A stretch of DNA of 42,713 bases, taken from a virus. Position 1 is the first letter of the stretch. Every line of letters starts with the position of its first letter. The stretch covers positions 1 through 42,713 of IMG/VR virus record IMGVR_UViG_3300046529_000624; one strand, given 5' to 3'. A program made the translations under genes and the position numbers. Below the pieces are notes generated by a model. That model was given only the letters and a program-made list of their open reading frames with translations. It was not told the DNA's origin and ran no database searches. Shown in pieces: positions 1 through 42,713 of this stretch.

Positions 1-101
1 TATGGAATCACGAAAAACAATCCCATGAACAACCGGACAGGCGCGGACGCCCACCAACCGACCCACCAAGTGACGCTGTGTTTGTATTTTTGTTTTTTCA
101 T
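1..101 (-). CDS. Small membrane protein, cut by window end
   Basis: The reading frame starts at an ATG whose A overlaps the stop of the DUF1376 gene (ATGA overlap at 98-101) and runs off the left end without a stop. It begins MKKQKYKHSVTWWVGWW and continues into a hydrophobic stretch (LFMGLFFVI) that looks like a transmembrane segment. A basic N-terminus before one hydrophobic helix fits a small inner-membrane protein. The 4-base overlap used by nearly every gene here is the main support. If the contig were circular, the frame would continue into TAC TAG at 42713 and end after one more residue, giving about 34 residues. Function unknown. Confidence 0.45.
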   Translation of the reverse strand, partial: MKKQKYKHSVTWWVGWWASAPVRLFMGLFFVIP

Positions 102-496
102 AAATCTTTTTTTCTCCGCGGCGGCAATTTCGGTCCCCAACGTTTCGCGCTCGCCGCGACGCCGCCGGCGCGACGCGATTCGAAAATGTGATTTGCTTTC
201 GCCCATTCTTTGTCGGCGCGTTTTTGCCGCCACAATCCGTCTCGTTTTTTGAAAAATCCGCCGAACACGATCGCGCCGACGCGTTCCCATTTGTCGTCCG
301 GAACGCGGCATAATCCTTGCAGGAATTCTTGATCGTCGATCAATCCGGCGCAATGATTCACTTGCCAATAATGTCCGAGCGCGCGGACGTATGCCGACAA
401 AACGATTTCGCCATGTCCTTCGACCGCGGCGAAAAATTCGGCCCAGTAAAAACACATAAACGCAGATGGCGATGATTTATGATTGTCGTCGTTCAT
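98..496 (-). CDS. DUF1376 family protein
   Basis: About 132 residues from ATG 496. The sequence follows the DUF1376 (YdaU-like) pattern: an aromatic start (FYWAEFFAAV), a conserved helix with GHYWQVNH, acidic GLIDDQEFLQ, then W at DDKWERVG, and a basic end with KRADKEWAKA followed by SRRAGG. Members occur in phages and prophages near replication-initiation genes and are thought to act in DNA replication, but no biochemical activity is established. The start at 496 is preferred because it overlaps the stop of the upstream 21-codon frame by ATGA; an in-frame ATG eight codons upstream (520) lacks that coupling. Last complete gene of the early block in the window. Confidence 0.75.
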   Translation of the reverse strand: MNDDNHKSSPSAFMCFYWAEFFAAVEGHGEIVLSAYVRALGHYWQVNHCAGLIDDQEFLQGLCRVPDDKWERVGAIVFGGFFKKRDGLWRQKRADKEWAKANHIFESRRAGGVAASAKRWGPKLPPRRKKDL

Positions 497-558
497 GATT
501 TTACATCGCCGCCCAAACAATAATTTGCCATCGGCATTTCGTCGCCTTCAACGTTCAT
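493..558 (-). CDS. Candidate 21-residue peptide
   Basis: A short frame (MNVEGDEMPMANYCLGGDVKS) lies between a tiny membrane peptide gene and the DUF1376 gene. Its TGA overlaps the DUF1376 ATG as ATGA, the usual junction in this genome, and it starts 8 bases after the previous stop. It may be a real peptide or only a leader that couples translation into the DUF1376 gene. No ribosome binding site stands out and there is no recognisable family. Confidence 0.3.
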   Translation of the reverse strand: MNVEGDEMPMANYCLGGDVKS

Positions 559-566
559 GTCCGGTA

Positions 567-659
567 TCACGCCGGCGCGCCGCCGGACGGATCGCCGTCG
601 TGCCATTCGGACGCGGCGATGACGATCGCGATTATCAAAAGCAATAAAGCGATTTGCAT
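567..659 (-). CDS. 30-residue single-TM peptide
   Basis: Starts MQIALLLLIIAIVIAASE, a near-pure hydrophobic helix, and ends in a short Gly/Asp/Pro tail (30 residues). It begins 3 bases after the stop of the 145-residue membrane protein, and an AAGGA ribosome-binding sequence lies inside the end of that gene. This spacing and the clean single helix support a real microprotein, possibly acting with the membrane protein encoded just upstream. Function unknown; small holin- or antiholin-like roles are possible but not shown. Confidence 0.5.
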   Translation of the reverse strand: MQIALLLLIIAIVIAASEWHDGDPSGGAPA

Positions 660-662
660 AAT

Positions 663-1100
663 TCATTTTTCCTTTTCATACTCCGCGTTGATCCGTTTGA
701 CATCTTCCCACGTCAACGGTTTTTCTTTTTTGTCTGTTTCAAAAACGTAAGTGACTCCGACGATAAACAGGATCACAAACAGCGTGTTCGCTTCATTAGG
801 GAAGCCACCGCCGGTCGAGACGCCGATGGAATTTAAATCCGCCCACGCGCCGGTGAAGTATTGCCACCATGGCCATTGATGAACTTGCGCGCCGAACGGA
901 CCGTCGTTGGCGAACAGGACGTATTCGTGCCGGTCAAACATCGATCCGTAAACAAACATCAACACCGGAAACGCGGAGGCGAACGCCCACGTCGCCGCCA
1001 AGCCGCTCCTGAACTTCACCGCGCAATAAATCATGAGCGCCGACAGGGCGGTCAAGCTGATGTATAAACAGATTAGCGGATGAACAAATAGCCAAATCAT
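663..1100 (-). CDS. Multi-pass membrane protein, unknown function
   Basis: About 145 residues from ATG 1100. That start is chosen because AAGGAAA lies 7-10 bases upstream and the ATG overlaps the preceding TGA (ATGA). Hydrophobic segments are visible near residues 1-27 (MIWLFVHPLICLYISLTALS), about 35-55 and about 110-125 (LFVILFIVGVTYVF), with a Trp-rich segment (HQWPWWQYFTGAW) between them. The C-terminus is charged and cytoplasmic-looking (EDVKRINAEYEKEK). No family recognised. It sits in a run of small membrane and exported proteins at the end of the early block. Confidence 0.65.
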   Translation of the reverse strand: MIWLFVHPLICLYISLTALSALMIYCAVKFRSGLAATWAFASAFPVLMFVYGSMFDRHEYVLFANDGPFGAQVHQWPWWQYFTGAWADLNSIGVSTGGGFPNEANTLFVILFIVGVTYVFETDKKEKPLTWEDVKRINAEYEKEK

Positions 1101-1429
1101 GACTTGGTTTCCTTCATTGCGGAGTCGATGTATTGGCGTAATCGTCTCAAAAACAATTTCAACTTTTCCCATTGTGCGTCGTGTGATGACACCCAACCTA
1201 AGCGATTCAATTCTTTGGCAAACTCAAGATGGTGTTCTGCTAACCAATCCAACCGCTTCGCGTCTTGCTCTGCCTGTTCGAGACGGTGTTGGAGTAGTTG
1301 TGCGTTCGACGATTCTAGTTCGTCAAGTTTGGTGGCTTCGGTCAGCTTTTCCTCTGCCAGCCTTACTGCTTTTGTCCAAGCATTGCACACTCTTGCTAAA
1401 TCCGCAATCTGTTCGTTGGTTGGGTTCAT
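1097..1429 (-). CDS. Coiled-coil hypothetical protein
   Basis: About 110 residues. The body is rich in Glu, Leu, Lys and Gln with heptad-like spacing (roughly residues 20-75, including LLQHRLEQAEQDAKRLDWL), so a helical coiled coil is likely. The start at 1429 follows a short upstream frame ending in ATGA. A slightly longer start is conceivable, because the same frame stays open upstream and reads a plausible Cys/Asp-rich stretch (CDGCDDFNP), but it has no standard start codon there. The stop overlaps the ATG of the following membrane protein. Function unknown. Confidence 0.6.
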   Translation of the reverse strand: MNPTNEQIADLARVCNAWTKAVRLAEEKLTEATKLDELESSNAQLLQHRLEQAEQDAKRLDWLAEHHLEFAKELNRLGWVSSHDAQWEKLKLFLRRLRQYIDSAMKETKS

Positions 1430-1515
1430 AATCGGCAAATCAGTTTCAGGGTTGAAGTCATCGCATCCGTCGCAATGCGGTCCTCGATCTTCACTCCAGA
1501 GAAGTCCAGAGCCAC
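1426..1515 (-). CDS. Candidate 29-residue peptide with GTG start
   Basis: A GTG at 1515, inside the end of the glycosyltransferase gene, is preceded by a good purine-rich site (GGAGAGG). It opens a 29-codon frame ending at 1426, where TGA overlaps the ATG of the coiled-coil gene. The peptide has no family. It may be a true microprotein or only a coupling frame bridging the 60-base gap. The overlapping junction and ribosome site are the only support. Confidence 0.25.
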   Translation of the reverse strand: MALDFSGVKIEDRIATDAMTSTLKLICRL

Positions 1516-2378
1516 AGTCCCTCTCCGCACAGCGGACAACGGAAATGTAAATCGCCTAACGGCGCGTGATTGACCAACCGCATCCACGCCGCCCGGTCCT
1601 CGCGTTCGTTGGCGCAGCGGTGACAGATCTGCGGCAGCGGCGCCCGGTCCCATTGATGAACGATCGGAATCACCTGATCGACATTGTTGACGTAACGTCC
1701 GAATTTGTCATGCCGAATATTCGGTTCGCTGTCGATCGTCAAAAACGGCGAAGTCGGTTCGTTGTTACTGTGGACGGTTCCGCCGCATTCGAACGCGATC
1801 ACGTTCAACAACGCTTGATCCAATCCGGACCAACGATTCGTGAACGACCAATCGATTTCCTTCGACATGCGCGCCATGACGCCGGACAACTTCCAACACG
1901 GTCCGCCGAACGTCCCGGCGCAAATCGGTTTACGATTCCGTAATTTCCACAACCAACGCGGACCGAATGAACGTCCGACCCATTTAATCATCGCGCGCGA
2001 TCGCCACATCGAAATCGCTTCGCCGGCGTAGTGCATACTGCCGTTCAACAACGGAAACGGATCGTCTTGAAATATAACGTCGCGCGAATCGCAAACCAAC
2101 ACGTTCGCTTCGTTCGGTATTTTCTTGGGAAGGAAAATGTGACGGAAATATTCCATGAACCGCCGGTTGTTCCAATGGACGCCCTGCAATTGAAGTCCGG
2201 GCAGGTGCGCATAATTGATTCTGCTTTTGAACGTGCGCAAATAATCCAACACGTCATCGGATGTGCGTCCGCACGCAACCCACATCAAATCGTAATTTGC
2301 GCGCCGCGCCGCGGTCCGCATGAACGGTTTGATTTGTTCGACCGTTAAGTTGTGAATGGAAGTGACGATGATGTTCAT
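1491..2378 (-). CDS. Glycosyltransferase-like protein (GT-A fold) with C-terminal zinc site
   Basis: 295 residues. A nucleotide-diphospho-sugar transferase pattern is visible: an N-terminal beta-alpha unit (MNIIVTSIHNL), then VLVCDSRDVIFQDDPF at about residues 93-108, which holds the DxD-like acidic motif (D97-x-x-D100 and DD105-106) that binds metal and sugar nucleotide in GT-A enzymes. The C-terminus adds two Cys pairs (CHRC near 252, CPLC near 281), a probable zinc ribbon, which is unusual for this fold. It overlaps the methyltransferase gene by 4 bases, so the two are probably co-translated and may act on one substrate. That substrate (DNA base, protein or cell-surface glycan) cannot be told from sequence. 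Confidence 0.65.
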   Translation of the reverse strand: MNIIVTSIHNLTVEQIKPFMRTAARRANYDLMWVACGRTSDDVLDYLRTFKSRINYAHLPGLQLQGVHWNNRRFMEYFRHIFLPKKIPNEANVLVCDSRDVIFQDDPFPLLNGSMHYAGEAISMWRSRAMIKWVGRSFGPRWLWKLRNRKPICAGTFGGPCWKLSGVMARMSKEIDWSFTNRWSGLDQALLNVIAFECGGTVHSNNEPTSPFLTIDSEPNIRHDKFGRYVNNVDQVIPIVHQWDRAPLPQICHRCANEREDRAAWMRLVNHAPLGDLHFRCPLCGEGLWLWTSLE

Positions 2379-2980
2379 AAAGGTTTCTTCAATTCATACC
2401 GAATGATCGACGCCGGAAGGATCGGCATCAACGCGCGTTCGTAGAGTTCCGGGAACAGGTTGAACACCGGCCACGTCAACCAATTTATAAATCCCTTCAC
2501 CCAATTCGAATCCCAAAAGAAAAGGATTTCGCGATGCAAAATATCCCAACGCATTTGCAATCCGTAATTCGACAACCGTTCGCGCGCAGGATTGTTAATC
2601 CAATCGCCGAACGACGAATAGCAGAAGTGATTTATGTGCGTCAAATTGCGCTGCCACGTCCATCCGGTCGCGTATGGGACTTCAATGTATAAACGCGCGC
2701 CCGGTTTCATGATCCGGTAAATTTCTTCCAACGTCGCCAAAATGTCCTTGGCGTGTTCCAAATAATGCGTCGTGTAAACGTAGTCCACGGAGTTGTCCGC
2801 CCACGGCCACGGAAACGTTGAAAGGTCGAATAGATAATCAACGCCGGGTAGCGGAACAAAATCGACGTTGATGAATCCGACCAATGGTTTCGGGCCGCAA
2901 GCGAGGTTCAGACGGATGATGGGTTCGCGCCGGATTTGCTGATACGGCACATCGCCGAAAGATTTAATTTCTTCAATCAT
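2375..2980 (-). CDS. SAM-dependent class I methyltransferase
   Basis: About 201 residues from ATG 2980. Motif I is RLNLACGPKPLVGF (near residues 23-36) with the acidic strand-2 end NVDFVPLP. The post-motif region has DNSVDYVYTTHYLEH, and motif VI reads EEIYRIMKPGARLYIEVP, as in Methyltransf_11-type enzymes that often act on small molecules or glycans. No DNA-methylase catalytic motif (DPPY or PC) is visible, so a base-methylating enzyme is less likely. It overlaps the end of the exported-protein gene by 8 bases and the glycosyltransferase start by 4. The longer start at 3037 lies wholly inside the upstream gene and is less likely. Confidence 0.75.
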   Translation of the reverse strand: MIEEIKSFGDVPYQQIRREPIIRLNLACGPKPLVGFINVDFVPLPGVDYLFDLSTFPWPWADNSVDYVYTTHYLEHAKDILATLEEIYRIMKPGARLYIEVPYATGWTWQRNLTHINHFCYSSFGDWINNPARERLSNYGLQMRWDILHREILFFWDSNWVKGFINWLTWPVFNLFPELYERALMPILPASIIRYELKKPL

Positions 2981-3320
2981 ATTTGTGCGTTCGTTCTTCC
3001 ATGATGGTATTGGTCTTGGTATAAACTGGATCGACAATCATGCGGTTTGTAACGACGCCTTCAAACCAATTCAAGTGATTCGTTAACCATACAATGTGGT
3101 GTTCATCGTCCTCCGGCTTCGGCGTGTTCCGCCAGACGATCACGCCGTCCGACCGTAAGCCAAGTTCGACGTCTTTTATTCCCCATATCTTTATCTGGTT
3201 GAAGAAGTCGTCGTGGGATGAAGTCACGACGTTGCCGATCCACTCCGTAGTTGGCGGCGGAGACTGGACGGCGGCGATTGTAGCGATCGCGGCGACGATG
3301 ATGAAAATGATTCTTTTCAT
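2973..3320 (-). CDS. Exported hypothetical protein
   Basis: 115 residues with a clear Sec-type N-terminus: MKRIIFIIVAAIATIAAVQS, a basic start, about 14 hydrophobic residues and a possible cleavage site near residue 20. The mature part is mixed and Trp-rich (WIGNVV, IWGIKDVELG, HHIVWLTNHLNWFEG) with no recognised domain. It directly follows a lipoprotein gene and precedes the methyltransferase. A periplasmic or surface role during infection, such as superinfection exclusion, is possible but only inference. Confidence 0.6.
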   Translation of the reverse strand: MKRIIFIIVAAIATIAAVQSPPPTTEWIGNVVTSSHDDFFNQIKIWGIKDVELGLRSDGVIVWRNTPKPEDDEHHIVWLTNHLNWFEGVVTNRMIVDPVYTKTNTIMEERTHKYD

Positions 3321-3566
3321 TTATTCCCTTTCCATAATGTAACCGCCGAAGATGCGAACATCTCTTCCGCTTTGAGACGTGAAGTGAATCCACGACCCGG
3401 CATGTTCACAAACCTTTGCGTGTTCATATGTCGTCCCGTTCCCGTGACCGTCCAACGCGATGATGGTGTAGAGTTCTTCTTTCGGTTGTTCCGGAGCGTC
3501 GTTTCCGGAATAACATCCCGTTTGCGTCAAGCAAGCGGCCAACATTAACGCGATCAGCGTTTTCAT
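3321..3566 (-). CDS. Small lipoprotein
   Basis: 81 residues from ATG 3566, preceded by AAGGAAAAACA, which is a good ribosome site and also encodes the end of the upstream gene (ATGA overlap). The N-terminus MKTLIALMLAACLTQTGC offers two possible lipobox cysteines (LAAC at residue 12 and QTGC at residue 18), so a lipid-anchored protein is likely. The mature domain is about 60 residues, probably beta-rich (LYTIIALDGHGNGTTYEH, WIHFTSQSGRDVRIFGG). No family recognised. Phage-encoded lipoproteins often block superinfection or form the outer-membrane spanin; this one lacks the Pro-rich look of Rz1. Confidence 0.6.
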   Translation of the reverse strand: MKTLIALMLAACLTQTGCYSGNDAPEQPKEELYTIIALDGHGNGTTYEHAKVCEHAGSWIHFTSQSGRDVRIFGGYIMERE

Positions 3567-3952
3567 TGTTTTTCCTTTTTCAGTTGCTGCAACAATTCGT
3601 TGCATTTGTTTTGTTCGTCTTGGTAGCGGTTCAGGTATCCTGAGACGTGCAGGACGTGCCCGAAGATGAACATGCCGACGAACGTCGCCGGCACCAGGAT
3701 CGCCAGCACCAGCCGCGGCGACACGTCGCCGGCGCCCGCGAGGATCGGCGACGCGGTCACGCTCAACAGGCAGAAGGTGATGATGTTCATGAAACTAGAG
3801 CCGAGGTCGAACTTGAACTTCACCTTGGCCAGGAATCCGATTGGATCATTCATAATTAGTGAGATGGGATAGAACGGCAGGACGACCAGCGGCGCCAGCC
3901 ACGTCGTCCAAGAATGTTTTTCGCGCATACGTGATTTGGTTTGGTTGTTCAT
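3563..3952 (-). CDS. Membrane protein with C-terminal coiled coil
   Basis: 129 residues from ATG 3952, chosen for the ATGA overlap with the upstream Cys-rich gene; the longer frame upstream is a shadow of that gene. Hydrophobic segments lie near residues 16-34 (WLAPLVVLPFYPISLIM), about 53-69 and about 77-97 (LVLAILVPATFVGMFIFGHV). The C-terminal 30 residues are charged and heptad-like (YQDEQNKCNELLQQLKKEKQ), probably a cytoplasmic coiled coil. Function unknown. Confidence 0.6.
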   Translation of the reverse strand: MNNQTKSRMREKHSWTTWLAPLVVLPFYPISLIMNDPIGFLAKVKFKFDLGSSFMNIITFCLLSVTASPILAGAGDVSPRLVLAILVPATFVGMFIFGHVLHVSGYLNRYQDEQNKCNELLQQLKKEKQ

Positions 3953-4239
3953 GCTGCGCGTTTCAACATTTGTTCCAACGTCGCCAACGACGCGCCGCAA
4001 ATCGGCGTTGTGTTCGGGTCGTGACGTTCTGCCCACGACGACGGTCGTTCCGAAAACGGTTTGCGTTTCTTTTTGATTCCTTCGCTGTGTCGGCGGCCGC
4101 CGGCAATGCCGCCGCCGCGCGACGCTTTTTCCAATGCGACGCATCGCGGACAAGAAAACCCGGATCCTTCGCGATGCGATGTCGTCGTTCCGCACGGACA
4201 CAATCCCGTTGCGCCTTTTTTGTAAGTCGGATGAGTCAT
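3949..4239 (-). CDS. Small zinc-finger-like protein
   Basis: 96 residues. The first half holds two Cys pairs spaced like a zinc ribbon (CPCG at about 14-17 and CPRC at about 30-33), followed by a Gly/Arg/Lys-rich basic segment (GGRRHSEGIKKKRK) that could contact nucleic acid. The start overlaps the stop of the ABC-GNAT gene by 4 bases. One of several short Cys-pair proteins in this genome. Function unknown; a partner of the upstream ABC-GNAT enzyme is conceivable from the tight coupling. Confidence 0.6.
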   Translation of the reverse strand: MTHPTYKKGATGLCPCGTTTSHREGSGFSCPRCVALEKASRGGGIAGGRRHSEGIKKKRKPFSERPSSWAERHDPNTTPICGASLATLEQMLKRAA

Positions 4240-5399
4240 GATCGTTTCCTTTGCGGCGCGGTCGTGCGCGACCGGCCTACGTATTTATGTGAAAAACAAA
4301 CGCGCGTGAAATTGCATCCGTGACTAATCGATCCGCCTTTGATCGATTCGTTCATCGAATTCGCGGTCCGGTTGTTTCCGTTCGGCGTCCATAACGGACT
4401 GCGTTCGCGGTATTCGCCCATCCGCGGATGCGACGTCCGCGAATAGAATTTCCGGCCCATCGATAAACACCGTTCGCCGAGCCAATCGGATAACCGCACG
4501 CCGATGCCGAGCCCTTGATAATCAGGAAGGATCACGGTCCGGTGTTCGCGCCATGCGTTCCGCAAATGTCCGTGCGGAAACGGAACGCACGACGTAAAAC
4601 CGATAGGCGATTCATCCCAAAACGCGGTGAACGTTTCAGCGTTTTGCAAAATTTCTGAACTCAAATAGTGATGATGTTTGAACATGTTCCAGATTCTCCG
4701 ATCGCAAGATTCAATTGCGATCCGAATCGACGGACGCCGCCGAATCGACCCCCTTGGCAGCATCGCCGCCGTTAATGTGTCGAACACCCAGTCTGGTTGT
4801 AACCATTCGACAACGTCGTAATGACACGTCACGAATACAATTCCGGTCAATTTGTTGTTCCGTGCGTGCCGTTGTATCGCATGGCAGCACGTTTTAGCGA
4901 CCGTCCTGTCGACAACAGACGTGAATTCGTCAAATGATGCGTTCGACGCAATAGAACGCGCCATTGACGCGCGGAATTGTTCGCCGTTGCTCAATACATG
5001 AAACGGCCGGCACCATGCCGGAACGGAATTGAGTCCGACCGCGGCGAGGCGCGCCGACGCTTCCGCCGGCGGTCCGAGTTGCGACGCGATCGCCAACCGC
5101 GGATTCCATCGCGGCGGCGGTCGGCAACCGTAATTCTTTTTCAACAATTGACTTTTGCCGGTGCCGGACGGACCGACAATCAATCCAATCGCCCATGATC
5201 CGTCGCGCGGCGGCGCGTGAAACACAGGGAATTCGAACACGGATCGGCCGTTGAAATCGTAATCGAACGGCCGGCACACTTCTAAAAGCGTTTCGTCAAC
5301 GTCGACGTCCGACGCGATCGATTTTCCGGCGACGGCGGCGATTTCGCGTTTGACGACCGGCCGTTCCGATTGTTCGACGTCAAATAAATCTTCGTTCAT
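4236..5399 (-). CDS. ABC-type ATPase fused to GNAT acyltransferase domain (COG2401-like)
   Basis: 387 residues in two domains. The N-terminal ABC ATPase has Walker A GPSGTGKS (about 76-83), the signature LSNGEQ (136-141), an acidic Walker B-like DEFTSVVDR (157-165) and a switch His (H193 in FVTCHYD); no membrane segment is present, so this is not a transporter. The C-terminal domain (about 225-365) is GNAT-like: HHHYLS (242-247), then VILPDYQGLGIG (289-300), where QGLGIG fits the acyl-CoA phosphate-binding loop. This is the layout of COG2401. Phage Mu Mom, which modifies adenine to block restriction, is also GNAT-related and many Mom-like proteins share an HYL segment, so DNA modification is a reasonable but unproven guess. 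Overlaps both neighbours by 4 bases. Confidence 0.75.
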   Translation of the reverse strand: MNEDLFDVEQSERPVVKREIAAVAGKSIASDVDVDETLLEVCRPFDYDFNGRSVFEFPVFHAPPRDGSWAIGLIVGPSGTGKSQLLKKNYGCRPPPRWNPRLAIASQLGPPAEASARLAAVGLNSVPAWCRPFHVLSNGEQFRASMARSIASNASFDEFTSVVDRTVAKTCCHAIQRHARNNKLTGIVFVTCHYDVVEWLQPDWVFDTLTAAMLPRGSIRRRPSIRIAIESCDRRIWNMFKHHHYLSSEILQNAETFTAFWDESPIGFTSCVPFPHGHLRNAWREHRTVILPDYQGLGIGVRLSDWLGERCLSMGRKFYSRTSHPRMGEYRERSPLWTPNGNNRTANSMNESIKGGSISHGCNFTRVCFSHKYVGRSRTTAPQRKRS

Positions 5400-5554
5400 T
5401 GTTTTTTGTATTTTTCTTTCCAGGTTTTAATCAACCACAAACCGCAATCGTTCAAATCTTTCGCCGTGTCGATAACCTCTTGAGGCCAACACAAACAAAA
5501 CGACACGACAAAAACAATCACGAACGACGTCCATTTGATTATTTTTTCTTCCAT
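5396..5554 (-). CDS. 52-residue single-TM protein
   Basis: Starts MEEKIIKWTSFVIVFVVSFCLCW, a short charged start followed by one transmembrane helix, with a charged C-terminus (WLIKTWKEKYKKQ). The ATG at 5554 lies inside the last 16 bases of the primase-like gene, and the stop overlaps the ATG of the ABC-GNAT gene. The position between two enzyme genes and the coupling at both ends support it. Function unknown. Confidence 0.5.
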   Translation of the reverse strand: MEEKIIKWTSFVIVFVVSFCLCWPQEVIDTAKDLNDCGLWLIKTWKEKYKKQ

Positions 5555-6360
5555 AACAATTGATTTACCGCGGATTTGATTTCGTCGCGCATTCCGCCGG
5601 ATCGCAAAAAATCGCGAATGTCTTTTGTTGGCGGCGTCCAAATGCACGATTTGATTTTCAATTCGTCTTTCAATTTCATGGCGCCGACTAATCCAGGTGA
5701 TTCGCCGGTTTTTTCGTTCGGTTCATCTTTGTCTGAAACAATGACTACCGATTTCGCGCCGATCCGTTTCAACGTTTGTTCGACCGGATCGGCAGAACAA
5801 TTGCACGACGGCCGCCCGATTGCGTAAAATCCTAACGACAACAACGCGGCCGTTGACGTCGGACCTTCTGGAAGGAAAACCATTCCGTTGAGCGGTATTT
5901 GCGGAACGAACAATCCTTGTTTCGATCCGGTGACAGCCCATTTTCGACCGTCTAATCCGCGCAACCGAACGCCGACGATTTCGCCGAATCCGTCGCGCAT
6001 CGGAAACGCCCACGCAGCGTGACCCGGAGCCCAACACGCGCCGAGTGCGACCAACGATTCTGTTAAAACATTCAACGCGCCGGCTAACGCGCGGATTTGA
6101 AACAACGCAGTCGATTTGCGCCATTGATCGATCAACGACGCCGCGTCGATTTTCGCCGGCGTCGCGATCGGCCGCGCAACGACCGGTCGCCGCGGCGCGC
6201 CGGCGTAATCGTGAAACCACCCGCCGGATTCGCACGGCCGATCGGATTGAACGCGCATACAAAGAATCGCGTAATCGCCGAACCGGCACAACCAATCTGT
6301 TTTGCCGCATATCGGACACGGTTTGTCTTTTGACACTGCAGGCCAGAGTTTGTTCGTCAC
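5539..6360 (-). CDS. Toprim primase-like protein
   Basis: 273 residues from a GTG start at 6360 preceded by GAGGA, with TGA of the upstream gene overlapping as GTGA. The N-terminus has a primase-type zinc site (CPIC at 15-18, then C25 and C34). A Toprim domain follows: VFLPEGPTSTAAL (about 161-173) carries the catalytic Glu (E165), and VVIVSDKDEP (about 205-214) carries the D-x-D pair that binds metal. It probably makes RNA primers for phage replication, or is a degenerate primase lacking a full RNA polymerase core, since it is shorter than DnaG. No fused helicase is present; the helicase is encoded two genes upstream. Confidence 0.75.
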   Translation of the reverse strand: MTNKLWPAVSKDKPCPICGKTDWLCRFGDYAILCMRVQSDRPCESGGWFHDYAGAPRRPVVARPIATPAKIDAASLIDQWRKSTALFQIRALAGALNVLTESLVALGACWAPGHAAWAFPMRDGFGEIVGVRLRGLDGRKWAVTGSKQGLFVPQIPLNGMVFLPEGPTSTAALLSLGFYAIGRPSCNCSADPVEQTLKRIGAKSVVIVSDKDEPNEKTGESPGLVGAMKLKDELKIKSCIWTPPTKDIRDFLRSGGMRDEIKSAVNQLLWKKK

Positions 6361-6713
6361 AGTTTTTCCTCGCTTTCAATCAATTCCAAAATGCGATCCG
6401 GAATACGGTCCGCGCCGGCGTTGTGTTTTCCGGAACTGTTCGACGCCGATGTCGACCAGTAATGAATCATTCCGCAATGCGAACACCGCCACGTAGCAAG
6501 GATCGGAAGATGCCCATTCGAATTGTTCCATTTCGATGCGGATTTCAAATCGATGAATCCTGGAAGGTTCGCAACGTCGCAAATCGGCGGCCAAACGGTC
6601 GCCGGCCGCGGACGGCCAGGAGGTCGCGGCGACGACGCGAGCGCGAAATGCCGCGTCGGATTTAAAAATCCGTGCGCGAGCGAAACGATTTTTTGTCGGC
6701 GTTTTGGGATCAT
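6357..6713 (-). CDS. Hypothetical protein with one CxxC motif
   Basis: 118 residues, coupled by TAATG overlap to the helicase and by GTGA to the primase-like gene. The N-terminal half is basic and Pro/Arg-rich (SSPRPPGRPRPATVWPP). Residues about 75-86 read WRCSHCGMIHYW, a single Cys pair followed by His that may form half of a zinc site. No family recognised. Its position between helicase and primase suggests an accessory replication role, by context only. Confidence 0.5.
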   Translation of the reverse strand: MIPKRRQKIVSLAHGFLNPTRHFALASSPRPPGRPRPATVWPPICDVANLPGFIDLKSASKWNNSNGHLPILATWRCSHCGMIHYWSTSASNSSGKHNAGADRIPDRILELIESEEKL

Positions 6714-8449
6714 TAGAATGGAACGTTATCTTCTTCCGGAACGCGTTGCGGCCGCGGCGGCGGTGCGTCGCCGGATGCCGCATCGATCGCGCGTTGCACG
6801 TCGGCGGAATTGCGCCAACCGTTACGCGAAAGAACGTCGATCGCTGCTGATGCCGCGCGGAATGAAATTTCAGTTTTCACGCCGGCGCGTTTCAATACTT
6901 TCATTTGTCCGACAGAACAAAGATTGTGTTCGATGCGTTCGAATATCGCGTCCAACAATTGTTTGCCTTTGTGAAATTCGATTTTCATCGGATCGACGCC
7001 GTTGCGCCGAAGCATCGCCGATTGCTTTTCCGAAAACTTTTTACCGGATTCCCATCCGCGCGCTTTCGTCGGTTGCAATTGCAACACGTCGAACGGATCG
7101 ATTTTCGTCAAAAGATAATCCGCTCGCGCAACGATCCGGTTCCGGCGCGCTTCGGATTCTAATCGCCGCGCTTCTTGTTCCGCTTGCTGTTCTTCAAGCA
7201 ACGCTTCGTCCATGCGGACCGGCTTGCCGCCCGGACGGCGCGCGCGCGCGATCGCCGCTTCAATTGCGGCGTCGGTGATGTTGCCGCCGAGAACGTCCGC
7301 CGTTGTCATCAATTTATGACGGCCGGCGTTGCCGACGAAATCGACGATCAAACAAGACGGTTTCGAAGATTGTTCAATCAACGATCGGCGTTCGTCCGGC
7401 CCTCCGACGTCGTTCAATTCGGCGGCGATGTCGTCCGCCGGACGCATTGTGCGACCGCACATTTGAGCATACAACGACCGCGATTTGGTCGGACGCGCCA
7501 TGATCGCGACGGACACGCCCGGATCGTCAAATCCTTCTGTCAACACGCCGCAATTGCAGACGATTTGAATATCGCCGTTCGAAAATTTGCTCAGGATTTC
7601 GGCGCGTTCGTCGGTGTCCGTTTTGCCGCACAACCACGACGACATGCCTCGTTTATGCCGATTGAATATTTCAGACAATTGTTCGGCGTGTTTCACCGAC
7701 GACGTGAACGCGATCGCGCGCCGATCGCCGACGATGTCGATCGCCGGTCCGGCTACCCCTTGAAGGTTTTTTTCCGATTCCATTATCGCGGCGAGGTCTG
7801 CGCCGTTAAGGTCGCCGGCCGTCGTCCGGACCGCGGAAAAATCTAAACCGGAAACGTCGACCATTTGTTGATCAACCGGAACGAGCCAACCGTCGCGGAT
7901 CGCATCCAGAATTTCATAATCGAACGCGACGGTTTCGAATGCTTGACCCAATGCTTCTTCGTCGGCGCGATCCGGCGTCGCCGTCACGCCGAGCACTTTC
8001 AATTTCGGATTCGACATGAACCAATCCAGTGCGCGCCGGCCGGACGGCGAAACGTAATGATGCGCTTCATCGATGATCAACACGCCGAATTCGTCCGGAT
8101 CGAATTTCGTCATTCGTCCGCCGCCGTCGCCGCCGGCCGTCAACGTTTGAATCGTCGACACGACGACCGCGGATTTTCGGAATAAACCGCCGTCGCCGGC
8201 GCGGTGTTCGCCCATTTCCACTTCAACCGACAAACCGGCCGCGCGTTCGATTTTGTCTTTCGCCTGCCAAATCAATTCTTGACGGTGCGCGATGACCATT
8301 GCGCGCCGCGGAAATGCGCGTTTGATCACCTTCGCGAATAATATCGTTTTACCGGTTCCGGTGGGCATGACGACGAGGCAAGAATTTCCTTCCTTCCACG
8401 CGGCGAAAACACGATTGCAACCGTCGGTTTGATATGGGCGAGCGATCAT
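6713..8449 (-). CDS. SF2 DEAD/DEAH-box DNA helicase
   Basis: 578 residues. Motif I is MPTGTGKT (28-35), motif II DEAH (127-130), motif III TATP (156-159), and motif VI QMCGRTMRP with conserved Arg residues is also present, so both RecA-like domains are intact and ATP hydrolysis is expected. After about residue 390 the protein has an acidic-basic helical linker (EEQQAEQEARRLE) and a C-terminal region unique to phage relatives. The extreme C-terminus reads PEEDNVPF, strikingly like the acidic-Pro-Phe tip of bacterial single-strand binding protein. Phage helicases of this type unwind DNA or branched intermediates during replication and recombination. Overlaps the HD phosphohydrolase gene by 4 bases. 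Confidence 0.88.
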   Translation of the reverse strand: MIARPYQTDGCNRVFAAWKEGNSCLVVMPTGTGKTILFAKVIKRAFPRRAMVIAHRQELIWQAKDKIERAAGLSVEVEMGEHRAGDGGLFRKSAVVVSTIQTLTAGGDGGGRMTKFDPDEFGVLIIDEAHHYVSPSGRRALDWFMSNPKLKVLGVTATPDRADEEALGQAFETVAFDYEILDAIRDGWLVPVDQQMVDVSGLDFSAVRTTAGDLNGADLAAIMESEKNLQGVAGPAIDIVGDRRAIAFTSSVKHAEQLSEIFNRHKRGMSSWLCGKTDTDERAEILSKFSNGDIQIVCNCGVLTEGFDDPGVSVAIMARPTKSRSLYAQMCGRTMRPADDIAAELNDVGGPDERRSLIEQSSKPSCLIVDFVGNAGRHKLMTTADVLGGNITDAAIEAAIARARRPGGKPVRMDEALLEEQQAEQEARRLESEARRNRIVARADYLLTKIDPFDVLQLQPTKARGWESGKKFSEKQSAMLRRNGVDPMKIEFHKGKQLLDAIFERIEHNLCSVGQMKVLKRAGVKTEISFRAASAAIDVLSRNGWRNSADVQRAIDAASGDAPPPRPQRVPEEDNVPF

Positions 8450-9009
8450 GACATCAATTCAAAATAACGACGCAAAAACATCGATTTCGCTTCCGCCGGC
8501 GAAACAGGGATGATTTTCTTTTTGTCAGGTTCGAAATCACAATACGGACGATTTTTAACCCATGCCGGATCGCCATTGATCAAATCGCGGACCTCGGTCC
8601 GGATCGCGACGACGTCGGCGGCGTGAACATTAAACGGAATGTATCCAGGCAATTTAAATTTCAACGCGATCGCGGACCATATTCCGGAATCTACTTTTTT
8701 GAAACTGCGCAAATGTTTTTTGACCGGCGTCACCATGTCGCCTATGTATGCTTCCGGCGCGTCGTGTAGCAATCCGATTAACGATTCGGTTTTGAATTTC
8801 GTCCAATTAAATCGTTCCATTTCTAATACCGTCGAAACATGAACCGAATGCTGCGCGACGGAATAAAATTTCCGGCAATGTCCGCCGAATCTGCAAATAT
8901 TAGACAACGCGTGCGCGATGTCGACTATGTCGATTTCGTTCGTCCGCGGATCGAACGGCCAAAAATCGATTCCTGAAAACGTGCGGATGAAATCGCCTTT
9001 TCGTTTCAT
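8446..9009 (-). CDS. HD-domain phosphohydrolase (YfbR-like)
   Basis: 187 residues from ATG 9009 (ATGA overlap with the DUF6378 gene; the longer frame upstream is a shadow). The metal ligands of the HD fold are visible: H54 (SVAQHSVHV), the HD pair at 82-83 (LLHDAPEAYIGD) and D132 (VHAADVVAI). The N-terminal pattern FWPFDPRTNEIDIVDIAHAL and RFGGHC matches a widespread phage HD family. YfbR enzymes remove phosphate from deoxynucleoside monophosphates; phage members adjust the nucleotide pool or metabolise modified nucleotides. It belongs to the replication operon. Confidence 0.85.
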   Translation of the reverse strand: MKRKGDFIRTFSGIDFWPFDPRTNEIDIVDIAHALSNICRFGGHCRKFYSVAQHSVHVSTVLEMERFNWTKFKTESLIGLLHDAPEAYIGDMVTPVKKHLRSFKKVDSGIWSAIALKFKLPGYIPFNVHAADVVAIRTEVRDLINGDPAWVKNRPYCDFEPDKKKIIPVSPAEAKSMFLRRYFELMS

Positions 9010-9392
9010 AACAATTCCAATTTGTCGTCGGCGGCGCGGTCCGCGGATCGGCGTTCGATGATTTTGTCGAGGCATAAAAGATATCCGGCGGCGTCGACGC
9101 GATTGTCGCGTTTCCGTTTGTTAGATTCGCGCGACAATTTCACGCACAACAAAAGCGTTGCGACATCTTCGGCAATCAAATCGCGACCCGTTATCGTATT
9201 GAACAACGTCGCCGTTTTGGAAAAATCGTCGAATGGATGTCCGTATGCTTCGCCGCGATCGCCGTTGACGATGCGGTTCGCTTCTTGAAGGATCGATTCC
9301 GGTTCGGATTTATTCGGAAAACATTTTGGGCATGATGATCGCCACGACAACAACCAACGTTCGTCGCAAATTTCGCATTTTCCGTAGTTCAT
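9006..9392 (-). CDS. DUF6378 protein with N-terminal zinc ribbon
   Basis: 128 residues from ATG 9392 (ATGA overlap with the metallophosphoesterase). Residues 1-30 hold CEIC (6-9) and CPKC (21-24), a zinc-ribbon pair. Residues about 35-120 match the DUF6378 family: ILQEANRIVNGDRGEAYGHP, an FSKTATLF helix, then LLLCVKLSRES and KRDNRVDAAGYLLC. DUF6378 is common in phages near nucleotide-metabolism genes and has been compared with the MazG-like all-helical fold, but its activity is unproven. The zinc ribbon at the front is not part of the usual family and may recruit nucleic acid. Confidence 0.75.
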   Translation of the reverse strand: MNYGKCEICDERWLLSWRSSCPKCFPNKSEPESILQEANRIVNGDRGEAYGHPFDDFSKTATLFNTITGRDLIAEDVATLLLCVKLSRESNKRKRDNRVDAAGYLLCLDKIIERRSADRAADDKLELL

Positions 9393-10396
9393 ATCACTTT
9401 TCCGTTTTTGATTGTTCGATGATCGACGTTGAATTTTCCATCCGAGGCGACTTCGACGCGCGCGAATCCGTGCGCCCAATTGTTCAACGGCCGATATTCT
9501 GGATGCAGGTCGCACAAACAACCGGTCGACCAGGTCGCGATCGATCGATCTTCAATCGTCCGTTCCGTATGATAAGACGATTGATGAAAATGCCCACACA
9601 TCGCGTAAGCCTTGCAACGAAGGAAAAGTCCGCGCGCCGGATTGACTGGATTCGAAATCGCGAATTGATATTCGTGACCGTGCAAAACGTTGAGGTCGCC
9701 TAAACGGATCGGTCGTTTTTGTTTTACGATTTCGACGCCGTAATTTTTCAAACCGAACAACGATTCGATGTCGAATTCGTTTAAACCGAGGAGCTCCGGC
9801 GCTTTCACTTTCATGTAACGTTCGAAACGTTCTTCGTGATTGCCGAGTTTGAAAACGATTCGCGCATCCGGAAATGATTCGCGCACAGCGGCAATCAATT
9901 CGCGGCAACCTTTGATTTCGTCCGGAAAATTCCTTTCCCGCGGATCGGTTTCCCACCAACTGATGCTGTGGAAATCGGCCAAATCGCCGTTGAACAACAC
10001 GACGTCGACGCCGGTCGCGCGACCGTGTTCAAGCGCTGCGATCAACGCGGTTCGGTCGTGATACGGATAGTGTATGTCGGACAACACAAGGGCGTTGCAC
10101 GGTCGGGCGATTTCGAACGCGGCCCATTTCGGTTCGCCTTTTTGAGACAACGTCGTGATGCCGTCGGCGATGCGTCCAAACCCTTGTTTGAACGTCGTCG
10201 GCGTCGACCGCGGTTTGACGCGTGCGCCGATGTCGCCATTTCTAATCCGGCGAACCGCGTGATTCGCGGCCGAAAAATCAGGGAACATTGCCGGCGTTTC
10301 CTTATACGCAATCCTTGCAACAGCCATATTCGACGCGTGCGGAAATTTTTCTATGATCGACAAAATCAATTGTTGTCGTGCGTTTGGTTTTTTCAT
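9389..10396 (-). CDS. HTH-fused calcineurin-like metallophosphoesterase
   Basis: 335 residues. The C-terminal two thirds carry the full metallophosphoesterase signature: DIHYPYHD (D107, H109), NGDLADF (D138), KLGNHEER (N186, H187), VLHGHEY and CGHFHQ (H269, H271). The first 65 residues look like a helix-turn-helix (QQLILSIIEKFPHASNMAVA, then AVRRIRNG), so the enzyme may be directed to DNA. Related phage proteins are annotated as nucleases or phosphodiesterases of the SbcD/Mre11 superfamily; the exact substrate is unknown. Coupled by 4-base overlaps to the resolvase-like gene upstream and the DUF6378 gene downstream. Confidence 0.82.
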   Translation of the reverse strand: MKKPNARQQLILSIIEKFPHASNMAVARIAYKETPAMFPDFSAANHAVRRIRNGDIGARVKPRSTPTTFKQGFGRIADGITTLSQKGEPKWAAFEIARPCNALVLSDIHYPYHDRTALIAALEHGRATGVDVVLFNGDLADFHSISWWETDPRERNFPDEIKGCRELIAAVRESFPDARIVFKLGNHEERFERYMKVKAPELLGLNEFDIESLFGLKNYGVEIVKQKRPIRLGDLNVLHGHEYQFAISNPVNPARGLFLRCKAYAMCGHFHQSSYHTERTIEDRSIATWSTGCLCDLHPEYRPLNNWAHGFARVEVASDGKFNVDHRTIKNGKVI

Positions 10397-10725
10397 ATCA
10401 GTTCACCTGCAGGTAAATTTCCGCGGATCAAATCCAAAAGCGTTTCCATCCGGATCGTTGCCAACCACGGCGCGTCATTCTTCCTATGCGCGACGATCCA
10501 CGGTTTACCGGCGGCGTCGGATTCGGCTTGCGCGCACGCCGCGCCGAGGTTCAGGTTTTCGACGCGTTTCACTTCGAAATGAAATCCGGTTAACGCTTCA
10601 CATTTGATGTCCGGCGATTCCGCGCCGCCGGCGAATTGTTGACCGCGCGCCGCCGGAAATCCGTTATCGGTGAGGTAGTGCGCGAATTCTAATTCACCGC
10701 GTTTGCCTTTGTTGCGTGAATTCAT
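10393..10725 (-). CDS. Hjc-like PD-(D/E)xK resolvase/endonuclease
   Basis: 110 residues. The pattern GKRGELEFA (E11), AESPDIKCE (D39) and FHFEVKRVE (E51, K53) is the catalytic layout of archaeal-type Holliday junction resolvases and small phage endonucleases. Length fits this family. It would cut branched DNA formed during recombination-dependent replication, in keeping with the Sak4-like ATPase and ssDNA-binding candidate encoded just upstream. Start at 10725 overlaps the preceding TGA. Confidence 0.78.
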   Translation of the reverse strand: MNSRNKGKRGELEFAHYLTDNGFPAARGQQFAGGAESPDIKCEALTGFHFEVKRVENLNLGAACAQAESDAAGKPWIVAHRKNDAPWLATIRMETLLDLIRGNLPAGELI

Positions 10726-10910
10726 ATGTTCATTTCTAATTGTCCCTCAGACGCAGCAAGCGCCGAGTGAAACGGAAGAATCGTCTCAGGATGGCGCGGC
10801 CGTTTGCAATGAACGCCGTCTGGTTGCAACCAAAATTCAACCGCTTGACCGTCGATCCATTTGATTTCGCGATCGCGGTCGTCTTCCGGTTTTCGATCAT
10901 GAATGCTCAT
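10722..10910 (-). CDS. Small hypothetical protein
   Basis: 62 residues, strongly charged at the N-terminus (MSIHDRKPEDDRDREIKW). The start lies 14 bases inside the previous gene and the stop overlaps the resolvase start. No domain or family recognised. Position alone links it to the recombination module. Confidence 0.5.
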   Translation of the reverse strand: MSIHDRKPEDDRDREIKWIDGQAVEFWLQPDGVHCKRPRHPETILPFHSALAASEGQLEMNI

Positions 10911-11703
10911 TTGCTTTCTTTTTCAATTCGGCGACGATTTTCGATCGCATCGATTTCGTTTCTTCCGGAACGCAACGCTTCCAAAAATGTTCGCTGACGA
11001 ATCCGCGGCCGTGACACGCGCCGCAATCTTTAAATGTCAATCCTTGACACGTCGGACACACGGCGTATGGGCGAACGACTTTCAGCATGACGATCGCGCG
11101 ATCGATGTCCGCGCGTAACGTTGAAAAATTAACCTCCGCGAAAATGACATCGCTTTCTTTTTGCGCGCGTTCAACCATGCCGCGCGCGGACGCGAACGTT
11201 GAAACCGTCCCTTGTATCGCTTCGGCGCGATGCCAATGCTTGTGAATTTCCGTCGGAATCGGCAATCCGGTTTTGTCGTTGATCGTCGGCGGTTTCGGTT
11301 TGTCTTTTGCGATCCGGTCCGGCGCGGCCGCGGTCGTGATCGCTTTCGCCGTCACCGGACCGGCGGCGACGACCGCGGCGACGACCGCGGCGCGTTTGCG
11401 CGGCGGAACGGTCGACAACGCGGTCGCTTGCCGCGGATTTTGTAAAGCATGCTTTACATTTTCCGGAAGCGATTTGACGGTTTCGGCGGCGTCGATCAAT
11501 TGATAAGACCGGATTCGCGACCATCCCCAACGTTCGCGGCAATAATCTTCGAACGTCGCGTATTTTTCCCGGTAAAGTTTCCGATCGCGGATTTCAGTCA
11601 ACGCTTCGCCGACGCGCAACCACGCGAATTTTTCTTTTTCGACAACGTTTTCCAACCGCCGGAAATCGCCTGAATCCTTCGACGTTAATTGATTTTGTTT
11701 CAT
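10897..11703 (-). CDS. HTH-like protein with DnaJ-type zinc motif
   Basis: 268 residues. Residues about 20-75 (VGEALTEIRDRKLYREKYAT, then FEDYCRERWGWSRIRSYQLI) match a helical module common in phage and plasmid proteins, often next to ParB-like or methylase domains, and likely to bind DNA. The middle is Ala-rich and low complexity. Near residues 215-240 two Cys pairs, CPTCQG and CGACHGRG, copy the DnaJ zinc-finger repeat. Probable DNA-binding accessory or regulatory protein; actual role unknown. A 46-base gap separates it from the upstream gene and no good ribosome site precedes the ATG. Confidence 0.6.
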   Translation of the reverse strand: MKQNQLTSKDSGDFRRLENVVEKEKFAWLRVGEALTEIRDRKLYREKYATFEDYCRERWGWSRIRSYQLIDAAETVKSLPENVKHALQNPRQATALSTVPPRKRAAVVAAVVAAGPVTAKAITTAAAPDRIAKDKPKPPTINDKTGLPIPTEIHKHWHRAEAIQGTVSTFASARGMVERAQKESDVIFAEVNFSTLRADIDRAIVMLKVVRPYAVCPTCQGLTFKDCGACHGRGFVSEHFWKRCVPEETKSMRSKIVAELKKKANEHS

Positions 11704-11749
11704 CGTGAAATTATGTGCGCGTATCGCGTCGCGCCCCGGCGTTTGGTTC

Positions 11750-12574
11750 CTATTGTCCGCCGGATTCGAATTCGGTCTTCAACGCGCCGAATTGTTTCGG
11801 ATCGAGGTCGTCGTTTTCTTTGCCCGGAAACAATCGGTCGAGCACCGCGTAATACGCATCGCGTTGTTCTTCCGCCGATGAATCGGGGCACGTCGCTTGA
11901 CACGCGGCCCATGCTTCTTCCGCTGTCGCGGTCGGTCCGGTGCCGATGTCGGTTGACGATTTCGTTTTGCGTCCCGGCATCGATGATTTCGCCGGCGCGG
12001 TCGTTGCGGCCGCTTTCGCCGGTTCGGTTTTCTTTTCCGCCGGTTTCGATGTCGCCGGTTTCGTTGCGGTTTTTTTCGCGGCGAACAATGTCCGGAGGAC
12101 GTTGCCGAATTTCTGTTGAATTTCGGCGCGGTTCGCGGGAGTCACCGATCCGCCGGACGATCCAGGCGGATTCATCCACGCGACTTTGAATTGCGTGCGC
12201 GTCGCTTCACCTTCCGGCGTGTATTCGACGTGTTCGCAATCGACGTCGAACGGACATTGCGTCAAATCGCGAATGCCGGCGGCGTCGTTGTTTTCGGCAA
12301 CCGATTCGTGAATCGCCTTTTCCGGGTTTTCATACATCAACCAAAACGGATCGGGATCGTTCCATCCGAAAATCGTTTTCAGACGGTCGACGTTCTTTTC
12401 CTGAACGGTGCCGTCGGAAGCGATCAACGTGATCCACGTCATGCCGGTCCACGGCGGATTCGAATCGACGAGTTGCACCGGCACGACGACACACAACGAA
12501 CCCGTCTTTGCTTTCGTGACGACGAGTTGGCCGGGCGCGTGCGCCGGATATTTGCCTGCTGCTGGGATGTTCAT
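11750..12574 (-). CDS. DUF669-like ssDNA-binding candidate
   Basis: 274 residues. The N-terminal half starts AGKYPAHAPGQLVV, continues with strands alternating with WTGMTWITLIASDG, and includes the segment RTQFKVAWMNPPG. This resembles phage single-strand binding or annealing accessory proteins of DUF669 type that are usually encoded beside Sak4 ATPases. The rest is a Lys/Ala/Pro/Thr-rich linker (about 165-215) and an acidic C-terminus (GKENDDLDPKQF). Placement 27 bases after the Sak4-like gene supports the role. AAGGA lies 12 bases before the ATG, somewhat far. Family assignment is from memory of the pattern and needs a profile search. Confidence 0.5.
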   Translation of the reverse strand: MNIPAAGKYPAHAPGQLVVTKAKTGSLCVVVPVQLVDSNPPWTGMTWITLIASDGTVQEKNVDRLKTIFGWNDPDPFWLMYENPEKAIHESVAENNDAAGIRDLTQCPFDVDCEHVEYTPEGEATRTQFKVAWMNPPGSSGGSVTPANRAEIQQKFGNVLRTLFAAKKTATKPATSKPAEKKTEPAKAAATTAPAKSSMPGRKTKSSTDIGTGPTATAEEAWAACQATCPDSSAEEQRDAYYAVLDRLFPGKENDDLDPKQFGALKTEFESGGQ

Positions 12575-12601
12575 GCGTTCTGTTTTTCCTTTTGTTGGTT
12601 G

Positions 12602-13483
12602 TTATTTGTTGATGATTGCGGACCAAGATTCGCCGCCGGTACCCGGATCGCCGATCACGATCGTTTCCGATGTCGTCCGGCTTTTCGCCATGAAATGAGG
12701 ACGTTCCGCGGTGTAAATGACGCGCGAACCGGCTCCTTTTCCTTTTCCGGATCGGGCGCGTTTGTTGCCTTGATCGTCGACGCGGACGTCGTATCCGAAA
12801 AACAAACAATGATCGGACCATTCTTTTGCGCGCAACCGGATTGACGATCCGCGACTGTCTTGCATTTTCGGTTCCCACCGAATCCAATCAAGGCCAGCTG
12901 GATTCGGAACGGTTTTCGTATCGTCGTGACAAATCAACACGACGTTGCGACCGGCGCGAACGTGCCGGTCGAGGTCGCCGAACAACGGAAGGAAAACGTC
13001 ATAAACATGACGGTAGCCTTTTCCGAATCCGTAATCTTCGATTTTGTAGCATTTCTTCCCTTGATCGCCGGTTACGGTTTTCAGTGTGTGCGCGACTGCC
13101 AATTCTTCCAATCGGCCGGTCGTGTCGAAAATGATATTGTTGATCGCGTCCCAACCGGACGATTGCAACGACGCGCGGACCGCGGCGAAATCCGCATCCG
13201 GGTCGCACGCGTTTTGCGGCGGTTTGATTCCTTGTTCGATCAATTGCCGTTTCAATTTCTTCAACGACAAATCGAAATCGTAAAACACGGATTCGCCTGG
13301 CAATTCGCAGCACAACGTTGTTTTGCCGACGCCGCCTGGACCGTAAATCAAAATCCGGTGCCCTTCATTGTCGTCCGCGATCGGCGCGAATTTAACGATC
13401 CGCGTCGACGATTGATTTGTCGGCGCGGCCGGCGCGCTATTCCGAACCGGCAACGGCGGTCTCGATGGTGTGTTCGATGTCAT
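12602..13483 (-). CDS. Sak4-type RecA-like annealing ATPase (AAA_24)
   Basis: 293 residues. After a disordered 25-residue N-terminus the RecA fold begins: Walker A GPGGVGKT (48-55), the VFYDFDL strand (about 66-72), Walker B NIIFDTTG (116-123), and a late strand VVLICHDDTK. This is the AAA_24/Sak4 layout of phage single-strand annealing recombinases, which pair complementary strands with the help of a phage SSB; such an SSB candidate is encoded next. The ATG at 13483 overlaps the end of the RecB-like gene by 47 bases, long for this genome, so an internal start is possible, but all motifs lie well after it. Confidence 0.8.
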   Translation of the reverse strand: MTSNTPSRPPLPVRNSAPAAPTNQSSTRIVKFAPIADDNEGHRILIYGPGGVGKTTLCCELPGESVFYDFDLSLKKLKRQLIEQGIKPPQNACDPDADFAAVRASLQSSGWDAINNIIFDTTGRLEELAVAHTLKTVTGDQGKKCYKIEDYGFGKGYRHVYDVFLPLFGDLDRHVRAGRNVVLICHDDTKTVPNPAGLDWIRWEPKMQDSRGSSIRLRAKEWSDHCLFFGYDVRVDDQGNKRARSGKGKGAGSRVIYTAERPHFMAKSRTTSETIVIGDPGTGGESWSAIINK

Positions 13484-13862
13484 GACTGTGTCTTTCTAAT
13501 TCGGGGTTGAACGGACGGACGGAAAAACCTTCCGGCGGATGTTTCGGATCGGGCCGAACATCGGCCAAGCAAAATGATTTGAATTGACAGAATTTACAAT
13601 TCATCGATGTCGCCGCGCGCGGCCAAGCATCTTCCGGTCGCGTGAATGATTTTTGCATGAACCGGGAATAATTGATGCCGCCGGCGATTGCGAGACGTTG
13701 CGCTTCGAATGCGCGCAAATCGGTCCGCAACGCCATGCCTACGGATTCTTTCACGAAGCCGATTTCGAACCTCCAATAATGCGCCCGCGGACAACGCTGA
13801 TATTCTGTCATTCGCGACGCGGTGATGACGTTGTTTACTGTTTTTCTAGGCGGCGGTTTCAT
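13437..13862 (-). CDS. Truncated RecB/Cas4-like Fe-S protein lacking nuclease core
   Basis: 141 residues from ATG 13862 (ATGA overlap). The start VITASRMTEYQRCPRAHYWR matches the N-terminus of PD-(D/E)xK exonucleases of the Cas4/RecB family, with the first cluster cysteine at C24. The C-terminal part has NCKFCQFKSFC (C89, C92, C98), completing the 4Fe-4S cysteine set. The roughly 130-residue middle that normally carries the catalytic Asp, Glu-x-Lys and Gln motifs is missing: residues 50-75 jump straight to the pre-cluster helix. Likely a catalytically dead iron-sulfur protein, possibly DNA-binding, or a degraded gene still in frame. Encoded directly before the Sak4 ATPase, as intact homologues often are. 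Confidence 0.6.
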   Translation of the reverse strand: MKPPPRKTVNNVITASRMTEYQRCPRAHYWRFEIGFVKESVGMALRTDLRAFEAQRLAIAGGINYSRFMQKSFTRPEDAWPRAATSMNCKFCQFKSFCLADVRPDPKHPPEGFSVRPFNPELERHSHDIEHTIETAVAGSE

Positions 13863-14206
13863 TGTGCGGCGATTGCGAGGGTCCAACCTTTCCAGGAATT
13901 TACATCACAACTAACGACGTCCGTCAATCCGCGATCGGCGCGCGTCCAATGTTCGCCGTTGCGACGACCGTCTAAATGTTCTGGACATAAACGCGGATCG
14001 ATGTCATCAGGAAGAAACAAAACTTGATATTTGCGAATGAATTCGGCAACCGACGGCGTCACTTCATACAACCGGCCGCGCGGATCACGCAACACGGCGA
14101 CGGCGGCGAACGCAACGCATCCGCAATGATCGGCGGCGCAAATGGAATCTTTTCCTTCGAACAAATGATTTGTCCGATCGTGACCGCACCGGCATGTTGA
14201 ATTCAT
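13859..14206 (-). CDS. Cys-rich hypothetical protein
   Basis: 115 residues. The N-terminus has CRCGHDRTNHLFEGKDSIC followed by a CGC triplet, likely a zinc-binding knuckle. The rest is mixed (DPRGRLYEVTPSVAEFIRKY, DIDPRLCPEHLDGRR). It is the first gene after the terminator at 14213-14245, about 7 bases from its T-run, yet no separate promoter is obvious. Stop overlaps the Fe-S gene. Function unknown. Confidence 0.55.
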   Translation of the reverse strand: MNSTCRCGHDRTNHLFEGKDSICAADHCGCVAFAAVAVLRDPRGRLYEVTPSVAEFIRKYQVLFLPDDIDPRLCPEHLDGRRNGEHWTRADRGLTDVVSCDVNSWKGWTLAIAAQ

Positions 14207-14212
14207 AAAATT

Positions 14213-14245
14213 AAAAACGGCGTTGATGTTGGATCAACGCCGTTT
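14213..14245 (-). terminator. Rho-independent terminator
   Basis: A perfect 13-base-pair stem (14215-14227 pairing with 14233-14245) with a 5-base loop is followed, reading leftward, by five T residues. It begins inside the TAA stop of the membrane-anchored Pro-rich protein and ends just before the Cys-rich gene. Strong predicted termination for leftward transcripts. Confidence 0.85.
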
Positions 14246-14963
14246 ATTGCGGGGTGTCGCAACCACAACCGAACGGTTGTTGGGATAGACTTTTTGTTGC
14301 GTCGTCCTGTCCGGCGGATTCGTTCGTCGCGCCGTCGTTCGGTTGAATTATCGTCAACGGTGCCGTCGTTCTTTCCCCGTTATTTTTACAGGCATCGGGC
14401 GACGGGGTGAGCGCGCCCACAGAACCGCCGTTGATCGTCGCGCCCGTCGGCGTAACGCAAGGTCGGGTATTTTTCGAATCTGCTTCATTGACGGCCGTCT
14501 TTCCGGCTGTCGGTGTCGTTTCTGATTCGCAATGAACGCCGGACGGATTTACATCCGGAGACGGCGTGAACCCATTACGCTGCCCCGCGGCGTCATCCGG
14601 CGACGTTGCCGGCCGCGGTTCGAAATTGATCGGAAAAGACGGGTTTGCACCGTCGCGCATTCTATCGTCGTCGATCGATTTGCAACGCACCGGCGACGTG
14701 GCCGGCGGCGGCATTGTCCCCGCCGAGTTCTCCGAATTGGTAGCGGGAGCCGGAGTCGCACCGACCTGCACGAGCTTATGAGGCTCGGTAGTTCCTCGAA
14801 CTATATCCCGCGATAAATTGTTGTCCGGCGAATCGCCGAAATGAAATCCGTTGTCGTCCTCGTAACCGTGCGGCGCACGGCGTAAAATGATTCCGAGCGT
14901 CGCGAGCGGCGAAACGATGAACAGGAAAATCAAACCGGCGAGTTGAATTGATGACGTTGTCAT
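14244..14963 (-). CDS. Membrane-anchored, disordered Pro/Thr/Asn-rich protein
   Basis: 239 residues from ATG 14963. One N-terminal transmembrane helix (residues about 5-27, IQLAGLIFLFIVSPLATLGI) precedes a long low-complexity region rich in Pro, Thr, Ser, Asn and Gly, with recurring short motifs such as PATSP, TPSPD and TPTG. The C-terminus contains CGCDTPQ. This is a tail-less anchored stalk with no catalytic domain visible; an inner-membrane spanin-like or surface-shielding role is possible. Followed immediately by the strong terminator at 14213-14245. The longer start at 15008 adds residues that do not look coding. Confidence 0.55.
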   Translation of the reverse strand: MTTSSIQLAGLIFLFIVSPLATLGIILRRAPHGYEDDNGFHFGDSPDNNLSRDIVRGTTEPHKLVQVGATPAPATNSENSAGTMPPPATSPVRCKSIDDDRMRDGANPSFPINFEPRPATSPDDAAGQRNGFTPSPDVNPSGVHCESETTPTAGKTAVNEADSKNTRPCVTPTGATINGGSVGALTPSPDACKNNGERTTAPLTIIQPNDGATNESAGQDDATKSLSQQPFGCGCDTPQ

Positions 14964-15015
14964 ATCGTTTGCGTTTTTATGATTCGATTGAAAAAGATGC
15001 AACAACAATTTTCAT

Positions 15016-15234
15016 TTATTTTCGATCGGTGCCGGAAACGGCCGGTTTTGCGCCGATTTGACCGTCATACGGATCGCCGAACGCCGCGCGCCACGCGTCC
15101 GCTAGCGCGCTTTCTGTCATGTTCTCGTATTCCCGCCGCCGGGGCGGTCCGCCTCCGGCAAAGAACATCAATTGTTCGATCGCGGTCGCGCGCCAATGCG
15201 ATACGACGTTCAACGGATCGCGAATCGTGATCAT
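15016..15234 (-). CDS. Small hypothetical protein
   Basis: 72 residues from ATG 15234, chosen because it overlaps the upstream TGA (ATGA); in-frame ATGs at 15246 and 15309 are alternatives. Contains IEQLMFFAGGGPPRRREYEN and an Ala/Trp helix (ESALADAWRAAFGD). No family recognised. Confidence 0.5.
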   Translation of the reverse strand: MITIRDPLNVVSHWRATAIEQLMFFAGGGPPRRREYENMTESALADAWRAAFGDPYDGQIGAKPAVSGTDRK

Positions 15235-15440
15235 GACAATTTCCATTTCGCGCCGGGCATGTATGTCGTTCCGAAAAACCGACGCGTGCGTAATTGCGTT
15301 TCGAAACATTCGATCGATCGCGGCCCATATTTGCTGTCGACGATGATCGTAAAATTTCCGTCCGGATGACGGACGATTTCAGCCGAACGAATCCAACCGG
15401 GAAGATTTGAACACGTCCAACGTTTGATTTCAGTATTCAT
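15231..15440 (-). CDS. Small hypothetical protein
   Basis: 69 residues from ATG 15440; a TTG two codons upstream could also serve. Likely a small beta-rich domain (WIRSAEIVRHPDGNFTIIV, CFETQLRTRRFFGTTY). Overlaps the next gene by 4 bases. Function unknown. Confidence 0.5.
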   Translation of the reverse strand: MNTEIKRWTCSNLPGWIRSAEIVRHPDGNFTIIVDSKYGPRSIECFETQLRTRRFFGTTYMPGAKWKLS

Positions 15441-15484
15441 CGTCAACCGCCGGCAATCCGGTCCGGTTGAAGATGAACACCGAA

Positions 15485-16210
15485 TTACTTCTTCGCAGGA
15501 CGCGCCGGCGGCGTCGAGGATTTCTTCGCCGGTTTCGCGGCCGGCTTCCCGGTGCGCTTCGGCGCGGCGGTCGCGGTCGCCTTCGGTTCCGGCAAATGTT
15601 TGGATTTCTTGCCTTCCTTCGGCAACGCGACGGACGCGGTGAAATCAACCGTCTTCCGGGACGATTTGAAATTCGACCCTTCGAATTTGTCGACGACCGC
15701 CTGGGCGATCTGGTTCTTGGTGTGCTTGCCGTCGAGCAAAAGGCCCTTGATAAATTCCATCTTGCCTTCGCGCTTGACCGGCGTTTCCGATTTGGTTTTG
15801 TTCTTCGTTTTCATGTTGTTTGTTTCCGTCGTTGTGGTTGATCGCCGCGGAGGCGGCGTTGTTGCCGGCGCTGTCCGCGGCGTTGTTGATTTCCGCGTCG
15901 GCAAATTGTTTGTTGTTTCGACCGGACCGCGATCGCGCGTCGGCGAAATCCTAATCACTTCATCGCGCGACGCTGCGATCGTCACCGTTTTGTCCGGTCG
16001 ACCGTCGAACGTCCTCGCTTTGAACGTATGCGTCGCGCGTTCGATCGGCACGCATCGCGCGCACGACAACGACACGTCTGTTACAACGAACCGCCGCCCG
16101 GTTTCGCCGCCGGTGTTGATGACGATCACTTCTCCCGGTTCGCGGTAAACGAGACCGGCCGGCGGCGTTTCCCAAGTTCCGTTTTCGTCGACTGGACCTT
16201 TTAATTTCAT
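15485..16210 (-). CDS. Two-part protein with histone-H1-like C-terminus
   Basis: 241 residues from ATG 16210 (ATGA overlap). The first 110 residues form a beta-rich domain with a CARC pair (LSCARCVPIERATHTFKA). A Thr/Pro linker (TTPRTAPATTPPPRR) follows. Then comes a basic domain beginning MKTKNKTKSETPVK with a helical HTH-like segment (FIKGLLLDGKHTKNQIAQAV) and a Lys/Ala/Pro tail (RTGKPAAKPAKKSSTPPARP) that resembles histone H1. The internal ATG at 15814 is preceded by GGAAA about 10 bases upstream, so the 109-residue basic half may also be made alone. A nucleoid- or phage-DNA-binding role is inferred from charge and the H1-like tail. Confidence 0.6.
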   Translation of the reverse strand: MKLKGPVDENGTWETPPAGLVYREPGEVIVINTGGETGRRFVVTDVSLSCARCVPIERATHTFKARTFDGRPDKTVTIAASRDEVIRISPTRDRGPVETTNNLPTRKSTTPRTAPATTPPPRRSTTTTETNNMKTKNKTKSETPVKREGKMEFIKGLLLDGKHTKNQIAQAVVDKFEGSNFKSSRKTVDFTASVALPKEGKKSKHLPEPKATATAAPKRTGKPAAKPAKKSSTPPARPAKK

Positions 16211-16548
16211 TCGTAATTCCTCCAGGAATACCCGATCACTTCGCGCGCAGATGTTCCGCATCCGTCAGTTGTCACTTTGATATGCTCGACTTTCACTTTT
16301 TCGCCGCGCCACGTAAACGCCGCCGATCCGGATTTCGTATGATCGAAAACCATGCTGTATTCGATCCATGTTGATTTTCCGTTTTCGCGAATCGTCGCGC
16401 CGCGTTTCAACGCTTTCGCGATCGCTTCATCCGCCGCGGCGAAACACCCTTCGCCTATGAAAATGCAAACCTTGTCGTCGATTTGAACGCTACGCTTCGA
16501 TGCGTCGGCGAATAATTTCGCAATTTTTTCTCTTTTTGTCGGATTCAT
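16207..16548 (-). CDS. Hypothetical protein
   Basis: 113 residues from ATG 16548; a TTG twelve codons upstream overlaps the previous gene and is possible. Alternating helices and strands (EKIAKLFADASKRSVQIDDK, ADEAIAKALKRGATI, STWIEYSMVFDHTKSG). No family recognised. Second gene of the early block; stop overlaps the start of the H1-like gene. Confidence 0.55.
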   Translation of the reverse strand: MNPTKREKIAKLFADASKRSVQIDDKVCIFIGEGCFAAADEAIAKALKRGATIRENGKSTWIEYSMVFDHTKSGSAAFTWRGEKVKVEHIKVTTDGCGTSAREVIGYSWRNYE

Positions 16549-16568
16549 TTTGTCGTCAGTGTTGATTG

Positions 16569-16994
16569 TTATTCGTTCAACCAAAAATCGATGTCGCGTT
16601 TCGCCGCGTCGATCGCTTCGGCGCGCGTCGCGAATCCGGAATCAACGACGACCGGTTCGCCGTTGTCCGCGATCGCTTGGTGAACCATAGTAAATCCGAA
16701 ACGATCGGAAATTTGCGTGACGCGATGAATGATCGTAAAACCGCGATATTGTTCCACTTGCGCCCATTGCGTTTTCCGGTTCGGATTGATTTTAAATACG
16801 CCCGGTTTGAACCAATAATGAACATCGTCCATCGCGCCGCGGGTAAACGAAACCAATTTTCCGGCTGCGGCGTAATCCCGTTGAATTTCTGAAAGAATTG
16901 AACGGTCGGAAGTTGTTCCGCCTTTGACCCAACCATTGATCCGCATATTCGCTGGCAATACGCGCAACACTTTAATTTCGGTTTCGTTCGTCAT
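16569..16994 (-). CDS. Hypothetical protein, first gene of early block
   Basis: 141 residues from ATG 16994; the ATG at 17012 six codons upstream is an equal alternative, and neither has a clear ribosome site. Beta-alpha composition with Trp and Tyr (RDYAAAGKLVSFTRGAMDDV, YRGFTIIHRVTQISDRFGF) and a C-terminal helix (TRAEAIDAAKRDIDFWL). It lies about 80 bases downstream of the dyad element at 17081-17120 and is therefore the likely first gene of the leftward early transcript. Function unknown. Confidence 0.55.
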   Translation of the reverse strand: MTNETEIKVLRVLPANMRINGWVKGGTTSDRSILSEIQRDYAAAGKLVSFTRGAMDDVHYWFKPGVFKINPNRKTQWAQVEQYRGFTIIHRVTQISDRFGFTMVHQAIADNGEPVVVDSGFATRAEAIDAAKRDIDFWLNE

Positions 16995-17080
16995 ATTGTT
17001 TTTCGTTGTCATGCGTTGACGATCGCACGCCGACGACTGCAAGACAAGATATTTCGAAGAATAAAAACCCTAGAAAAAAG

Positions 17081-17120
17081 TAGGCACTTTCCCTTATGCC
17101 GGTAAAGGGAAACCCTTATT
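17081..17120 (-). promoter_or_regulatory. Dyad-rich intergenic element, candidate early promoter/operator
   Basis: Between the terminator at 17144-17178 and the first early gene. It contains TTTCCCTT (17088-17095) facing AAGGGAAA (17105-17112) across 9 bases, and a second dyad AAGGG-AAA-CCCTT (17105-17117). The 16-mer at 17081-17096 recurs with one mismatch at 40331-40346. A leftward promoter must lie here, because a terminator precedes and an operon follows; exact -35/-10 boxes are not clear. Confidence 0.45.
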
Positions 17121-17143
17121 CCGCGATCGGCAAAATAATCGGC

Positions 17144-17178
17144 AAAAACGCCGATCCGAATTGCTCCGGACCGGCGTT
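17144..17178 (-). terminator. Rho-independent terminator ending the tail operon
   Basis: Reading leftward, AACGCCG pairs with CGGCGTT, with an inner CCG/CGG pair across a 2-base internal loop, followed by five T. It lies 20 bases after the stop of the lipoprotein gene and closes the late transcript. Confidence 0.75.
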
Positions 17179-17197
17179 CCGACGGATGGAACCAAAT

Positions 17198-17653
17198 TTA
17201 CGGGGTCGGCGGTTTGCCTAACGCCGCGCCGATGCCGTCGCGGATGCCCTGAGCGGCGGCATATAACACCGGCGCTTTGTTGAGGTCAACATTCGTCCCC
17301 AACGACGCGTCGTAAAGAACGGTTACGTCCTGAATAACGATGATCGCGATCGGCGATTGCAATTTCGTGATCGGCAATTTCGCCAACACGTCGCGCAATT
17401 GCGCGCCGGTGATCACGCCGCCGGATTTGATCAACGAATCCAGTCCGTCATACGCGGCCGCGAATGGCACCGACGACGCCGGGTTGCGCGTGAGTTCGAT
17501 TTGCGTTCCGATCGACGCCGCGGCGTATGCAAGCGCTTTCGCTTGCGATTCGCGTTGCGCGATCGGCGCGTTCGGATTCAGGACAGCGCAACCGGTCAAC
17601 GGACCGATCGTCAACGCCACCGCCATCAATTTCAGAAGTCTGTATTTATTCAT
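17198..17653 (-). CDS. Lipoprotein at end of tail block
   Basis: 151 residues. A lipoprotein signal is clear: MNKYRLLKLMAVALTIGPLT followed by GCAV, so the lipobox is LTGC with Cys22. The mature protein is Ala-rich and helical (QAKALAYAAASIGTQIELTR) with a hydrophobic strand (LQSPIAIIVIQDVTVLYD). It follows the holin-like gene with an ATGA overlap and precedes the terminator, a position often used by lysis genes. An outer-membrane spanin-like role is possible, although it is larger and less Pro-rich than Rz1. Function not established. Confidence 0.6.
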   Translation of the reverse strand: MNKYRLLKLMAVALTIGPLTGCAVLNPNAPIAQRESQAKALAYAAASIGTQIELTRNPASSVPFAAAYDGLDSLIKSGGVITGAQLRDVLAKLPITKLQSPIAIIVIQDVTVLYDASLGTNVDLNKAPVLYAAAQGIRDGIGAALGKPPTP

Positions 17654-18006
17654 TGTTTGTCTTTCGTTGTTTGTTCCACCGTGATGTTTGTCGCCGTCGT
17701 TTTGTTCGGCTCCACCGGCGACGCGGCCGGAGTCGAAACTTTGATCGTAGGCGTCAGGTTGTCGGTTGAATCCGGATCGTGCCCCGTTTGAAACAACGCA
17801 ACCGTCTTGTCGAAAAACGCTTCTGTTTTTTGCCCGACCAGAATGAAAAGCATAACTGAAAATGAAACGATTTTCAAGCGATGCGGATCGACGAAATCAA
17901 GCGACGGCAATAAACCAAGGACTCCGGTCGCGATCATTACGAGAGTTCCCCAAAAAAGTTTTACGATGATCAATCTGGTGATCCGGGCGTTTCCATTTTT
18001 AAACAT
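17650..18006 (-). CDS. Two-TM holin-like membrane protein
   Basis: 118 residues with AAAGGAAA upstream of the ATG. Two hydrophobic helices at about residues 12-34 (IIVKLFWGTLVMIATGVLGL) and 45-60 (KIVSFSVMLFILVGQ), then a soluble Thr/Pro-rich tail. A two-helix hydrophobic protein with a polar tail, encoded next to a lipoprotein at the end of the tail operon, fits a class II holin by size and place, but no holin family is recognisable and no endolysin is encoded nearby. Confidence 0.5.
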   Translation of the reverse strand: MFKNGNARITRLIIVKLFWGTLVMIATGVLGLLPSLDFVDPHRLKIVSFSVMLFILVGQKTEAFFDKTVALFQTGHDPDSTDNLTPTIKVSTPAASPVEPNKTTATNITVEQTTKDKQ

Positions 18007-18020
18007 ATTTTCCTTTGGTT

Positions 18021-19499
18021 TTATACGACGACGTCGTGTTCGACTGTGATGAAATTTCCGCCGCCGTCGCCGGCAATCAATGTGACGTGATAAATGCCAG
18101 CTGCGGCGTAATTATGAACGACCGTCGGTCCGGTGTTCCCGTGCGGCGATCCGTCGCCGAAATCCCAATCCAACGTTGCTATGTTAACGCCGAAAACGTT
18201 GAACGTGACGCGCGCAAACGGTCCCGGAGGAACCGGGAAATGCTGAACGCTAGAAGTGAATGCCGCCTTAAACGGAAGCCAAACGGTGTTCGTCCGCGAG
18301 TAAATCTCGCCGGCGGCGTTCGTCGCAGTTAGTTTCACGTCGAAGTATCCTGTTCTTGGAAACTGGTGGATGATGTCTGAGACATTCCCTGCAATTGTCT
18401 CATCACCGAAGTCCCAAGCCAATGTCAAATCAGAACTGTCTTCAATTATGCTGGTCAAGCGTAACTTCCTCAACCCGACGGCCATCTTAGACGAAAACAA
18501 AACTTGAGTCCTCAGTCCGATCCTGAAGAATCTCATTTTGCATTTCCATAACCTCACTCCGGAATATGGAACGCCGCCGGTCGGGAAAGATTCCGGCGTT
18601 TGCGGCGACGGCACGTTGAACCGACCGCCCGCTCCGTCGCCGGGATATCGGACTCCGATGCCGAACGAATTGCCGACGTGATAAAGAAGAGGCACCCAAT
18701 TCTGGACACAATAATTGTTTTCGCCGGGAATCACGAACCAATCATAGTATCCCGTGATTTGAGAAATCAAATCCCACTTGCCGGGCGCTCTCGTTTCGTC
18801 GAACGTTTTCACCCTCTCGGGATCAACGAACTTTCCCGGGTCGATCGCATTGCCGCTTCCGGCGTATCCCATATTCGAATAAATTTCGGAATCAAGGGTC
18901 GCCAAGCAAATCGGATTGTCGGCAGCCTTGACGTAGATCGGAAAATTGACTATCTCGTGAAGGATGTTTCCGTCCGCAACAGCCTGATCAAAAACCGGAT
19001 CGGTGCCGTCAAGGGAATTATATGGGCAGTGATAAAAGACTCCGACGTTGCCGCCGAGGTTTTGAATCATGGCATATTCTCGATTGTGATCGGCGTCTTG
19101 ATCTTGCTTCATCAACGACAAGAACAGACAAGAATTTATTTCGTCCGCGCCGGCCGAACAAACGAAATAGGAATCAAACCATATCTCTATTTTCCAGCGG
19201 CCGTGTGGCCAGCAACTCATGAATGTTGAAGCGTTTCCGTGTTGATTTCCCGCCGGCCACCCGACGTTCAAATCGTTAAACCCTTGCCAAGTCGTCTCTC
19301 CGTCGGACGATCCGATCAACGTTATGGGAATGTCTCCGTGAACGTTCGGCGTGGCCGCAGGGTCGAATATCGCTACGAGCGTCAACGTCCCGTCTTTGTC
19401 GCCGGTCAACGCGCAACGCGTCGCGATGGTTTCCTTTGCCTTCAGCGGAGATTGGGCGAACGCGCCTTTCCGACTTTCCAAAAGCGTTCCCGGTTTCAA
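18021..19499 (-). CDS. Tail protein with two C-terminal PKD domains
   Basis: 492 residues. The N-terminal 340 residues (TLLESRKGAFAQSPLKAKET and onward, Trp/Gly-rich) match no family I know; their place after two tail genes suggests a tail tip or fibre component. The C-terminus has two PKD-type Ig folds, shown by LAWDFGDETIAG (about residue 358) and LDWDFGDGSPHGN (about residue 438), each followed by the typical Y-F/H-V-x-L strand (YFDVKLTATNA, YHVTLIAGD). PKD and related Ig domains on phage tails bind host surface glycans. No signal peptide, unlike the three large adhesins. Confidence 0.65.
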   Translation of the reverse strand: MKPGTLLESRKGAFAQSPLKAKETIATRCALTGDKDGTLTLVAIFDPAATPNVHGDIPITLIGSSDGETTWQGFNDLNVGWPAGNQHGNASTFMSCWPHGRWKIEIWFDSYFVCSAGADEINSCLFLSLMKQDQDADHNREYAMIQNLGGNVGVFYHCPYNSLDGTDPVFDQAVADGNILHEIVNFPIYVKAADNPICLATLDSEIYSNMGYAGSGNAIDPGKFVDPERVKTFDETRAPGKWDLISQITGYYDWFVIPGENNYCVQNWVPLLYHVGNSFGIGVRYPGDGAGGRFNVPSPQTPESFPTGGVPYSGVRLWKCKMRFFRIGLRTQVLFSSKMAVGLRKLRLTSIIEDSSDLTLAWDFGDETIAGNVSDIIHQFPRTGYFDVKLTATNAAGEIYSRTNTVWLPFKAAFTSSVQHFPVPPGPFARVTFNVFGVNIATLDWDFGDGSPHGNTGPTVVHNYAAAGIYHVTLIAGDGGGNFITVEHDVVV

Positions 19500-20086
19500 T
19501 CAACATCCCTCCGCGCCCAATATCGACCGTCAACGTTCATGTCTGCATAAGTCGCGTTGACGGGATCTCCGCCGGTCAAAAATGCCAACGATTTGTCTGG
19601 AATTTTCACGCAAAGTAAAACGTCGTTGATGTTCAATCTGTCAATCAAAATTTGCGCTTCAGACGCAACGCCATCGCTCGCGGATCGCGCGACGTATGAC
19701 GCATCATAAACGTAAGTTATATTTACGGCGTCGATAGTTCGATTTAACAAAGTCGTTTTCATCAACGACGGACGTTCCACGTAAAAATTATCTGTTCCAG
19801 TAATTCCGGATTCAATTTTATTACACCGATAGGCTTCTTGTCCGATTTCTTTCACCTTCATGTAAGCGACGTCGACGGATTTGCCTTGCGCGAGCGACGC
19901 CGGCAAAACGAACACGACGTTCGATTGCGTGACGTGCACTTCGGGATTGACGACGTTTCCGAAAACGATTTTGCAATTCAACAATGCGTCAACCGCCTCG
20001 GCGACTTCGTTATGCGCGCCAATGTCGAGGAGCGATCGACCTTGCGGTCCGAACCGGTCGAGGAATTTCTTTTTTCGCGTGTTCAT
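19496..20086 (-). CDS. Tail-region hypothetical protein
   Basis: 196 residues, coupled by 4-base overlaps to both neighbours. Starts MNTRKKKFLDRFGPQGRSLL; the body is beta-rich (VHVTQSNVVFVLPASL, VNITYVYDASYVARSA). No family recognised. Position after the tape-measure candidate suggests a distal tail or baseplate-like component, by context only. Confidence 0.55.
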   Translation of the reverse strand: MNTRKKKFLDRFGPQGRSLLDIGAHNEVAEAVDALLNCKIVFGNVVNPEVHVTQSNVVFVLPASLAQGKSVDVAYMKVKEIGQEAYRCNKIESGITGTDNFYVERPSLMKTTLLNRTIDAVNITYVYDASYVARSASDGVASEAQILIDRLNINDVLLCVKIPDKSLAFLTGGDPVNATYADMNVDGRYWARRDVD

Positions 20087-20982
20087 TCAGCGAGCACGTA
20101 ACGCGTCCGACGTTCGTAAATGTTGCCCATCCATTGCCGCAACGTCGATCCTTCAACAATGATTTCAGCTGACGGCGGCGTTGCGAATGAAAGGTATTGC
20201 GACAACGTCGGCGTCGTCGCGGTCGTTCCAGACGAAACGTCCGCGTCGTTGATCGTGTCGACCAAAACAAAAAACGATTCACTCATGTAACGCTGTTCTT
20301 CCAAAATGATCCCGACTGGCTCTACTCCTGTAGTTGCGTTCAATCTCGGACCGTTCGGCCAAACCGGAATCAACGGCAAAACTTCATCGTCGTCGAAAAT
20401 GAAATAATCGTACTGAATCCGCGACGGAACGTTTTTGACGAACCGTTGCCGGATCAAAGGGCTTGTCGGATCTTGCGGAACATCGAATCCGGGGAAACTG
20501 TAAGCGAATTGTTCCAACACGTTGCGCGTGTAAGGCAACGCCGCGAACCGCAACCGAACCTGAGCGATGCCACCGCCGCAATCGCGGAGTTCGCCGACCT
20601 TAACAAGATATAACGCCGTCAAATTCACCAACGGATCACTAAATCCGATCGCCCACGCCGGCGTATATTGTGAATTCAATTTCGGCGTGCGCCAAAATTC
20701 ATACGCGACAGTGAAATCTTGTTCGAGGACGACGTTCGCGCCGTTCGGTGCCCACGGTTGAAAATTAGGATTCGTTCCCAGCGGCCGGCGCGTGTAAATT
20801 ACGCCGGTCGGATTCGTGCCGTCGGCGGCGTAAAACACGACATCGCGTTTGCTGAAAATAGAATCACCTTCGAACGGAAACGAAATGATCGGCGGTCCGC
20901 ACGGATCGAGGAAAGTGAAATCACCGTCGACCGCAAACAAATCGAATCCAGTCCGAAATCCGCCTGCGTAAAAATTAGGCAT
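20083..20982 (-). CDS. Tail-region hypothetical protein
   Basis: 299 residues, strongly beta-structured with many Phe and Tyr (DLFAVDGDFTFLDPCGPPII, VAYEFWRTPKLNSQY, YDYFIFDDDEVLPLIPVWP). It starts 3 bases after the tape-measure stop, the place of the distal tail protein in siphoviruses. No sequence family recognised, so distal tail or tail tip is inference. Confidence 0.55.
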   Translation of the reverse strand: MPNFYAGGFRTGFDLFAVDGDFTFLDPCGPPIISFPFEGDSIFSKRDVVFYAADGTNPTGVIYTRRPLGTNPNFQPWAPNGANVVLEQDFTVAYEFWRTPKLNSQYTPAWAIGFSDPLVNLTALYLVKVGELRDCGGGIAQVRLRFAALPYTRNVLEQFAYSFPGFDVPQDPTSPLIRQRFVKNVPSRIQYDYFIFDDDEVLPLIPVWPNGPRLNATTGVEPVGIILEEQRYMSESFFVLVDTINDADVSSGTTATTPTLSQYLSFATPPSAEIIVEGSTLRQWMGNIYERRTRYVLAE

Positions 20983-20985
20983 AAA

Positions 20986-22200
20986 TCAATTTCCGAGTTT
21001 GCTGGTGAATAATTCCGCGGCTTCTTGAACTGGTTTCAATTGTTCGGTTACGATCGCGAGTTCGTCGACCGCGCGTTTCAAATTCTTTCCTGAATCTTCG
21101 TATTTAAGGAATCCGGCGTTCGCGCGCATTTGATCCGCTTGCGCTGTAAGGCGGTCGTGCAACGCGTCGTTGCCGCGGAGGAACGCTAATCCGGCGCGCC
21201 GTTCGATTGTATCGATGTTCATCGCTTGCCGCATTCGGCCCGTGACCGTGTGAATTTCCGGCGCACGGACGCCAAGGATATGCCGCGCGGACGTCGCCAT
21301 TTGCGACACGGTCGATTTGTTGCGGTCGTTGATTTGCGATTCGATTTGTTCTTTTTTCGTCGCCAATTCCAGCAATTGCTTTTCGATGTCCAATTGCTTG
21401 ATTTTGTTTTCAACAGTCGTTTCCGCGGCGTCGGCGATTTCCGATTCAACGTTTTTTTCACCAAGCAATTTGTGCAAAATCAATCCGCCGATGCTTGCGC
21501 GCATCGATGACAAAATCGCATTTCCGGCCAACCCTAACGCACTGCCCTTGTTTTCTTTTTGCGCCGCAAATAATTCCTGATAAAACCGCAAATTTTCAGG
21601 GCTGATTTTGAAAACAGATCCTTCGTCCATTTTACGGACGTCCGATCCTTCGAGGATAGATCGAACCGATGATGCTCCTTTTACGCCGATCAATTGCTTG
21701 AGCATCGAATTTTGCTGTTCCGTGTTCAACGTTTTGAATCGTTGTTGCAACGACGACAACGCATCGGCGAACCGCATCGTTTGCCAATTCGTTTCTTTCG
21801 TCGCGATTCCGTATTGAACAAGTTCCTGGCGCGCTTTCACGCTGCCGTCTTTCGCTTCGCCGAGCAACGCCGACAACCGGATCAATGGCCGGACGATCGC
21901 TTCTTTGTCGAGGCCTTTCTTTTCCGCGGCGATGAATAATCCCTGAACCATGTTCGTCGACGCACCTAATTCTTCCGACACGCGTTTGATCGCAACGATT
22001 CGTTCGCTGACCGCTTCTGCGCCTTGTATTAAATATTCGAACACGCGTTCCGCGGCGAGCGCATGAAAGAATTGACTTTTCACTGTGTGAGCTAATGAGG
22101 TTCCCCACCCCGCAATGTATGATCCGGCGCGTTGCAATCCGGACACAACGTTTTTGTAATCGACGCCGAGCGTTAAAAGGATTTCTTCAGTTACTTTCAT
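20986..22200 (-). CDS. Short tail tape-measure protein candidate
   Basis: 404 residues from ATG 22200. The N-terminus (LLTLGVDYKNVVSGLQRAGS, then AGWGTSLAHTV) and long helical body with coiled-coil stretches (EKQLLELATKKEQIESQIND) resemble tape-measure proteins, which set tail length and are usually the longest tail gene. Here it is short; at the common rule of about 0.15 nm per residue the tail would be near 60 nm. Two weak hydrophobic segments lie near residues 215-240 (ALGLAGNAILSSM, IGGLILHKLLG). Position between chaperone-like and distal genes fits. Identification is moderate. Confidence 0.6.
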   Translation of the reverse strand: MKVTEEILLTLGVDYKNVVSGLQRAGSYIAGWGTSLAHTVKSQFFHALAAERVFEYLIQGAEAVSERIVAIKRVSEELGASTNMVQGLFIAAEKKGLDKEAIVRPLIRLSALLGEAKDGSVKARQELVQYGIATKETNWQTMRFADALSSLQQRFKTLNTEQQNSMLKQLIGVKGASSVRSILEGSDVRKMDEGSVFKISPENLRFYQELFAAQKENKGSALGLAGNAILSSMRASIGGLILHKLLGEKNVESEIADAAETTVENKIKQLDIEKQLLELATKKEQIESQINDRNKSTVSQMATSARHILGVRAPEIHTVTGRMRQAMNIDTIERRAGLAFLRGNDALHDRLTAQADQMRANAGFLKYEDSGKNLKRAVDELAIVTEQLKPVQEAAELFTSKLGN

Positions 22201-22921
22201 TCGACAATAATTTTCGAACGTCAACGCGGCCGGCGATCAAATCTTCCCGCGTGAATTGTTTGTTACGCAAACCGCGCATCAATTTCGATTTGACTTCATC
22301 TTCGGCGCGGCAAAACGCCGGTGCGCGTCCGGCGGTCCGGCGTTCGATCGCGCGCAACAATGAAAACAATTTCGGAATTGGCATTTCCCAAACTTCGTCC
22401 TCCGTTTTGTTGTATTGATGCATCATTGCATCGAACCAGTATGTCAAATAACAAACCGGCGAATCGCCGCCGCGTTCGACGCCGGCGGGAGCTTCTTCGA
22501 GCATATGATCGACAAACGCGATGCAATCCAAAACGGCGCGTTCTGATGATTTCGGCATGTTGCGACCGAACCGACGGCCGATTCGTTGACCATGCAAATG
22601 TGCGGTGTAAATCCTGACCGGTAGCGACGATTTGATCCGCCGGTCGAATTTGGGGTGCATAACCCAAAGAAACGCCGCCAGTTCGTCAATGGTTGGTTCA
22701 ATCCGGCACATCAGCGGCGATTTGCATCGATGTAATAACACGTAATCGCAAACGCGCATGATCCGCAACGGTTCGCCGTCCGCAGCGAACGTCCGTTCAA
22801 TCCACGCGTCCTCACGCGCGCGGTTTTGCCGCGATCGCGCTTCGGCGATGACCGCGGACAATCCCGGCACTTGATCGAACGAAAACGAATCCGTCGGTCG
22901 CGGTTTATTTCCGACGATCAA
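22187..22921 (-). CDS. Tail-region hypothetical protein, TTG start
   Basis: 244 residues if translation begins at TTG 22921, which overlaps the previous TGA as TTGA and is preceded by AAAGG at 8-11 bases. An earlier TTG at 22957 has no such support. The sequence is helical and charged (SAVIAEARSRQNRAREDAWI, MLEEAPAGVERGGD, WEMPIPKLFSLLRAIERR). Its place directly before the tape-measure gene is that of tail assembly chaperones, but no frameshift site or family match is visible, so function is open. Confidence 0.55.
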   Translation of the reverse strand: MIVGNKPRPTDSFSFDQVPGLSAVIAEARSRQNRAREDAWIERTFAADGEPLRIMRVCDYVLLHRCKSPLMCRIEPTIDELAAFLWVMHPKFDRRIKSSLPVRIYTAHLHGQRIGRRFGRNMPKSSERAVLDCIAFVDHMLEEAPAGVERGGDSPVCYLTYWFDAMMHQYNKTEDEVWEMPIPKLFSLLRAIERRTAGRAPAFCRAEDEVKSKLMRGLRNKQFTREDLIAGRVDVRKLLSNESN

Positions 22922-23292
22922 TTGTAAACCTTTCTGAGGCGTAATTCGCTTTTCCAAAAATCACCGGACCGGTGCGCGTCGGATGCGCTTTCGACATACC
23001 ATTTTTCGCCGCCGAAATTCGCCGGCGCAACGAACGTGTCTCCTTCTTGAACGAAAACGGGCGTGTTGCCGGCGTCGTCGACTTCGATTTGCGCGGTCGC
23101 GGTCGCGGTCCGGAAATCGCGCACGCTCGCTTGTTTGCGCGGCGCACCGATTTGATTCGGAACAGGAATTGTTTTCGCCGGCCGTTCGCGCGTGAACGGA
23201 TCGAGGATGACGTTTCCGGCCACGACGAACGCGGCGACGAATCCGCCGTGTCCGACGCCGCCGTCCATTATGAATGCTGCTTGATCGCTCAT
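22918..23292 (-). CDS. Tail-region hypothetical protein
   Basis: 124 residues with AAAGGAAAA upstream of the ATG. Hydrophobic beta N-terminus (GFVAAFVVAGNVILDP), then a Pro/Arg loop and a beta-rich end (VQEGDTFVAPANFGGEKWYV). Size and place could fit a tail terminator or a small tail-tube-related protein; no family recognised. Confidence 0.5.
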   Translation of the reverse strand: MSDQAAFIMDGGVGHGGFVAAFVVAGNVILDPFTRERPAKTIPVPNQIGAPRKQASVRDFRTATATAQIEVDDAGNTPVFVQEGDTFVAPANFGGEKWYVESASDAHRSGDFWKSELRLRKVYN

Positions 23293-23301
23293 GATTTTCC
23301 T

Positions 23302-23814
23302 TTATTGTGTTGGTTCAATTGTTTCCCACGCCGCATTTCGGACGCAGACGATACCAGCAAAGCCTACCGTGGTATATTCTACGCCGTCCGAATCCTTCAA
23401 ATAATCTCCGTCGCCGGTCGCGCGCATCGGTTCGGCAACGAACAAATGCGGAAAATCTTTCAATCCGGAATCGCCCCACGTCGATTGGCCTAATCCGCCG
23501 ACGAGGTCGCAACCTTGCCGGACAAATTCGCCGTGCGCGGATGACGCCGCGGAATCCTTGGACGCTGCCGATGTAACGAATTGAAACACGGCGTCGAAAT
23601 GCCACGCATCCTCACGCAATCCAACGTCGACGACGAAATGGCGCCGGCCGGTTGCCGCGCCTTTCACGACCTTGATTTCGACGCGCGGCCGGACCTTTTG
23701 AAATCCTTCCGCCGCGTTCATGCGCGTGAACACATTAAACGCCGCGGCCGTGAATGCCGCCTTGAACCCTTCTTCGAGTTCGCCGCGGACGTAAGATTCG
23801 AATGTAAGTTTCAT
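23302..23814 (-). CDS. Tail-completion candidate (gpU position)
   Basis: 170 residues. Helical start (LEEGFKAAFTAAAFNVFTRM) followed by strands (VRPRVEIKVVKGAATGRRHF, AWHFDAVFQFVTS). The helix-then-strands layout and location right after the gp10/gpZ-like gene match tail terminators, but this is inference from order; no family match recognised. Confidence 0.5.
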   Translation of the reverse strand: MKLTFESYVRGELEEGFKAAFTAAAFNVFTRMNAAEGFQKVRPRVEIKVVKGAATGRRHFVVDVGLREDAWHFDAVFQFVTSAASKDSAASSAHGEFVRQGCDLVGGLGQSTWGDSGLKDFPHLFVAEPMRATGDGDYLKDSDGVEYTTVGFAGIVCVRNAAWETIEPTQ

Positions 23815-24632
23815 TTGCCCTTACGATGAACGTGTCCAGTTTTTTTGTGTTCGTGCGCGTAAAATTCCAAAGTATGAACCAATCGCAACGCGGTTTTTTT
23901 GACGCGCACTTGCACCGCGCGAGCGATTTCTTTTTCGTGATCTGTCACGCCGCGCGAACGACTGCCGAACGTAATGCTTGCTCGCGCCGGATTCGACAAC
24001 GTCGCGATGTAAACCGTTTTCGGAGAAGGAAGGTGTTTTGAAATCCATTGCGGAATCGACGCGTTCGTTTTCAATTTCAAAACGGTCGACGCAAACGACG
24101 CTTTCATTCGGCCGAGATGTCCGATGATAATCGCCGCCGCTTTTTTTCGACCGCCGGCAGATGTAAGTATTTTAGCTAATAAGAAAATTTGTTGTTTCCG
24201 CGCATGACGAAAATTCACTTTCACCGCTCCCGATTTGGTCAATTTTTGAAAAATTTTAACCAGGTTTTCAGGATCCGCGTGACGCAAATCGTGATCCGGC
24301 AAAACGCCGAACAAAAACCGCGACGACGCTGCGATCCATTCGATTTCACCCGTCCGTCCGGAAACGTTTTTTCCGATGATCGCGCCGCTGCCAACGTCGA
24401 CGTCGTGATCCGCGGCGAGGAATCGTTTGCCGATTTGTGATCGGATTCGATCGGCTGATTTTTTACGATCCTTCGGCCCGACTTGTTTCATGCATTCGGC
24501 AGCGAGCAATCCGGATTCGTCTTTCACGATCATTTTAGCGTCGCCGTCCTCGCCGGTGCCGATCAAAGCGTTTTGCAAACCGTTCGTCAATCGGCTTAAT
24601 TCCCTTAAATCTACTTTTAATGAATCGATCAT
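23811..24632 (-). CDS. Minor tail/head-tail joining protein candidate (gpZ or HK97 gp10 position)
   Basis: 273 residues. Basic and helical, with an N-terminal coiled segment (SLKVDLRELSRLTNGLQNAL) and a C-terminal helix-rich part (EIARAVQVRVKKTALRLVHT) ending in His/Lys-rich residues. Length and basicity resemble the lambda gpZ / HK97 gp10 group that completes the tail end joining the head. Start overlaps the stop of the giant adhesin by 4 bases, so the adhesins are transcribed within the tail operon. Confidence 0.5.
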   Translation of the reverse strand: MIDSLKVDLRELSRLTNGLQNALIGTGEDGDAKMIVKDESGLLAAECMKQVGPKDRKKSADRIRSQIGKRFLAADHDVDVGSGAIIGKNVSGRTGEIEWIAASSRFLFGVLPDHDLRHADPENLVKIFQKLTKSGAVKVNFRHARKQQIFLLAKILTSAGGRKKAAAIIIGHLGRMKASFASTVLKLKTNASIPQWISKHLPSPKTVYIATLSNPARASITFGSRSRGVTDHEKEIARAVQVRVKKTALRLVHTLEFYAHEHKKTGHVHRKGK

Positions 24633-27600
24633 TTACGTTTCACTTTAAAAAATCGACGACCTAAATCGTTCGGCGTGTTCGTGTAAACCGCTTCCATCGA
24701 ATGATCCGTCGTCAAATCGACGATCGCGGATTGTCCATTCGTGAAACTGGAACTGTCTTGTCGCCATTCGGAAAACGTTTTCGATCCGACTATCTTCTGC
24801 ACCGTCAACGTCAACAACATGGTCGAGTCATAGGTGTTGGTGAACGGCGTCGTGTTCGTCGTCACGATAACGCAAGTGTTCGGAGGCGGAGGCGGATTGC
24901 CAGGCCCAGCTCCTTGCCCCTCATAAATCGCATTGATCTCGGCCGCGCTCTTGACCCTGTCGTAAATTCTGAAATCAGCCATTTGACTTCCGAAACCGCC
25001 GTTCGGGTAACTTCCGCTCGGCCCGGATGCGCCTTCAGGGTCGATCGGATTGAAAGACCTGCTATGCGTAAACGTTCCGATCGAAGCGTAAGGAGAATCA
25101 TCATTTACCACTTGAACAAAATCACACGGCACTGTGTTCGTCCCGACCGGAGCGCCGTCAAAGTATCCCACGACCTTTCCAGACGCAAAAGTGTATGCCA
25201 CGAAGTGCCAACCGGTGTCGACGCCGGGAGTATCGGCCGCGATCGGAACGGCGTTGGTCGGGAATCCATTGTTCGCCACCACCCATAAACCGAATCCGGC
25301 GCTGTTCCACCGGCCAAGATGAACAGCGTTTGTTTTCTGATCGCCTAATCCGGTGTCGAACAATGTGCAGTCGCTCAACCCGTTCGCGTCCGTCGCTGGA
25401 ATCCGATACCACGTGCAGACGGTGAAGTTCGATATGGGATTCAAACCGTTTAGGTTCGTGATTCCAAAATAACGCAACGGAGGAAATGAGACGCCTTGAT
25501 ACCCGTTCCGTGGCGGGCCTGAAACCAACGTCGGCCAATTGGTGTGAACATCCTCGCCGTTGTCCCCGTGCGGCAATATACCGTCGTGGCCGCCCGGCGA
25601 AGCGTCGGTGACGTCATGCGATCCGTCGTAGATAGAAAAACTCAACCACACTATTAACCCGTCGCCTTGGTTCGCGGCCTGCGCGCCCATCGGCCAGCCC
25701 GTAACGGTGCGCAGCGTGCCGTCGTAGTTCCGGTTTAACATAGGCAGGTTGGGATACCACGCCGTCAAATTCGTTCCGATCAAGTTTGTCGGATTAGTCA
25801 AATGAAAGTCCGCCGTTGCAATGTCGGTGAATTGTGGAGCGTTGGTCGTGTTGTGCAGGAAACCTATCTGCGTGATCGTCTGCGGAGTGTAATTCGTCGC
25901 TCCCCAACCGAGGAAATTGTTGACGCCGCTGATCGAGTTCCAGTCCTCGATCACGTCGGAGGTCGTGAAATTCGTTCCCGGGATGTCGCTCGGCGAAGAT
26001 AAATAACCAGCGCCAAATTGTGAACCGCCGTTGTGCGTGACGGCGAGGTTATTCAAAACTGCCCAATCCCGCATTGTGATGCTGCTGCATTCTGCCTCTC
26101 GCCGCGACACGGACAGGTAACCGTAATCAAACCCGTAGAAAGTGTTGTTGGCGACGAGCACGTTTGAGACAGACATCACGCCGATGTTGATCGAATTTCC
26201 GGCGACGTCCTTTAACCCAGGTTCGGTTGAGAATTGAATGCCACTGCCAGGGTAAACGGCTGCGCGCGGATACCACGGATCGGATGGCGTTGATTCGTTG
26301 GTGACCGCGCCTGTGCCGTGGAATATGTTGTTGTAAATATAAAGTTTTGTCGTGTTCGTTTGAACGACCTCCGGGTAAAGGCAAGAACCGGGCGTGTCGA
26401 ACACTTCGTTGTTGTAGATGAGCCAATATCCGGCGCCCGGTTGCATTCCGTCCGGGTGCGCGCCTTTAGTCGGCGGCGGTCCGACCCAAGGCCCCATGAT
26501 GCAGTTGTTTATTTCGATCGATCCGCCTCCGCTCATGTAATTGTCGCGCACACGTTCAATTATGGTGTGATGAAGATGCAACCCGCTGAAAGCATTTCCG
26601 CCACTCGACGGCGTCCACCAGACACCTTCAGCTCCGCTTCGGTCGTCGGCGATCATGTCGTGAATCCAGCAGTAAGCGATTTCGGAATTTGTTCCGAGAC
26701 CTGAATGAAAGAAAATTCCGCCGGTCGATCCTTCACCAAAACTAGGCGGGTCGCCGTTCACATAAGGTCCGGAAATGTCCAACCAAAAGAATCCCATTCC
26801 CTCAGCGTAGGTGTAAATGGCCTTCGCGATGTTGGTCGTCCCCAGAAACTTCCATCCCATGTTAGGAATCAATTCCCTATCGGATTTACCTGCAACCTGA
26901 AAATTGTCACTCCTAGCGCCGTCGAATTTCAAATAAACGTTTCCGCCGATGAAGTTGTTTACGGCGCGCAAGGTAATAAATCCCTCGCCGTGCGGCGCGT
27001 TCGTGGTCGCCAATTTAAACGTGACCGGCGCGCCGTTCGTTCCGCCGGCGGAAACGAACACCGTCTCGTCGTAAAGTCCCGGCGCAACCCAAACCAACGC
27101 GCCCGGTTTAATGTTCCCCCATGCGATACTGCCGAAGTTCGGCCAGGCGTTCGCCCAACTACTGCCGCTGTTGTCTCCGGTCGCCGCCAAGTCGATATAC
27201 CAAACGCTTCCCACGGCCGAAGTCGGCATGATGACTTTCTGGATCGGAGAGGACACGACGCCGCATTGGTTGCTTCCGAGCGCGCGATAATAACAGACCG
27301 ACCCCGGAGTCTCAGCGGTATCGAAATAAGTGTTGGCGGGATTGACCGTCGAAATAATAGTCGCGAATGAATTTGTGCTGCCGACACTAACCTGAACGAA
27401 CCAAAGGTCTGCGACGCCGTCGCCGTGCCCATATTGAACGTCGATGCCATCAATGCCGGAATGGTTGGCGGTGCGCGCTTGGAAGAACGCCGGTATGCCC
27501 GGTTTCGACGCAGGCTTAGACGTGAACGTTGAACTCCATTCGGTCGCGTAACTAAGGCTGTTGGTGGCCCTGACGCGCCAATAATATTGAACGTCGAGAA

Positions 27601-28159
27601 GGAATCCGGTGTTCGACGCGAACATGACTTCACCGTTCGTTCCAGCGCGGATACTTTGAGCGTCGACGAGCGTCGAAAAATCGGAATTGGTGCTGCGTTG
27701 CAATTCAAATCCAGTTGAAGCAGTTCCGCTTTGATTCTTCCATTGAGTTTGGACTTCGTTCGTCGATATGACCGTCCCGAAGAAACTAGCGGGTTGTTCC
27801 TCGCCCCAAACCGGAAGCAGGTTCGACGGGCTTGAATTGACCGGGCCGGTCGTGGCGATGACCCGGAATATCTTGTAGTCGCCTTCCAGAAGTTTAACGA
27901 CGTGCGTCGTCGTCGGATGATTATGAACGTCAGTCTCCGCCGAGTTCGTGTAGGTTGCACCGCCGTCGCCGCTGTTCTGAACGACCTCCCATAGCGCGGT
28001 GTTGTCGTTGTTCTGCCAATGCAACGTCACCGTCAACCTGTAGGCTCCGTTGTCGAACCCGATCGACGCGCCGGGGTCCATCGTCAAATTGGTCGGCGGA
28101 TTGATCGCCAGCGCCGGCAGCGCCATGAGCAGAAGCAGGATGATGCGCAACAGTCTCAT
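24629..28159 (-). CDS. Giant exported adhesin: FnIII, beta-helix, LamG
   Basis: 1176 residues from ATG 28159 (ATGA overlap). The N-terminus MRLLRIILLLLMALPALAIN is a Sec signal peptide with cleavage likely after ALA. Then: three fibronectin-III-like modules (about 25-310, e.g. DVQYYWRVRATNSL); a right-handed beta-helix/polysaccharide-lyase-like region (about 315-830, starting VWYIDLAATGDNSGSSWANA); a LamG-like jelly roll (about 833-1070, GLIVWLSFSIYDGSH); and a C-terminal repeat like InlB B-repeats (SMEAVYTNT). Such a protein binds or degrades glycans. The signal peptide is unusual for a tail fibre. Asn/Thr-rich style resembles Verrucomicrobiota exoproteins. Either a tail spike that crosses the membrane or a secreted cargo protein. 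Confidence 0.7.
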   Translation of the reverse strand: MRLLRIILLLLMALPALAINPPTNLTMDPGASIGFDNGAYRLTVTLHWQNNDNTALWEVVQNSGDGGATYTNSAETDVHNHPTTTHVVKLLEGDYKIFRVIATTGPVNSSPSNLLPVWGEEQPASFFGTVISTNEVQTQWKNQSGTASTGFELQRSTNSDFSTLVDAQSIRAGTNGEVMFASNTGFLLDVQYYWRVRATNSLSYATEWSSTFTSKPASKPGIPAFFQARTANHSGIDGIDVQYGHGDGVADLWFVQVSVGSTNSFATIISTVNPANTYFDTAETPGSVCYYRALGSNQCGVVSSPIQKVIMPTSAVGSVWYIDLAATGDNSGSSWANAWPNFGSIAWGNIKPGALVWVAPGLYDETVFVSAGGTNGAPVTFKLATTNAPHGEGFITLRAVNNFIGGNVYLKFDGARSDNFQVAGKSDRELIPNMGWKFLGTTNIAKAIYTYAEGMGFFWLDISGPYVNGDPPSFGEGSTGGIFFHSGLGTNSEIAYCWIHDMIADDRSGAEGVWWTPSSGGNAFSGLHLHHTIIERVRDNYMSGGGSIEINNCIMGPWVGPPPTKGAHPDGMQPGAGYWLIYNNEVFDTPGSCLYPEVVQTNTTKLYIYNNIFHGTGAVTNESTPSDPWYPRAAVYPGSGIQFSTEPGLKDVAGNSINIGVMSVSNVLVANNTFYGFDYGYLSVSRREAECSSITMRDWAVLNNLAVTHNGGSQFGAGYLSSPSDIPGTNFTTSDVIEDWNSISGVNNFLGWGATNYTPQTITQIGFLHNTTNAPQFTDIATADFHLTNPTNLIGTNLTAWYPNLPMLNRNYDGTLRTVTGWPMGAQAANQGDGLIVWLSFSIYDGSHDVTDASPGGHDGILPHGDNGEDVHTNWPTLVSGPPRNGYQGVSFPPLRYFGITNLNGLNPISNFTVCTWYRIPATDANGLSDCTLFDTGLGDQKTNAVHLGRWNSAGFGLWVVANNGFPTNAVPIAADTPGVDTGWHFVAYTFASGKVVGYFDGAPVGTNTVPCDFVQVVNDDSPYASIGTFTHSRSFNPIDPEGASGPSGSYPNGGFGSQMADFRIYDRVKSAAEINAIYEGQGAGPGNPPPPPNTCVIVTTNTTPFTNTYDSTMLLTLTVQKIVGSKTFSEWRQDSSSFTNGQSAIVDLTTDHSMEAVYTNTPNDLGRRFFKVKRK

Positions 28160-29244
28160 GGGTTCGTCACCGGGTCTCGCCCGGCGCCTCCATTGAACAA
28201 CTCCGTCGCCTCGGTCGTGGTTATCACCCGCTTCCATATGCCGACAAGGTCAACGTTTCCGGTAAGGATTGCGCCGCCGCCATCGAACTGCCCGACCGTG
28301 AACGCCGCCGCGCCGTCCATTCCATCGTCGCTATAATCAGTGGTGTCGCGGGCTGTGCCTTCATTGCCAGCCGTCTTGACTTGAATGAACAGTTTGCCGG
28401 TCGCTGTGTCCTGCCCGGCGAGCACCTGGTAGGATACGCCCGTCGATATCGCCCCGAAGCTGGTCGCCGTCACCAACCCGTTCCCGCCGCCGGTCGCGTC
28501 CTGCCTGAAGAACACGAATCTGTCGCCGGTGATGTAGATCGTGTATTCGCCAGTCGCCCCCCACTTGCCGACGACATGTTGATTGTCAGCCACGCTGCCC
28601 AGCTTCACGAACACCTGGAGCGTGAATGACTGAGACGTCATCGACAGGCTGGCGTTGTCGGCGTGGCTCAGGGTCTTATTGCCGCCGTCGAACGCCGCGG
28701 AGTTGTTTATCACTCCGGCAGCCGAGGCGACGTTGACGCCGACGTCCGTAAGGTCGTTCGCGCCGAACGCGTCCGCACGCGTCCCAGCGGACGACTCGTC
28801 CATGCGATAGAAAGAAATGAGATTGTCGGTGAGCAGACCGCCGCCGCCGCCACCGCCGACGCCGTTCGTCACGGTCAACGTGGCGACGGAACTGGCCGGC
28901 ATCGAACAAGCGTTGCTTATGACGCAATCGATCAACAATCCGTCGTCGCCGATCAACGCTCCCGTCAAGGATAACATCGACGTGCGCGCACCGGACCACC
29001 GTCCTCCGTTCGCGACCGCGGCACCGTTAGTCCGCCATTGATAGCTGAGCAGCGATCCGGTGGCCGTCACGCTGAACGCCGCGTCGCCGTTCGTCTCAAC
29101 CGCGACGGATGACGGCTGCGCGGTGAAGGACGGCGTGAGCCACGTTTCGGTGTTGACGATCGCCACCGAGTTCGACGACGTGACGGTGACGACCGCCGCC
29201 GAACAACTCAGGAAGGTCAGAAGTAAGGTGATGAAATATCTCAC
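28156..29244 (-). CDS. Exported Ig-LamG adhesin
   Basis: 362 residues from a GTG start at 29244, just after the stop of the giant fibre gene. The N-terminus (RYFITLLLTFLSCSAAVV) is a signal peptide; the Cys in FLSC could make it a lipoprotein. Residues about 35-125 are an Ig-like domain (SVAVETNGDAAFSVTATG, SYQWRTNGAAVANGG). A run of seven Gly residues (about 130-137) links to a LamG-like domain (about 140-355: FYRMDESSAGTRADAFG, SFTLQVFVKLGSVAD, DLVGIWKRVIT). Carbohydrate binding is the expected activity. Encoded between two other exported adhesins. Confidence 0.68.
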   Translation of the reverse strand: MRYFITLLLTFLSCSAAVVTVTSSNSVAIVNTETWLTPSFTAQPSSVAVETNGDAAFSVTATGSLLSYQWRTNGAAVANGGRWSGARTSMLSLTGALIGDDGLLIDCVISNACSMPASSVATLTVTNGVGGGGGGGLLTDNLISFYRMDESSAGTRADAFGANDLTDVGVNVASAAGVINNSAAFDGGNKTLSHADNASLSMTSQSFTLQVFVKLGSVADNQHVVGKWGATGEYTIYITGDRFVFFRQDATGGGNGLVTATSFGAISTGVSYQVLAGQDTATGKLFIQVKTAGNEGTARDTTDYSDDGMDGAAAFTVGQFDGGGAILTGNVDLVGIWKRVITTTEATELFNGGAGRDPVTNP

Positions 29245-29245
29245 G

Positions 29246-32200
29246 TCAATGATTCGTCCATGCCGGGACTTTCAATTGCAATCCGTTGTTCGTTACCACC
29301 AACCAAAAATCCGGAGCAGTAACTCCCACCGTGACAGACGTGGGGGCGGTCGACGTCGTCGTCATCGTCAAATTGGTTACGACGATCGTCGTGCCGAAGA
29401 TTTTCGGGACGGCGTTCGCCGCCGTTCCGACGCTGGTGTTCGCCGCCAATACCCCGCCTGCAGCTGACCAACCGTCACCGAAGAACGTTCCAGAGTGGTT
29501 AATCGTCCCGGACCCGAACGTGTAGCTCGACCCGCCGAATGTCATGGCGTGAGCGGCGCTGATTCTCCAATACTCTGTGCTGGTGTCGTTGTTTACGAAC
29601 ACCCAATTCGCTCCGTCGAAATACATTGTTCGTTGATTGCTTGGAATAAGCAGGCTGTTCGTCGACCAACTCAATTCGGCAATGTCTCCAGAATTGTTTC
29701 CAGTGAGCGGAGACAATTTCATGTGGACCGCGGTGATTGAATTACTGACGACAAACGGCGACAATTGATATGCGTCACGAATCGGATTGTCCGCGCCGAT
29801 CATGTAGTGGCTGAGTCTGACGCGGTTCGTCACGGTTATTTGGACGGGATTTCCGACGAAGGATATTTCGCCGGAAATTGTGCCGAACGGATCGTAAAAC
29901 ATCGACGGCGAACTCCACCAACCGCCGATTGAATTTTCACAGGACAACCCGCTGATAAACATCGGGATTCCGTCGCCGACTGGATTGTAAAAGTAATACA
30001 AACAACTCGTGATATGCAGTCCGGTCATGACAATCGGGTTCCCGCCGCCGGTGTAGAACGTCCACGCGCGGACGCACCCTTGAATGTTATTATTCGCGCC
30101 AATTACTGACGTTCCGCCGTCCAGCCCGTTGAACGATCCACGCACTTCGCTGCGATCGAACCTGCAGATATTCTCGTTGAACGTCGCCGGAAACCAAATT
30201 GACCAGCCGTTTGTGCCGGTGAATACGTGATCTTCGTAGACGGGCGGACGCAAACCGTTGTCCACCCACACGCCTTCGAGGTCGCACGTTTCTGCACCGG
30301 ACAAATCCAACACGATCATATTATTGTCAAAGGCGTGATAGATCGAGATGTTCTTGAATCCCGCGCGCAGCGTATTCAATGACACTTGGAACGGAGAACC
30401 GACCGGATATTGCTCGGCGCCAGAACTGCCCGTCGTCGCCGGCGTCGTGAAATTGCGGCAATCGAAAACCCTGGCCAGGTTGGTGTCCGGACCGCGTTGA
30501 TAAACGCTCCAAATCACCGACCCCACGGCGTCGATGTCGGGGTATCCCGGGCTCGGCTGACCGGCAGAACCGACGCGATATGCGCCTTCAAGGGTGACGG
30601 ACGCGCCGAACAATTTCTGCGGAATGTCCGGGAATGTTATCTGCGCGAAGTGGTGGTTCGTCCATGATCCGGTCGAGGCGTCCTGCAATTCGCCGGCGAC
30701 GATGTAAACGCCGCAACCGTTCGTCCCGTTCACCGGAAAGTAAATCGTTCCGCCTCCTCCTGAATTTGTTGAAACGTAATTGATCGCCGTTTGTATGCCG
30801 AAAGTGTCGTCCGTTCCTAAAACGCAACTAACGTTTGTGCAATTGGTCGACGCTCCCAAATTCAAAGATACTGATGTCGAAGATGTAAAAGTCGCGATCG
30901 TTGTCGTCAAATTCAGATGATTCGAACTCGCACCGTAAACCGATATGATTTTCCCAACATCGCCGGAAACAAACGCCGGAACTGCGCTGGTAAGAACAGC
31001 GGACCCGGATTGTATGTTCACGCGTTTGACGACGCGCCCGTCCCCGGTCACGCCGAAGTCTTTTACGTTCCAAATCCTTTGAATGGGGTCGGTGATGTGG
31101 TTGGTGACGAATCCGCCGTTGCCGTTCGTAGCTAGTCCATTCCCTCTCGTTCGCCCTAATGCCTCCTGCAAATTGGTGGATGCAGAAACCAAATCCCCCT
31201 CGATATCCACTCCTCCTAATTTGAATTTACTTCCGTAACCCGAATTCGTCGGCGCACCGTGTCCGCTAACTTGCGACCATGAGCCGATCAACGACGGAGC
31301 CGACGCTTGCACCGCGCCGTCCGGCGTAACGACGTTGACGACCGGATTGTTCGACCGGATAACAACGCCAGTGATTGCGTTTGAAAAAACGTTTAATGAA
31401 GGCATCCAAACAAACGTAACGTTGTTCGAAGGTTCTTCCGACCATCCGTCGAGGAAATACTTGTTCGTTTCGACGCGGAACGTAAACGCCGATCCGACAC
31501 GATAAACCGCGGCTGAAAAGTCGTTCGATTGATTGAACAGCGTGATCGTGTTCGTTTCTCCGCGTCCGACGAATTGATTCGATTGCGCGGACGACAAATA
31601 AAGCGCTCCAGCCGGATCGGCGAATCCATTTGTCCTAATGTAACCACCGATGTTTCCGCCGATGACGCCGTTGGTAAAATGAAAAAACTCAATGCTCTGA
31701 CTATCCGCCGCGAATATCTGAACCCAAGTATTCGTCAGCGCGGCCAGGTCGGCGGATGATCGTGCCATGCTGAACATCGAATTTCCGATGAACGAAGGGT
31801 TAAGCAACGTCGCATTGCCGTAATACATACTCGCCGAATTGCTGGAATATTCCGGCAACGTGTTCGTTTGCGTCCGGAAACGATTCGTGTAAGCGGTCGA
31901 CAAATAAATGTCTCCGTTCGGGTCGGCGAATCCATTCGTCTTGATGACTCCGCCGACTCTTGCTCCGGGAAGATAAACAAATTGAATGCTTTGTCCGTCG
32001 GGATAAAATCCTTGAGTCCAAACGTTCGTCGAATTAACGAAATCCGAATAAGTGTTCGCCAACGAAAATGATCCGTTTAAGAACAGCGGATTGATCAGGT
32101 TCGCGCGACCATAATAAACGCTGGCAGCGTTGCTTGACGCGGTCGCCGCCGTGTTGTTCGTCGGAACGAATCCGCCGGCCGCTTGCGCGATGATCGAATT

Positions 32201-33475
32201 CGAGGTCGCCAGAATTTTGGCGTCTTCAATGATACGAAGTCCGTTCGTCATAACGACCGCTTGCGCGACGATCGAATTAGACGCGTTGTTCAACGATGTA
32301 ACCGACGCAACGACGTTTGTATTCACGCGGAACGTCGATCCGTCCAAATTAGTTACGATTGTATCTTCGTCCGCTGCGATCGCATTCGCGACGAACACCG
32401 CAATTGCCGCATTCGTCGATTGATTCCGGACGAAATTCGAAACGGACGACGACAACGAACTAGCGACCGTGTTCGACATCAATCCTTCTGCGTCGATCAA
32501 TGTTCCGTCGGTGTTTGTATCGTAACGGTTCGGCGCGAATCGATTCGTTGACGCTTGAATAACCAATCGCAATCGCGTTTCAGAAACATTCGTTGCGGCA
32601 ACGGTCGCGGAGAAAAGAGAATTCGACGTCGTCGCGATCAACGACGACGATCGCGATTCAGACGCGTTGGTCGACGTTTGAACGTATCCGTTGACATAAT
32701 TAGTCGACGCGCCGCCGTTTGATTGGATTTGCGCGACGATCCCGTTCGACGTGATGTTGATTTTGTCTTGCGTGTTGGTGCCGGTGAAATTCGTTCCGAA
32801 TTGCCATTGAGCGCGCATCGAATTAGAAAACGAAAGGTCGGACGCCAACCACGCCGCGGACGATCCGTTCGTCGAATCGCGTATCAATTGAACGATGTTA
32901 TTGCTGCCGGTGACGTAATCGTTCGTTCCGACAAAAAGATTCGTGTCGACGCTGAACGTTCCTGTCGAATTCGTGTAAGCGGTCCGACCGTCCGGCAGTC
33001 GTCCCGACGCCGCGGCGATGTTCGTCGCCAACGATGGGCTGACTGGTGCGTATCCGATCGCATTGTAAACCTGATTCGATGTTACCGGTCCGTTCGTTCC
33101 GCCGGAAACAATACGCGTCACGAAAATGAATCCGCCGGATTCCCATAAATCCCAGACGTTGTAAACAGTCGGCCCACCGTCGTCCGGAACGTTGAACACG
33201 ACTGGCTGCCCAATGAACGCGTTCGTCATTACCCAAAATCCTTGCGCGAGTCGGTTCGTTGCGTAACCGGTGTTTTTGTCCGGCGTGACGCGGACCGCCG
33301 GTCCGCGCGTCGTCCATTGCCCGGACGCGGACCGCGACGGCGACGTGATCGGATTCAACCAAAAAACATTCGTGTCAAGCTGTTGTTGTGCGTTCGTATT
33401 GTTGAACGACACGAGGGCGGCGTGTGACGAAACGGCGATCGCGGCCGCGGCGATAAATGCTAAAATCTTTTTCAT
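29246..33475 (-). CDS. Giant exported tailspike-like protein with beta-helix
   Basis: 1409 residues from ATG 33475, which has AGGAC upstream and overlaps the preceding TGA. MKKILAFIAAAAIAVSSHAA is a textbook Sec signal peptide. The N-terminal half is Ser/Asn/Thr-rich with helical trimer-like stretches (SNSIVAQAVVMTNGL) and two 85-residue repeats. From about residue 800 a pectate-lyase-type beta-helix begins (WNVKDFGVTGDGR, then FGIQTAINYVSTNSGGGGTI), the usual core of phage tailspike depolymerases. The C-terminus (about 1320-1409) may be a trimerisation or tip domain. Role: receptor binding and glycan cutting; why it carries an export signal is unexplained. Confidence 0.72.
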   Translation of the reverse strand: MKKILAFIAAAAIAVSSHAALVSFNNTNAQQQLDTNVFWLNPITSPSRSASGQWTTRGPAVRVTPDKNTGYATNRLAQGFWVMTNAFIGQPVVFNVPDDGGPTVYNVWDLWESGGFIFVTRIVSGGTNGPVTSNQVYNAIGYAPVSPSLATNIAAASGRLPDGRTAYTNSTGTFSVDTNLFVGTNDYVTGSNNIVQLIRDSTNGSSAAWLASDLSFSNSMRAQWQFGTNFTGTNTQDKINITSNGIVAQIQSNGGASTNYVNGYVQTSTNASESRSSSLIATTSNSLFSATVAATNVSETRLRLVIQASTNRFAPNRYDTNTDGTLIDAEGLMSNTVASSLSSSVSNFVRNQSTNAAIAVFVANAIAADEDTIVTNLDGSTFRVNTNVVASVTSLNNASNSIVAQAVVMTNGLRIIEDAKILATSNSIIAQAAGGFVPTNNTAATASSNAASVYYGRANLINPLFLNGSFSLANTYSDFVNSTNVWTQGFYPDGQSIQFVYLPGARVGGVIKTNGFADPNGDIYLSTAYTNRFRTQTNTLPEYSSNSASMYYGNATLLNPSFIGNSMFSMARSSADLAALTNTWVQIFAADSQSIEFFHFTNGVIGGNIGGYIRTNGFADPAGALYLSSAQSNQFVGRGETNTITLFNQSNDFSAAVYRVGSAFTFRVETNKYFLDGWSEEPSNNVTFVWMPSLNVFSNAITGVVIRSNNPVVNVVTPDGAVQASAPSLIGSWSQVSGHGAPTNSGYGSKFKLGGVDIEGDLVSASTNLQEALGRTRGNGLATNGNGGFVTNHITDPIQRIWNVKDFGVTGDGRVVKRVNIQSGSAVLTSAVPAFVSGDVGKIISVYGASSNHLNLTTTIATFTSSTSVSLNLGASTNCTNVSCVLGTDDTFGIQTAINYVSTNSGGGGTIYFPVNGTNGCGVYIVAGELQDASTGSWTNHHFAQITFPDIPQKLFGASVTLEGAYRVGSAGQPSPGYPDIDAVGSVIWSVYQRGPDTNLARVFDCRNFTTPATTGSSGAEQYPVGSPFQVSLNTLRAGFKNISIYHAFDNNMIVLDLSGAETCDLEGVWVDNGLRPPVYEDHVFTGTNGWSIWFPATFNENICRFDRSEVRGSFNGLDGGTSVIGANNNIQGCVRAWTFYTGGGNPIVMTGLHITSCLYYFYNPVGDGIPMFISGLSCENSIGGWWSSPSMFYDPFGTISGEISFVGNPVQITVTNRVRLSHYMIGADNPIRDAYQLSPFVVSNSITAVHMKLSPLTGNNSGDIAELSWSTNSLLIPSNQRTMYFDGANWVFVNNDTSTEYWRISAAHAMTFGGSSYTFGSGTINHSGTFFGDGWSAAGGVLAANTSVGTAANAVPKIFGTTIVVTNLTMTTTSTAPTSVTVGVTAPDFWLVVTNNGLQLKVPAWTNH
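31571..32125 (-). repeat. Two tandem 85-residue repeats in the tailspike gene
   Basis: Copy 1 (31877-32125) runs ASVYYGRANLINPLF ... SIQFVYLPG ... KTNGFADPNGDIYLS. Copy 2 (31571-31834) runs ASMYYGNATLLNPSF ... SIEFFHFTNG ... RTNGFADPAGALYLS. Spacing and key residues are conserved while loops differ, indicating an old internal duplication of a beta domain. A weaker third copy may follow (FLDGWSEEPSNNVTFVWMP). Confidence 0.7.
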
Positions 33476-33810
33476 TGGTCCTGTTCCGTTATTTTGTCGA
33501 CGTCGAACGTAACGATAGCGTCTTGCGGATTGTCGCTGCGCCGACCGAACGACCATATTTGACCGGATTCGTCTGAAAATCTATCCCGCGGATCAACATT
33601 TGGAACCGACCGTTGATCGAACAATGCCTGACATTTTTCGCGGCGATCCTCGACCACTTCAAACGTGACATCGATGTCCGGAACGGGAAGGATCGCGGCG
33701 ACGAATTCTCGCCCCGCGTCCGGTCCGGTGAGCACCATTATTCGCTCACCGTGACCGGACATAAACGGCGCCATTGCGCCGCGTTGCAAACGTTGGCTTA
33801 GCGATCCCAT
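33472..33810 (-). CDS. Head-tail joining candidate (gpFII position)
   Basis: 112 residues. Starts MGSLSQRLQRGAMAPFMSGH and has strands (GERIMVLTGPDAGREFVAAI, DIDVTFEVVEDRRE, QDAIVTFDVDKI). Small size, beta content and place after the capsid and head-completion genes resemble the lambda FII head-tail joining group. No family match recognised; assignment from order. The frame overlaps the previous gene by 13 bases. Confidence 0.5.
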   Translation of the reverse strand: MGSLSQRLQRGAMAPFMSGHGERIMVLTGPDAGREFVAAILPVPDIDVTFEVVEDRREKCQALFDQRSVPNVDPRDRFSDESGQIWSFGRRSDNPQDAIVTFDVDKITEQDQ

Positions 33811-34424
33811 TTGACCTGATAGAACAATCCATCATTGGTCAAAACGTCGAGCACGTTCGTCGACAGTAACTGATATTGCGTGATCCGCGCGCGCGCGTAT
33901 CCCGCCATGTCTAGCAAATACGTGCCGTGAACGATGTTCGTTCCGTTCGCATCGCCGGACAACACGTTCGTCCAAAGTATGATGGACGAATTAGACGTGT
34001 TCGTGTCGAATCCGGTTCCTGTAACAGAACGGTTGATCGTAAACACTTCGTTCGAATACGACGCACGCGAAACGTGAAAATCGTGCTGTAAAAGCACGTA
34101 ACGTTGATTCGATCCGTCGATTTCAGCATACAACGTGTTCGTCGTGCTGACGGTGTTGGTCGTTTTGACCATCGCGTTCGATCCGTTCCACGCCTGCGTC
34201 ACGTTCGTATACGACGTGACGTTCGACCAACCGCCGGCAAGGTTCGTCGTTGTCTGCGATTTGTCGTTTGCGAGTCCGCTGCCGGCGATATAACTGAACG
34301 GCAGCGAAACGGTCGAATACGACGGATGAACCGCCGGTTGCGTCACCTGCGCGCCGACGTTTACGCCGAACAACGCGAGCGCGATCATCATGACCGCGGC
34401 AATCATTTTGGTTTTGAATTTCAT
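33798..34424 (-). CDS. Exported protein inside head block
   Basis: 208 residues. The N-terminus MKFKTKMIAAVMMIALALFG ending VGAQ is a signal peptide. The mature part is Asn/Thr/Ser-rich and beta-like (VKTTNTVSTTNTLYAEIDGS, YLLDMAGYARARITQYQLL). It uses the same leader AAAGAAAAATAATGAAA as the capsid gene. Located where a head decoration or major tail-tube protein would be expected; about 200 residues with a single beta domain would fit a tail-tube protein, but the signal peptide argues against this. Function unknown. Confidence 0.55.
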   Translation of the reverse strand: MKFKTKMIAAVMMIALALFGVNVGAQVTQPAVHPSYSTVSLPFSYIAGSGLANDKSQTTTNLAGGWSNVTSYTNVTQAWNGSNAMVKTTNTVSTTNTLYAEIDGSNQRYVLLQHDFHVSRASYSNEVFTINRSVTGTGFDTNTSNSSIILWTNVLSGDANGTNIVHGTYLLDMAGYARARITQYQLLSTNVLDVLTNDGLFYQVKWDR

Positions 34425-34438
34425 TATTTTTCTTTCTG

Positions 34439-34900
34439 TTAATTGGTTTTTTCGGAATCGCCCGTTTCCTGTTTCGGCGCGGTTTCGGCCGGATTTTCAG
34501 GAATTTCAGGTTGAACGGTCGCGGGCGGCGCGCCGGCATCCTTCGTTTTTCCGCTCCGTTTCGGAGCGCCGGCGATTTTGCCGGTTGCTTCCAATCGCGC
34601 TTTCCGTTGCGCGGCGATCGCGTCCTGTTGTTCCTCGACGACCGTCTTTTTCGACGTTCGTTTGTAAACCTCGGCCGGTTTACGTTTCGGAAAAGAAGGC
34701 GCGCCAGATGACGTCGTCGGCGTCGGGTCGGCCGGATACGGCGTCGACGCCGGATTCGTCAGTCCGGCGATCCATTCGAATTCGCCGGATGCGCGAGCTT
34801 CGTCCGCCGCCTTTTGCAATGCGACGCCGTCGAGACCGGTGTAAAGGTTGACCGGCTCGGCGCCATTACGACGCCGGCCGATTAGAATTTTTGCGTTCAT
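34439..34900 (-). CDS. Head-completion candidate with disordered tail (gpFI position)
   Basis: 153 residues from ATG 34900, with AAGGA 6 bases upstream. An ordered N-terminus of about 50 residues (NAKILIGRRRNGAEPVNLYT, LQKAADEARASGEF) precedes a Pro/Lys/Ala-rich, probably disordered remainder (KPAEVYKRTSKKTVVEEQQ, PEIPENPAETAPKQE). Placed right after the major capsid gene like lambda FI. Assignment from order only. Confidence 0.5.
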   Translation of the reverse strand: MNAKILIGRRRNGAEPVNLYTGLDGVALQKAADEARASGEFEWIAGLTNPASTPYPADPTPTTSSGAPSFPKRKPAEVYKRTSKKTVVEEQQDAIAAQRKARLEATGKIAGAPKRSGKTKDAGAPPATVQPEIPENPAETAPKQETGDSEKTN

Positions 34901-34909
34901 CAACGTTCC

Positions 34910-36004
34910 TTAGGCCGTCACGAGACGGACACCGGCGTTGTCGGTGATTGTCGCATTTGCGCCGCCCTGTTTGCCGGCGCTGACGCCGAACAGGATCGCG
35001 CAACCGACGAACACTTTACCGGTGCCGGGCTGCTGCCAGGCGACGCCGGTCAATTGCGTTCCGGATTCCTCGTCCGACATCGGATAGAATTCCATGACTT
35101 TCGGAACGCCGAGTTGATCCGCGATGTTCGCGTAATCCGGACGACGATTCGCAACAACGATGCCGCGCGAATCACCTGCGTAACCCCAAAGGTTGCCGCC
35201 GGCGAACATGTCCGGATATTCGCGAATCCATTTGAAGCCGGCCAGGTTCTGCCACAGCCGATATCCACGATCACCATTCAACGCACCGTAAAACAGCGAA
35301 CTGCGAACGCGATCGTCAGATCCAAGTTTCGACGCCGCCGGCGTGTTGATCAACGCGAACCGGCCGCGGTCGTATGCCTTTTGACTGTTCAATTGATCGC
35401 GGATCGATCCGTCGAACGTGTCGAGGTTAACATTGGCAATCGCCGATTGAACGTTGTTGGTGAAATTCGCCGCGGTGATTTTAGCGAGCGCCGTGTCGAC
35501 GACGAATTTGCCGAGCGCATAACCGTAATTCCGGATCGCTTCCTTATACAGCGGAATTTTCGACGCGATCTGAGTCAACCAACTGACGTTGACGACAACG
35601 CATTTAAAACCGTCGAGCGTGACGGGAACGTCTTCGATCAACGTTGTTACGTCCTGCGCAGCAGCTTCGAATCCGCCATTGTTTTCGTCGTAATCGCCGA
35701 CGATCGGAACGTGGCTGATTTTAGCAGTGATTTTGTCGCCCAAAACGGCTGTCTTGGAAGAAAAATCAGTGGCGAAACCGCCCGGTTGAAACAATTCCGG
35801 CGTTTCCAATTTGAACGCGTCGAGCACGTCCATCAGGATTTCCGGAACTGACAATGTGACGGCGCACAAACGCGCAGTCGGTTTGTTGAGCGTGACGCCA
35901 ACGAGGGTGATCAAAAGCAAGGCGTGCAGCCAATACCCGAACACCGTCATGATGGCGCCGACCGCAATCGCGGCCAAAGCGAGGAACAATTGGAATCTTT
36001 TCAT
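34910..36004 (-). CDS. Major capsid protein with hydrophobic N-terminal extension
   Basis: 364 residues. From about residue 50 it reads like an HK97-fold coat protein: VTLSVPEILMDVLDAFKLET, KTAVLGDKITAKISHVPIVG, then GDRGYRLWQNLAGFKWIREY and GYAGDSRGIVVANRRPDY. Its order after portal, protease and scaffold confirms the role. The first 45 residues are unexpected: MKRFQLFLALAAIAVGAIMT and LHALLLITLVGVTL form two hydrophobic stretches like membrane anchors. They may be a scaffolding or delta-like segment removed by the phage protease, or translation may start later (no clear ribosome site inside). Leader AAAGAAAAATAATG precedes the ATG. Confidence 0.78.
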   Translation of the reverse strand: MKRFQLFLALAAIAVGAIMTVFGYWLHALLLITLVGVTLNKPTARLCAVTLSVPEILMDVLDAFKLETPELFQPGGFATDFSSKTAVLGDKITAKISHVPIVGDYDENNGGFEAAAQDVTTLIEDVPVTLDGFKCVVVNVSWLTQIASKIPLYKEAIRNYGYALGKFVVDTALAKITAANFTNNVQSAIANVNLDTFDGSIRDQLNSQKAYDRGRFALINTPAASKLGSDDRVRSSLFYGALNGDRGYRLWQNLAGFKWIREYPDMFAGGNLWGYAGDSRGIVVANRRPDYANIADQLGVPKVMEFYPMSDEESGTQLTGVAWQQPGTGKVFVGCAILFGVSAGKQGGANATITDNAGVRLVTA

Positions 36005-36034
36005 TATTTTTCTTTCGTTGATTGTGTGGCGGTG

Positions 36035-36547
36035 TTAAGCGGCCGCGAACATACCTTTGTGCCCGCGCAATTCGCGCAATTCGCGCGCGATCGCGGCCGT
36101 TCGTTCCGGCGTAATGTCCGCGGCGCGCATTTCGGCGCGTAACGCATCGATTTTCTGTTCGCCGGTCAATTGTTCGCCGGTCGCAGGCAACGGACGGGCG
36201 CCGTGACGGACCGTTACGGATTGACCTTTGATTTCGGCGAGGTCGGCAATGTGCGCGTCCAACTGCGATTCATCGGCGATGCCCATCGCGGTGAGGGCGT
36301 CCTTGCGTTCGACCTTCACCAATTTGTTGTCGATCGCGAGTTTGATTTTACTTTCCACGCGCGATTTCTGAGCGTTGGCGTGCGCTGTCAATCGTTCGGT
36401 CAGCGTGTCGCGTTCGGTGTTCAATTTCAGGACGTTCGCGGCAATCGCGCCGGCGTTTTGTTCCACTTGCGTGGCGGCTTGTTCGTCATTCAGGTCGGCG
36501 GAAGCGATCAATTTAAGCTTCGCAAGGACCTCCAGGAGTTTTTTCAT
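36035..36547 (-). CDS. Nested scaffold protein (Nu3-like internal start)
   Basis: An in-frame ATG at 36547, starting MKKLLEVLAKLKLIASADL, is preceded by AAGGA at 5-9 bases and lies exactly at the linker between protease and scaffold. The 170-residue product would be the free scaffold protein, as lambda Nu3 is made from within gene C. The ribosome site is better than that of many real starts here. Confidence 0.65.
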   Translation of the reverse strand: MKKLLEVLAKLKLIASADLNDEQAATQVEQNAGAIAANVLKLNTERDTLTERLTAHANAQKSRVESKIKLAIDNKLVKVERKDALTAMGIADESQLDAHIADLAEIKGQSVTVRHGARPLPATGEQLTGEQKIDALRAEMRAADITPERTAAIARELRELRGHKGMFAAA

Positions 36548-37231
36548 TGTATCCTTCGGTTGTTGGTTGTTGTTGCTTCCGCCGTCGACGCTCCCGGTAT
36601 GGGACGCGATCCGACGACATGAATCGAAAAACGATTTCGGATTAAAATCGTTATACGCAGGCGAGCCATCGATCACTTCATCGACGAATCCTAATTCGAG
36701 CGCTTCTTTCGGAGTCATGGCCGTTGTCGCGTCCATCATTTCCGAAATTTTCTTTTTACCTTGTCCGGTGCGGGCGGCGAAAAGGTCGACAACATTTTGC
36801 TTCACTTGACCGATGATTTTCGCCTGATTTGATAATTCTTTTTCATCGCCGGCCGCTTCTGCTTGCGGATTGTGAATCACGACGAGCGTTCCGGGCATCA
36901 TTTGCCGAACTTTTCCGGATTGAAGAATAACAGCTCCCATCGATGCGGCGTAACCGATCACGCGCGTTGTAACATTGCCGCGCGCGGTGATCATATTGGC
37001 CATTGCCATTCCGTCGTCGACGCGACCGCCGAGCGTGTTGATGTCGAGCGTGACTCGCTTGCGGCGCGAAATCGCTCCAAGCGTTGCGCCAAACCGGCTC
37101 GCCGACATGCCAGTGTAAGTATATGGATCGAAACCGACCGGTTCGGAAAGCAACATCGTAACGTCGCCGTCGTCATCGCCATCGATGTCGCCTTTGATCA
37201 ACCGCAAAAATTCAGGCAATTCAATTTTCAT
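36035..37231 (-). CDS. ClpP-type prohead protease fused to scaffold
   Basis: 398 residues from ATG 37231, with AAGGTGCGA just upstream; it overlaps the portal stop. The protease domain (1-195) has the ClpP/S14 fold: the catalytic Ser in GYAASMGAV (S97), His in VVIHNP (H120), Asp near 167 (SEMMDATTA) and EALELGFVDEVI. After a Gly/Asn linker the C-terminal 170 residues are a charged helical scaffold (LNDEQAATQVEQNAGAIAA, LNTERDTLTERLTAHANAQ). This is the lambda gpC/Nu3 arrangement: the protease matures the prohead and the scaffold guides capsid assembly. Confidence 0.88.
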   Translation of the reverse strand: MKIELPEFLRLIKGDIDGDDDGDVTMLLSEPVGFDPYTYTGMSASRFGATLGAISRRKRVTLDINTLGGRVDDGMAMANMITARGNVTTRVIGYAASMGAVILQSGKVRQMMPGTLVVIHNPQAEAAGDEKELSNQAKIIGQVKQNVVDLFAARTGQGKKKISEMMDATTAMTPKEALELGFVDEVIDGSPAYNDFNPKSFFDSCRRIASHTGSVDGGSNNNQQPKDTMKKLLEVLAKLKLIASADLNDEQAATQVEQNAGAIAANVLKLNTERDTLTERLTAHANAQKSRVESKIKLAIDNKLVKVERKDALTAMGIADESQLDAHIADLAEIKGQSVTVRHGARPLPATGEQLTGEQKIDALRAEMRAADITPERTAAIARELRELRGHKGMFAAA

Positions 37232-38762
37232 TCGCACCTTTCTTTTTGTCGCCGCCGGCGTCCGGCGTATCGTTGCCGACGAATAATTTCGGATCGAACG
37301 ACATAACTTCGACAAATTCTTTCACCGTTTTGAATCCGGCGGTTTTGATTCGATCGCGCCGGCGTTTCGCTTCGTCGATGATCGTTTGTTCGTATCCGTC
37401 GCCGTCGTCGCCGTAACGACCGTGAAATTCTTCCCATGACATCAAACCGGCCATGCAATCGGCGCGATCCTGCGCCTGTTGTTGGCGGTCGACGTTCATT
37501 TTCGGAGGGAAATGCCACGCGATATAAAAATCATCCGGCGGTTTCGATTCGACGATTTCGCCTTGCATCAGATAAAGCAATTCATCTTCAAGTTCGATGA
37601 CCATGTCGCCCTGCCACGGTTCGACGACGCGTTGCGCTATGTCGAGGTCGCGCCGGACGTCCGTTCCGCCGGCTTGAATTTGAAGCAACACCGACGGCGG
37701 CAATTCGGTAGAAATGCAAATCGTCGCCGACATGAAATCCATAAAACCATGCCACGCCGATCCCGGCCGGTCCGGTTTGTAAGGCGTGTATTCGTCGCCC
37801 GGATTCAGGACGATCGGTTGCGCGCCGAATTTGATCCGGTATTGATCATCCCGCGTGCGATCGTCGACCGGCAAAGAGAATATTGTCGGAAACGAACCAG
37901 TCGTTCCTTGACCATACCGCAACGTCCGGAACATTTCCGGATCGAGCGATCCGGATTGCGTTTTGATGATGTCCTGTCTGCTCGACGCGTCCTTCACGCA
38001 TTGTTTTTCCAATGCGAGTATGTCGTCGACGTCGCGCGCGGTGTTGATCGCTGACGCAAGGATCGTTTCGCCGCGGTATTGGCCCGGCCGATCCGGCGTG
38101 TAATGATGAACGACGTCGGCGGCATCATACGGCGACGTCACGCCGCGGAATTGATAAGACGTCGGCGTCCCTTGCCGGTTGATGTTCACGCCGTCGACCG
38201 TTCCTGGATTTCCGTTTTCGGCGCGCGTATCGCCGGACATTGCTGAACACCGATCCGCTTCGACGCCTTGAACGCGGTTTTCAAACGATTCTTCGTCAAA
38301 CGTTTTGATCGCGAAGCATTCGCCGTCGAGAAAACGCGCGCGACCCATGAACCGTTGCCATTGCGAAAAAGAAGCTTTGTGGCCGAGATGAACGTTCCGG
38401 CTTTTCCGCGCGAACAAACGATTCATCGTTTTCGCCCATTCCGGATTCTTCACCGACTTGAACACCGGATGAAAACCGCTGCCGACGCACAACGTAACGA
38501 TGCGCCGGATCAATCCGCGGATGAACGGAGAATTCTTGTAAAGGTAGCGCGCGTGTTTGTTGAGTTCGTATCGCGTGAACCGATCGAGGTCGCGGCGCGC
38601 ATCCTGCAACGGAAACCAAACCCAAGAACGATTCGGAGACCAACGGGAACCTTCATACCAATTGTTTTCCGCGGCGACGGTCCGCGCGTCGCGGCCGGTC
38701 GGAGTAACAATCCGCGGCGCTAGAATCGCGCGCATCGCTTGTTCATTCACGACGGCGCTCAT
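37221..38762 (-). CDS. Portal protein (lambda gpB type)
   Basis: 513 residues. Typical lambda-portal segments: RYELNKHARYLYKNSPFIRG (about 64-83), LIRRIVTLCVGSGFHPVFK, later GVEADRCSAMSGDTRAENG, VVHHYTPDRPGQYRGETI and VVEPWQGDMVIE. It forms the ring through which DNA enters and leaves the head. The ATG overlaps the gpW-position gene (ATGA), and its end overlaps the protease start by 11 bases, exactly as in lambda order W-B-C. Confidence 0.9.
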   Translation of the reverse strand: MSAVVNEQAMRAILAPRIVTPTGRDARTVAAENNWYEGSRWSPNRSWVWFPLQDARRDLDRFTRYELNKHARYLYKNSPFIRGLIRRIVTLCVGSGFHPVFKSVKNPEWAKTMNRLFARKSRNVHLGHKASFSQWQRFMGRARFLDGECFAIKTFDEESFENRVQGVEADRCSAMSGDTRAENGNPGTVDGVNINRQGTPTSYQFRGVTSPYDAADVVHHYTPDRPGQYRGETILASAINTARDVDDILALEKQCVKDASSRQDIIKTQSGSLDPEMFRTLRYGQGTTGSFPTIFSLPVDDRTRDDQYRIKFGAQPIVLNPGDEYTPYKPDRPGSAWHGFMDFMSATICISTELPPSVLLQIQAGGTDVRRDLDIAQRVVEPWQGDMVIELEDELLYLMQGEIVESKPPDDFYIAWHFPPKMNVDRQQQAQDRADCMAGLMSWEEFHGRYGDDGDGYEQTIIDEAKRRRDRIKTAGFKTVKEFVEVMSFDPKLFVGNDTPDAGGDKKKGANEN

Positions 38763-39136
38763 TTGGCGAGATACATGAAATTGGAAGTATAGCCTTTGAC
38801 CGGCCGCAATTTCGATTCCATTTGCGCTTGAATCGCGGCGTTGTCGTCAACGACCGGCGCGGCGATGCCGAGCGCAACGACCGCGTCGGCGTGTAATGAA
38901 ATAAGGAAAGCGGCGATCGAAACGATTTGTGTTTGAGTGATCCGACCCGGACCGAAAGAAAAATAATTGTGCGACGCCGACGCTCGCGACACTTGAGAAA
39001 TCGATCCGTCGCGAATCAACGACAACGCATCGCCCTCGATCGCGTCCAATTGTTCACGCAACGTTTTTTGTGAATCGGCGGCGTCGCGTCCGGCTTGCCG
39101 AAGGAACGCGGCGACGATTCGTGGATCTTCAGTCAC
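38759..39136 (-). CDS. gpW-position head protein
   Basis: 125 residues from a GTG start at 39136. Helical N-terminus (AAFLRQAGRDAADSQKTLRE) and LSLIRDGSISQVSRASASHN, followed by FGPGRITQTQIVSIAAFLIS. The layout helix - short hairpin - helix echoes lambda gpW, which sits between terminase and portal as this gene does, though this protein is about twice as long. Downstream of the 39219-39281 terminator, so it is probably the first gene of the head/tail transcript. Confidence 0.5.
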   Translation of the reverse strand: MTEDPRIVAAFLRQAGRDAADSQKTLREQLDAIEGDALSLIRDGSISQVSRASASHNYFSFGPGRITQTQIVSIAAFLISLHADAVVALGIAAPVVDDNAAIQAQMESKLRPVKGYTSNFMYLAK

Positions 39137-39180
39137 GCATTCAATTTGCGTCCGATCGATGCGCGACCGTTAGAAAACAA

Positions 39181-39210
39181 ATCAAAACAGAACCAAACAG
39201 AACCAAACAA
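39181..39210. repeat. Three 10-base tandem repeats in the leader of the head operon
   Basis: The unit aaccaaacag occurs as AACCAAACAG, AACCAAACAA and, less exactly, ATCAAAACAG across 39181-39210. Reading leftward this is a T-rich leader between a terminator and the GTG of the gpW-position gene. It may be part of a promoter up-element or only low complexity. Confidence 0.45.
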
Positions 39211-39218
39211 ATGAAAAC

Positions 39219-39281
39219 AAAAACGCCGCCCCGGTTCAAACGAGGCGTGAGGGAAGTTCGGAAACCTCCCGGAGCGGCGTT
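39219..39281 (-). terminator. Long hairpin terminator before head operon
   Basis: Reading leftward, a 13-base arm AACGCCGCTCCGG pairs (one mismatch) with CCGGGGCGGCGTT, enclosing a second small GGGA/TCCC hairpin, and is followed by TTTTTG. It starts 4 bases after the stop of the 63-residue gene. Confidence 0.75.
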
Positions 39282-39284
39282 GAA

Positions 39285-39476
39285 TCAATTTTCTGTCCAC
39301 CATCCGATGTTGTAAGCCGGAACGTCAATCCAATCGAGCGCCGAATTCAAAGCGGCGGTCGTCGATTGATGAACATTTCGTCCAACAGTTTCTGTTATTC
39401 CGTCGCAAAATTTCAAAACCGCAATCCATCCGCCGAACCGACGTTGAATTTCGATTGTTTCAAGTTTTCTTTTCAT
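39285..39476 (-). CDS. Small hypothetical protein
   Basis: 63 residues, starting MKRKLETIEIQRRFGGWIAV and ending WIDVPAYNIGWWTEN. Small mixed alpha-beta protein with a Trp-rich end. Last gene before the long hairpin terminator. No family recognised. Confidence 0.5.
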   Translation of the reverse strand: MKRKLETIEIQRRFGGWIAVLKFCDGITETVGRNVHQSTTAALNSALDWIDVPAYNIGWWTEN

Positions 39477-39497
39477 TTTGATTTGTCGTTGACCGAA

Positions 39498-39758
39498 TTA
39501 AAGGTCGCCGAGGCTAATCAACCCGATCGCGATCGCGATCCGTTTGATTTCGGCGTGACGATATGTTGCGCGGATCAACAACGTTTCGAAATGACCGGCC
39601 AACATTTTTGACGTCGGCGAATTAACTCGGTTCAATCTTTCGATCGCGCGCTCAATGTCTCCGACCATGTCGGCGGGATGAATTTCAGCGATCGCGATCG
39701 ACAATTTGATATTTGCAGTTTCCATTAACGCGTTGATCGTTCTGTTTTGAATTGACAT
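39498..39758 (-). CDS. Small helical hypothetical protein
   Basis: 86 residues from ATG 39758; the longer frame upstream is a shadow of the neighbouring gene. Entirely helical in appearance (NRTINALMETANIKLSIAIA, DIERAIERLNRVNSPTSKML, RATYRHAEIKRIAIAIGLI). No family recognised; 37 bases after the previous gene. Confidence 0.5.
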   Translation of the reverse strand: MSIQNRTINALMETANIKLSIAIAEIHPADMVGDIERAIERLNRVNSPTSKMLAGHFETLLIRATYRHAEIKRIAIAIGLISLGDL

Positions 39759-39795
39759 AAATTTGTTTCGTTGATTGTTGTCGGTTGCCGGTCGG

Positions 39796-40203
39796 TTATA
39801 CAAACGTGTCCGTCGATTCGTCGTAGGGTGCCCATTCACAATCAGGCATTCCGGTGTCGATCGATTCGCGCATTTGTTGTTCGGTCGTTCCGGCGACGAA
39901 CCGGATCGCAACGACGTTTCCGTCGCGCGTGTATTTTTTCGCGATCGCCAATTCCGGTTTGTACCAAACAACGTTTAACCGGCCGAGGGTTTTGTTTTCT
40001 TCGTTGCGCGCAAATTCGTAACCGGGAGTTTTCGTCAATCCGACGGTTTCGGTTCCGACAACAAATCGGATCATCGACGCGCCGGTTACCTTTTCGAGCG
40101 CAATTTCGAGTTCGATCATGCCGGCCGGATAATTAAATTTCTTCACGAGTTGTTCAACCTTGTATCCGATCGTTCCGCGTTTGAATGTTGATTTATTTTT
40201 CAT
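39796..40203 (-). CDS. Hypothetical protein after attenuator-like hairpin
   Basis: 135 residues. Starts MKNKSTFKRGTIGYKVEQLV and is alpha-beta mixed (GASMIRFVVGTETVGLTKTP, GNVVAIRFVAGTTEQQMRES) with an acidic end. The frame stays open for about 35 codons upstream and reads a protein-like acidic stretch (SKGEEPDEPESNPEKKTAN) but has no ATG, GTG or TTG there, so 40203 is taken as the start. It is the first gene after the 40294-40331 terminator. Confidence 0.5.
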   Translation of the reverse strand: MKNKSTFKRGTIGYKVEQLVKKFNYPAGMIELEIALEKVTGASMIRFVVGTETVGLTKTPGYEFARNEENKTLGRLNVVWYKPELAIAKKYTRDGNVVAIRFVAGTTEQQMRESIDTGMPDCEWAPYDESTDTFV

Positions 40204-40293
40204 ATTCGCCGTTTTCTTTTCCGGGTTTGACTCCGGTTCGTCGGGTTCTTCGCCCTTCGATGTTGTGACGATCGCACCGAAACCGTCTGAACG

Positions 40294-40331
40294 TAAAGAA
40301 AAAAGACGATTAGATGACCCTAATCGTCTTT
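40294..40331 (-). terminator. Rho-independent terminator after terminase operon
   Basis: A perfect 12-base-pair stem (40302-40313 with 40320-40331) and 6-base loop are followed leftward by six T, a C and three T. It lies 21 bases after the HTH gene stop, so leftward terminase transcripts probably end here in part. Confidence 0.85.
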
Positions 40332-40356
40332 AGGTACTTTCCCTTACTAGGCCTAG
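40331..40356 (-). promoter_or_regulatory. Shared 16-bp motif plus palindrome
   Basis: The 16-mer at 40331-40346 matches 15 of 16 bases of 17081-17096. It is joined to the perfect palindrome CTAGGCCTAG at 40347-40356, which overlaps the TAG stop of the HTH gene. Candidate operator or promoter element; here it lies before the terminator, whereas the 17-kb copy lies after one. Confidence 0.4.
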
Positions 40357-40556
40357 GGTTTTTGTGACTTTTTACGTTCGACCGGATTTCGGCGGAACAA
40401 TGGCACCGGATGCGCGGTTAACCATGCGCGCGCTTCGCCGATCGTCGCCGTTCCGCCGGGCATGACGAATCCGCGCGATCGCATCCTGTAAACAAACGCC
40501 GTCGACCGTTTCAACGCCACGGCGAGTTCTTTTGCCGACAATAATTCGTCGATCAT
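40353..40556 (-). CDS. Small HTH protein (Xis/MerR or Nu1-like)
   Basis: 67 residues. LLSAKELAVALKRSTAFVYR, then MRSRGFVMPGG and ATIGEARAWL follow the excisionase/HTH-17 winged-helix pattern, which is also the fold of the DNA-binding N-terminus of lambda Nu1, the small terminase subunit. Directly downstream of the large terminase in the same operon, it is a candidate packaging-site recognition protein, but it lacks the C-terminal oligomerisation part of Nu1. A transcription regulator acting on the motif that overlaps its own stop is an alternative. Confidence 0.6.
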   Translation of the reverse strand: MIDELLSAKELAVALKRSTAFVYRMRSRGFVMPGGTATIGEARAWLTAHPVPLFRRNPVERKKSQKP

Positions 40557-40765
40557 TGTCCGACCTCACCGTTTGACGGCGGAATGAAACCCGGCCGGAT
40601 GATTGACGACGTCGGCGGATGTTTGATTCGCGGTTGAATCACGCCGGCGACGAGGTCGGTTTTAATTATTTCCAAAATTCCGATCACGATGACCGGCGGA
40701 ACGTCGGCGACAAGCGCTGCGTTCGTCGCGTCCGTAATTATTTTCTGATATTCTTGCGGTGTCAT
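40553..40765 (-). CDS. Small hypothetical protein in terminase operon
   Basis: 70 residues: a helical N-terminus (MTPQEYQKIITDATNAALVA), a hydrophobic segment (PPVIVIGILEIIKTDLVAGV) and a Pro-rich end. Linked by 4-base overlaps to terminase and to the HTH gene. Could form one split packaging unit with the HTH protein. No family recognised. Confidence 0.5.
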   Translation of the reverse strand: MTPQEYQKIITDATNAALVADVPPVIVIGILEIIKTDLVAGVIQPRIKHPPTSSIIRPGFIPPSNGEVGQ

Positions 40766-42684
40766 TTTATTTGTGTTCCTTCCGTTTTGTTTGCGGCGTC
40801 GGTGCCGATCAATCCTGCCATGTCCAATTGCATCGCGATATAAGCTTCGTCAACGAAAAGGTCGTTGCGCGCTTTCAATTGAATCCATTTGCCAATCACT
40901 TCCCCAGTTTTGGGGTGTCGTTCCTGAATTAATTCTTCCGATTCCATATGCGACAAATAATCTGTCGACACGTCATCCGGCGTTTCGAAATCCGTTTCCG
41001 CGCGCATCCACGCCAACCGGTCGCGAATACCTGCTTTCGAATACAACCAGAACATTGGTTCGCGCGGATCGGGCATCATTGTCCTTTTTCCGCCGACCGT
41101 CATCGGAACGTAATTGAACAACGGCGGACGGTTGACCATTTCATGTAACGGCCGTTCCGGTGAAAAAATCCGGCGTGCGCCTCCCGGGTGCGCGTAATAA
41201 TATTCTTTTCCTCCTTTGATCGCATTGAATCCGTGTTGCAAGCAAAAAAGGTAAACGTGCGTCGTGTCGTCACCGGAATCGACGACGACCTGCCACGGAT
41301 TCAAACCAGCGTCGTTCATCGCCGCGGCCGCTTGTTCGTCGGTTTCGAATTTCCCTTCAACGACCAACCGACTGCGAATCTTTTTCGCCGGTTCCGCTTT
41401 TACGTCACGCACTAATCCCCACCAATGCGGCAATTCTCCTTTTTGCCGTTCGCCCATTTGCCGGTCTAACGCGCCTAACCGCAACCGAGGTGCCGGCAAT
41501 CCGGCGCGCGATTTTTTAACGCCGGACGACAGGGAAATAGTTTCGCCGTGAATCGGAACGTCGTCCGGATCGTAAGGAACGCATTCGACTTCGCAAAGGT
41601 ATTTGCGCCACGGTTCCGGATCGCCAAAACGGCGTGCGCGTAATGCGGCGTGCTTCTTTTTAATTATGTCCAACCAATCTATGAAATCGACCGCGACAGA
41701 ATCATACGAAAACGACCGGTGCGTGCCGTCCGCGCCTTTGTTTCGCGGCGCGCCGTATCGGCTTAACATGCTGACTTCGCGCCGTTCGGCGACGTCGTTG
41801 CCGATTTGATAACCGCACGGCATTTGGTACCACACCTGCGCTTTCGTGTAATCGTAACCGCCGCCTTCGATTTTATCTAAATTCTTGTAACGGAGTCCGC
41901 CGAGCTCGGGATGTTTGTCATCCCACCGCGTCCGCATTTCGTGAAACACCGATCGGTGCTTGTTAGAACAACCAGGACAATAAGATTCCCAACGTTGATC
42001 GGTTCCGGCGCGGACCGCTTGATCCAGTTGATCGCCTTTCTTTCCGGCGTTCGATACGTCGAACGATTTCCGGTTCCATACCGCGCCGAGACGGTTGCGC
42101 GCCTTGTCGAGGTTGCCGGGTTTCCAATTGTGAATTTCTTCATTCAATTGCATCATGACCGTGGCCGAATCGAGCGATCCGGCGGCAAATGTCCCTTGCA
42201 CCTGCAGGAACGCGCGTAACAAATCCAATTCGCAAACGCGCAACCGATCGCCGGCGCGTGCGCGTGCGATGTCCGCGGCGAGGTTCGCTTCAAGTATTCC
42301 GAGGATGCGTTGATTCCACCTGAATTTCGCCGCGTCGTCGTCCGGCCAATTGTATTGAAACAATCCGCGGCCGAATTGCAGACAATACAACATGAACAAT
42401 TCGCCGGCCGCGGATCCTCCGGTTTGAACCGGCTTCATCAGCGTGACGATCCGCGCTTCGATGTCGCCGAGACCTTTCAATTCCGATTCGGCCGGCAACC
42501 AAATGCCTCGGCACGCGTGAAGGATCGGATCGCGTAACCACGGCGTCGCGACACAATCGAATCGTTGCGACAACGCCGACAACGGAAACCGGACGAATTC
42601 TTCTCCCCACGCGATCGGATTCGGCGGATCAGGCGTCCACGCGTCAAGCGCGCAATCAATCAATCGATCGGCGTAATCGTTCAT
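40762..42684 (-). CDS. Terminase large subunit (lambda gpA family)
   Basis: 640 residues, the usual gpA length. Visible family features: N-terminal FPLSALSQRF and DPILHACRG; a deviant Walker A, MKPVQTGGSAAGELF (K84-S91), as in lambda gpA; a Walker-B-like strand TVMMQLNEEIHNW (about 175-187) where the usual Asp is Asn; a zinc-like CPGC (236-239); GALDRQMGERQKGELPHWW leading to the RNase-H-fold nuclease, with VVVDSGDDTTHVYLFC (about 466-481) carrying the metal Asp. It translocates and cuts DNA at the portal. ATG 42684 is close to the window end, so a small subunit gene upstream, if present, is outside. Confidence 0.9.
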   Translation of the reverse strand: MNDYADRLIDCALDAWTPDPPNPIAWGEEFVRFPLSALSQRFDCVATPWLRDPILHACRGIWLPAESELKGLGDIEARIVTLMKPVQTGGSAAGELFMLYCLQFGRGLFQYNWPDDDAAKFRWNQRILGILEANLAADIARARAGDRLRVCELDLLRAFLQVQGTFAAGSLDSATVMMQLNEEIHNWKPGNLDKARNRLGAVWNRKSFDVSNAGKKGDQLDQAVRAGTDQRWESYCPGCSNKHRSVFHEMRTRWDDKHPELGGLRYKNLDKIEGGGYDYTKAQVWYQMPCGYQIGNDVAERREVSMLSRYGAPRNKGADGTHRSFSYDSVAVDFIDWLDIIKKKHAALRARRFGDPEPWRKYLCEVECVPYDPDDVPIHGETISLSSGVKKSRAGLPAPRLRLGALDRQMGERQKGELPHWWGLVRDVKAEPAKKIRSRLVVEGKFETDEQAAAAMNDAGLNPWQVVVDSGDDTTHVYLFCLQHGFNAIKGGKEYYYAHPGGARRIFSPERPLHEMVNRPPLFNYVPMTVGGKRTMMPDPREPMFWLYSKAGIRDRLAWMRAETDFETPDDVSTDYLSHMESEELIQERHPKTGEVIGKWIQLKARNDLFVDEAYIAMQLDMAGLIGTDAANKTEGTQIK

Positions 42685-42713
42685 CGCGTCAAATCAACCC
42701 ACGCCTTATCTAG

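Follow-up and report, generated by a model that had tools for sequence, protein, structure and literature searches.

Predicted export signals on spike-like and head-region proteins encoded in the structural block of an uncultured tailed phage and its relatives

Gene content of the structural operon

The window analysed here, i.e., the whole stretch of 42,713 nucleotides, is the 42.7 kb record of an uncultured virus in which all structural genes lie on the minus strand. Four of these genes, referred to in the following by their start positions (34424, 33475, 29244 and 28159), code for proteins with a predicted signal peptide and are located between the genes for the major capsid protein and the tape measure protein:

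Start 42684, minus strand: gpA-type terminase, at the head of the structural operon
Start 38762, minus strand: lambda-type portal, after the terminase
Start 37315, minus strand: Clp-type head protease, after the portal and before the capsid gene
34910..36004, minus strand: major capsid protein of the HK97 fold, extended at its N-terminus by a hydrophobic hairpin (from PHROG, Foldseek and gene position)
35867..36004, minus strand: 46-aa extension of the capsid protein, a hydrophobic hairpin of two segments with positive charge at both ends
34439..34903, minus strand: head-region protein of 154 aa, encoded between the genes for the capsid and 34424 proteins, with a similar protein after the capsid gene in the relatives read
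33798..34424, minus strand: 208-aa signal-bearing beta-sandwich protein, a single conserved gene after the capsid genes (from homologue signals and AlphaFold)
34350..34424, minus strand: first 25 residues of the 34424 protein, predicted to be a Sec signal peptide with cleavage between VGA and Q (from the rule-based call and homologue alignment)
33472..33810, minus strand: 112-aa probable head-closure or connector protein, as judged by position and size
29246..33475, minus strand: 1409-aa signal-bearing fibre- or spike-like protein
33419..33475, minus strand: first 19 residues of the 33475 protein, predicted to be a Sec signal peptide with cleavage between SHA and A (from the caller)
28156..29244, minus strand: 362-aa protein that bears a signal and contains Ig-like and LamG (concanavalin-like) domains
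29197..29244, minus strand: first residues (about 16) of the 29244 protein, predicted to be a signal peptide, ambiguous between a signal peptidase I site and a poor lipobox
24629..28159, minus strand: 1176-aa signal-bearing protein, LamG domain at the C-terminus
28106..28159, minus strand: first 18 residues of the 28159 protein, predicted to be a Sec signal peptide with cleavage between ALA and I (from the caller)
Start 22224, minus strand: tape measure protein, beyond the block with the signal-bearing genes

Overlaps of 4 bases with the preceding gene are found at 33475, where the ATG takes part in the overlap, at 28159 and at the downstream 24632 gene, whereas gaps of 1 and 14 bases precede 29244 and 34424, respectively. 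Therefore, the statement in a sequence-only reading of this DNA that all four genes are coupled to their neighbours by 4-base overlaps is correct for 33475 and 28159 and has to be withdrawn for the other two. Promoter- and terminator-like sites in the block do not exceed the shuffled expectation and form no flanking signature, and Pfam and PHROG searches returned no family match for the 112-aa protein.

Export-type N-termini

Signal peptides were identified by a rule-based caller that looks for a positive n-region, a 10-residue hydrophobic core and an [AVSTGLI]-x-[AGSC] site, and which recognised 15/15 known signal peptides from E. coli; the cleavage positions given for the four N-termini were assigned by eye. 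All four window proteins were called signal-bearing, in agreement with the export-type N-termini first noticed on these head-tail block proteins from the sequence. The 34424 protein starts with MKFKTKMIAAVMMIALALFGVNVGA, followed after the predicted cleavage site by QVTQP, the 33475 protein with MKKILAFIAAAAIAVSSHA, followed by ALVSF, and the 28159 protein with MRLLRIILLLLMALPALA, followed by INPP, and all three display the hallmarks of Sec/signal peptidase I substrates, namely a positive n-region, a hydrophobic core and small residues at positions -3 and -1. These hallmarks are only weakly developed in the 29244 protein, which is translated from a GTG codon (MRYFITLLLTFLSCSA, followed by AVVTV) and has the weakest of the four signals, with a 'weak' site lacking a clean A-x-A and with a possible poor lipobox (FLSC). 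A C-terminal end shared among the four window proteins was not seen.

Domains, folds and composition of the signal-bearing proteins

The AlphaFold model of the 34424 protein is beta-rich and shows a beta-sandwich at modest confidence (pLDDT 67). Its Foldseek matches are weak and point to jelly-roll adhesin/CBM and viral folds; a family call for this fold was dropped, as the model is too weak. The 33475 protein has no match in Pfam, PHROG, the PDB or cultured phages and contains the stretch VKDFGVTGDG, a putative phage tailspike stretch. In the 29244 protein, PF13385 is matched above the cutoff (E=1.2e-7) and I-set below it, in addition to a weak match to a tail protein family (phrog_3995, E=4.3e-5), and PF13385 is likewise found above the cutoff at the C-terminus of the 28159 protein (E=2.6e-10). 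None of the large window proteins has a homologue in cultured phages, and among viral contigs the 33475 protein has one only in a near-identical contig and the 28159 protein none.

In the related phages, a signal-bearing protein of L008 contains a K1-lyase_C domain (E=4.2e-7, above the cutoff), and weak PHROG matches of about 1e-5 lead to families of pre-neck appendages (L008), tail spikes (L052) and tail fibres (L011). The content of Thr, Asn and Ser is high in all 27 signal-bearing proteins (mean 30%), and Lys and Glu together make up 3.6% on average and 6.4% at most, compared to 5.7-12.7% in 13 proteins of cultured phages, mostly fibre or tail proteins.

Conservation and enrichment of the signals

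With respect to the distribution of the signals, contigs of related phages were recruited via the capsid and portal proteins. In L006, L007, L008, L009, L010, L046 and L002, of which the last is a near-identical contig to the window, the capsid gene and its small partner are followed by a gene for a protein of about 200 aa. This 34424 family is syntenic, with an unchanged place in each of the seven relatives whose contigs extend to this region, and a signal is present in 7/7 of its members (the window's included), at 28-38% identity to the window protein. Signal-bearing proteins are encoded in each of the structural blocks read in seven related phages, further ones follow a tail-tube-like gene in L007, L008, L009 and L010, and additional ones are encoded in the later region of every relative that has it. 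The large proteins amongst them are without sequence similarity between phages or to those of the window, and each has a signal; that non-homologous proteins in equivalent places all carry signals argues for a shared need. Large signal-bearing proteins are also found in the tail regions of L011, L031 and L052. In L012 and L013, which belong to a more distant lineage, the mature parts of a signal-bearing protein are identical at 154 of 192 positions and the signals at only 6 of 20, yet both are still signals, which is the usual behaviour of working signal peptides. The three large proteins of the window have no diverged homologues, and their individual signals are therefore read from the sequence itself.

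With the capsid protein excluded, 21 of the 92 structural genes in the window's clade were called, as opposed to 3/48 genes in the rest of the same genomes, 0/63 structural genes in six unrelated uncultured contigs and 4/152 in seven cultured phages (p = 0.0096 compared with the remaining genes of these genomes and p = 8e-7 compared with the cultured controls, both being indicative only because the clade genes are not independent). Among the cultured phages there were no calls in HK97 (0/21), K1F (0/11) and B40-8 (0/17), nor in the two verrucomicrobial phages, verrucophage P8625 (0/24) and Akkermansia phage Moulinsart (0/21); for P8625, the SignalP analysis by its own authors likewise found none (PMC4642752). 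Calls were obtained for 11b (2/34) and for lambda (2/24), the latter comprising Lom, which is known to be exported, and gpZ, a false call. Such signals are almost lacking in these ordinary tailed phages, which supports the sequence-only reading on this point.

This pattern bears on the possibility that the signal-bearing genes are host-type exoprotein cargo, i.e., morons that are dispensable for the particle. Lom, a host-surface protein and dispensable cargo, is an exported protein encoded inside the lambda tail region, and it would fit a similar origin here that the large proteins are phage-specific and that the GC3 of the 29244 gene is 79% versus 52-69% in the other genes measured. However, the hallmarks of morons, namely their own promoter and terminator and sporadic presence, are lacking in the block. 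In particular, no promoter or terminator signature flanks the genes, two of them are coupled to their neighbours by the above overlaps, a tailspike-type domain occurs in one relative, the 34424 family is syntenic across all seven relatives, and further signal-bearing genes are present wherever the later region is. Of the two options originally proposed, exported adhesins or host cargo, the signals on structural-block proteins common to both have stood, and the second option has been weakened by this synteny and by the further signals in the later region; we consider it improbable.

A hydrophobic hairpin on the major capsid protein

The capsid protein was identified by matches of 10 of its 14 homologues to PHROG major head protein families (best 8.4e-18), by the position of its gene after those for portal and protease, and by Foldseek, where the best matches of the capsid body, from a low-confidence model, are HK97-fold capsids. 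Not contained in the sequence-only reading is the hairpin at its N-terminus. This extension is found in 8/8 clade members inspected, with 46-67 residues forming two hydrophobic segments and a short turn, and in the capsid model it consists of helices 3-21 and 25-39 (pLDDT ~80-90). Distant capsid homologues are without the hairpin and begin where the extension stops. An internal start that would make the hairpin an artefact is ruled out by the Val codon at the junction, which is GTC, GTG or GTT across six relatives: since the codon varies, translation generally cannot start there, and the extension thus belongs to the protein. According to the positive-inside rule, both ends of the hairpin would be cytoplasmic (N-in, C-in).

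The four other N-termini might serve not for export but as assembly or anchoring segments, either trimmed off by the protease that matures the head or hidden inside the particle, and the capsid hairpin is probably of such a sort. A Clp-type head protease is encoded upstream, and in a 2023 study of Porphyromonas gingivalis phages, in which signal peptides were reported for major capsid proteins as well as for five genes of unknown function, the authors suggested that those of the capsid proteins are removed by the prohead protease (PMC10367356), although the capsid extension here is a two-segment hairpin and theirs are signal peptides. Against this speak the classic n-h-c structure of the four N-termini with A-x-A-type sites in three of them, the retention of a cleavable signal throughout the 34424 family (7/7), a composition that points outside the cytoplasm, and the consideration that fibres would not be expected among the substrates of a head protease. 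Non-exported hydrophobic N-termini are therefore improbable, and both they and host cargo are less likely than export followed either by docking on the virion or by release as free proteins.

Attempts to derive the host from these data were not convincing. A Q after the predicted cleavage site, as in the Bacteroidetes Q-rule, is present in six of the seven 34424-family members and absent in the three large window proteins, which allows no conclusion; the hairpin capsid was found on a 3.8-kb contig of a single Hydrogenedentes MAG (1/68 genomes of the phylum), and distant capsids in two Acidobacteria MAGs (2/162 of the class).

Export and possible fates of the proteins

Judged by their N-termini, the signal-bearing proteins are very probably exported via Sec, which is the best reading of the signals, and part of the particle kit would thus probably leave the cytoplasm before the cell bursts. 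Late in infection, Thr/Asn/Ser-rich, beta-structured proteins of a binding or depolymerase-like type (33475, 29244 and 28159) would be made alongside the conserved head-region beta-sandwich protein 34424, and each would be directed by its Sec/signal peptidase I signal into the periplasm instead of into cytoplasmic assembly. Given the envelope type assumed here, the proteins would fold there and be held away from cytoplasmic assembly up to lysis, when the compartments mix and they might, more speculatively, dock on the finished particles as appendages, while the surplus might bind or degrade carbohydrates in free form. The capsid protein, in turn, would stay in the cytoplasm, where its membrane hairpin may let heads assemble on the inner membrane. 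As a whole, from Sec export and docking after lysis to the membrane-hairpin capsid protein, this scheme is plausible but tentative.

Docking after lysis is favoured because the genes reside in the structural operon and resemble those of appendages, and it is this gene position and the weak family matches that suggest attachment to the virion. The periplasm is the likely holding place, as there is no common surface-anchoring C-terminus and a lipobox only in 29244; anchoring on the cell surface is, accordingly, the least supported of the fates considered earlier.

Alternatively, the proteins might be exported and never enter the virion, acting in the periplasm, on the cell surface or as free enzymes or lectins that, e.g., digest glycans for release, block superinfection or bind debris. 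The signals and the low-charge composition as well as the LamG, Ig-like and lyase-type domains would suit such functions, and host outer-membrane modification by signal-bearing proteins has been proposed for the P. gingivalis phages (PMC10367356). In addition, a conventional tail-tip gene remains in at least one relative, L034, which has kept a lambda-J-like tail protein (5656-8205), so that receptor binding need not fall to the exported proteins. In contrast, the location of the genes in the structural operon, with 34424 fixed beside the capsid genes in all seven relatives, the matches to spike and appendage families and the lack of a shared surface-anchoring C-terminus are more difficult to reconcile with proteins that never meet the particle. 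Export without virion attachment is nearly as likely as docking after lysis, even if in itself rather doubtful.

A more novel reading, which we regard as unlikely, is a two-compartment maturation at the cell envelope, where capsids would form on the cytoplasmic face of the inner membrane via the transmembrane hairpin, and the exported appendages and head-associated protein would be added upon breach of the membrane. If true, this would be an assembly pathway not described for tailed phages.

Relation to known systems and implications

The initial view that no system of this kind has been described needs revision, as partial precedents exist in the P. gingivalis phages (PMC10367356) and in lambda Lom. 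The former, of the proposed family Nixviridae, are likewise tailed and have signal peptides from which their authors infer use of the host's general secretion; compared by description, their unknown proteins are discussed as host-surface modifiers, whereas the signals reported here are on spike-like proteins of the structural block (PMC10367356). Lom, too, is an exported protein encoded between tail genes, but it is a single protein, in contrast to several syntenic and spike-like ones per genome. A literature search of incomplete coverage, with preprints excluded, revealed nothing on exported tailed-phage fibres beyond the P. gingivalis study (PMC10367356), and within these limits no earlier description was found of Sec signals on tailed-phage spike-like proteins that are conserved in the structural block.

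Among bacterial proteins, WceF of Pantoea stewartii is similarly tailspike-like with an export signal and acts on glycans outside the cytoplasm; however, it is encoded by a bacterial gene in an exopolysaccharide cluster and exported via Tat, while the proteins described here are phage-encoded with Sec-type signals (PMC7949094). The proposed role of the hairpin resembles head assembly of T4 at the inner membrane, the only case in which membrane-associated proheads had been shown according to a 2011 review, except that T4 relies on a separate membrane chaperone, whereas the hydrophobic hairpin described here is part of the capsid protein itself (PMC3185693). Leader peptides are also present on the coat proteins pVIII and pIII of filamentous phages, which are virion proteins residing in the inner membrane, but these phages have no tail and are extruded without lysis, in contrast to a tailed phage with terminase, portal and HK97 capsid.

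Tailed-phage particles are taught to be products of the cytoplasm. If the present reading is true, part of the particle would be built, or a second set of effectors deployed, across the inner membrane. For annotation, this calls for caution: where an Ig, LamG or lyase protein encoded in a phage contig looks secreted, its gene may belong to the structural module, and would then be neither host contamination nor an auxiliary gene.

Signal-bearing and other proteins outside the window's clade or outside the structural block

Signal-bearing proteins are also found close behind the capsid genes in other lineages, among them the more distant one of L012 and L013:

L012, 11257-11898: one protein
L013, 11281-11928 and 12016 onward: two proteins
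L027, 6416-6919: one protein

These proteins, of about 160-215 aa, have no sequence relation to the 34424 family, the signal-bearing proteins of about 200 aa that follow the capsid genes in the window and its relatives. The opposite end of the genome, outside the structural block, encodes two further small proteins, of which one has a Sec-type (MKRIIFIIVAAIATIAAVQS) and one a lipoprotein-type N-terminus (MKTLIALMLAACLTQTGC):

3320-2973 and 3605-3321, minus strand: the two small proteins

Past the tail genes, an adjoining gene pair is likely to encode lysis functions. A separate protein carries a PKD domain close to its C-terminus and lacks a signal peptide:

17653-17198 and 18006-17650, minus strand: lipoprotein-like protein (LTGCAVL) and membrane protein
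19499-18021, minus strand: 492-aa protein with PKD domain (PF00801, E=7e-22)

Capsid hairpin and a possible host clue

35867-36004, minus strand: two-segment hydrophobic hairpin, N-terminus of the HK97-fold major capsid protein

This hairpin, which recurs in the relatives L006-L010 and L046 as well as in L033, is confined to the window's clade, and the AR-x-C-A-V junction at its end, conserved in most clade members, could be a head-protease site. L033, a 3.8 kb contig encoding a phage portal, a protease and the hairpin capsid, was binned in a Hydrogenedentes MAG, which gives a possible but weak clue to a host in this group.
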